A DNA stretch of 33,813 nt from Nitrospirota bacterium (GTDB lineage Bacteria > Nitrospirota > Nitrospiria > Nitrospirales > Nitrospiraceae): contig JAUXQT010000041.1 of NCBI GenBank assembly GCA_030682135.1, positions 1 through 33,813 of the forward strand. The letters run 5' to 3'. How positions within the stretch are numbered: position 1 is the first letter of the stretch; every line of letters starts with the position of its first letter. Shown here piece by piece: positions 1-33,813 of the stretch. The position numbers were made by a program, and so were the translations under genes. Under the pieces are notes generated by a model. It was not told where the DNA came from and ran no database searches. It worked only from the letters and a program-made list of their open reading frames with translations.

Positions 1-300
1 TTTCTTGCCCTCTTCGACGATTTCTTTCACCGTCTTGTCCGGATCGAGCTGTGGTTCCTGTTCCAGCAGACCGACGCTGTAGCCCTTCGAGCGGGTGATC
101 TCCCCGGTATAGTTCTGGTCGGTTCCGGCAATGATCCTGAGCAGCGAACTCTTGCCCGATCCGTTGAGGCCCAACACGCCGATCTTCGCGCCGTAGTAAA
201 ACCCCAAATAGATCTCGCGCAATACCTGCTTCTTCGGCGGATAGATCTTGCCGACATTGACGAGTGAGAAAATGACCTGCTTATCGTTTGTAGTCGCCAT
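1..300 (-). CDS. ettA: Energy-dependent translational throttle protein EttA, N-terminal part (ABC-F ATPase), cut by window edge
   Basis: This is the first 100 residues of an ABC-F protein; the rest lies beyond base 1. EttA binds the ribosomal E site and gates entry into elongation according to the ATP/ADP ratio. The start ATG is at 300-298, preceded by an AGGGG Shine-Dalgarno. The opening reads MATTNDKQVIFSLVNVGK, then YPPKKQVLREI, and the Walker A box GLNGSGKSS lies at about residues 44-52 inside KIGVLGLNGSGKSSLLRI, which closely matches E. coli EttA. The full family length is about 555 residues, so roughly 80 percent is missing here. It is cytosolic. It lies 82 bases downstream of the HugZ-like gene on the same strand and could be the last gene of that train or have its own promoter. 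Identity as EttA rather than another ABC-F paralog rests on the PPK and GLNGSGKS context. Confidence 0.9.
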   Translation of the reverse strand, partial: MATTNDKQVIFSLVNVGKIYPPKKQVLREIYLGFYYGAKIGVLGLNGSGKSSLLRIIAGTDQNYTGEITRSKGYSVGLLEQEPQLDPDKTVKEIVEEGKK

Positions 301-382
301 GCATTCCCCTACCTAGTGATGAACTGGTGAGTTGAAAAGAACCATCGTGCGGGATGCTCACAGGAACTTGTGCCAGCACCGG

Positions 383-1201
383 CTACAGCGAATGCAGGAC
401 TTGGTGCCCCGCCTGTGCCTGAACGGCCAAGCCGGCAAGGCCGGCCCTGACCTCCGACGCGTTGTGTACGGGGCTGCCAAAGGCCACCCGCCCACCCTGC
501 ATGCGGCCTGGAGTGGTGAGCCGAAGGTGAAAACCCAACCGGTCCAATGCCGTCACTGTCGCCTGCTGCGCCTCTGCATTGCCGAATACACGGGCCAGTA
601 GCAGCAACGTCTCCGCCTGCTCTGTATTAAATTCACGGATAAGTGTTGAGGCCTCATCGGCAAGCGGGTCCACGGCCGCCCTCGCGTAGTCGTCCGGCAT
701 CACCCAACCCATCGACCCAAACCCTCCGACAAAATAGATATCCGCCAGTGCCATGCGGAAAAAGCTAAAGTCCTCGAAGTCCACCCAGTAGGAGGCATTG
801 GCATGGCGTGCCAGGTAGAGCTCGCGAACCTGCAGGGCTTCCTCCCTCGGCACCTTGGTCACCGACCCCATCAATGTCACCCTGGCCGCACCCAGCGGAT
901 CGCTGCGGCTCTCAGGCGGTGTTACGAGCAAGCTGGCCCTTGGATCGCCCAGGAGATTTTGCGTATGCATCGCCATCGTGCTGATCAGAAAAACCGGTTG
1001 CCCCTCCTCGTCCAACCCGTAGGGCATCACCGATCCGAAGGGCCAGCCAGGCTGCTTGCGCGAGAGCGTCGAGAGACTACCCGACGACTGTAAATACACC
1101 AGCGTCTTGGCCCGCTCGGCATGGGACGGTTCAGGAACGTCAGGACCCTCTGAATCAGGCCCGCTGCTATGTTGTCCCGATGAAGACATGTCTGATCTCA
1201 T
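383..1201 (-). CDS. HugZ-like pyridoxamine 5'-phosphate oxidase-fold protein with DUF2470-type C-terminus
   Basis: A 272-residue cytosolic protein with a split-barrel flavin/heme-binding fold at about residues 30-180 and a C-terminal helical domain at about 190-265. The N-terminal half has the typical run ending SVMPYGLDEEGQPVFLIS, then MHTQNLLGDPRASLLV and ARVTLMGSV. The middle carries YWVDFEDFSFFRMALADIYFVGGFGSMGWV, written here only to residue level by its FVGGFGSMGWV core. This order is characteristic of heme-utilisation HugZ-like proteins with a DUF2470 tail. Members bind heme or flavin; the substrate here cannot be read from sequence. The first 30 residues are low-complexity (Ser, Pro, Glu) and an internal ATG at 1189 is possible. 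A GGGAG lies almost directly before the first ATG, so the start is uncertain. Confidence 0.8.
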   Translation of the reverse strand: MRSDMSSSGQHSSGPDSEGPDVPEPSHAERAKTLVYLQSSGSLSTLSRKQPGWPFGSVMPYGLDEEGQPVFLISTMAMHTQNLLGDPRASLLVTPPESRSDPLGAARVTLMGSVTKVPREEALQVRELYLARHANASYWVDFEDFSFFRMALADIYFVGGFGSMGWVMPDDYARAAVDPLADEASTLIREFNTEQAETLLLLARVFGNAEAQQATVTALDRLGFHLRLTTPGRMQGGRVAFGSPVHNASEVRAGLAGLAVQAQAGHQVLHSL

Positions 1202-1305
1202 ACTCCCTGCAATGAACCGGATGACACCTTACCCTGGATCTGTCGAACATTTCCACTGAGGACGGGGTCGTGCCGGAGGATTCAGTTGGACGTAGGCAGA
1301 GCGGT

Positions 1306-1473
1306 TCACATTCCAATTTCTTGCGATACCCGGACTTCCGATTCGTCGTCGATTTCCTCCAGGCAACTGAAGCAGGTAAAGGGAAACCGGTCGACGGGGA
1401 TCGCACAGGATTCGCCGATGGACGAATCGTCTATCGCCGGCCCACCGCATTCTTTATGGATTAAGACGAGCAT
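1306..1473 (-). CDS. Small zinc-ribbon-like protein, 55 residues
   Basis: I translated this short frame by hand: it begins MLVLIHKECGGPAIDD, contains FTCFSCLEEID, and ends QEIGM. The spacing H6, C9 ... C34-x2-C37 suggests a small metal-binding knuckle (a zinc ribbon with one Cys-x2-Cys pair and a His/Cys pair). The ATG at 1473-1471 follows AGGGAG at good spacing, and the stop of the upstream hydrolase at 1489 is only 15 bases away, so it is very likely translated from the same transcript. No function can be assigned. Similar small Cys-rich proteins can act as regulators or protein-protein adaptors, but that is general knowledge and not seen here. Confidence 0.7.
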   Translation of the reverse strand: MLVLIHKECGGPAIDDSSIGESCAIPVDRFPFTCFSCLEEIDDESEVRVSQEIGM

Positions 1474-1488
1474 AGGGCTCCCTTCACA

Positions 1489-2244
1489 CTATGTTGCACT
1501 CACGACAAGACGCCGAAACATATCCAGATGCTCAGGACTACTCAGGCGATGGTCGCCCGGAACGAGATGGAGGTCGATCGGAAACGAGGGAGCGAGACCT
1601 CGCAACTGCTCAACGAACTGACTGCTGCCTTGCGGCAGAATCACCTGGTCTTGCTGGCCGTGGAGAATGGCCGTGCTCACTGGCCGCAGCCGGTCGAAAC
1701 TCCTGCCCCAGTAGGCCCTGCTCTCTTCCACCCAGTTCCAGGCGAGAGGATAGTCCCGATGGGCCGGCTCGTCGTCCCAGGGCATCCAGCCGGCGGTATG
1801 CCAGTCATGGCATCGCTCCGGTGCAATCGATTGCGCCCGCAGGCCCATCATATTGAACGCCGGTGCGATGAGCACCAGCCGCTCGATGCCAGCACATTCC
1901 TGCGCCATCAGCCAGGCGATCCAGCCTCCGAGTGAATTGCCGACGATGGTGATCGGCGGTCCACCTTTGAGCCTATTCAGAACGAGCCGCGCGTCGGCGA
2001 TCCAATCGGAGAGCGTATAGTCGACGAACCGTCCCTCCGAGTCGCCAAAGCCTCGCACATCGTAACAACAGAACCCCCAGCCTTCTTCTTCACACCATTG
2101 CGCGAGCGCTTTGCTCTTGTTGCCCCACCGTTTAGAGAGAAAGCCGGTGATGAACAGAATCTGGCGATCCTTCCCCATCGCGCGATCCCCTCGAATCAGC
2201 TTGCCATCGGCGCCTTTGAGCTCGAAGGACTGTGGACCGCTCAT
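1489..2244 (-). CDS. Alpha/beta hydrolase (ABHD10-like serine hydrolase)
   Basis: A 251-residue protein starting MSGPQSFELKG. The start at 2244 is chosen because it overlaps the stop of the upstream esterase as ATGA, a usual sign of translational coupling; the frame stays open further upstream but those codons lie inside the neighbour. The nucleophile elbow GNSLGG places the catalytic Ser at about 104, with candidate Asp 199 in HGQQDQVI and His 232 in GDHRLSS, a complete triad. CCYDVRGFGDSEG is the usual strand-turn before the elbow. The fold resembles the eukaryotic ABHD10 thioesterase/esterase group. No signal peptide is seen, so it is probably cytosolic. The substrate is unknown. Confidence 0.85.
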   Translation of the reverse strand: MSGPQSFELKGADGKLIRGDRAMGKDRQILFITGFLSKRWGNKSKALAQWCEEEGWGFCCYDVRGFGDSEGRFVDYTLSDWIADARLVLNRLKGGPPITIVGNSLGGWIAWLMAQECAGIERLVLIAPAFNMMGLRAQSIAPERCHDWHTAGWMPWDDEPAHRDYPLAWNWVEESRAYWGRSFDRLRPVSTAILHGQQDQVILPQGSSQFVEQLRGLAPSFPIDLHLVPGDHRLSSPEHLDMFRRLVVSAT

Positions 2245-2960
2245 GGATGAATCACTGCCTTGGTAATGAACAGACCCAACCGCTGCAATACCACTCGCGG
2301 GATCTCGTGCCCACCTCGGAAGCTGTGCCAATCAACCGCAAGCCCCCCGTGCAGCAACGTGTCTCGCAGCTTTTCTGCCCCCACGTAGGGCAAGATCTCA
2401 TCCTGCATCCCATGGCTTTGAAAGACCGGCAGGCCTTTGCGCTTATGCAGGAGCGGGCCCCATTCCTGTGCGGCGAGGAGCGTGCCGGACATTTGAATCA
2501 GCCCGGCATAGGGCTGCGTCGTTCTGAGCATCAGATCGCAGGCCAACATGGCGCCCTGGGAAAATCCCCCCAGGATGGTCTTACGCGGCTCCGCGCCAAA
2601 TTTCTGTTCGATTTCTTTGAGGAAGGTCAGCATCGTCTCGCGCGCCGGAGCCAGGCCTTTGGGAATGTCTTGCGAGAGGTCGCGTACTCTGCCGGCTGCG
2701 CGATCCTGCGCAATGCGAGTCATGTCGATGAGCCACCAGGCCCGCGCATCGCTCGGCCCGAAACTCAACGAGAGCGGGCCTTCGGGAAAGACGAACCTCG
2801 TGCCAGCCGGCACGTTCAAGACGTCGGCCAGCGAGACGAGATCGTCCCCCGGCGCGCCGAAGCCATGCAGGAGCAGGACGAGCGGACCACGCCCTCCGCC
2901 CTTGCCATCTGTGCCGCCCGTGATACGTGTCCGCAATCCGCCGATCTGTTCTTCGCGCAT
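2241..2960 (-). CDS. Phospholipase/carboxylesterase family hydrolase
   Basis: A 239-residue alpha/beta hydrolase of the acyl-protein-thioesterase-like carboxylesterase family. PLVLLLHGFGAPGDDL gives the oxyanion strand-turn, GGFSQGAML the nucleophile elbow (Ser 134), SHGMQDEILPY the acid (Asp 187) and GGHEIP the catalytic His 218. Length and motif spacing are normal for the family. It is probably a soluble esterase on short acyl esters; the physiological substrate cannot be told. It starts 11 bases after the stop of the large membrane protein and overlaps the next hydrolase by 4 bases, so all three are probably co-translated from one mRNA. Confidence 0.88.
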   Translation of the reverse strand: MREEQIGGLRTRITGGTDGKGGGRGPLVLLLHGFGAPGDDLVSLADVLNVPAGTRFVFPEGPLSLSFGPSDARAWWLIDMTRIAQDRAAGRVRDLSQDIPKGLAPARETMLTFLKEIEQKFGAEPRKTILGGFSQGAMLACDLMLRTTQPYAGLIQMSGTLLAAQEWGPLLHKRKGLPVFQSHGMQDEILPYVGAEKLRDTLLHGGLAVDWHSFRGGHEIPRVVLQRLGLFITKAVIHP

Positions 2961-2971
2961 TCAGTATCCCG

Positions 2972-5900
2972 TTATTTCATATACCAATATTGCAGCAAGG
3001 CGACGATGCCGTAGAGCGACGACTCGATCACCGGCTGTTGATAGAGGGGCACGAAGGCCCCCTGTTCGTTCTCTTCCACTTCGTCGATCACATACTGGAT
3101 CTGCTTCACGCGGACATCGTGATCCTTGCCGCCTCCCAAAGCCTGGACCATCTGGCGGCTGAGCCCGGCCAGCATAGCTGATTTTGCCTTGCTGGCCGAC
3201 TGGTACAGCAAGTAGGAACCCATCAGCGCCAGCACGACGTTCAACGACCAGGAGAGGATCAACAGAAGAGGATAATTCCAGATATCGAAGTAGTCGTTCC
3301 GCGCGGCGATCATCACCAACAAAGCGATGAAGGGATAACGAATCAAGCGATTCACCACTTCGGTCCGTTGCGCAATGAGATCGACCACAGCCAGGTATTT
3401 CAGCTTTTCAAACTCGGCTTTCTGGGCCTGGCCCAGACCATATTCCCGGAGATATTCTTCTTGAACCTGATCGGACCAGCCACCGGTCGAGGCGGTCACC
3501 CAGCCGATCCACCGCCGGCACAGCATGACCGCATCGAACACCGCCAGATTGAGCAACACCACGAAACCGGCGCTGCTCAGCGCCATGATCCAATCGATGC
3601 CGCAACTCAACCGGCCGCGGCAGGGATGAATCATTTCTTCGTTCAAGACCCAATGCTGCAACGGCCACATGATCGCGAGATAGAGGAGGAACAAGAGAAT
3701 AGTCCTGGTCACACGCTGCGCGGGCTTGCCGGCCTCGCGATACCAGGACCAGGCTTGATCCACCGTCGTCGCCGTCCTGGTCGCAGCCGGATGGTAGACC
3801 CGCTGCAAGTTGGTCCAGAAGGTCCGGAGTGACCATCGGCAGCGGCCCGACTCATCCTGAAATAAAAAATCCTCGCCGATCGCGTCGCTGTTCTTGGCCA
3901 AATCGCGCAGCCCCTTCCCCAGCATGACCAGACAGAGAGTCACGACGAAGAGGCGGAGGAGTTCGCTCGGCCAGACGCTGACCCCGGCGGTCCAGGAGAA
4001 GGGTTCCCCTTCGTCATGATTGGCTAACAGCGCTTCTGCCCCGCCGAAGGCGACGAAGGCTGCGAACGACGCGACCGCGACGAGGGCCGCGACCGTCAGC
4101 AGACGAGGATGTCGCAAGACCCACAGCCAGAGCCGCTCATTGCTCCAGGCGATGACCGTGGCGATCAACAGCGCCACGACCAGCGCCGCCGCGACCGCGG
4201 TGTTATCGAATCCGACTCCCTGTTTCAGGGCTCCCAGTTCATCCGTATGAGCCAGGTCCTGCCTGAGTGGATGGACCGTGCGCAGCCCCTCCTTGTCCAC
4301 CGGGCTCAAGTCCACCGCCCCGTCGCGACTCACTTCAAAGATCCTGGGGTGAGATCCTGCATCGTAGATGCGGTCGTCCGGCGTCAAGTCGACATGGTAC
4401 CCGGTCGTGCAGGGTCCCGTCGTGGACGGCTGATGGCCGGCCGATCCACAAGCGACAAACTGCACCGCTTGCAGGGCGGCTAGGTAGGCCGATGTTTGAT
4501 AGCTGCTCCGGAACGGCGGGACGTCGCGTTGGAGTCCCCCCTCCAATTGCAGTCCGAACGGGGAGGCGATCACCATGTTGCGTGTCGATTTGTATTCGCT
4601 CGAATGGAGGTGGCGCGCATCGAGATCGACGGTAAAAAAGATCGCATGGGGGAACGCGGGCCTGAGGGCCTTGATGATGAGCAACGCGTCGTAGGGGTCC
4701 GTGCCCAGGATGCCGATGGCCCTCGCGCCTTCCCCTTCCTCGTAAATACGCGCGACCAAAGCCCGCACGTAGTCGAGCTGGCTCGTTCCTTCAGGACGGT
4801 CCCGCTGATCGTCTTTCAGGACCGTCTTGTCCGCGCGAGCGATTTTCCCCTTCTCTTCGCCCGGCACTTCCCCATCGAGGCCGCCGAGGTAGCTATAACG
4901 AAAGACGTTGAGCGTGAGCGACTCGTAGTCGGCGGGACGTTGAATCTGCAAATCGATGGCCTGCGACAGGGTCGGACACCATTTCTTGATGTCCACCGGA
5001 ACCTGAATCTGTCTCAAGTCGGCTTCCGGAAACGTCGCCACCTTCGCACAGGCTGCGGCGCGGAACTCGATCGGCAGAGTCCGCCCGTAAAACGAATCCC
5101 ATTCCCCGATGAGGATCACCGCGTCCCAACCGAGACGGACTTGCCGGCGCTCTAATTCCTCAACCAGCGCGCCGAATAGCCGATCGTCCGAGCCGACATC
5201 GTAGACGAGGCGAACGTTGGCAAGCGCCAGCCGGCGGTGAAACTCCTGCTCGCAGACCTCATAGGTCGTACAGGAGGTGCCTTTGCCGCCCTCTGTCTTG
5301 AGTCCGTAGGCGAGCAGGCCCTTCATCGCACTCGTCCAAGGCGAATAGAGCTCGATCGCGCCGTCGGCATTCGGCCAGACGCCGATTCCCTCGTGCGGCT
5401 CGCCATACAGGTCCCCGGCTTCCTGCAAGAAGCTGCGAAATTCCGACGAACTGCGCGGGCCCATGATTTTGAACGTGACTGCCTGTTGTACAGTCGGATT
5501 CAGACGGACGAGTTTTCGCTTATCGTCGGTCAGGAGACATTCATGTTTCTGTTTCGCCTCCTGGCAGACCAAGGATTGGGAAAGAGAGGTCAGGGTCGCC
5601 AAGAACCCCCGATTGAGGGCCTCTTCCGGCAGCCAGACGACCAGAACGGCGGAGGCACGCGAAGCCTCTTCTCCGCAGACGCGTGTCTTTCTCAAGCGAT
5701 ACCATTCATAGGGCAGAGCCTGCAGGGCTCCTTGCGGCTCCCATTCCACGAAGGAGAGATGGCCCTCGTCCTCCGGCACATAACAACCGACACCCAGCGC
5801 AGTGCCAATGGCATAACGATCGCGGATGCGCGACTCGGTGCCTTCGACGTAGGGCCCCCCGCTCGTGGTCACTAGGAGCACGGTGATGCGCTGTCCGCTC

Positions 5901-6202
5901 CTGGTCCGTTCGGCAATGGTCTGTCTCAGCGCGCCAAGCCGTTGCGAGAGGGTGGAGTCCGTTCCGGCAGTCTTGCCGGTCGGTCCCGTTCCGCGCAGGC
6001 CCCGCTGCACGGCTGCCACCGGATCTTCCCACAAGCGCGCACGAACCAACTGTTCGCCGGTCGTCGGGTTCATCTCCAGCCCCGTACCGACCGGCCGAGA
6101 GCTGCGCAGAGGCTCTTTCACCAGCAACACCCCGGCAATGGCCAGCACGAGTGTGAGGGCTCCCGCCACCGCTAGTTTCGAATCGCCGCGTCCTTTAGCC
6201 AT
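2972..6202 (-). CDS. Large membrane protein of unknown function with big extracytoplasmic domain
   Basis: 1076 residues, family not recognised. Hydrophobic segments are visible at about 10-28, 668-686, 700-720, 748-765, 832-852, 872-894, 955-968, 977-1000 and 1057-1072. The first acts as a signal anchor, which leaves residues 30-665 as one large soluble domain, probably periplasmic, followed by a membrane bundle. The soluble part has alternating strand/helix segments such as AVILIGEWDSFYGR (361-374), AIGILGTDPYDALLIIKAL (495-513) and AIFFTVDLDARHLHS (520-534). These look like a Rossmann-type or periplasmic-binding-protein-like fold; this is inference only. It contains several paired cysteines (for example 311/317, 213/222 and 585/598) that could form disulfides. 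It lies between selO and two esterases with short gaps, suggesting a common transcript. Confidence 0.75.
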   Translation of the reverse strand: MAKGRGDSKLAVAGALTLVLAIAGVLLVKEPLRSSRPVGTGLEMNPTTGEQLVRARLWEDPVAAVQRGLRGTGPTGKTAGTDSTLSQRLGALRQTIAERTRSGQRITVLLVTTSGGPYVEGTESRIRDRYAIGTALGVGCYVPEDEGHLSFVEWEPQGALQALPYEWYRLRKTRVCGEEASRASAVLVVWLPEEALNRGFLATLTSLSQSLVCQEAKQKHECLLTDDKRKLVRLNPTVQQAVTFKIMGPRSSSEFRSFLQEAGDLYGEPHEGIGVWPNADGAIELYSPWTSAMKGLLAYGLKTEGGKGTSCTTYEVCEQEFHRRLALANVRLVYDVGSDDRLFGALVEELERRQVRLGWDAVILIGEWDSFYGRTLPIEFRAAACAKVATFPEADLRQIQVPVDIKKWCPTLSQAIDLQIQRPADYESLTLNVFRYSYLGGLDGEVPGEEKGKIARADKTVLKDDQRDRPEGTSQLDYVRALVARIYEEGEGARAIGILGTDPYDALLIIKALRPAFPHAIFFTVDLDARHLHSSEYKSTRNMVIASPFGLQLEGGLQRDVPPFRSSYQTSAYLAALQAVQFVACGSAGHQPSTTGPCTTGYHVDLTPDDRIYDAGSHPRIFEVSRDGAVDLSPVDKEGLRTVHPLRQDLAHTDELGALKQGVGFDNTAVAAALVVALLIATVIAWSNERLWLWVLRHPRLLTVAALVAVASFAAFVAFGGAEALLANHDEGEPFSWTAGVSVWPSELLRLFVVTLCLVMLGKGLRDLAKNSDAIGEDFLFQDESGRCRWSLRTFWTNLQRVYHPAATRTATTVDQAWSWYREAGKPAQRVTRTILLFLLYLAIMWPLQHWVLNEEMIHPCRGRLSCGIDWIMALSSAGFVVLLNLAVFDAVMLCRRWIGWVTASTGGWSDQVQEEYLREYGLGQAQKAEFEKLKYLAVVDLIAQRTEVVNRLIRYPFIALLVMIAARNDYFDIWNYPLLLILSWSLNVVLALMGSYLLYQSASKAKSAMLAGLSRQMVQALGGGKDHDVRVKQIQYVIDEVEENEQGAFVPLYQQPVIESSLYGIVALLQYWYMK

Positions 6203-6266
6203 ACATAAGTCCGTTGTCTGTGATGCGCTGCGTGAACAAGCAGCCTATACAAATTGTGAGACGGTC

Positions 6267-7742
6267 CTACGAACTACAACTCACGGAGAGATGTTTGCCC
6301 CAATTGGGAGGCGCAGCCGCGTAGGCCTCCATGCCAGGCTGATCGTGATAGGGATGCTGCAGCAGTACGAGCAGCCGGTCGATTTCAGAAAAGTCCTTCT
6401 GCTGCGCCTTCTCGATGGCAGTCTGCGCCAGATAGTTGCGAAGGATGTACTTGGGATTGACGCGATTCATCCGGACGAGACGCTCCTCGTCCCGGCTCCC
6501 CTCTTCGCGCAACCGGTTCTTGTACCGGCTGGCCCATTGGTCGAAGGCCGCACGATCCACGAAAAAGTCACGAAGCGGCTCGTTCAACGAGGCGACTCCG
6601 CTCTGAAAGGAACCCAGCGTCCGAAACACGTTTGTGTAATCGACATGGTGCAGGTGCATGAGGGCCAGGAGGTCTTGAATCAACGAGGCATCCTCTTCCT
6701 TCGTCTCGATGAGTCCGAACTTGGCCCGCATCAACTCCATGTAGCGGCCTTCGCAGAGGGGAGTATAGCGATCCAGCGACGCTTTCAAGTCTTCCTTCTC
6801 TGCCAACGGGAGGAGCGCCTGCGCCAGACAACTCAGATTCCAGAGCCCGATATAGGGCTGTTGATTGAAGGCATAACGGCCGTTGTGGTCGGAATGGTTG
6901 CAGATGAAACCGGGGTCGTAGTCGTCGAGAAATCCGAAGGGACCATAGTCGAGCGTGAGGCCCAGGATCGACATGTTGTCCGTATTCATGACTCCATGCG
7001 CCCAGCCGACCGCCTGCCATTGCGCGATCAGCCTCGCCGTGCGCTCCACCAGCTCGGCAAAGAAACGGGCATACTTATCTGTCGCCGCCGTGAGATGCGG
7101 ATAGTGCGTCGCAATCACGTAATCGGCCAAGAGCCTGAGCTGTTCATGTTGTTTTCGATAATAGAGAATCTCGAACGAGCCGAACCGCACATGCGAAGGC
7201 GCCATACGGAGCACGATCGCGCCAGTCTCAACCTGTTCACGGTAGACCTTGTGGTCGCTGCCCACGATGCACAAAGCCCTCGTCGTCGGGATGCCCAGGC
7301 CATGCATCGCTTCGCTGCAGAGATATTCGCGGATGGTGGATCGCAAGACGGCGCGGCCGTCGCCGTCGCGTGAAAAGGGCGTGGGGCCTGCGCCTTTGAG
7401 CTGCAAGTCCCATCGCTCACCTCGCCCGTTCTGGACCTCGCCCAGAAGAATGGCGCGCCCGTCGCCGAGCTGCGGCACATAGACTCCGAATTGATGGCCG
7501 GAATAGAGCATCGCCAACGGTTCCATCCCCGGAACCAGCATGCTCCCGCCAAACACGCCGGCAAATTCCGGCCGCTTCGCTTGCTCCGGATCAAGATCGA
7601 TCAACTCAGCCGCCGCCCGATTGAAACTGATGAGATACGGCGGTTCCGAAAACGGCGTGGGATTCAGCTTCGCGTAGAGCGCCTCGGGCAGGCGGGCATA
7701 GGTATTGTCGAACGACAATGTTTCCAACTGGTATCTGCTCAT
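6267..7742 (-). CDS. selO: Protein adenylyltransferase SelO (YdiU family)
   Basis: 491 residues, the usual length. SelO is a pseudokinase that binds ATP in a flipped orientation and transfers AMP to Ser/Thr/Tyr of target proteins; bacterial members are linked to oxidative stress. Visible features are SGHQFGVYVPQLGDGRA, LQLKGAGPTPFSRDGDGR (Lys 116), the REYLCSEAM helix (Glu 139), GVMNTDNMSILG (Asp 255, Asn 256) and DYGPFGFLDDY (Asp 265). These match the catalytic Lys, Glu, Asp and metal-binding residues of the family with an offset of three from the Pseudomonas enzyme. The protein ends VSCSS, with Cys at the third-last position where animal SelO has selenocysteine. It starts 18 bases after the carbonic anhydrase stop and shows no good Shine-Dalgarno, so coupled translation is likely. 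Confidence 0.95.
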   Translation of the reverse strand: MSRYQLETLSFDNTYARLPEALYAKLNPTPFSEPPYLISFNRAAAELIDLDPEQAKRPEFAGVFGGSMLVPGMEPLAMLYSGHQFGVYVPQLGDGRAILLGEVQNGRGERWDLQLKGAGPTPFSRDGDGRAVLRSTIREYLCSEAMHGLGIPTTRALCIVGSDHKVYREQVETGAIVLRMAPSHVRFGSFEILYYRKQHEQLRLLADYVIATHYPHLTAATDKYARFFAELVERTARLIAQWQAVGWAHGVMNTDNMSILGLTLDYGPFGFLDDYDPGFICNHSDHNGRYAFNQQPYIGLWNLSCLAQALLPLAEKEDLKASLDRYTPLCEGRYMELMRAKFGLIETKEEDASLIQDLLALMHLHHVDYTNVFRTLGSFQSGVASLNEPLRDFFVDRAAFDQWASRYKNRLREEGSRDEERLVRMNRVNPKYILRNYLAQTAIEKAQQKDFSEIDRLLVLLQHPYHDQPGMEAYAAAPPNWGKHLSVSCSS

Positions 7743-7760
7743 GGGTGGAGCATGGCAGGA

Positions 7761-8408
7761 CTAGCTCGATGTTTTCAAGCGAGGATAGGTCTCGTCCAAC
7801 AGAGAGGTGAATTGTTCGGAGTCGAAGTCGTAGACCCACACCTCGCCGGTCGAGATGGAATAGACCCACCCATGGAGATCCACCTTCTTCTGGCGCAGAA
7901 GCAGGGCGACGGAGGGGTGGGTGCGCAGATGGTCGAGCTGGGACCGGACGTTTTCTTGCGTCGTCTTGACCAGCCGATCGGTACCCGTCAGATCGGTATA
8001 ATGCTCGCGCATCAAGCGACGGGTGGTTTCAGCCTGCCCGACCCATTCCCTGAACGCCGGAAGATCGGACACGTCTTCGGGATTCAGCAGGGCCTTCATG
8101 ACGGCGCAATCGGTATGGCCGCAGACGATGATGTGGGGAACTTTCAAGACCGCCATCGCATATTCGATCGTGGCCGTGCTGCCGCCTTGCATCGAGCCGT
8201 ATGGCGGCACCATGTTGCCGGCGTTCCTGAGAATGAACAGCTCGCCGGGATCGGTCTGTGTGAGGAGGGTGGGGTCCACTCGCGAATCGGAACAGGTAAT
8301 GAAGAGCGCCCTGGGAGACTGATTGCCGGAAAGCCTCGTAAACAGCGCTTTCTTCTTCTCGAACACTTCAGTCCGAAATTTGAGAAAACCTTTGACGAGT
8401 TTTTCCAT
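7761..8408 (-). CDS. Beta-class carbonic anhydrase
   Basis: 215 residues. It interconverts CO2 and bicarbonate in the cytosol using a zinc ion. The signature ITCSDSRVDP gives ligand Cys 39 and the Asp 41/Arg 43 dyad, and IIVCGHTDCAVM gives His 98 and Cys 101, so the active site is complete. ILRNAGNMVPPYG and GSTATIEYAM are further family markers. The start ATG at 8408 follows GAGAGG. It lies 15 bases after an MpsC-like gene and across a divergent promoter region from the DAB operon, so its natural role would be to balance CO2 and bicarbonate with the uptake system. The specific clade (Can- or CynT-like) is not decided here. Confidence 0.95.
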   Translation of the reverse strand: MEKLVKGFLKFRTEVFEKKKALFTRLSGNQSPRALFITCSDSRVDPTLLTQTDPGELFILRNAGNMVPPYGSMQGGSTATIEYAMAVLKVPHIIVCGHTDCAVMKALLNPEDVSDLPAFREWVGQAETTRRLMREHYTDLTGTDRLVKTTQENVRSQLDHLRTHPSVALLLRQKKVDLHGWVYSISTGEVWVYDFDSEQFTSLLDETYPRLKTSS

Positions 8409-8423
8409 CGTGCCGGTGCCTCT

Positions 8424-8768
8424 CTATTGGCTTCCGCTCTGGATCTCGCGGTCGAGCGTGAACACGAACACCCGTTCACTGAGCTGGACGTCGATGTCGG
8501 TAAAGAGCGCGAGCGTTTTAGCGCCGGTGATCTCGCTCACTTGCTCGCACAGTTTGTCGCGGCCCTGCGCGATGAGATTCTGCCGCAATCGTTTCACCAT
8601 GTCGATGCCTTCCACCGTCTTGGCCAACTGACGTTCGGCCGGCGTCAGCACCCCCTTGAGCCGGACCACGACGAGATCCCGCACGATGAATGCGCGCACC
8701 TCATCGGGGCCGCGTCCCATGAATTCCTGCTCGAACTTGATAACGGCGTTGCGAATGGCGTTTTCCAC
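8424..8768 (-). CDS. MpsC-like protein (DUF2294), copy 1
   Basis: 114 residues, a small soluble alpha/beta protein. The family is named after MpsC of the staphylococcal mpsABC locus, where MpsA and MpsB are the DabB and DabA homologues that supply bicarbonate. Typical blocks are VIKFEQEFMGRGPDEVRAF, VRDLVVVRLKGVLTPAE and ALFTDIDVQLSERVFVFT. The start is GTG at 8768-8766, preceded by AGAAGAGG at good spacing. It is about 70 percent identical by eye to the gene at 8836-9210, so the two arose by tandem duplication. The molecular role of this family is not established; location across from dabB/dabA suggests support or regulation of that transporter. Confidence 0.88.
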   Translation of the reverse strand: MENAIRNAVIKFEQEFMGRGPDEVRAFIVRDLVVVRLKGVLTPAERQLAKTVEGIDMVKRLRQNLIAQGRDKLCEQVSEITGAKTLALFTDIDVQLSERVFVFTLDREIQSGSQ

Positions 8769-8835
8769 GTCAGGCCCTCTTCTGATTCAACCCAAGATCG
8801 CCCGGATGGGGATTTCCGTTCGCCCTCGGCGAGGT

Positions 8836-9210
8836 TTACCGGCCGAGGTTTTCCAGGTCCCGATCCACCGTGAACACGAAGACTTTCTCGCCGATCTGGG
8901 CATTGATATCGGTAAAGATGGCCAGCACCCTGGCCCCCACTATTTTGCCCACCTGTTCGAAAAGCTGATCGCGGCCCTGGGCAATCAGGGTCTGCCGGAT
9001 TCGCTTGACCATCTCCACACCTTCGGCGGTCTTGGCCAATTGTCGCTCGGCCGGCGTGAGAACGCCTTTGAGGCGAACGACGACGAGATCCCGCACGACG
9101 AACGCCCGCACATCCTCCGGGCCCCGTCCCATAAATTCCTGTTCGAACTTAATAATGGCGTTACGAATCGCCGATTCAATTTCACCTTTGGTCAGTCCTC
9201 TGTTCATCAC
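8836..9210 (-). CDS. MpsC-like protein (DUF2294), copy 2
   Basis: 124 residues and first gene of the minus-strand train. It shares the blocks IIKFEQEFMGRGPEDVRAF, VRDLVVVRLKGVLTPAE and RVLAIFTDINAQIGEKVF with the following copy. The start ATG at 9210 follows GGAAGGG. A promoter candidate sits 31-60 bases upstream. It has no membrane segment, so it acts in the cytosol. Two copies together with two dabB copies suggest that the whole locus was expanded. The gap of 67 bases to the next copy shows no terminator. Confidence 0.88.
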   Translation of the reverse strand: MMNRGLTKGEIESAIRNAIIKFEQEFMGRGPEDVRAFVVRDLVVVRLKGVLTPAERQLAKTAEGVEMVKRIRQTLIAQGRDQLFEQVGKIVGARVLAIFTDINAQIGEKVFVFTVDRDLENLGR

Positions 9211-9240
9211 ACGACCCTTCCGATCAGTTTGTAACAGCCG

Positions 9241-9270
9241 AGTATAGAAGTCCCCCGGTCGAGGTCACAA
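9241..9270 (-). promoter_or_regulatory. Promoter candidate for mpsC copy 2 and the minus-strand train
   Basis: On the minus strand, TTGTGA (9270-9265), an 18-base spacer and TATACT (9246-9241) form a sigma-70-like promoter. The predicted start of transcription is near 9234, giving a leader of about 24 bases to the ATG at 9210. The -10 box matches consensus at five of six positions and the -35 is weaker. Confidence 0.5.
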
Positions 9271-9354
9271 GGACAAATCTGCGCCTGGTTGGGCCGAACG
9301 GCATTATGCCTGGGTCCGAAGGCCTAGGTTCTGGTGGACAATGTACCCGATGCC

Positions 9355-9384
9355 TTGACTCCCCGGGGACAGATACCGGATAAA
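9355..9384 (+). promoter_or_regulatory. Promoter candidate for the DAB operon
   Basis: TTGACT (9355-9360), an 18-base spacer and GATAAA (9379-9384) form a fair sigma-70-like promoter. Transcription would begin near 9391 and make a leader of about 190 bases before dabB. That leader contains the terminator-like hairpin at 9509-9560. Confidence 0.4.
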
Positions 9385-9508
9385 GAGGCATGAATGCGTC
9401 CGATGGCGTTCCCTGTGGACCACGTTGACCTGGGAATAGGTGGAACCATCGCGTTGGATACGACAGAGGCGGTAGGGTGACCGGCTCGTTTCGGGTCGGA
9501 CGCAGTAC

Positions 9509-9560
9509 AAGCCAACCGTGCGGCGTCGACAGTTCGTCGAGGTGCGCGGTTGGCTTTTGT
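9509..9560 (+). terminator. Terminator-like hairpin in the leader of dabB (possible attenuator)
   Basis: AAGCCAACCG (9509-9518) pairs perfectly with CGGTTGGCTT (9547-9556). An inner CGAC/GTCG stem caps it and a T-rich run TTTTGTGTTCT follows. It resembles a rho-independent terminator but lies only about 25 bases before the dabB start, on the coding strand. It could therefore attenuate the operon, or end a short leader RNA. No alternative anti-terminator stem was worked out. Confidence 0.5.
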
Positions 9561-9584
9561 GTTCTCTGAGCCCATGAGGTGCCT

Positions 9585-11273
9585 GTGTATGCCTTGCTGA
9601 TCCCGCTGCTTCCCCTCCTGACGGCGCTGATTGTCGCCATGGGCGATGACGCGTCACGTCGTGCACGGACACAGCTCGCTATTATTCCGATTGGCGCGGC
9701 GTTTTGTGGCGCGGTCGCCACCCTCTACCTCGTGGCGACCCAGGGACCGATCAGCCTGCGCTTTTACGACCCTGCCTCGACGGCTTCGCTCACCTTTCCG
9801 ATCGGTTTCTACATCGACCGGCTCAGCGCCGTCATGATGGTGCTGATCTCGGGCATCGGCACGGTCATCTACGCCTATTCCATCGACTACATGTACCAGG
9901 ATCCTCACGAACCGCGGTACCTGGCCCTCATCGGTCTGGCGCTCTTCGTCCTGCTCTGCCTGGTCTCCAGTGCCAATCTCATGATGCTGTTTCTGTTCTG
10001 GCAACTCCTGAGTTTTCTGCTCTACCTCCTGGCCCATAACCATACCCATGCGGGAACGCTGGAGGGCGCGTTCAAGACGTTCACGCTGCTTCGAGTCGGC
10101 GACGTGACGTTTCTTGCCGGGATCGTCCTCGCCTATGCGCTCTACGGAACCCTGGAGTTTCCGGCGTTGTTTGCCAGGGCAGCCGAGTCGTCTGTGACGT
10201 TCTCCCTGCTGCCGGGACTCGATATCAGCGGCGCCACGGCGGTGACACTCCTCCTGTTCATCGGCGGGATGAGCAAGTCCGCGCAGTTCCCGTTCCACAT
10301 CTGGCTCCCCCACTATCTCTATGCCCCGACGCCCGCGACGGCGTTGCTCCATGCCGGGATCATCAATGCCGGCGGCTTCCTGATCAACCGGCTGGCGCCG
10401 CTCTTCGGCCTCAGCTCGACGACGTTGCATGTGGCCTTCGTGGTGGGGACGCTGACCGCCGTGCTGGGCGCCTCCATGATGCTGGCGCAGAACGACATCA
10501 AAAAGACCCTCGGCTTCTCGACGGTCGGTCAGATGGGCTACATGATCATGGAGTGCGGCCTCGGCGCCTTCTCGCTGGCGGTCTTCCATCTGATCGCGCA
10601 CGGGCTCTTCAAAGCCACGGTCTTCCTGAACAGCGGCAACGAGATTCATAAGGCCAGACAGGAAGCGCATCTCCCGCATACCGGCCAGGAGGAAGAGGAA
10701 CAGCTCTTTTCCCCCCTCACCTGGTCGACCGGGTTCGTCACGACCTTGATGATTCCCCTGCTGATCTTGCTCCTCACCCACGGGGTGCTGCACATCCCCT
10801 TACTGGAATCCCAAGGCACCGTGATCTTTCTCTTTTTCATTTGGATCACGTCGTCACAAGCCATTCTGACGCTCACCCGCCTGCGTGCGGTGCCTTCCTG
10901 GGAAGTGTCGGCCGCGATGTTGTTTACACTCCTGTTTGTGGTGTTCATGTATCTCTTCGCTGTCGAGTCCTTCACGGCCTTCTTGTATCCGGACCCGATC
11001 GAGGTCGCGTCGTATTTCAAGGCCGCCGCGCTGCCCGGCTGGCTCTTTGACCTCATGATCGTGTTAGCCACGATCACGACCGTCCTCAGCTGGTGTTATC
11101 TCTATCTGCGCGCCCATGGCCGAACCATCTGGATGCCGGCCTGGGTCGAAGGCCTGCGGATCCGACTCTACGTCCTGTTCATGAACCGGCTGTACGTGGA
11201 CGAGCTCTACGATCACTTCGGCCAGGCCATCGCACAGACCGCTCGTCGTCTCGACAACCGCACGGAACGATAA
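9585..11273 (+). CDS. dabB: DabB-like proton/sodium-conducting subunit (MpsA, NuoL/ND5 family), copy 1
   Basis: 562 residues, about 15 membrane helices, related to the ND5 antiporter-like subunit of complex I. In DAB systems this subunit is thought to use ion flow to drive hydration of CO2 to bicarbonate by DabA. Visible family marks are FYIDRLSAVMM, FLFWQLLSFLLYLLAHNH, GMSKSAQFPFHIWLP, LHAGIINAGGFLINR and LAQNDIKKTLGFSTVGQMGYM, with the Lys and His residues of the ion path. I chose GTG at 9585 because GAGG sits 5-8 bases before it; GTG at 9579 is in frame but abuts that same GAGG. Roughly three quarters of residues agree with the next gene. Confidence 0.9.
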   Translation: MYALLIPLLPLLTALIVAMGDDASRRARTQLAIIPIGAAFCGAVATLYLVATQGPISLRFYDPASTASLTFPIGFYIDRLSAVMMVLISGIGTVIYAYSIDYMYQDPHEPRYLALIGLALFVLLCLVSSANLMMLFLFWQLLSFLLYLLAHNHTHAGTLEGAFKTFTLLRVGDVTFLAGIVLAYALYGTLEFPALFARAAESSVTFSLLPGLDISGATAVTLLLFIGGMSKSAQFPFHIWLPHYLYAPTPATALLHAGIINAGGFLINRLAPLFGLSSTTLHVAFVVGTLTAVLGASMMLAQNDIKKTLGFSTVGQMGYMIMECGLGAFSLAVFHLIAHGLFKATVFLNSGNEIHKARQEAHLPHTGQEEEEQLFSPLTWSTGFVTTLMIPLLILLLTHGVLHIPLLESQGTVIFLFFIWITSSQAILTLTRLRAVPSWEVSAAMLFTLLFVVFMYLFAVESFTAFLYPDPIEVASYFKAAALPGWLFDLMIVLATITTVLSWCYLYLRAHGRTIWMPAWVEGLRIRLYVLFMNRLYVDELYDHFGQAIAQTARRLDNRTER

Positions 11274-11492
11274 GGCCTTCGATTTCCGTGGGGTGCGCCG
11301 TAGGAAAAACGCGCTCGAACGACGACAGGTCCGCCGAGGAGGATTCGGACCGACTCAGTGCTTGACGATAGGCTAGACAACATACTAATGATGGACTCCG
11401 CGAGGGCCTCTGAAGCGGTCTGTGACCGCCCGATACCGGGTCAGCGCGAAGAGTGAATAGAGATATCTCACGTTCCGGTTCATGGAGTGCCA

Positions 11493-13205
11493 GTGTCGTT
11501 CGTACTTCTCATCCCCTTGTTATTGCTCGCGGCTGCGCTGATCGTATTGATCGGTCCCGACGACACGCGCGGCCTTCGTGCGAAGATCGCCGCCTATCCG
11601 ATCGGAGCGGCTTGTTGTGGCGCCATCGGGACACTCTACGTCGTCGCCGTGCAGGGGCCCATTTCCATTCGATTCTACGATCCGGGGTCGGTTGCCTCGC
11701 TCATTTTCCCGATCGGTTTCTACATCGATCGGCTGAGCGCTATTATGATGACGTTGATCTCGGGCGTGAGCACCCTGATCTTTGTCTACTCGACCAGCTA
11801 CATGTATCAGGATCGCCATCTGCGCCGGTATCTGGCCCTGATCTGCTTCACGGATTTTGTGCTGATCTGCATGGTCTCCAGCGCCAATCTGATGATGCTC
11901 TTTCTCTTTTGGCAAATCTTGAGCTATCTGCTCTATCTCCTCGCACACAATCATGAACATGCGCCAACGCTCAAGGGAGCCTTCAACACCTTTACGCTGT
12001 TACGCGTCGCCGATGCCGCCTTTCTGGCTGGAATCGTCCTGGCGTATGGCGTCTACGGCACCCTGGAATTTCAAGAACTCTTCGCGCGGGCCACTGAGAG
12101 GCCGGTCGCGTTCTCGCTCTGGCCCGGGATAGACATCGGTGCCGCGACGGCCATCACCCTCCTCATCTTCGTTGGAGCCATGGGAAAATCCGCGCAGTTT
12201 CCCCTCCATTTCTGGCTGCCCCGGTCGCTCTATGCGCCGACGCCCGTGCATGCCTTGCTCCACGCCGGGATTATCAATGCGGGCGGCTTCCTGATCAACC
12301 GGCTGGCGCCGCTCTTCGGACTCAGCTCGACGACGTTACATGTGGCATTCGTCGTGGGAACCCTGACCGCGGTGCTGGGCGCCACCATGATGCTGGCGCA
12401 GAACGACATCAAGAAAACGCTCGGCTTCTCGACCATCGGCCAGATGGGCTACATGATCATGGAGTGCGGGTTGGGCGCCTTCTCGCTGGCGGTGTTCCAT
12501 CTCATCGCCCACGGGCTCTTCAAAGCGACGGTCTTCTTGAATTGCGGGAACGTCATTCATAAAGCCCGACAGGAACCGCACGTCCCCCATGTTGATCAGC
12601 AAGAAGAAGAAGAAAATTTCTCCCCGCTCGCTTGGTCGACCGGATTCGTGACGACACTCGTGATTCCCCTGGTCATCCTGTTGGTCACTCATGGGATCCT
12701 GCGCATCCCGCTGCTCGAATCGCAGGGAGCGGTCATCTTCCTCTTCTTTATCTGGCTGACCTCGTCCCAGGCCATTTTGACGCTCACGCGCCTGCGCACG
12801 ATCGCCTCCTGGAAAGTGTCGTCTGCGATGCTCCTGACGCTGCTCTTCGTCGTCTTCGTCTATTTGTTCGCCGTCGAATCGTTCACAGCCTTCCTCTATC
12901 CGAATCCCGTCGAAGTGGCCTCGTACTTCCAAGCCGCGGATCTTCCCAACTGGATGTTCGATGGCATCGTCCTCATGGCCACGATCATGACCGTCCTCAG
13001 CTGGTGTTATCTCTACATGCAGGCTCACGGCCGGACGATCTGGATGCCGAAGTGGGTTTCACGCTGGATCGAGGGTGGACGAAACGGATTGTATGTCCTG
13101 TTCATGAACCGCTTGTACGCCGACGAACTCTATCAACTGCTTGGACAGACGGTCATGCGCATCGTCCATCGCTTCGACAAACGCGAACGCGGGTGGTCTC
13201 GATGA
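11493..13205 (+). CDS. dabB: DabB-like proton/sodium-conducting subunit (MpsA, NuoL/ND5 family), copy 2
   Basis: 570 residues, a tandem paralogue of the preceding gene, with near identity across residues about 250-350 (GGFLINRLAPLFGLSSTT, LAQNDIKKTLGFSTIGQ). The start GTG at 11493 has GGAG 5 bases upstream; a GTG six bases earlier is in frame. The 219 bases before it hold a small perfect hairpin (11415-11420 with 11424-11429) and a weak TTGACG-type -35 at 11361, so partly independent expression is possible. It overlaps the next gene by four bases (ATGA), which binds it to the ND4-like subunit and DabA. This copy is therefore the more likely direct DabA partner, though the first could act as an alternative subunit. 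Confidence 0.9.
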   Translation: MSFVLLIPLLLLAAALIVLIGPDDTRGLRAKIAAYPIGAACCGAIGTLYVVAVQGPISIRFYDPGSVASLIFPIGFYIDRLSAIMMTLISGVSTLIFVYSTSYMYQDRHLRRYLALICFTDFVLICMVSSANLMMLFLFWQILSYLLYLLAHNHEHAPTLKGAFNTFTLLRVADAAFLAGIVLAYGVYGTLEFQELFARATERPVAFSLWPGIDIGAATAITLLIFVGAMGKSAQFPLHFWLPRSLYAPTPVHALLHAGIINAGGFLINRLAPLFGLSSTTLHVAFVVGTLTAVLGATMMLAQNDIKKTLGFSTIGQMGYMIMECGLGAFSLAVFHLIAHGLFKATVFLNCGNVIHKARQEPHVPHVDQQEEEENFSPLAWSTGFVTTLVIPLVILLVTHGILRIPLLESQGAVIFLFFIWLTSSQAILTLTRLRTIASWKVSSAMLLTLLFVVFVYLFAVESFTAFLYPNPVEVASYFQAADLPNWMFDGIVLMATIMTVLSWCYLYMQAHGRTIWMPKWVSRWIEGGRNGLYVLFMNRLYADELYQLLGQTVMRIVHRFDKRERGWSR

Positions 13206-14512
13206 TCGACGCGACCCTCATCCCTTGGATCGCGACCGGTATTCCCCTGCTGGGGGCGGCATTCACACCGGCGCTCTGGAGACACCCCCACCGGCTCATG
13301 GCCTGGTCGGTCGGCGTCTGCGCCGTCAGCCTGGCTTCCCTCGTGGGATTCGCCGGGTTTCTGATGACCCCGATCGAAGGCCTGCTCCTTCTTTTTTTGC
13401 TACCACTCGCTGCCGGGATGTCGCTCCTGGGCCAACCGCATCACCGAGACCATCGCGCATCCTGGGTCCTGACCCTGATATTTCTTGGCCTGGGACTCGG
13501 CGCGCTGACCAGTCAGCCCGTCGTCGACACACTGTTTCTGATGGCCATCCATGGCTTCGTCATCGTGTTGCTCTATCGGCATCACACGCCCCTCTGGCCC
13601 ATCTCCTGGTGGGGCCTCGGGGCCTACACGCTCGGCGCCCTCTGCCTGTTGCTGACGCTGGTCGCCGCCCCGCCGCTGTCTTCGATCGCGGCGTTGCTGG
13701 CCTGTACGATTCTCTTGCCCGTCGTGCCGTTTCACGATGGACATCTCACTGCCCTGACCCGGTTACCGGGAAATTTGCCGTCGTTCATGGTGCTGCTCTT
13801 TCCGGCGCTCGGCCTGCATAGTCTGGCCCCGCTGGCGGCGACCTTGCCGGATTCCGTCGTGTGGATCATGAGCATCCTCGCCCTGGCCGGCACCGCCTAT
13901 GGCGCCATCAAGGCGCTGGCTCAGTCGCGCGTACGCCTCCTGCTGGCCTACAGCAGCCTGTCGTTCTTTTCGATGCTCTGGTGGTGTGTGGTGACCACAC
14001 GATCCGTCACGCCACGCGCCGCGCTCTTCGTCGGCGCCGTCGGTCTCGTGATGTGCGGGCTCCTGGTCGCCTGGCAAATCATCCGCACGCGTTATGGAGA
14101 CGACGTGGACCCGCAAGCCATCAGTGGATTGGCCTCCACCATGCCCCAGTATGCCGTGCTGCTCTCTCTGCTGGCTCTGGCCGCCATGGGTCTGCCGCCG
14201 TTCGGCGTCTTCGCGGGCTTCATGGGCCTGCTGCTGTCATCGACGGCGGCGTTCTCCGCCGGCATCGTCATCCTCGTCTGTGCCTGGCTCGCGGCATCCT
14301 GGTATATCCTCGCCCTCGTGCAGGGTCTGCTGTTCGGGGCACGGCGGACAGATTTGCGGCATGCCGATTTACTCCAAACAGAACTGGTGTCGCTGATCAT
14401 TCTCGTCTTGACCCTGCTCGCGCTGGGTGTGATACCGATCAGCCTCTTCGGGCCGGACCGGACAACCCCTCCGGCCAGCGCTCACTCAGGATCGCTCGTA
14501 TGGAACCGATAA
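13202..14512 (+). CDS. ND4/NuoN-like membrane subunit of the DAB locus
   Basis: 436 residues and about 12 hydrophobic helices. It starts at the ATGA overlap with the second dabB. It belongs loosely to the complex I antiporter-like family: VPFHDGHLTALTRLPGNLPS corresponds to the conserved loop after helix 7, and SRVRLLLAYSSLSFFSML to the QsxlkrLLAYSS block of ND2/ND4-type proteins. It is shorter and more divergent than NuoM/NuoN, with few charged residues left in helices. A second ion-conducting or structural subunit in a larger DAB complex is the simplest reading, but this is inference. The last 13 bases overlap dabA, so expression is tightly coupled. Confidence 0.75.
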   Translation: MIDATLIPWIATGIPLLGAAFTPALWRHPHRLMAWSVGVCAVSLASLVGFAGFLMTPIEGLLLLFLLPLAAGMSLLGQPHHRDHRASWVLTLIFLGLGLGALTSQPVVDTLFLMAIHGFVIVLLYRHHTPLWPISWWGLGAYTLGALCLLLTLVAAPPLSSIAALLACTILLPVVPFHDGHLTALTRLPGNLPSFMVLLFPALGLHSLAPLAATLPDSVVWIMSILALAGTAYGAIKALAQSRVRLLLAYSSLSFFSMLWWCVVTTRSVTPRAALFVGAVGLVMCGLLVAWQIIRTRYGDDVDPQAISGLASTMPQYAVLLSLLALAAMGLPPFGVFAGFMGLLLSSTAAFSAGIVILVCAWLAASWYILALVQGLLFGARRTDLRHADLLQTELVSLIILVLTLLALGVIPISLFGPDRTTPPASAHSGSLVWNR

Positions 14513-17500
14513 ACCCATCGATCGACATCGAATCCAAACGGATGGCGCTGCGCGGCGTGGTCCAACTCGCCGGCGAAGTGATTGCGCAGTACTGGCCGAT
14601 GCGGACCTTCGTCCACCACAATCCGCTCCATAGCCTCGAATATCTCCCGTTTGACGAGACGGCCCGGCGCGGCAAGCAATTCATGGGAGGGCATAGTTAT
14701 CTCCCCGGCACGCTCTATCGCGAGTATCTGAAGACGGGCCGGATAGAAGTGCCCCATCTCGACGCCGCCTTGCAACCGCTCGTCCAGGATCAGTCGGTCA
14801 CGATCGGCCCGCGCCGGATCGCGCACAGCGACGTCCTGCGGGTCTGCCTCACAGAGGGCCTCTGTGCGCCGGTGGCCGAGCCGCTCGACGATCAACTGCA
14901 CGACCCCGCAAAAGACGTGATCGACGTCGTCGCAGCCAGTCTGTCTACCGAATGGGCGTTCCCCGATCTCCGCAAACGGATTCACCTCATCGTGGAAGGC
15001 GACCAGTCGGCACTGGGCCGATGGCTCACGCTGTCGCATTGGTGCGACGACACCTTCGGGACGCAGATCGTCCAGCAGATCAACCACGAACTCATTAAAT
15101 GGTGCGAGGCCTTCCTGGACGAAGGCCATGCAACCTGGCCTATGCCGGGACGGGAGAAAGGGCTGTACCATGCCTGGAAAGACCTGGCGGCACAGGAATG
15201 GTCTCCCGTCGGGATCCCCGACAGCAGAAGAAAAATCTCCCGCCTGCCCGACTATCCAGAGGATGCGTTGCTGCAAAGTCTGGACGCGCTCGGCATTCCT
15301 TCGGACCTGCGCCAGGATTACTTGTCGCTGCAATTGACCGCGCTGCCCGGCTGGGCCGGCTTCATCAAGTGGCGCGCGGAAGAACGGGACTATCCCTGGC
15401 AGAAGGCCTATCCGGTCGGTCTCGTGAAGTTTCTCGCGATCCGCCTCTGGTACGCCAGCGAGCTGGTTCAGAAAACCTGCCGCGAAGAGCTCGGCATCGA
15501 AGGACGCTACGACGCCGTCGTCGCCTACATGCGCGAGCACCCCGACGAATACTATTTGAGGAGACAGCGGGTCGCCGGGCGGTTGCCCGCGCTATATGCG
15601 GAAGAAGTGGATCGGCTCCGGCACCACAAGGGAAACGGGTGGGGCCGTGTGATCGAGCGCTACGGAACGGACGTGGTCCCACGGCAGGAAATTGCCGCGC
15701 GCCGCGGCGCCGCCAAGCGGCTCGTGGCGCTGGCTCGTTCCTTGGAACTGGATCCGGCGGTATTGGCCGAGACGCCGCACACCACGCTGAAGCAACTCTT
15801 CGATTGGATGGAGGCCTTTCCCGAATCGGACCATGGCCCGGTCTGGCTCAAGGCCTTGGAAACCGCCTACCAGCAGCGTCTGCTCGCCCAGTTGCGGACC
15901 GCGGCGCAGCAGCGAATCGTGCCGGCGGATCAGCCTGGTACGAACCGGCCCTATTCGCAATCGGTCTATTGTATCGATGTGCGCTCGGAGCCCTTCCGCC
16001 GGCATTTGGAGTCCACCGGTCCGCACGAGACCTATGGGTTCGCCGGATTCTTCGCGGCCTTCATTCGTTATCGCGCGTGGGGGAAGGAACACGACACCGA
16101 GCAATTCCCCGTGATCATGCGCGCAAAGAACGAGGTGCGTGAAATTCCACGGAGCTATCTCGATCACAAAGTGTCGAAACACAAAGCCCGCACCAAGTGG
16201 GTCCATGCCGGCCATACGCTGCTGCACGATTTGAAAGAAAACGTCGTGACCCCCTATGTCATGGTGGAATCGCTCGGCTGGTTCTACGGCCTCCCGATCT
16301 TCGGCAAGACCCTCTTGCCGTCGCTCTATCAACGCTGGACCTCGTGGTTGCAGCGCCTGTTTGTGCCGGCCATCGCGACGACCCTGACCGTCGACAAGAT
16401 GGCTCCGGCCGAGACCGCGGAGATGCTGGGGGCTGAACACCATGCCACCGTCAGAAAAGTGCTGCACGAACATGCGGGATTGCGCAGCTCGCGCATCACC
16501 CCGGCCCTTGTCGAAGCCCTGCGTCAACAAGCGCTGAACGGCCAGGCGGAACTCGACCCGTCCCTGGTTGAATTGGCGCAACTGGCCGGGCTGACGCCAG
16601 AATCCCTGCGTCCCCTCCTCGACATCTTGCGGCGCCAATACGACCTCACCGCGCGCGCAGCCTCTCGCCAGAAAGAACGGATCACCCGGACCGGATTCAC
16701 CCTCGATGAACAGACCCTCACGGTCGACACGGCGCTCCGGATGATGGGGCTCACGAAGAACCTGGCCCGGCTGGTTTTGATCTGTGCGCACGGGAGCACG
16801 TCTGAGAACAATCCCTATGAGTCGGCCCTGGATTGCGGCGCCTGCGGCGGGAATGAAGGAAAACCGAATGCCCGCGTCCTCGCGATGATGGCGAACAACC
16901 AAAAAGTACGGGAACGGCTGGCCAAGAACAAACTGGTAATTCCGCCCGACACCCACTTTCTGGCCGGTCAAATGGATACGACGACCGACCAGGTCCAGCT
17001 CTTCGATCTGGAAGATGTGCCTCCGACCCATCGCGCCGACCTGGCGCGGCTGCAGGAAGATCTCAAGGAGGCCTCCACCCTGACGAGTCAGGAACGCTGT
17101 ACGCGCTTCCCAGAGAATCAACAGCCACTAGACGAGCGTGCGGCGGAATCGCACGTGCGGAAACGGAGTGTGGACTGGAGCCAGGTCCGGCCGGAGTGGG
17201 GCCTCTCGAGCAATACGGCGTTTGTCATCGGACGGCGGGAACTGACCAAGGGACTCAACCTCGAAGGACGGGTCTTTCTACAATCCTACGATGCGCGGCA
17301 GGATCCGAGCAGCCGTCTTCTCGAAGTGTTGATGACCGGCCCGCAAGTCGTGGCGCAATGGATCAACATGGAGCATTATTTTTCTGCCGTGGACAACGAC
17401 GTGTACGGCAGCGGCAGCAAGATCTACCATAACGTCGTGGGACGGATCGGAATCATGTCGGGCCCCTGGAGCGACCTCCGGTTGGGTTTGGCCAGACAGA

Positions 17501-17721
17501 CCGTGATGAACGGGGATGTGCCCTACCACGAACCGATGCGGTTGCTCACGATCGTGGAGGCGCCACGCAGGCGCATCGACAAGCTGGTCGAGCGGCACGA
17601 AGTCTTGCGGCATTTTTATCACAACGAGTGGGTACACCTCGTCGCCCTCGACCCGGATGACCAGGAATGGTATCGCTATCGCCCCACGGGCGAATGGGTT
17701 CGAATCGACGGGACTCTATAA
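14500..17721 (+). CDS. dabA: DabA, inorganic carbon transporter subunit (DUF2309, MpsB), long form
   Basis: 1073 residues. DabA is a cytoplasmic, membrane-associated, beta-carbonic-anhydrase-like protein that makes bicarbonate vectorially together with DabB. Putative zinc ligands are Cys 491 and Asp 493 in YCIDVRSEPFRRHLE, His 764 in LICAHGSTSENNP and Cys 779 in LDCGACGGNEG. The His to Cys distance of 15 equals that of Halothiobacillus DabA2 (H524, C539), while the Asp to His distance is about 100 residues longer, so this is an enlarged form. TFVHHNPLHSLEYLPF near the N-terminus is another family mark, and WINMEHYFSAVDNDVYGSGSKIYHNV near the end is represented by its YGSGSKIYHNV core. The start ATG at 14500 follows TCAGGA at 8 bases and overlaps the previous gene by 13; the frame is open further upstream but without family similarity. 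Confidence 0.95.
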   Translation: MEPINPSIDIESKRMALRGVVQLAGEVIAQYWPMRTFVHHNPLHSLEYLPFDETARRGKQFMGGHSYLPGTLYREYLKTGRIEVPHLDAALQPLVQDQSVTIGPRRIAHSDVLRVCLTEGLCAPVAEPLDDQLHDPAKDVIDVVAASLSTEWAFPDLRKRIHLIVEGDQSALGRWLTLSHWCDDTFGTQIVQQINHELIKWCEAFLDEGHATWPMPGREKGLYHAWKDLAAQEWSPVGIPDSRRKISRLPDYPEDALLQSLDALGIPSDLRQDYLSLQLTALPGWAGFIKWRAEERDYPWQKAYPVGLVKFLAIRLWYASELVQKTCREELGIEGRYDAVVAYMREHPDEYYLRRQRVAGRLPALYAEEVDRLRHHKGNGWGRVIERYGTDVVPRQEIAARRGAAKRLVALARSLELDPAVLAETPHTTLKQLFDWMEAFPESDHGPVWLKALETAYQQRLLAQLRTAAQQRIVPADQPGTNRPYSQSVYCIDVRSEPFRRHLESTGPHETYGFAGFFAAFIRYRAWGKEHDTEQFPVIMRAKNEVREIPRSYLDHKVSKHKARTKWVHAGHTLLHDLKENVVTPYVMVESLGWFYGLPIFGKTLLPSLYQRWTSWLQRLFVPAIATTLTVDKMAPAETAEMLGAEHHATVRKVLHEHAGLRSSRITPALVEALRQQALNGQAELDPSLVELAQLAGLTPESLRPLLDILRRQYDLTARAASRQKERITRTGFTLDEQTLTVDTALRMMGLTKNLARLVLICAHGSTSENNPYESALDCGACGGNEGKPNARVLAMMANNQKVRERLAKNKLVIPPDTHFLAGQMDTTTDQVQLFDLEDVPPTHRADLARLQEDLKEASTLTSQERCTRFPENQQPLDERAAESHVRKRSVDWSQVRPEWGLSSNTAFVIGRRELTKGLNLEGRVFLQSYDARQDPSSRLLEVLMTGPQVVAQWINMEHYFSAVDNDVYGSGSKIYHNVVGRIGIMSGPWSDLRLGLARQTVMNGDVPYHEPMRLLTIVEAPRRRIDKLVERHEVLRHFYHNEWVHLVALDPDDQEWYRYRPTGEWVRIDGTL

Positions 17722-17767
17722 CGAGCGGACATTTTCACGTGGGCACAGATAAGGAAGGAGTGCATAG

Positions 17768-18106
17768 ATGGGCGCGTTGACATTGCATCCGATGAAGGAG
17801 ATCCGTGTGATCGTGGCGGGAGAACACCGGCCGTTTGTGACGGAGTTGCTGGACCGGGTCAACGCGACCGGCTACACGATCATCGGCAATGTGTCGGGCA
17901 AAGGGCATCATGGTGTGCGCGAAGCCCACTTCATGTTCAGCGAGCAGGAAAGCCTCGAGATGATCATGACGGTCGTCCCGGAAGAAAAAGTGGAGCCTAT
18001 CCTGGCGGGACTGCGTCCGCTGTTCGATCGGCATTCCGGGGTCATGTTCGTGACCGACGTATCGGTCAGCCGGCAGGAGTATTTCGGGAAGGCCCCGAAA
18101 AAGTAG
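17768..18106 (+). CDS. PII-like signalling protein linked to DabA
   Basis: 112 residues, last gene of the DAB operon, 46 bases after dabA, with AAGGAAGGAG before its ATG. The ferredoxin-like pattern of PII proteins is visible: IRVIVAGEHRPFVTELLDRV, GYTIIGNVSGKGHHG (T-loop start), LEMIMTVVPEEKVEPIL, and the C-terminal signature HSGVMFVTDVSVSRQEYFG, which is the GxxFVxDV block. The T-loop is short and lacks the usual uridylylated Tyr. PII-like proteins near bicarbonate transporters (SbtB, CPII) bind adenine nucleotides and sometimes bicarbonate. By position this one is probably the carbon/energy sensor of the DAB complex, but the ligand is not known from sequence. Confidence 0.82.
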   Translation: MGALTLHPMKEIRVIVAGEHRPFVTELLDRVNATGYTIIGNVSGKGHHGVREAHFMFSEQESLEMIMTVVPEEKVEPILAGLRPLFDRHSGVMFVTDVSVSRQEYFGKAPKK

Positions 18107-18183
18107 CGCACCGGGCCAGGAACAGGCCGGACCAGGCCCCGAAAACAGGCTGGAAGAACAGACTAGGCCGGTCAGCGCCGCCC

Positions 18184-18212
18184 TTGTCTTCCGGAACCTG
18201 TTTGTCTAAAAT
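18184..18212 (+). promoter_or_regulatory. Promoter of the 89-residue protein gene
   Basis: TTGTCT (18184-18189), a 17-base spacer and TAAAAT (18207-18212) fit sigma-70. Transcription would start near 18219, a leader of about 27 bases. The region just upstream (18147-18205) can fold an imperfect AACAGG/CCTGTT plus GGAAG/CTTCC stem that may end the DAB transcript. Confidence 0.5.
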
Positions 18213-18245
18213 GAGCCCCCTCACGCCGGTGAAGAGGAGTATGGG

Positions 18246-18515
18246 ATGAAGGGTTTACGGTTCGAGCGGATCGGGACAAATCGTTATTATAATGTGGTGT
18301 TCCACATGGGGAGCAGCTACATCCCCGTCAGTGACGAGACCGTGGAAGAACTCAAGGCCCAGAGCCTCCTCCCGGTCGAGCGGTTCCTCGACCTCTTGGT
18401 CGACCGTGTGGGCTACTCCTCCTACCTCAAACATCAAATCCGCACAGAGCTCAAAGCCTCCGGCGATCCGGTGACGCAGATCACCGTTCTTCAAGGCGCC
18501 ATCCGCGAATTGTAA
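18246..18515 (+). CDS. Conserved small protein of unknown function, 89 residues
   Basis: It starts MKGLRFERIGTNRYYNVVFH after GAGGAG at 18234-18239. The composition is that of a folded soluble protein: an N-terminal strand-rich part with YIPVSDETVEELK and a C-terminal helical part with LLPVERFLDLLVDRV and LKHQIRTELKASG. No membrane segment, signal peptide or cysteine is present. I do not recognise the family. Its own promoter candidate lies 34-62 bases upstream, so it is probably separate from the DAB operon. A palindromic repeat begins two bases after its stop codon. Confidence 0.65.
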   Translation: MKGLRFERIGTNRYYNVVFHMGSSYIPVSDETVEELKAQSLLPVERFLDLLVDRVGYSSYLKHQIRTELKASGDPVTQITVLQGAIREL

Positions 18516-18517
18516 TC

Positions 18518-18636
18518 GGTTGCTGAAACAGGCGCCCAACTTCGTTCTCGTCTCGAAAAATCCTCAACGTACCCCAAAGGGTACGCCTCCGGTGTTTTCT
18601 CGCCTGCGGCCTCGTTGACCACCTGTTTGAGCAACC
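18518..18636. repeat. Palindromic intergenic repeat, copy 1
   Basis: A 119-base element bounded by GGTTGCTGAAACAGG and CCTGTTTGAGCAACC, an inverted pair with one mismatch. Its centre is the near-perfect palindrome CGTACCCCAAAGGGTACG. It matches the copy at 20860-20978 with four differences in 119 bases, and the copy at 28265-28412 over the central part. Similarity with copy 2 continues weakly to about 18690 (CGGCCTTGCTGG). It lies between convergent genes, right after a stop codon, so it can serve as a two-way terminator. Confidence 0.85.
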
Positions 18637-18720
18637 GAAAACTTGCCGATTATTCTTCGCGGCCTTGCTGGCGGAAATTTTGAGCAGCCTCTCCCTATGG
18701 CTTGACCATTAACCGATTGG

Positions 18721-19122
18721 TCAGGCCGTAAAGGCCGAAGGAGAGACGGCGATGGTTGGGAACGCCTTGAGAATCTGGCGATCGTTCGTCACCAGCGGCA
18801 CCTCCAGATCCTGGGCAAGGGCGACGAATTCGCAATCGTACGCTGAACAACCGGATCGACTGGCAAGATCCAATACCTGACGCGAGACCACGCTATATTC
18901 GTGTCCGGTCAACCACCGTTCTGCTTCATCGATGATCACGAGCGCCTTTTCAAGTTGAAGCGCATCTGTGCGGACAAGACTGATCAACACATTACGAAAC
19001 TCTGACCGCCACAGTAACGGCGCGGTCCACACTGCATCCTGTTGTAATACCGCTTCGCTCTCTTGTGTTCGTTGGCCTTGGACATAGAGGTAGATCAACA
19101 GATTCGTATCGGCAACGATCAC
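18721..19122 (-). CDS. vapC: VapC-type PIN-domain toxin
   Basis: 133 residues, a metal-dependent ribonuclease of the type II toxin family. The four acidic residues are present: Asp 5 in IVADTNLLIYLY, Glu 41 in LLWRSEFRNVL, Asp 96 in GCSAYDCEFVALA and Asp 114 in LVTNDRQIL. The start is GTG at 19122-19120, overlapping the antitoxin stop as GTGA, the usual coupled arrangement. The RNA target cannot be told. Its 3' end faces the palindromic repeat at 18518. Confidence 0.93.
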   Translation of the reverse strand: MIVADTNLLIYLYVQGQRTQESEAVLQQDAVWTAPLLWRSEFRNVLISLVRTDALQLEKALVIIDEAERWLTGHEYSVVSRQVLDLASRSGCSAYDCEFVALAQDLEVPLVTNDRQILKAFPTIAVSPSAFTA

Positions 19123-19361
19123 GGTCGCCCCGCCACTTTGAGTTCATCAAGGAGGCGATCCGTCAGTCGAACACCTTTGGGAGTTCCGCGGATAGCCCGC
19201 GCCCGCGCAAGCAGGGCGTCGACGTCAAGCGGAACGCTGTGCGTCATCTGCTCAAGATAAGAGATAACTTCGAAGTTCAGACTCCGACGATGAGCCGCAG
19301 CCTGCTGCTTCAGCCGTTTGACCAGGGGTTCCGGAATGTTCTTGATCGTCAAGGTCGCCAT
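19119..19361 (-). CDS. vapB: VapB/FitA-like antitoxin (ribbon-helix-helix)
   Basis: 80 residues. The N-terminus MATLTIKNIPEPLVKRLKQQAA is given here by its core LTIKNIPEPLVKRLK, an Arc-like ribbon-helix-helix DNA-binding strand and helix, followed by HRRSLNFEVISYL, the FitA-type second helix. The C-terminal half would wrap the toxin. AGGAG precedes the ATG at 19361. As in other such pairs, it should repress its own promoter, and a matching inverted repeat is present upstream. Confidence 0.9.
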   Translation of the reverse strand: MATLTIKNIPEPLVKRLKQQAAAHRRSLNFEVISYLEQMTHSVPLDVDALLARARAIRGTPKGVRLTDRLLDELKVAGRP

Positions 19362-19378
19362 AAGAATCTCCTGCTAAA

Positions 19379-19432
19379 AGTATCCATAATGCTACCATAA
19401 TGGATACTATCCGGACAGCCCGTAATGGTCAA
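19379..19432 (-). promoter_or_regulatory. Promoter and operator of the vapBC pair
   Basis: On the minus strand TTGACC (19432-19427), a 17-base spacer and TAGTAT (19409-19404) form the promoter. A perfect inverted repeat AGTATCCAT (19379-19387) / ATGGATACT (19400-19408) with a 12-base gap overlaps the -10 box, well placed for repression by the ribbon-helix-helix antitoxin. Confidence 0.75.
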
Positions 19433-19504
19433 GCCTGAGCGGATCCCGCTTCAGCCCGCGCCTTGAGCATCTCGTCTAGCTAAATAGAGGCAGCCCCATC
19501 GGAC

Positions 19505-19747
19505 TTACTTCGGATTATTGACGTACGTGTAACCAAGCCTTTGCATGCAGTTCTTTTCGATGATCGGTCCCTTGAAGGGTTCATCGCTCTTGTTGCGCTG
19601 CGAGTCCAGATAGGCCGTTTTCTCGCAATGGGCAAAATCGTCCTGGGTTTCCTGCTCGGTTCGCCCGGTCTGCTCCCAATGACCCGAAGGGGTCGTGGCA
19701 CAGCCCGACAACATTCCGATCAGCAGCGCGACATAGACTGACTTCAT
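19505..19747 (-). CDS. Small lipoprotein of unknown function
   Basis: 80 residues from the ATG at 19747, which follows GGAGGAGG; the open frame extends upstream but only this start gives a signal peptide and ribosome site. MKSVYVALLIGMLSGCATT is a lipoprotein signal with lipobox LSGC, so Cys 16 would be lipidated. The mature part has WEQTGRTEQETQDDFAHCEK and ends CMQRLGYTYVNNPK, with two cysteines that may pair. It resembles the many small outer-membrane lipoproteins with a W..Tg.t..e...D...C pattern. It is divergent from the secreted esterase with about 160 bases between them. Confidence 0.82.
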   Translation of the reverse strand: MKSVYVALLIGMLSGCATTPSGHWEQTGRTEQETQDDFAHCEKTAYLDSQRNKSDEPFKGPIIEKNCMQRLGYTYVNNPK

Positions 19748-19906
19748 GATGCCTCCTCCTGTTGCGACCAATGGGAACCTCTGATGAATCATGCGCACTA
19801 CTCTATCCCCACTACGGATACATCGCAACTCCCGGCACCGGCATACCTTGATGCCAGGATGCGAACAGGGCATGATGCGCGTCGGTGGGTGAACCGGGAG
19901 CTGATG

Positions 19907-20857
19907 ATGAAACATTCTCTACTTGTAACGATGTTGCTGGTGGAATTGTTGGGGCAATTCCCCTCGGCATACGGCGGCCCGCTTCGTGACCGGATCGAGG
20001 AGCGGCTCGAAAGCCGGCGCGCTGCTGCACAGGCTGAGGATACAGGCGAGCTAGACCTTGGCGAGCAATCGGCAGCTGAAACGCGCCTCCCCTCGAACGT
20101 GCGGATCGAGCGAGACCTTTCATACGGCACCGATCCCCAGCAACGTCTGGATGTCTACCTGCCAACTCAAGCCAAGGCTGCGCCGATCATCTTCATGGTG
20201 CATGGGGGTGCCTGGATGATCGGGGACAAGGGGGCATCGGCCTTCGTCTCGTACAAGGTCGCGCATTGGCTGCCCAAGGGCTACATCCTCGTGTCGTCGA
20301 ACTACCGCATGTCCCGACAGCCCAACCCCCTTGACCAGGCAGACGACATTGCGCGAGCGCTGGCCTTCGTGCAGTCCAAAGCCCCCTCCTGGGGAGGCGA
20401 CCCGACTCGCGTGCTCTTGCTGGGACATTCCGCCGGAGCCCATCTGGTCTCCCTGCTGGCCGCCGACCCTCGCATCGTGACCAGCAAAGGCGGGACAGCC
20501 TGGCTCGGCACCATCGTACTCGACAGCGCCGCCTTGAACCTCGTCGAGATCATGCAGAGCAAACACAAAGGTTTTTATGATCGCGTCTTCGGAAAAGACC
20601 GAACGTTCTGGACTCAAGCCTCGCCCTACCATCGGCTGACGACGGCCCCGGCACCGATGTTTGTGGTCTGCTCTTCGCACAGTAACGGTTCCTGCCCGCA
20701 AGCACGAACGTTTGCATCCAAGGCAACCGAACTAGGTGGGAAGATCACCGTGCTGCCGGTAGATATGAAGCACGGCGAGCTGAATAAAGAGCTGGGTCTA
20801 CCCAGCGACTACACCACGACGGTCGAAAGTTTCATGCGCACACTTGGCCTGCCTTAA
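19907..20857 (+). CDS. Secreted alpha/beta hydrolase (BD-FAE/carboxylesterase-like)
   Basis: 316 residues. A signal peptide at 1-22 (KHSLLVTMLLVELLGQFPSAYG) suggests export; the start at 19907 is chosen because GGGAG lies 6 bases before it, with ATG 19904 as a near alternative. A charged linker (residues 26-60) precedes the hydrolase domain. MVHGGAWMIGDKG is the HGGxW oxyanion motif, LLLGHSAGAHL gives Ser 175 and DMKHGELN gives His 289. The place where the catalytic Asp is normally found reads CSSHSNGSCPQ, with no acid, so the triad may use another residue. Substrate unknown; related enzymes cleave short esters or formyl groups. Confidence 0.85.
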   Translation: MKHSLLVTMLLVELLGQFPSAYGGPLRDRIEERLESRRAAAQAEDTGELDLGEQSAAETRLPSNVRIERDLSYGTDPQQRLDVYLPTQAKAAPIIFMVHGGAWMIGDKGASAFVSYKVAHWLPKGYILVSSNYRMSRQPNPLDQADDIARALAFVQSKAPSWGGDPTRVLLLGHSAGAHLVSLLAADPRIVTSKGGTAWLGTIVLDSAALNLVEIMQSKHKGFYDRVFGKDRTFWTQASPYHRLTTAPAPMFVVCSSHSNGSCPQARTFASKATELGGKITVLPVDMKHGELNKELGLPSDYTTTVESFMRTLGLP

Positions 20858-20859
20858 TC

Positions 20860-20978
20860 GGTTGCTGAAACAGGCGCCCAACTTCGTTCTCAGCTCGAAA
20901 AATCCTCAACGTACCCCAGAGGGTACGCCTCCGGTATTTTCTCGCCTGCGGCCTCGTTGACCACCTGTTTGAGCAACC
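20860..20978. repeat. Palindromic intergenic repeat, copy 2
   Basis: 119 bases with the same ends as copy 1 and the centre CGTACCCCAGAGGGTACG. It starts two bases after the esterase stop codon, exactly as copy 1 starts two bases after the 89-residue gene. It lies between convergent genes (esterase and fic). Weak similarity continues to about 21035 (CGACCTTGCTGG). Confidence 0.85.
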
Positions 20979-21055
20979 GCGCGCTTTGCCGATTCTTTTT
21001 TCGACCTTGCTGGAGAAAGCTTTCGACAGGTTCGCTATACACTCCTTAATCGGGG

Positions 21056-22396
21056 CTATGCGCTTGCGGCACTTCTCAACCTTTCCATCATTTTGTCGGC
21101 CTGGATAAAGACAAATTCTTTTCCCCGCTTTTCTTTCTTGAGAAACCCTTTTTTGGCAAGTTCGAGCAGGTCATTGCGAGAGGTCTGGTATACAATTCCA
21201 TGAGAAGTTCGGTGGGTATCAAATGTGTAGATCTCCTGAGGATGCTGAATGGCATGAGACAGAAGACTTCTCTGGCGCATGTTTAATCCAGGGTATTTTT
21301 TCAAGGCATGGTTCAACCCTGCCAGTTCTTTCTGCTTTCCTCGGATATAATTTTGTATATCTTCGCAAGCTAGCTTTATTGCTTTTAGGTTATAGAAAAG
21401 GAAGTACGTTAGATCATTCTCGTCGGTTTCTGTATGAACATAGGCGCGAACGTACTGTCCGGGGGATCTTTGTATATATCGTGATATTGCTAGGTATTCA
21501 AAAAGTAGATGCCCGCGAGATAGAAGATACCAATACATTAAAGCTCTTGCGGTTCTTCCATTTCCATCACTGAACGGGTGGTCGTAGGCTAACCAGAAAT
21601 GAAGCATCACAGCTTTTATGACAGGATGAATCCATTTGCGCTGACTATCTTCATTGGCAAATTGGCAAAATGCATGCAATCTTTCTGGAAGAACCTTGAA
21701 GTCAGGGGGTGTATGAACGGTTTCTTCTTTGTAATTCACCACTATTTCATTGTTAGTCCTGAGGCGACCTGAATCTTCTGGATAGTCCAATGTGTCTGCG
21801 GTAATTCGTTGATGAATTTCGATCACGAGCTCTTTTGAGAGACTGACCTTCCTATTCTCTCTGATGAACTGCATGGTTTCCCAATTGTTCAGGATCATCT
21901 GCTCGCTTCTGTCTTTAGGTTTTCGTCCTGTCTGTAGTAATTCCTTGGCTTTCTTGGTTGTGGTTGCGGCACCCTCTAGCTGACTGGAAGCGATGGCTTC
22001 GTCCATTAGCGATCTGATGATGAATTGTTCTTTTCCTGGCAATGGACCTGGATGCTCTGACACGATGTTGCCTCCAGCCCAGACATCGATGTCGTGGAGG
22101 GACCTTTGAAGACTATCTGGTATCCAATACCAAAACGGCGCTCCTACTTTGTCCGTGAACGGAGCTTGCTTAAAGTTCGCTCGTCTTCCAAGCTTTAATA
22201 ACGCCCACGCCTCCTCATGGGTTAATCCATTTGTTATCGGGAAATATCTGAAATGATGCCAATCAGCATAGCGCTCGTTGGCTCTTTGGATCATTTTTTG
22301 AAACTCTGGTTCAGTCCCCAACTCAAAAAGCTTTCGCACACTCTCAGCGCTTTTGAGAGTTTCAGCGTAATTGGGGGGAGTTGCGATGATTGCCAT
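21056..22396 (-). CDS. fic: Fic-domain protein (putative AMP-transferase), class II with C-terminal winged helix
   Basis: 446 residues from the ATG at 22396; a TTG nine bases upstream is in frame but has no ribosome site. The Fic motif HPFSDGNGRTAR is at about 273-284 with all catalytic residues (His 273, Asp/Gly/Asn/Arg). The inhibitory helix motif SSQLEG at 137-142 (Ser 137, Glu 141, Gly 142) lies before the Fic core, which marks a self-inhibited class II protein. The C-terminus (about 370-440) has a winged-helix look: SRNDLLELAKKGFLKKEKRG. It would transfer AMP from ATP to a target protein, perhaps itself. The gene is clearly AT-richer than all neighbours, which suggests recent transfer. 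Confidence 0.93.
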   Translation of the reverse strand: MAIIATPPNYAETLKSAESVRKLFELGTEPEFQKMIQRANERYADWHHFRYFPITNGLTHEEAWALLKLGRRANFKQAPFTDKVGAPFWYWIPDSLQRSLHDIDVWAGGNIVSEHPGPLPGKEQFIIRSLMDEAIASSQLEGAATTTKKAKELLQTGRKPKDRSEQMILNNWETMQFIRENRKVSLSKELVIEIHQRITADTLDYPEDSGRLRTNNEIVVNYKEETVHTPPDFKVLPERLHAFCQFANEDSQRKWIHPVIKAVMLHFWLAYDHPFSDGNGRTARALMYWYLLSRGHLLFEYLAISRYIQRSPGQYVRAYVHTETDENDLTYFLFYNLKAIKLACEDIQNYIRGKQKELAGLNHALKKYPGLNMRQRSLLSHAIQHPQEIYTFDTHRTSHGIVYQTSRNDLLELAKKGFLKKEKRGKEFVFIQADKMMERLRSAASA

Positions 22397-22402
22397 ATTT
22401 TC

Positions 22403-22466
22403 CAAATACTAAAATGTACTAAACATTTATAAATTAGTATTTGATTGAAGTCAACAAATACTAATT
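22403..22466 (-). promoter_or_regulatory. Promoter and operator array of fic
   Basis: On the minus strand TTGACT (22454-22449), a 17-base spacer and TATAAA (22431-22426) give a near-consensus promoter. The 10-mer CAAATACTAA occurs three times: 22403-22412, inverted at 22434-22443, and 22455-22464. The last two belong to a perfect 12-base inverted repeat (22432-22443 / 22455-22466) that brackets the -35 box. The first lies between the -10 box and the start codon. Confidence 0.75.
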
Positions 22467-22744
22467 ATAGTAAAAATAGTACAAAGTAGTAGATCGCAGA
22501 TAAATCCCTTGTACATCAATTTGTTCGACGGGCCACTAAGAGACGCTGAAAAAGATTGATTAGTAAGAGGCGGGCTTCGATTAACTTACCGTAAAGAAAG
22601 TTTTCGAATTTACTGCCGGCATCCTGCGCGAACTCTGATCGGCTGCTGAAAATTCGACCTTCTCACCCGCCCAACCCCCAGCGCGCCAAGACGCGCTGTT
22701 TTCCCAAGCTTCGTTCTCACTCGCGTGCCTCCCTGCGATGCACC
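22467..22744. other. Gene-free stretch with degenerate repeat remnants
   Basis: The first 100 bases continue the AT-rich sequence upstream of fic. From about 22637 the text GGCTGCTGAAAATTCG and, further on, AAGCTTCGTTCTCACTCG resemble the left arm of the palindromic repeats (GGTTGCTGAAACAGG ... AACTTCGTTCTC), with the centre replaced. I read it as a decayed repeat ending at the 3' end of the nuclease-STAND gene. No open frame worth reporting is present. Confidence 0.45.
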
Positions 22745-25700
22745 CTATGCTCTATTTTCGGATACTCTAGCGAGCGCTTCTTCCAGTCGCTTTGCCTCCG
22801 GGACACCCAAACCGACCAGTGCGGCGAGGAGTTGATCCACGTCTGACCCCACCGCCACATCATTCTTGAGTCGAGCCGGCTCAGCTTGGTGAATTTGCCC
22901 AAGCCAAAGGCAGAACCGCCGGCCAATCCCATAATCAACCCAGAACTCCGTGTCCTGAGGATAGCTTCGTATCCACGCTTTAGCCGCCGTGACCATGAAT
23001 GGCAGATGCGTCGATCTTAGAGATACTTCCAGTAAATTGAGTGTCACCAGAGCGAGGAAGAGTGACGGACCGCTCTCGACCAGCTTTTCCAGCACAGGAA
23101 TGAACGGGGGAAGCCGATCAATGCACACGGGAGGCAAGTAGCATCGAGGCGGCTGGCCGATGCCATAGTCGTTGAAAAAGACTACGGCGATAGCCGGCCC
23201 GATATGTGTCTCAATGGAACCACCTCGTTGGCCTCGTAGCCGCTTCCATCCCGCACTTGCCATCAAACGGCCAGCGACCTTGGAGTGAACACCAACCGCG
23301 ACTGACTCCTCAAGTGCTCGATCATTGAAATATGCGATATCACCGCTCCGCAGGAACGACGGAAGGATGTCGTAAAACGACGTGTCAGGCAACGAGCCGA
23401 TCGGATCCAGCGCGAGCTGCTCAATCTCTGGCAACAAAAGCCCTGGTAGGCACCTGGCCAGCAGTTCGAAGTACGCATCGTTCCATTCCCGAGGCGGATT
23501 CTCAACGTCTTCGGTTGGATCCAGCCCGGCCCCATTCGCCTCGGCGGTCCAGCCTGCATACGCTCGAGCCATCTCTCTGAGCCATGGTCGTTTGCCCATG
23601 TCGACGAGGCTCCGGCATTGGACTAGCCACACCGCAGCAGCCTGATGGTCAGCGTATTCCTCAGATCGTGAGCGCCGTTTCACCGGCTCGTCGCGCTCTA
23701 CGCGTCCACCCCGAAGGCGAATATGCCGCCGGAGTCGTGGAGCCTCAATTGGAAAGGCTGGCCAGTCGGGTTCGGAACGATGATCACCCAGCCATGCAAG
23801 TTCGGCCTCCACGGCTTTCTGGACCCGCTTGCGTTGGGGATCGACACGGGCGGCGACTTCTTCCTCGGGGACTCCCCATTTGCGATGGGGCCGAATACAT
23901 GCCGCAAAGGCACACCGTAGCACGGCACGGAGCAATCGCTCGTCGATGGCGGCCAGCGTGGTAAACGCTACACCGAAGCCGTGCGCCGCAGCCGGCTCCT
24001 CGCGTGTGACGACCTGGAGTAGCGACCGGACATCCTCGGTAGCGGCGCGATCTTTTAGAGCGTGAATCATGCCAACGAACGCAATCGCAACCGGATTGAA
24101 CCGAAGTCCTGATCGAAATCGATGGACCGGGTCTTCCTTGGTTCGCAGCGCCTGGGCGAAGAGGCCGTGCGCCCAGGCTTGATGCTTGGCGCGGAGTTCA
24201 GCATCGCCATCGCGCATGACGATCGTCGCCGTGCTCACCACCGCGTGTTCCTGCATCCAATCCTCGTCCTTGTCCTCCTCCGCATCCGCGTTTTTTGGAG
24301 CGGCCGTCACGCGTTGCGCCCACTCCACCGCCGCCGCGGCGAACTGGGCTGATGAGCGGGACGGATCTTCCAGCGCCAGCATGACACCGGCCTGCATGTT
24401 TGCGTCCTCCCACCTACCCTCTGAGGCGTCCTGGAGAGCTGCGAGGTGCTGGCGTTCGGTTTCAGGTGGCACATACTCGTGAGCCGCCCTCTGGGTGCCA
24501 TCGGACAGCGGAAGAGAAACCTCACGCCAGTTGCTGGGGTCAACACGATTAATTGCGTGAACTAACATGAAGGCGGGATCGCGAAAGTTCGATTGATTGT
24601 CTGGAGGACCGAGCCGCTCCGCCGCACGACGTAGAAGAGTATTCAGCGCCTCTCTCAGTTCCTCGGGGCGCCCTACGGCATATTTATTTAGTAGGGCTTC
24701 AAGCGAAGCACGTCTTGAAGGACGTTTCTTGAGGCTGTCTAGGCTGACCACACCAACCGGCTCTTTCTCCAGAGCCCTCAGGCCGAACAAATCCGGGTAC
24801 TCCACATTGTCGCGGAGTTGTCGTTCACGATCCAGAGACAGAAGCTCGGGGCACGCCACAAACGGCACCGCCGCCTCTCGAGACTTCGGCCAATGCGAAA
24901 GTAGGAGATCAACGGCGACTAGGAGAAAAGCCGCCGGAGAGCCGGGAGGACCCAAAACGTCAGCAAGCACCGTTTCGACCGACTCTCCGGTTTCGATCCG
25001 GCGGTGCGCCCAAGCCTCGAGCGCCATCAGAGCCGATGTGACGCAATTGCGGCCGGCGCCCTCACGTGACCACGCATACGATCGCATCCAGGGAAAGACT
25101 CGCTCGCCTTCTGGGAATGCGATGATGATCGAATCAGTGCCGTACTTACGCCCCTTGCTATAGTACGCGATCGCTCGGTCAACCAGCTGCCGGACCAGCG
25201 ACAACCCATTCTGCGGGGCATGGGTAAGAAGCTCAAAGAACGGTCCCTGCGCGGGGGGTGCGGACACGAAATCGAGATCATGATGGGTGAACGGTCCCCT
25301 CATTCCATGATGGTCATCCTTCTCATCTCGATGTTGCTCCGCAATCAGTGCCGCCACGGTGAGCTCTGCGAGTTCGGCAGGAGCAGACTGGGCAAGCGAT
25401 CCGCGGAATTTCAGGATGCTGCGGATAACGTTTTCAGGACGATGATGACGCTGGCTCAGTGATCGCAGGTACTCCCCAGCGAGCTCTGGCGTGCGATGGC
25501 AGAACGCGAGAAAGACGGTCCGAAGGTCGGACTCCAGCGAAGCAGTCCGCTCGCGGTCAAGTTCGCCATTGAATGGTTCCCGTAGATCACGGAAGTGTTC
25601 AACATGGCGGGCAGCCTCAATCTCGGTCAGCCAGCGATAAAGCCAGGGCACTATTAATGGAGTGAGTGGATCGTGTCCTCCCATGCCGATAGACCAAGCA

Positions 25701-27916
25701 GTGTAATAGTCGACCACATCGGGGATGGTTGCCACAGGCACGCTTTGTCCGAGACTGAGGAGCCAGGCAATTAACCGGTACCAAGATGGCCCGCTGGGCA
25801 CGTTGACACTCGGCGGGATTATCGCTGGGTCAACCCCGAGAGCCTCGAAGAACTTCGAAGCTGGCTCAACGTCGACCGCCATCACGAGCCGGATGAGCTC
25901 ACGGAGCATGCTCGCGCGGTTGGCGAGCAGAAGTCCCGAAGCCCGCGTCAGCAACTCGAGGCTGATCTCCGAGCGAACGAGCGCCAGCAATGCCGCCCGG
26001 CGCCACGAACCATGCGTACCCTCGCAGCTAAGACGTTCAACGAGAGATTGCCAGCGCGTGCTATCGACCGCACGCTCAAGAGCCAGGCGCGCGGCGAGCT
26101 CCACGCCCCTCGCCAAGGCCGCCGAGGCGGGGCGGGTGAGAGGCAGGCGCTCGATCATCGTCGGATCGGAATGAAGCAGGTTGCCGATCGCCCATTCGCG
26201 CAGGACATCATGACGGAACGCGACGCGGTCGTTTCGCAAGTCGCGCAGTGTCTCACTCGCAACCAAGGCATTGACCGGCTGTGCTGGGTGATTACTGACG
26301 TCTAGCGGTCCGGCGTGGGAGAGCGCCACTTCCGCTAGAGCCTTAAGCAGCCTGGCCCGGTCTCTGTGGTCACCGTCGAGTTTGCCATCAGCCGTCTGCC
26401 ACCACTGCTCAGCCATGTCGGCCTCGGTGCGCAGGACTATGGCGTACTCTGGCCGAGTCACAAGTCGCGCGAGGCGAAAAAGGTTCCGGGTCACGTCGCG
26501 TGCCGGGTGAGTATCGGCCAGGAGTGGGGCGAGCCTGGGAGCAGCGTGCCGGATCTCGTCAACTTCAGCGGCGCTTAGTTCGTCGATCATAATAGGCTCG
26601 GCGCGGCCCAAGCGGTCGAGCACGTCAGGCGGTAGCCAACTGGGCTCTTCTACACCGAAGTTGCGCCTCGCGGTCACGATCACTGCGAAGCCTGGGATGC
26701 CCGCTGCTTCCCGGACAAGGTCAACAACGGTTCTCCGCTCTTCATCCTCAAAGAAATCCAGGTTATCGACAAAGAGAACCGCTCCGCCGTCGGCCGCAAG
26801 ATCCGTCAGCAGTTCGCGAGCTGTGCCATCGAACCCGAGCACCGCCCGCATTGCGGCCCACCCCCTTGGCGTACTTCGGCCAGGGCTTAGCACAATGACT
26901 TGGGACTCTGTGGCAACCTGTCCAGCGAAGTGCTTCAGCACGCCAGATTTTCCAACACCCGCGTCACCCCGGATCTCAACATAACGACCGTCGTCAAGAG
27001 CAGCGTGGACGGCCGCGACACGCTCATGTCTGGTCAATATCACGTCGCCGACGTGATCGCTGATATCAGCAAGCGCGTTGCGGGAAGCCTCGGCGAGAAT
27101 CACGCGCGCGGATAAGTAGCGCCGGTCGCCCACAAAGCGAAAAGACTGCCCCCTGAGGTCCTCGATCAGACGATCGCGGATGCGGTCCCCGCCACTGGCC
27201 GCGACCTTCAGCGCGAGGTCAACCAAGCTTGTCCAAAGGTTTCCCGCCCGCTGAGTATCGTCAGGGTGGAGAGCACGGACGGCACGTTCTTTTGCGAGCG
27301 CCTCGGATGCGGAGCCTTGGGCAGTGAAGTCAAATACAAGGATCTGGAGTTTGCGCAGGAGCCGCCAAACGGTCTCGTCATCGTCTGATGACTCCGCATC
27401 GCGCAAATGCGATTTGAAGGTGTGCACGAAGGTGCGCATGTCATCATTGGCGAAGCCCGGTCGGTCGATCCCCGCCCTGAAAGTCGCCGAGTCGCCTAAC
27501 TGTCGTGCCCAAGTCAGAACATCCTGATAAGCGCCATCGATCTTTCGGGATGTTCGGGCCGTTGCAATCGCGAGTTCGTAGCGCGTGGTCCAAAAGTCTG
27601 GCCTCCTTGAAGCCTCGACGATCTGACCAACGACTGCGCGAAATACCCGGTCAGTAGACGCAAATGTGATGCTCCGCTTGACCTGAATCTCGAGAACTGC
27701 GGGAGCGCCACGTAGATCATGGGCGTGCACGATCACGTCATCAAGCGGCCGGCCCTCGGCCGCGCGCTGGAATTCGATGCGGTCGATCGTCGTGCCTGGC
27801 AACCCGCGGGGCTCCGTGCCCGTCAACATGGACAGCAGGTAGTGCGCGCCGACCTGACCCTCGAAATGGCTGCCGGCCGGTCCGCTCGACGCAGGATTGG
27901 TTGTGTTCGCCTTCAC
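22745..27916 (-). CDS. Nuclease-STAND NTPase fusion, Avs-like antiphage candidate
   Basis: 1723 residues. Residues about 15-130 look like a PD-(D/E)XK nuclease of the Mrr/Cap4 type: FEGQVGAHYLLSML (Glu 19), LDDVIVH (Asp 60) and VLEIQVKRS (Glu 76, Gln 78, Lys 80). An NTPase domain follows with Walker A GDAGVGKSG (Lys 323) and Walker B AVLFVDNLDFFED (Asp 384), then a winged-helix-like block (FRHDVLREWAIGNLL). About 1100 helical residues make up the C-terminus, the usual place of the target sensor in STAND proteins. The start GTG at 27916 has GGAGG 9 bases upstream; a TTG at 27934 is in frame. Known Avs proteins bind phage terminase or portal and then cut DNA. Neither the target nor defence activity can be shown here. 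Confidence 0.78.
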   Translation of the reverse strand: MKANTTNPASSGPAGSHFEGQVGAHYLLSMLTGTEPRGLPGTTIDRIEFQRAAEGRPLDDVIVHAHDLRGAPAVLEIQVKRSITFASTDRVFRAVVGQIVEASRRPDFWTTRYELAIATARTSRKIDGAYQDVLTWARQLGDSATFRAGIDRPGFANDDMRTFVHTFKSHLRDAESSDDDETVWRLLRKLQILVFDFTAQGSASEALAKERAVRALHPDDTQRAGNLWTSLVDLALKVAASGGDRIRDRLIEDLRGQSFRFVGDRRYLSARVILAEASRNALADISDHVGDVILTRHERVAAVHAALDDGRYVEIRGDAGVGKSGVLKHFAGQVATESQVIVLSPGRSTPRGWAAMRAVLGFDGTARELLTDLAADGGAVLFVDNLDFFEDEERRTVVDLVREAAGIPGFAVIVTARRNFGVEEPSWLPPDVLDRLGRAEPIMIDELSAAEVDEIRHAAPRLAPLLADTHPARDVTRNLFRLARLVTRPEYAIVLRTEADMAEQWWQTADGKLDGDHRDRARLLKALAEVALSHAGPLDVSNHPAQPVNALVASETLRDLRNDRVAFRHDVLREWAIGNLLHSDPTMIERLPLTRPASAALARGVELAARLALERAVDSTRWQSLVERLSCEGTHGSWRRAALLALVRSEISLELLTRASGLLLANRASMLRELIRLVMAVDVEPASKFFEALGVDPAIIPPSVNVPSGPSWYRLIAWLLSLGQSVPVATIPDVVDYYTAWSIGMGGHDPLTPLIVPWLYRWLTEIEAARHVEHFRDLREPFNGELDRERTASLESDLRTVFLAFCHRTPELAGEYLRSLSQRHHRPENVIRSILKFRGSLAQSAPAELAELTVAALIAEQHRDEKDDHHGMRGPFTHHDLDFVSAPPAQGPFFELLTHAPQNGLSLVRQLVDRAIAYYSKGRKYGTDSIIIAFPEGERVFPWMRSYAWSREGAGRNCVTSALMALEAWAHRRIETGESVETVLADVLGPPGSPAAFLLVAVDLLLSHWPKSREAAVPFVACPELLSLDRERQLRDNVEYPDLFGLRALEKEPVGVVSLDSLKKRPSRRASLEALLNKYAVGRPEELREALNTLLRRAAERLGPPDNQSNFRDPAFMLVHAINRVDPSNWREVSLPLSDGTQRAAHEYVPPETERQHLAALQDASEGRWEDANMQAGVMLALEDPSRSSAQFAAAAVEWAQRVTAAPKNADAEEDKDEDWMQEHAVVSTATIVMRDGDAELRAKHQAWAHGLFAQALRTKEDPVHRFRSGLRFNPVAIAFVGMIHALKDRAATEDVRSLLQVVTREEPAAAHGFGVAFTTLAAIDERLLRAVLRCAFAACIRPHRKWGVPEEEVAARVDPQRKRVQKAVEAELAWLGDHRSEPDWPAFPIEAPRLRRHIRLRGGRVERDEPVKRRSRSEEYADHQAAAVWLVQCRSLVDMGKRPWLREMARAYAGWTAEANGAGLDPTEDVENPPREWNDAYFELLARCLPGLLLPEIEQLALDPIGSLPDTSFYDILPSFLRSGDIAYFNDRALEESVAVGVHSKVAGRLMASAGWKRLRGQRGGSIETHIGPAIAVVFFNDYGIGQPPRCYLPPVCIDRLPPFIPVLEKLVESGPSLFLALVTLNLLEVSLRSTHLPFMVTAAKAWIRSYPQDTEFWVDYGIGRRFCLWLGQIHQAEPARLKNDVAVGSDVDQLLAALVGLGVPEAKRLEEALARVSENRA

Positions 27917-28045
27917 CAGTTTTGGCCTCCACAATCACTGGTCGCCCTTGAAGAGTTTTCTCTCAGCGCGCTTCTTCGCGACCAATGCACACGTCGTTGG
28001 ACCTGCAGAAAACTATTGTGCACAAGAGAAACCGGTCCCGCAGAA

Positions 28046-28080
28046 TGCTCAAAAAGGCCGTTCAGCAAGACCGCAGCGAG
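28046..28080. repeat. Partial arm of the palindromic repeat family
   Basis: TGCTCAAAAAGGCCGTTCAG followed by CAAGACCGCAGCGAG matches the left arm of the element at 28265 (TGCTCAAAAAGTTCGTCCAG, CAAGGCCGCAGCGAG) in the same orientation. The rest of that element is absent here. Confidence 0.6.
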
Positions 28081-28126
28081 CAACCATAGATGGTCTCCTT
28101 CCAAGCTTGCTCGTGTACGTTTCCTA

Positions 28127-28219
28127 GGATGGCCCAGCTGAGTCCCCCACTGCGCGCGTCCAACGAGGGCTTTCTCAAGCCGCGCGTTGCGCGAGCACAG
28201 GGGACTCGCCGGGTCATCC
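28127..28219. repeat. Long imperfect palindrome
   Basis: The left arm 28127-28147 (GGATGGCCCAGCTGAGTCCC) pairs with the right arm 28200-28219 (GGGGACTCGCCGGGTCATCC). It includes a perfect GAGTCCCC/GGGGACTC stem. The loop is GC-rich with further CGCG pairing. It has no sequence match to the other repeats apart from position. Confidence 0.55.
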
Positions 28220-28264
28220 CCCTCCGCGCCGCAGCAAGGGGAAGTGCTGCTCCATCTTGCAGGA

Positions 28265-28412
28265 TGCTCAAAAAGTTCGTCCAGCAAGGCCGCAGCGAGT
28301 GAAGACCGGAGGCGTACCCTCAGGGGTACGTTGAGGATCTGAACGACGCGACCTGCCTGCGCGAAGCCGCTTCGGCGAAGGCAGGGAACGAAGCTGGCGG
28401 ACTTTTTCAGCA
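28265..28412. repeat. Palindromic intergenic repeat, copy 3 (inverted orientation)
   Basis: 148 bases with ends TGCTCAAAAAGTTCGTCCAG and CTGGCGGACTTTTTCAGCA. Read on the minus strand, its centre is ATCCTCAACGTACCCC, one base, then GAGGGTACGCCTCCGG, which matches copies 1 and 2 with one difference. The outer arms differ from those copies but keep the same plan. It begins about 10 bases after the stop of the TPR gene. Confidence 0.8.
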
Positions 28413-28421
28413 TTCCTGCTG

Positions 28422-29459
28422 CTAATCCGCCATTTGGCCTTCCTGGAATAGCTGATTGAGAATCGCGTTTTTTCGTTCGGGGTCTTTGTAGAACTTGAGC
28501 GCCTTGGCGAAGTTGTCCAGCGCGCTCTCGCGCTTTCCCTTTTGGGAATAGTATTCGGCGATGCCGTGGTAGGCCCGAGGGTCTTGATCGTTGGCCTTGA
28601 GGGCGCGATTGAAGGATTCGTAAGCGGCCTGCATATGTTGTCTGCCCAGCGCCATCCAGCCGATCGCCGAATGGGCCGGACCGAAGTTCGGATCGGCGAC
28701 GAGGGCCGCGTCATATTCTTTGAGTGCCAGATCCAGACGGCCCTTCGTTTCGTAATGGTTGCCCAGCGCGAAATGCACGGCTGCGTCCTTGGGGTTCAGG
28801 CGCAAGGCTTCTTTGTAGGACTGCAAGGCCGGCTCGAACTTGCCCTGCTCGGCCAGCGCGCAGGCGAGGTTGGCATGGGCCACCGAGTCGTTGGGATGGA
28901 GCTTGATCACTTCGCGATATTGGGGGATCGCCATCTCCAACCGGCCCTGCTCTTGATAGGCCACGCCCAGGTTGGTCCGCGCCGGCGCATAGGAGGGATC
29001 CAGCCGGACTGCTTCGCGATATTCTTTGATGGCCATTTCGAGATGGTCGGCCCGCTCATGGATCTGCGCGACAAAATAATGGGGGTAGGCGGATTGTGGC
29101 GCGAGCTTGATCGATTCCTTGTGCGACGCGATCGACTGTTCGGATTGGCCTGACTGGGCCAGAAACAGGCCCATCACGAGATGGGCGTTGGCCTGTTCCG
29201 GCTGGCGCGCGACAAATCCTTCGATCCATGTTTTGACCAGGGCGATGTCTTCCGGTTCCTGTAAACACTTCGAATGGGTATTCCAGGCTTCGGCAAACTC
29301 ACCGCGCAACAAATAGATGACGTTCAAAGCGAAATGGGGCCGCGGATCCCGCACTGTGTCGGTGGCGGAATGGCGGGCCCAGGCCAAGGCGGCAGACAGG
29401 GCCTGATCCCATTGGCCTTCCAGCAGGGTCGTTTCACATGATGCTTGGTAGTCGGTCAT
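28422..29459 (-). CDS. Tetratricopeptide repeat protein
   Basis: 345 residues made mostly of 34-residue TPR units from about residue 90 to 330. Typical turns are AIKEYREAVRLDPSYAPA, AIPQYREVIKLHPNDSVA, ALQSYKEALRLNPKDAAV and ALKEYDAALVADPNFGPA. No signal peptide or membrane segment is seen, so it is a cytosolic scaffold or adaptor. The N-terminal 90 residues also look helical (degenerate TPRs). It starts 18 bases after the ThyX-like gene, so both share a transcript that would end at the palindromic repeat downstream. The partner protein is unknown. Confidence 0.88.
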   Translation of the reverse strand: MTDYQASCETTLLEGQWDQALSAALAWARHSATDTVRDPRPHFALNVIYLLRGEFAEAWNTHSKCLQEPEDIALVKTWIEGFVARQPEQANAHLVMGLFLAQSGQSEQSIASHKESIKLAPQSAYPHYFVAQIHERADHLEMAIKEYREAVRLDPSYAPARTNLGVAYQEQGRLEMAIPQYREVIKLHPNDSVAHANLACALAEQGKFEPALQSYKEALRLNPKDAAVHFALGNHYETKGRLDLALKEYDAALVADPNFGPAHSAIGWMALGRQHMQAAYESFNRALKANDQDPRAYHGIAEYYSQKGKRESALDNFAKALKFYKDPERKNAILNQLFQEGQMAD

Positions 29460-29477
29460 CGGGGTCGATCGTCTGCG

Positions 29478-30962
29478 TTATCTGGTGAGGGTATCTTCAA
29501 TATCCGGCGAGGTGGCTTGGATGCGATCCCCGAGTGCAGGATACCGCGCTGCGATTTTTTGCTTCATCAGCCAGGCGATGGTCCGGTACGACCAGTGGCC
29601 CTTCACGCCGGATCGGAGCTTCGCGATGTATTCGGCTTCGGCATAGTCCATCTTGAAGAGGCAGCGCACCTTGAAGCCGAACGGAGTGGCGTAGAGCGAA
29701 CCCTCCGCGCTGGTTTTCTTGAGCTGCTCGATGTCCGAACGGACCGCATCCATGGCCTGGCGATATTCGTGATCCAATCCCGCTTGCACGAGCGGCGGCG
29801 GCACTTCATAGCCATGCAGGGTCGTGAAGTTCTGTTGGATCTGCTGACAGCGCCGGTGCCGGTGCATGTCGCGCCAGCCGCCGATGTCCATGAGCACGTC
29901 GAACGTGAAGGCGTAGCCGCTGCGGAATTCTTTGATGAGTTCGTCGTAGGGGCCGCGCGCGCTCATCGCCACGTCGATCGTTTCCTGTTTCTGCTTCTCG
30001 GTCCAGCTACGGACGACCGCGAGGATGTTCCGATAGGGAGCATGCGACACACGGTAGAGCAAGGTGGTGACGATTTCGTCCAGGGGATCGTGGGACTCGA
30101 TGAGTTCGACCGGCTCCTGCGCGCCCCAGGTCGCCGGTTGGTCCAATCCGGTTCCTTGGAGGGCCTCTTTCGCATAACGGGCAAGGTCGAGGTAGACGGA
30201 AGCCTGATAGTCGTTCGCCTTGGCATGGCGCGCGAGCGTGGGCGCCAGCGGTTCTTGTGCGCCGGTCTGGCCGGACAACTCGCCCCACACATTTACGGGG
30301 GACCGCTGACAGGCATCCTTGAGTTCGTCGCCGATCGAACGCAGTTCGGGTAGTTGCGACGACAAGAGTCTGGTGATTTGTTTTTCCAACGTTCTGATGC
30401 TGACGACTTGCCCGACGTTCGTCTTGGCCGCAAGGGGCAGGAGGTACCGGGTCACGTCGAAGGCGCGCGCGGCAATGGTCCGTTGGTAATCGGCTTGCTT
30501 CATCGACTCAGGGCGCGGCTCGCGCTCCGAAATAAACTGGGTCAAGGGTTGATGCAGGAGCCGATAGATCTCGGCAAGGCTGCGGAGAATGCCATGGTAG
30601 GTGCCCTCGGTCTCGGACCCTCGAATGGAATCAGGCACGTACCAGCCGCCGGACGCGAAGTTCTGATAACGACTCGATTTCGCTTGGCCGTCCCACAGAG
30701 GCTCGTCTTCGAGCCGGATCGCGGCGAGTTCGGAGATGTCCTCGAAGCAGATGATGACATGGCCGAGATCGGCGATGGAGGCATGGCCATAGTCGAAATA
30801 GAACTGGTCCCAGAATTTTTCAGAGGAATGGCCATGCACCCAACGGAGACTGTCCTCAATGGTGTCGGGCGAGCGGCTATAACGGGCCAGCGCATAGGCG
30901 GATTTCTCGGGCGGCATAGGCGCCAGCGCGATGACTCGACGGGTTGGTTGATCGATACTCAT
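29478..30962 (-). CDS. Duplicated ThyX-like protein (FAD-dependent thymidylate synthase family)
   Basis: 494 residues, about twice the usual ThyX length of 220-250. Two ThyX-like halves are visible. The first has FYFDYGHASIADLGHVIICF (51-70) and QAKSSRYQNF (93-102); the second has EEFRSGYAF-like EFRSGYAFTFDVLMDIG (345-361) and MHRHRRCQQIQQNF (366-379). The ThyX signature RHRxxSxxxxSxR is divided: the first half keeps SSRY but lost RHR, the second keeps RHR (368-370) but lost the Ser/Arg part. True ThyX makes dTMP from dUMP with FAD and methylene-tetrahydrofolate. Whether this form does is uncertain. CAGGGA precedes the ATG at 30962. Confidence 0.8.
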   Translation of the reverse strand: MSIDQPTRRVIALAPMPPEKSAYALARYSRSPDTIEDSLRWVHGHSSEKFWDQFYFDYGHASIADLGHVIICFEDISELAAIRLEDEPLWDGQAKSSRYQNFASGGWYVPDSIRGSETEGTYHGILRSLAEIYRLLHQPLTQFISEREPRPESMKQADYQRTIAARAFDVTRYLLPLAAKTNVGQVVSIRTLEKQITRLLSSQLPELRSIGDELKDACQRSPVNVWGELSGQTGAQEPLAPTLARHAKANDYQASVYLDLARYAKEALQGTGLDQPATWGAQEPVELIESHDPLDEIVTTLLYRVSHAPYRNILAVVRSWTEKQKQETIDVAMSARGPYDELIKEFRSGYAFTFDVLMDIGGWRDMHRHRRCQQIQQNFTTLHGYEVPPPLVQAGLDHEYRQAMDAVRSDIEQLKKTSAEGSLYATPFGFKVRCLFKMDYAEAEYIAKLRSGVKGHWSYRTIAWLMKQKIAARYPALGDRIQATSPDIEDTLTR

Positions 30963-30994
30963 GAGACGTTCCCTGACATAAACATAGGCCGCGA

Positions 30995-31023
30995 ACTATA
31001 CGCCCGCGCGGCAGTCGGTGCAA
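30995..31023 (-). promoter_or_regulatory. Promoter of the thyX-like/TPR operon
   Basis: On the minus strand TTGCAC (31023-31018), a 17-base spacer and TATAGT (31000-30995) form a good sigma-70 promoter. It would give a leader of about 26 bases. Confidence 0.65.
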
Positions 31024-31111
31024 GAAGGCGTGACGTCATACGTGAAGCAGCAACATATCTGGTCTTGCGAGCAACGCTTCACGGTCGACGAACGACCCTC
31101 TTCGGCCTGCG

Positions 31112-31140
31112 TTGACTTGCCTGCAACCCGCCGTTATAGT
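31112..31140 (+). promoter_or_regulatory. Promoter of hisS
   Basis: TTGACT (31112-31117), a 17-base spacer and TATAGT (31135-31140). Transcription should start near 31147, only about 22 bases before the ATG at 31169, and the leader has no clear Shine-Dalgarno. Confidence 0.7.
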
Positions 31141-31168
31141 CCCGAATCTTTCACGATAGTTGCTGATT

Positions 31169-32434
31169 ATGGACATCATCAAAGCCATCAAGGGCGTTAA
31201 AGATATTCTTCCGGAGGAGACTCCCCGGTGGCGTTTCATCGAAGATGCCGCGCGGCGCTGGGCGCTGGCCTACGGATATCAAGAGATCCGGATCCCCATC
31301 TTCGAACTCACGGCGCTCTTCGCCCGCAGTATCGGCGCGGCCACGGACATCGTGGAAAAAGAGATGTATACCTTCCCTGACCGGGACGGGACCTCGCTGA
31401 CGCTGCGCCCGGAAGGCACAGCTGGAACGGTCCGCGCTTTCATCGAACACAATCGTGCGGCCGAGCCGCTTCCGCAAAAGTATTTTTATATCGGTCCGAT
31501 GTTCCGCCATGAGCGGCCGCAGGCAGGACGTCTCCGGCAGTTTCACCAATTCGGAGTCGAGTCGTTCGGCACGGCGGATCCTCGCGTCGATGTCGAGGCG
31601 ATTGCGCTGCTCTGGCGGCTGCTGTCGGATCTTGGCCTGCCAGACCTGACGCTGGAGATCAATAGTCTTGGGGGTACCGGCGACCGCGCCGCCTACAAAC
31701 CGATCTTGCTCGCCTTTCTCTCGCAGCACGAAGCCAGCCTCTGTGCCAACTGCCGGCGCCGCATGGAGACGAACCCGTTACGCGTATTGGACTGCAAGAT
31801 CCCGGACTGCCGAGCGGCGACTGAATCGGCGCCAAAACTCACCGAACATCTTTCTCCCGAGGCTCGAGCCCATTTCGACCAGGTTCTGGCCGGTCTCACA
31901 GCCATCGGCGTCCCCTACCAGTTGAATCCTCGTCTGGTGCGGGGGCTCGACTACTATTGTTTGACGAGTTTTGAAATTACCTCGACCCACTTGGGCGCTC
32001 AGAACGCGGTCGGTGCAGGAGGCCGCTACGACGGATTGGTGGAGACGCTGGGCGGTCCCTCTGTTCCCGCTATTGGATTTGCGGTCGGGCTTGAGCGTGT
32101 GTCGTTGATGCTTCCGGAGACTGCCTCGTCCTCGTTACATGAATTACTCTATTATGTCGCGGCCTTCGGTGAGGCGGGAACGAAGCTTGGACTGGTGCTC
32201 CTGGACGAACTCCGTCGAGTCGGACTGTCTGCCCAATGTGACTATCGTGCCGCCACCCTTAAAGCTCATCTTCGCCAAGCGGATCGCTCGAAGTGCCGCT
32301 ATGCCATTCTTCTGGGCGACGATGAAGCCAGTCGCGGTGCGGTCATTCTCCGTAACCTCGAGACGAAGGCGCAAGAAGAACTCCCCCTCGCAGGTCTCGC
32401 CTCTCTCCTCAAGTCCCGCAATCTCGCCGGATAG
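31169..32434 (+). CDS. hisS: Histidine--tRNA ligase
   Basis: 421 residues, normal length. It charges tRNA-His with histidine in the cytosol and works as a dimer. Class II motifs are in order: motif 1 region near YQEIRIPIFELTALF, TLRPEGTAGTVRAF, motif 2 YIGPMFRHERPQAGRLRQFH, the histidine-binding blocks LVRGLDYYCLTSFEI and GAGGRYDGLVE, and motif 3 AIGFAVGLERV. The C-terminal anticodon-binding domain follows from about 325. I chose ATG at 31169, which begins MDIIKAIKGVKDILPEE as usual; a TTG nine bases upstream is in frame. A good promoter lies 29-57 bases upstream, divergent from the thyX-like operon. Confidence 0.97.
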   Translation: MDIIKAIKGVKDILPEETPRWRFIEDAARRWALAYGYQEIRIPIFELTALFARSIGAATDIVEKEMYTFPDRDGTSLTLRPEGTAGTVRAFIEHNRAAEPLPQKYFYIGPMFRHERPQAGRLRQFHQFGVESFGTADPRVDVEAIALLWRLLSDLGLPDLTLEINSLGGTGDRAAYKPILLAFLSQHEASLCANCRRRMETNPLRVLDCKIPDCRAATESAPKLTEHLSPEARAHFDQVLAGLTAIGVPYQLNPRLVRGLDYYCLTSFEITSTHLGAQNAVGAGGRYDGLVETLGGPSVPAIGFAVGLERVSLMLPETASSSLHELLYYVAAFGEAGTKLGLVLLDELRRVGLSAQCDYRAATLKAHLRQADRSKCRYAILLGDDEASRGAVILRNLETKAQEELPLAGLASLLKSRNLAG

Positions 32435-32443
32435 ATATCCACA
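32435..32443 (+). promoter_or_regulatory. DnaA-box-like site after hisS
   Basis: ATATCCACA differs from the consensus TTATCCACA at one base. It begins immediately after the hisS stop codon. A single site is weak evidence by itself. Confidence 0.35.
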
Positions 32444-32537
32444 TTTTCCGTCTTGACTTTGTTTGGAAAAACTCGTAGTCTCGCCCAGAAGCTCATTCGT
32501 AAGCAATTGATTGTATTGATCTCTTTAGTGGATTACT

Positions 32538-32858
32538 ATGGCGGCTCGCAAGCTGGGTCTCTTGTTATCCACAGCCCCTTCCCATCCTAGCGTTGAGACC
32601 GTCGTCCAACTGGCTCAGGCTGCTTTACGCCGGGGAGTCGAGGTCTATCTCTATCTCATCGATGAAGGGGTGAAGAGCGCGATCGATCAGCGTTATATCG
32701 GCTTGATCGATGCCGGTGTGAAGATGTCCGTCTGCGCCTATGGTTGTCAGCAACATGGCGTACCCACAGCCTCGGTCGATTCGAGGGTCTCGTTATCAGG
32801 GTTAGTCGTGTTGTCCGGAATTATCGATGGGTGCGATCGCTTTCTCGCGTTTACATAG
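32538..32858 (+). CDS. DsrE/TusD-like sulfur-carrier family protein
   Basis: 106 residues. The fold pattern of the DsrE family is visible: LGLLLSTAPSHPSVETVVQL (first strand and helix), GVEVYLYLIDEGVKS, and KMSVCAYGCQQHGV with two cysteines (CAYGC) at the place where DsrE/TusD proteins carry their persulfide Cys. GTGGA precedes the ATG. A perfect DnaA box TTATCCACA lies inside the gene at 32565-32573. In DsrEFH/TusBCD the three subunits pass sulfur as a persulfide. Together with the next two genes this makes an E-F-H-like set. Confidence 0.8.
   Translation: MAARKLGLLLSTAPSHPSVETVVQLAQAALRRGVEVYLYLIDEGVKSAIDQRYIGLIDAGVKMSVCAYGCQQHGVPTASVDSRVSLSGLVVLSGIIDGCDRFLAFT
32565..32573 (+). promoter_or_regulatory. 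DnaA box inside the DsrE-like gene
   Basis: Perfect consensus TTATCCACA. It may belong to a spread-out DnaA-binding zone near the origin, or be chance inside coding sequence. Confidence 0.4.
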
Positions 32859-32880
32859 TCTTCACTGCCGTTGATGTTTT

Positions 32881-33222
32881 ATGTCTAAACGCATCGCTGT
32901 CGTCATTTCAGAAGATCCTTGTGTGACCGCTCGTCCTGTTGAGGCCCTTCGGATTGCGTTGGGCCTCTGTGCAGGGGATCATGAGACGACCGTCGTGCTG
33001 CTCGGGCAAGCTCCCAAGCTTCTGAGGGAGGATACAGACGAGATCATCGATGTCGATATCCTTGAAAAGTATCTTCCTTCGTTTAAACATCTTTCTGTCC
33101 CCTTTGTCGTCGAGTCCGGGACGGCAATGGATGACTGGTCCGATAATTTCTCGGTGACGACTCGTACGGCAGATGAAATCAGGCAGTTGATTCAAACTGT
33201 CGATAGAAGTCTCATTTTTTAG
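32881..33222 (+). CDS. DsrF/TusC-like protein
   Basis: 113 residues, 22 bases after the DsrE-like gene. It begins MSKRIAVVISEDPCVTARPV, then EALRIALGLCAGDHETTVVLLG, here shortened to LRIALGLCAGDHETTVVL, which is the strand-helix-strand pattern of DsrF/TusC. The middle FKHLSVPFVVESG and end TRTADEIRQLIQTVDRSLIF fit the family as well. DsrF/TusC subunits have no catalytic Cys and serve as structural partners; the two cysteines here (14 and about 30) are not in a known active position. Confidence 0.75.
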   Translation: MSKRIAVVISEDPCVTARPVEALRIALGLCAGDHETTVVLLGQAPKLLREDTDEIIDVDILEKYLPSFKHLSVPFVVESGTAMDDWSDNFSVTTRTADEIRQLIQTVDRSLIF

Positions 33223-33238
33223 AGAGTTTCAGTGTTCT

Positions 33239-33481
33239 ATGGGTATGACGCTCTATCTTCTTCGACAACAGCCAGCCGGTATTCCTGCATCGCTCTTTCA
33301 CCCTGGCGATGCAGATATGGATATCCTGTTTGTCGAGCAGGCAATCTCGACAGTCCCTTCTTCTGTGAAGGGAGTGGCTGTGACCGTCGAGAAAGACGTT
33401 GTCGGTTCTTCAGCTCCGACCATGACCTATGACGATCTTATTGAGCGTATCTTCTCATCGGAACATGTCATTGTGGTCTAG
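33239..33481 (+). CDS. DsrH/TusB-like protein
   Basis: 80 residues, 16 bases after the previous gene. MTLYLLRQQPAGIPASLF matches the short LYLLR opening of DsrH/TusB proteins, and the C-terminal MTYDDLIERIFSSEHVIVV is typical of the small subunit, with the residual YdDlv.li block. No Cys is present, so any sulfur-accepting residue found in some DsrH proteins is missing. ATG at 33239 is used; ATG at 33245 is an alternative, and neither has a strong ribosome site, so coupling with the upstream gene is probable. Confidence 0.7.
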   Translation: MGMTLYLLRQQPAGIPASLFHPGDADMDILFVEQAISTVPSSVKGVAVTVEKDVVGSSAPTMTYDDLIERIFSSEHVIVV

Positions 33482-33534
33482 GTTGTTTATGAACTCTTCT
33501 CCGAAGTTATGTGTGTCGTAATAAGAGTTCGTCG

Positions 33535-33568
33535 TAGGAGTAGTAGTAAGAGTAGTCTCTGTGGATAT
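33535..33568. promoter_or_regulatory. DnaA-trio-like tract next to a DnaA box
   Basis: Starting at 33535 the triplets are TAG GAG TAG TAG TAA GAG, then TAG (to 33555), four bases TCTC, and the box TGTGGATAT (33560-33568, eight of nine to consensus). Read away from the box, five of the seven triplets fit the DnaA-trio rule 3'-(G/A)A(T/A)-5'. This is the plan of the basal unwinding system known from Bacillus and others. Confidence 0.5.
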
Positions 33569-33766
33569 TGTGGACGGCGATCAAGTTGTTGATTCGTTAG
33601 ATTTTCTCGCACGCGGTCTTTGTGGAGAGACTTGGGGATTGACTCTGAGTAACCCCTGGATGCACAGTCAGCAACCTGTGTTGGTTTGAGTGATAGATCT
33701 TGGCTGGAATCGTCCGCGGGATGAAAAAAATAGAAACCGCGAAAGAAAACACTGCGAAGAACCAGG

Positions 33767-33786
33767 TTATCCACAGGTGTGAATAA
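33767..33786. promoter_or_regulatory. Pair of facing DnaA boxes
   Basis: TTATCCACA (33767-33775, perfect) and TGTGAATAA (33778-33786, eight of nine on the other strand) are separated by GG, forming a near-palindrome of two DnaA sites head to head. Confidence 0.6.
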
Positions 33787-33813
33787 GTCTGTGTATGAAG
33801 AATGATACAGAAA

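Follow-up and report, generated by a model that had tools for sequence, protein, structure and literature searches.

The promoter of a fic gene in a Nitrospirota bacterium (the window, the whole stretch analysed here, comprises 33,813 nucleotides) is embedded in an array of six hexamer half-sites, which is most probably an operator through which a SoFic-like class II Fic AMPylase, bound there by its winged helix, holds down its own expression. Computation directly showed the array itself, that it is unique in the genome and conserved together with fic, and that its half-sites covary with Fic residues 403-404; from these results we infer physical binding and repression rather than activation. 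Comparison across phyla strongly supports autoregulation of this type of Fic, whose tail very probably binds the array and turns its own gene down. An earlier note on this DNA had suggested that the Fic C-terminus binds here and controls fic; the covariation of half-sites and residues 403-404 gives that proposal strong support, whereas the 10-base unit and the count of three sites on which it was built did not hold.

The half-site array at the fic promoter

The fic start codon, ATG, lies at 22394-22396 on the minus strand, where it aligns with the start codons of orthologs; this is a correction to the earlier note. The features of the promoter region are as follows.

21056-22396, minus strand: fic gene (446 aa) for a class II Fic that ends in a winged helix (open frame, Pfam, PADLOC)
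22403-22466, no strand: stretch of the earlier note, with three CAAATACTAA copies and a 12-bp inverted repeat
22407-22412, minus strand: half-site TTAGTA (-16 from the ATG), beside a weak ribosome-binding site, kept in orthologs
22417-22439, no strand: putative operator dyad O2, TACTAA-N11-TTAGTA, spanning the -10 box; the genome's only exact match, conserved before the fic genes of relatives
22426-22431, minus strand: predicted -10 box TATAAA, within O2 (promoter pattern in Nitrospira-type orthologs)
22449-22454, minus strand: predicted -35 box TTGACT, between O1 and O2 (TTGACA in 10 other orthologs)
22459-22481, no strand: putative operator dyad O1, sense TACTAT-N11-TTAGTA, directly upstream of the -35 box
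22486-22491, minus strand: outer half-site TACTAC (-95), 10 bp from O1
22560-22565, minus strand: single TACTAA half-site (-169), apart from the array and retained by several Nitrospira orthologs

In the sense direction the array reads TACTAC (-95), TACTAT (-85), TTAGTA (-68), the -35 box TTGACT, TACTAA (-43), the -10 box TATAAA, TTAGTA (-26) and TTAGTA (-16), and it is symmetric around a point near 22449 (common centre near -53). Four half-sites are exact copies of TTAGTA/TACTAA (22407-22412, 22417-22422, 22434-22439 and 22459-22464) and two carry one mismatch (22476-22481, ATAGTA; 22486-22491, GTAGTA), which makes six half-sites instead of three sites. Both dyads have the outward-facing form TACTAw-N11-wTAGTA with half-sites 17 bases start to start; O1 and O2 are spaced by 42 bp, that is four helical turns, the outer half-sites stand 10 bp or one helical turn beyond the dyads, and the promoter TTGACT-N17-TATAAA lies inside the array. 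The three copies of CAAATACTAA in 64 bp described earlier are present (22403-22412 on the plus strand, 22434-22443 on the minus strand, 22455-22464 on the plus strand), and the perfect 12-base inverted repeat (22432-22443 / 22455-22466) is exact, with the -35 box in its 11-base gap. This repeat is the inner pair of the larger symmetry and differs from the conserved dyad TACTAw-N11-wTAGTA. The 10-mer is not the unit of the array: its TTTG tail varies between close orthologs, and the hexamer TTAGTA is what is conserved. A tandem-repeat scan returned only a weak 9-bp row.

Frequent occurrence of the 10-mer at unrelated promoters, named in the earlier note as refuting its reading, was not seen, since the whole 3,749,092-base genome holds three copies of CAAATACTAA, all at fic. 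The dyad TACTAw-N11-wTAGTA was found genome-wide in two places, 22417-22439 and 22459-22481. A wider regulon in this genome was considered and set aside: when up to 2 mismatches were allowed, 8 places were found, 2 of them at fic and the other 6 all with 2 mismatches; the reversed pattern, used as control for this relaxed scan, gave 106 places.

In the mechanism that we propose, the C-terminal winged helix of Fic would bind the six TTAGTA half-sites, and Fic on O1 and O2 would cover the surroundings of both promoter boxes and of the start site. With Fic over the promoter, RNA polymerase would be shut out and a potentially toxic enzyme kept low; negative feedback would be the simplest account. 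Fic acts probably as a dimer, by analogy with SoFic and CccR, and the N11 dyads together with the direct steps of one turn point to several dimers that load cooperatively. Fic might instead bind the array and activate or toggle its own promoter, as the place of O1 before the -35 box is one that activators use too. O2, however, extends over the -10 box and the putative start of transcription, both promoter boxes match the consensus well and CccR, the closest tested case, is a repressor, so that we regard activation as quite unlikely. Inverted repeats near a start codon could also form an RNA hairpin or leader structure acting on translation. Against this, the 51 transcribed nt show no folding advantage over shuffled sequence (z 0.01), the half-sites extend upstream of the promoter and their spacing corresponds to DNA helical turns; the RNA explanation was rejected as very improbable.

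The Fic protein and conservation of the array in relatives

The Nitrospira Fic is best read, from its sequence, as a SoFic-like class II Fic AMPylase. It matches the Pfam Fic domain PF02661 (6.8e-22) and the PADLOC SoFic model (1.9e-46, residues 119-434), and scores 78.5 bits with the NCBIfam SoFic equivalog, against a cut-off of 550. Class II Fic proteins carry an inhibitory motif, [S/T]xxxE[G/N], N-terminal to the Fic core. The following elements were located in the gene.

21545-21580, minus strand: catalytic Fic motif HPFSDGNGRTAR, residues 273-284
21971-21988, minus strand: inhibitory-helix motif SSQLEG, residues 137-142
21059-21295, minus strand: C-terminal winged-helix domain, residues 368-446 (AlphaFold2)
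21185-21190, minus strand: codons of Tyr403-Gln404, the candidate specificity pair (covariation)

The motif HPFSDGNGRTAR agrees with the class II catalytic pattern HPFx[D/E]GN[G/K]RxxR, and H273, D277-R281 and R284, as well as E141 and G142 of the inhibitory motif, are invariant in 54 aligned sequences. The passages on CbFic2 (PMC10628234) and CccR (PMC9755527) describe an inhibitory motif for these proteins also. The winged-helix-like C-terminus noticed earlier was borne out by AlphaFold2, both in the full-length model (pLDDT 89.4, pTM 0.84) and in the similar model of the isolated domain (pLDDT 90): the modelled winged helix consists of helices 373-384 and 392-399, a recognition helix 403-415, which residues 403-404 begin, and a hairpin 419-432. 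The best fold matches of the isolated domain were DNA-binding winged helices, with the AspA-DNA complex 5k5q first at a weak E-value of 2.7e-4. Fold matches of the full-length model were SoFic (top PDB), CbFic2, FICD and other Fic proteins; the VIA-align listing is dominated by the Fic core and says little on the C-terminal domain.

As a candidate for the adjacent antitoxin of a two-gene system, no separate reading frame of at least 80 aa was found on the fic strand in 20858-21055 or 22406-22744. A STAND-like gene of 1729 aa (22745-27934; PADLOC Avs4, 3.6e-6) stands directly upstream of fic, and a PIN-domain gene was seen at 18721-19122. The Avs4-like neighbour fits a defence island and proves nothing; a role of this Fic in defence is what we infer.

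We gathered 80 Fic relatives with 41-93% identity from many phyla, 79 of them with usable upstream DNA. The pattern TACTA-N13-TAGTA occurs within 250 bp upstream in 46 of the 79 loci and in one of 1130 control windows taken from the remaining DNA of the same loci; after shuffling, the upstream dyad appeared in at most one locus in any of 200 shuffles. The repeats might simply be chance or local AT-rich sequence, and the promoter stretch is indeed AT-rich. Yet a triple copy of CAAATACTAA had an expectation of 0 in 100 shuffles of the window, and with the genome uniqueness, the cross-phylum conservation against the control windows and the held-out test described below all opposing chance, this explanation was rejected as practically negligible.

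The distance from TACTA to TAGTA clusters sharply at 18, with 71 pairs, and at 28-29, with 47. Among the 42 loci with at least two exact dyads, the first dyad is accompanied by an outer-left half-site in 23 and an inner-right one in 1, and the second dyad by an inner-left half-site in 13 and an outer-right one in 19. The array was recognisable in the 11 Nitrospira-type orthologs compared, and a TTGAC(A/T)-N17-TATAAA-like pattern stands at the same place in 9 of the 11, L034 being one base off and L039 missed. Within 100 related genomes, the exact TACTAA-N11-TTAGTA was present in seven, namely six with a fic ortholog and one (G028) without. Those six are all the genomes of the 100 that have a fic ortholog with readable upstream DNA; a seventh genome with an ortholog, G019, has Ns over the promoter. 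Two of the six, G022 and G129, have a second exact-dyad site besides that of fic. The one in G129 (L198, G129:C67:5231-5253) lies about 140 bp upstream of the operator of a 41% ortholog's fic on the same contig. The genome with the 94% ortholog has another array, of three half-sites (L197:1491-1523); it precedes a predicted lipoprotein gene, and its contig also bears phage-like genes.

No neighbour gene is common to more than 10 of the 79 loci, most of those 10 being planctomycete. This argues against a third-party regulator that travels with fic, and a regulator encoded next door was rejected on this ground. In the 18 loci of the distant Fic paralogs L016-L033, TACTA-N13-TAGTA is absent before the start codon that the script chose. 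In another Fic subfamily of related genomes (L016, L018-L021, L023, L028, L032 and L033), two or three direct repeats like TTGACTCAT occur 11-12 bp apart right before the start codon, and this is possibly another autoregulated class of Fic. Three Fic genes stand in records titled for other taxa: L036 and L038, titled Obscuribacterales and Planctomycetaceae (72-74% identical to the Nitrospira Fic), and L072, titled Klebsiella pneumoniae (43%, binned genome), which may reflect transfer or mis-binning.

Half-site sequence and residues 403-404

Loci that lack TAGTA mostly have the same layout with a different hexamer, and in the aligned C-termini the hexamer changes together with residues 403-404, at the beginning of the recognition helix. 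The classes were distributed as follows.

TTAGTA: 48 rows, all Tyr403, with Gln404 in 45 and Glu404 in 3
TTGGTA: 9 rows; the domain is readable in 8, each of them Tyr-Asp
TTGACA: 3 of 3 Arg-Ala
TTGATA: Tyr-Gly or Tyr-Ala in all 5 rows
TTAGCA: His-Gln in 2 rows, Gln-Gln in 1
TTAGGA: His-Gln together with Asp408 in both rows
TTGAGA: 2 of 2 Tyr-Asn
Single rows: TTAGCT with Pro-Gln, TTGGAA with His-Glu, TATACA with Gln-Leu

Residues 403 and 404 would thus read the middle of the half-site. Residue 404 would correspond to bases 3-4 (Gln or Glu with AG, Asp with GG, Ala, Gly or Asn with GA) and residue 403 to base 5 (Tyr mostly with T, His or Arg with C or G). Classes were assigned by script, doubtful rows being decided by eye from the DNA before the protein alignment was seen, and L048, L074, L086 and L106 ('none') and L112 ('other') were left out. 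Inspected later by eye and uncounted, L106 (His-Gln) has TTAGCA-like and L086 (Tyr-Gly) TTGATA-like sites. A clear array is absent in L048, L074 and L175 (35% identity), and L148 (Arg-Pro) matches no class of the code.

The rule was fixed before it was applied to a held-out set of 69 loci, of which 57 were kept after 12 near-duplicates had been dropped; its Pro-Gln and Asp408-split refinements derive from the alignment of the first set. Scoring covered the 40 loci whose pair falls under the rule and whose upstream DNA reaches 70 bp or more. The expected hexamer ranked first of 4096 in 27 of the 40, one zero-score tie being uncounted; 2000 permutations of the predictions averaged 16.1 and never exceeded 22. 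All eight predictions other than TTAGTA ranked first of 4096, and 12 of the 32 TTAGTA predictions did not rank first. By script the expected hexamer was among the top three in 37 of 40, four of these with score zero; altogether six of the 40 predictions scored zero, including the empty tie at rank 1. Outside the rule, Asn-Gln was accompanied by TTAGGA in two of two loci (L133, L170), and Arg-Gln by TTAGCA- or TTAGCC-like sites in L130, L152, L154, L155 and L172-L174, partly by eye; L175, also Arg-Gln, has no such site.

An automatic caller made 92 confident calls in 134 loci with enough upstream DNA. For the 80 confident calls of the eight main classes, none of the 437 columns is associated with the site as strongly as 404, and 403 comes next; the two remain on top after thinning to 36 rows under 60% identity. 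TTAGTA with Tyr-Gln makes up the majority, which leaves 25 rows of these 80 to carry the code. On a tree built from the Fic part only, by a quick method, the minimum number of changes is 23 for the hexamer class and 27 for the residue pair. Contrasts at residue 404 gave 7 supported independent pairs, in which base 3 follows in 5.8 and opposes in 0.0 on average (median p 0.031); the contrasts at Asp404, with 5 pairs, and at Tyr403, with 4, have too small a number of pairs to reach significance. Out of sample, a Klebsiella plasmid Fic with 37% identity (L452, Tyr-Asn) is preceded by AACTCAATTTTCGTCAAAATTGAGTT, and a perfect AACTCAATTTT/AAAATTGAGTT dyad lies before its start (L452:1417-1442). The rule predicted TTGAGA and TTGAGT was found, which is five of six bases, with a dyad spacing one base longer. 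No clear array was seen by eye in the Vibrio plasmid relative L453 (His-Thr).

A different host transcription factor might occupy the array and govern fic, given that operator arrays alone do not identify the binding protein and that phage contigs without Fic bear such arrays. Against such a factor, changes in the half-site track residues 403-404 more closely than any other of the 437 Fic columns, no neighbour gene is widely shared and the exact dyad stands almost only alongside fic in the 100 relatives, and only at fic in its own genome. We therefore consider this explanation unlikely and favour binding by Fic itself.

Arrays on phage contigs and comparison with known systems

On viral contigs, TACTAA-N5-TACTAA-N11-TTAGTA was observed in at least 120 places and its N4 form in 32, versus 4 for an N7 control; the Tyr-Asp class form TACCAA/TTGGTA was observed in 61 places and the TTGATA class in 35, versus 2 for a permuted hexamer. 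Three code classes are thus represented on these contigs (L199-L349, L354-L448) far above the spacing and hexamer controls. A Fic match was absent in 47 of the 48 whole viral records searched, the sole exception being L232, where fic follows the array. With repeats removed, arrays lay outside frames of at least 100 aa in 81 of 108 cases (N5) and 27 of 30 (N4) for TTAGTA, 40 of 51 for TTGGTA and 10 of 26 for TTGATA, in array-bearing viral loci where such frames take up 71-77% of the DNA; of these sets, that of TTGATA is the weakest. No shared phage gene was found beside the viral arrays: PHROGs annotations of 92 of the 103 flanking genes were scattered in function, with several HNH endonucleases and no family of more than two members. 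Other operator dyads near TTAGTA-class viral arrays were found only in L326, where TTAGTA-class and TTGGTA-class arrays stand side by side on one phage contig (L326:2372-2440), and in L332, where a TTGATA dyad lies 54 bp from a TTAGTA array.

As phage contigs without Fic carry the same arrays, something other than Fic might bind them too. Tentatively, a broad cross-phylum clade of SoFic-like anti-phage Fic proteins might repress itself and read its operators by a two-residue code, and phages without Fic might carry cognate arrays of several classes, either for control of phage genes by the host Fic or to occupy Fic. If this were true, a defence protein would meet phage DNA through its own operator, and phage arrays bound by Fic would make this contact between defence enzyme and phage DNA directly testable.

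Self-repression of a Fic protein through a C-terminal helix-turn-helix (HTH) is known already. CccR of Yersinia pseudotuberculosis, a class II Fic that ends in an HTH, binds inverted repeats near the -35 and -10 boxes and so represses its own gene, for which the dimer is needed (PMC9755527); its self-repression is also cited in a passage of a 2026 review (PMC12894286). The Nitrospira Fic resembles CccR in its C-terminal HTH or winged helix and in the inverted repeats at its own -35 and -10 boxes. The CccR operator is described as one 10-bp repeat pair with a 26-bp spacer, AGATAATCAT-N26-ATGATAATCT (PMC9755527), in contrast to the six hexamers, N11 dyads and 10-11 bp direct steps of the Nitrospira array. 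Since fic has no 10-bp repeat pair with a 26-bp spacer, its operator type differs, and by analogy this Fic may work like CccR with another type of operator. CccR is in addition a T6SS effector, a feature of CccR itself (PMC9755527).

SoFic, a one-gene anti-phage system, likewise combines Fic with a C-terminal domain and an inhibitory helix (PMC12249575), at about 22% identity to the Nitrospira protein; the passages on its C-terminal domain deal with toxicity and do not mention promoter binding (PMC12249575), and DNA binding by SoFic is stated elsewhere as not demonstrated (PMC10628234). CbFic2 of Coxiella burnetii is a class II Fic whose winged helix binds DNA, as shown in the passages on it with random DNA only and with no operator known (PMC10628234). 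For CbFic2 an effect of DNA binding on AMP transfer is reported. The likeness of pNOB8 AspA and MarR-type repressors concerns the fold of the isolated domain only, with weak E-values and about 20% identity. In the literature found on Fic promoter binding, the recognition helix, SoFic and phage, and operator decoys, CccR was the sole autoregulated Fic; as far as this literature goes, the six-site architecture, its spread over many phyla within a SoFic-like clade and the code of specificity are new. The control of SoFic-type toxicity has been called an open question (PMC12249575). A built-in autorepressor with a two-residue code would partly answer how such toxicity is restrained, and the code would let a Fic protein predict its operator.

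Follow-up and report, generated by a model that had tools for sequence, protein, structure and literature searches.

The window analyzed here, a stretch of 33,813 nt of DNA from a Nitrospirota bacterium, carries a very large gene on its minus strand, and this gene raises the question of whether its product is a phage-sensing receptor and, if so, what kind of sensor occupies its C-terminal part. The STAND/AVAST superfamily is defined by a tripartite build of effector, STAND NTPase, and C-terminal sensor (PMC12931631, PMC10286901), and the predicted structures of the protein display these three parts. A sequence-only reading of the same DNA had proposed an Avs-type nuclease-STAND-sensor fusion with a likely role in phage defence. 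The build is borne out by structure matches of the N-terminal model to Avs3 and Avs4, structure matches of the sensor model to Avs4, and a profile match to EcAvs4 (PDB 8dgf), and the role is supported by Avs4 profile and fold matches. The protein is very likely an Avs4-like defence receptor, and a single-gene, Avs4-like anti-phage STAND receptor, taken as the whole explanation, is held almost as firmly.

STAND core, sensor, and relation to Avs4

The gene is an intact open reading frame (ORF) that runs from a GTG codon to a stop codon, and 12 other near-full-length homologues with 30-69% identity to the 1723-residue protein exclude a chance origin. A mechanical ORF caller starts six codons upstream at TTG 27934 and returns 1729 residues; residue numbers below follow this longer ORF unless given as "of 1723", and subtracting six yields the numbering of the earlier reading. 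Because a GGAGG element precedes the GTG and relatives share this start residue, the GTG start at 27916 and the 1723-residue coordinates are exact, as were the length and motif positions first read from the sequence. A search of phage records gave no match. The gene and the features of its core and sensor are as follows.

22745 to 27916, minus strand: whole gene, divergent Avs4-like nuclease-STAND-sensor protein, 1723 residues, GTG start (ORF and homologues)
27926 to 27930, minus strand: Shine-Dalgarno GGAGG, 9 nt upstream of the GTG (read from the sequence)
26165 to 27127, minus strand: STAND NTPase with P-loop, Walker B, sensor Arg, and winged helix with His-Asp motif, approximately residues 264-584 of 1723 (profile and structure match to 8dgf)
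26945 to 26968, minus strand: Walker A GDAGVGKS, residues 323-330 (1729 numbering); G323, K329, and S330 conserved in 13/13
26756 to 26776, minus strand: Walker B LFVDNLD, residues 387-393 (1729 numbering); D390 and D393 conserved in 13/13
22748 to 26164, minus strand: predicted C-terminal helical solenoid, Avs4-type sensor, approximately 1140 residues (predicted structure compared with 8dgf_A)

Both Walker motifs are present as previously claimed and are kept in all 13 close full-length members, as are sensor Arg423 and the winged-helix pair His575-Asp576 (1729 numbering), a pattern that together with the profile match identifies an Avs4-type STAND NTPase. A profile of these 13 members, which contains no known Avs4, ranks EcAvs4 first among PDB sequences (E 8e-10); with divergent rows left out, the match covers 8dgf 191-674 and runs colinearly through residues 280-769, and residues 850-1048 give a second, weaker match. 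Broadening the profile by six divergent relatives gives E 2.6e-55 over residues 277-1252, a value that is partly circular because the broader profile includes L045, a clear Avs4 core, so that 8e-10 is the clean figure. An AlphaFold2 model of residues 1-640 (from 9 sequences, mean pLDDT 75) aligns with 8dgf 18-546 over residues 22-638 (Z 17.1), and Foldseek places Avs3 and Avs4 at the top of its matches, the comparison that the sequence-only reading had recommended.

The C-terminal part is modelled as an Avs4-type helical solenoid along its whole length. The sensor model, computed without templates from 7 sequences, covers residues 575-1729 (1729 numbering) and, like the N-terminal model, has a pLDDT of 75, the two having a pTM of 0.46-0.48. 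Its 1155 residues match 8dgf_A 472-1587 with 982 residues aligned (VIA Z 20.2, rmsd 6.7), and Foldseek gives E 2.2e-15 and a TM of 0.61 by query against Avs4. The second-ranked structure match, an importin solenoid, reaches Z 9.7. Since the model follows the Avs4 sensor end to end, the idea that this region may define a new sensor class is ruled out. The accompanying remark that the C-terminus has no obvious known motif is true for Pfam, but profiles and structure do match; no housekeeping family matches the region, importin-like solenoids ranking far below Avs4.

The resemblance to Avs4 thus comprises the STAND NTPase, the full-length helical sensor fold, the one-gene organization, and the presence of an N-terminal nuclease. 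The differences lie in a sensor identity to EcAvs4 of only about 10%, in a score of 33.6 bits (E 6.2e-9) against the 1500-bit cut-off of the NCBIfam Avs4 equivalog NF041815, which is therefore missed, and in a nuclease that apparently comes from another sequence family; the nuclease of Avs4 itself has been described as Mrr-like. The PADLOC Avs4 profile scores the protein at 22.5 bits (E 3.6e-6). In L045, Avs4 profiles start at residue 270 and leave the nuclease uncovered, and the fold aligner joins the N-terminal model to 8dgf from residue 22. Avs3 (8dgc) shares a Cap4-type nuclease and a STAND NTPase and heads the Foldseek matches for the N-terminal model, with a VIA Z of 12.9 over 18-495, whereas the sensor model matches Avs4, with 8dgc not among the matches listed. 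A tree of the STAND-plus-sensor core places the 13-member family in its own clade (100/100 support), separate from L045 and L044; both of these have long branches, which makes the position of the two together uncertain. On sequence criteria, the protein is not Avs4 by the NCBIfam equivalog rule but Avs4-like, and by analogy it is expected to function like Avs4; very probably it is a divergent Avs4 relative that broadens the known family and does not found a new one.

EcAvs4 recognizes the phage portal, while Avs3 binds terminase. Because the sensor follows Avs4, the portal is the first guess for the ligand, and by this analogy its chances may be put at about even. Somewhat less probable, though a serious competitor, is the same machine with another trigger, either terminase or a further phage protein, as in other Avs types. 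The low identity to the EcAvs4 sensor would suit such a change, and within the family divergence is greatest in the sensor, with block identities of 0.28-0.53 (mostly below 0.42) compared with 0.40-0.54 for the nuclease and NTPase. It has also been reported that Avs5 relatives of one architecture differ in the phages, and probably in the ligands, to which they respond (PMC12931631). Against another trigger stand the agreement in fold with a portal-binding sensor along the whole length and the absence of the terminase-binding Avs3 from the matches listed for the sensor model.

The predicted N-terminal nuclease as an apparently exchangeable effector

The N-terminal portion of the Avs4-like protein contains the following features.

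27140 to 27916, minus strand: predicted PD-(D/E)XK nuclease of the Cap4/HerA-DUF/HamA/LmuA fold with a helical extension, approximately residues 1-259 of 1723 (model and structure matches)
27737 to 27742, minus strand: Asp-Asp pair, residues 59-60 of 1723, candidate metal ligand, invariant in 24 sequences
27677 to 27685, minus strand: Gln-Val-Lys, residues 78-80 of 1723, putative QxK catalytic motif; Lys invariant and Gln in at least 90% (n = 24)

From residue 21 onward, the nuclease is modelled with a pLDDT of about 74-93. The model displays the alpha-beta-beta-beta-alpha-beta order of the PD-(D/E)XK core (H24-38, E48-55, E67-73, E78-85, H96-109, E118-125), and the D...(E/Q)xK pattern of Cap4-type enzymes is present in the alignment. 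The closest structures are HerA-DUF 9c1m (Z 13.0, 179 residues, 3.7 A), Cap4 6wan (Z 12.9), HamA 8zue (Z 12.8), and LmuA 9hr5 (Z 12.5), so that the N-terminus does match PD-(D/E)XK nucleases in structure, as had been proposed. Cap4, LmuA (Lamassu), HamA (Hachiman), and HerA-DUF share this fold but operate with other sensors and triggers, and a PDB sequence search with the nuclease family detects no credible similarity. Likewise, none of the 24 family members matches a Pfam model at a threshold of 0.01, including the Cap4 model DUF4297. The N-terminus of the PADLOC profile DUF626_VIII matches 13 of the 24 (best 4.9e-25; the window protein at only 0.001), and that of PDC-M54A also contains the module, covering nuclease and STAND in distant relatives. 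DUF626_VIII is, judging from its name, presumably the effector of a type VIII retron. Both PADLOC systems differ from the present protein in their C-terminus, and no reverse transcriptase was seen beside the gene or among the main window ORFs scanned. To our knowledge, no member of this Pfam-less sequence family has been assayed.

Members of this nuclease family also stand in front of an Avs2-like STAND in L046 (NCBIfam Avs2 E 2.5e-19; PADLOC 4.4e-25) and of a core in L045 that is clearly Avs4 (688 bits; 589 bits with PADLOC Avs4 over residues 270-1699), and in five further loci (L019, L047, L048, L049, and L050) the nuclease occurs in proteins of other or unassigned build or without the core. 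Such comparisons show what appears to be a reusable effector, exchangeable between STAND receptors. The nuclease by itself does not indicate the trigger, since it is found in many proteins with a different core or with no core at all. A bolder reading would make the family a separate AVAST clade, in which the Pfam-less Cap4-like nuclease has repeatedly been joined to STAND receptors (Avs4-like, Avs2-like in L046, Avs4 in L045, and possibly retron VIII) and the diverged sensor recognizes a non-portal phage protein; this combination is considered rather unlikely.

Several loci of the nuclease family show other arrangements. In L048 (3813-7368) and L049 (5810-9437), the nuclease forms its own gene (324-340 residues) overlapping a gene of 863-871 residues, a split form that is possibly a two-gene system; the second gene of L048 has no family match in profile searches. 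In L050 (4960-14700), a nuclease-module protein of 1180 residues lies amid ORFs that resemble type I restriction genes by eye. On the Agrobacterium plasmid pAt (L019, 4156-9677), a 561-residue nuclease-module protein is located just 3' of a gene for a trypsin-like protease, and another gene of this type lies close by, a candidate protease-nuclease pairing. This neighbourhood prompted the idea of a protease-activated nuclease, but published protease-nuclease pairs employ MBL-fold nucleases (PMC12799240), so that the idea does not carry over from them.

The four catalytic residues named in the sequence-only reading (Asp60, Glu76, Gln78, and Lys80) correspond to D66, E82, Q84, and K86. Across 24 homologous N-termini, D65, D66, and K86 never vary and Q84 hardly does, whereas E82 is replaced by Q in the close relative L013 and is absent from distant relatives, which makes it the weakest of the four. 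The variation at E82, in a family without a Pfam model, could suit an RNA cutter or nucleic-acid binder that is not a DNase, with growth arrest as an output reached otherwise. Given the conservation of D65/D66, Q84, and K86 and the nearest folds, all nucleases of the Cap4, LmuA, HamA, and HerA-DUF systems, this alternative is improbable, and for a defence receptor DNA cleavage is, by analogy, the likely output.

Genomic site and distribution of relatives

The gene resides between DAB/P-II genes and a TPR gene, at a site comprising window positions 17735-28420 and the syntenic loci L072-L081. In sister genomes this position is taken by a SmaI-type endonuclease together with a methylase and a RhuM protein (L075), by an Mrr nuclease accompanied by a Ymh protein (L074), by an HNH endonuclease (L073), or by a BrnT toxin (L072); L079 has merely 202 bp there, and in L078 a PIN-domain gene adjoins the TPR gene. 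As sister genomes of one genus hold different cargo at this position, the stretch is a variable site, and its content is of defence type. The following elements accompany the gene.

21056 to 22405, minus strand: Fic/DOC protein, a neighbour and independent cargo at the variable site (Pfam Fic E 7e-22)
28262 to 28338, 20902 to 20978, and 28040 to 28080, no strand assigned: dispersed repeat copies (sequence comparison)

The Fic protein is rejected as a partner, for the Fic stretch is present without the STAND gene in one sister genome and does not lie beside the relatives. The copies include an inverted pair (78%), and the repeat has the palindromic core CGGAGGCGTACCCTCNGGGGTACGTTG, of which the genome holds at least 74 copies, with 63 matched pieces of a longer repeat unit. 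The repeats described earlier as decayed on one side of the gene and compound on the other do occur on both sides, but they are genome-wide and not gene-specific, which rules them out as transposon ends or signals of this gene. Elsewhere in the window, a 1076-residue ORF (2972-6202, minus strand) has no Pfam or NCBIfam match and lies in a stretch conserved at the DNA level in L073 and L074, and a 494-residue protein (29478-30962, minus strand) contains two Thy1/ThyX-like stretches at about twice the usual length.

Members of the 13-member clade are found on plasmids, in metagenome-assembled genomes (MAGs), and on one viral contig (L056), where the gene lies beside an integrase-like ORF. Plasmid-borne relatives occur in Neorhizobium, Sinorhizobium, Rhizobium, Pseudomonas, Polymorphobacter, and Phyllobacterium and are annotated as "hypothetical protein" or "ATP-binding protein". 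One of them (L014) adjoins a type I restriction-modification (R-M) system and an abortive-infection gene, and another (L021) a DEAD/DEAH helicase gene; a truncated Cupriavidus copy is preceded by an IS66 transposase, and an avs1c gene lies roughly 8 kb from it. The neighbourhood search suggested earlier does meet defence-type genes, both in L014 and among the R-M, nuclease, and toxin genes of the sister-genome site. Apart from synteny and transposon or integrase genes, no partner gene recurs in the flanking ORFs of 22 loci, in keeping with the one-gene system first supposed. In L002 (15160-16494), a gene that overlaps the end of the Avs4-like gene starts with TLFYSWQSD and looks TIR-like by eye; it is not found beside other relatives.

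The window protein shares 69% identity with a protein from a Syntrophobacteraceae MAG and 63-64% with one from Planctomycetota, compared with 67-68% for proteins of same-family genomes. Because identity across phyla is about as high as within the family, transfer is indicated, and the gene has apparently crossed from one phylum to another, subject to the customary reservation that MAGs may be wrongly binned. The surroundings in the window are mainly metabolic (DAB carbon-uptake genes, SelO, a HisRS-like protein, and esterases), as might befit a housekeeping or regulatory STAND protein with no phage-defence role, but this is highly improbable for a gene that is missing from nearly all relatives of the genus and from the syntenic site of sister genomes, that has apparently spread horizontally, and whose product matches Avs receptors in fold.

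Proposed mechanism and significance

For the preferred Avs4-like receptor, a mechanism may be outlined from its Cap4-like PD-(D/E)XK nuclease, its STAND switch, and the Avs4-type sensor that fills the C-terminus, as seen in sequence and predicted structure. In the Avs literature, the sensor binds a phage protein, after which ATP-driven assembly and DNA cleavage lead to abortive infection (PMC12931631, PMC10286901). By analogy with Avs4, the resting protein would be inactive, its nuclease held by the ATP-driven switch and the helical sensor. During infection, the solenoid would wrap around a conserved phage protein, most likely the portal and possibly terminase or another packaging protein. The ligand-bound protein would then bind ATP through its STAND module and oligomerize, bringing the nuclease domains together, and the clustered nucleases would cut phage and host DNA without sequence choice, so that the infection aborts.

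These findings enlarge the Avs4-like branch well past what standard annotation catches and point to one uncharacterized nuclease family as an apparently exchangeable effector for several immune receptors. They also make it a testable question whether a sensor of the Avs4 fold at about 10% identity still recognizes the portal.
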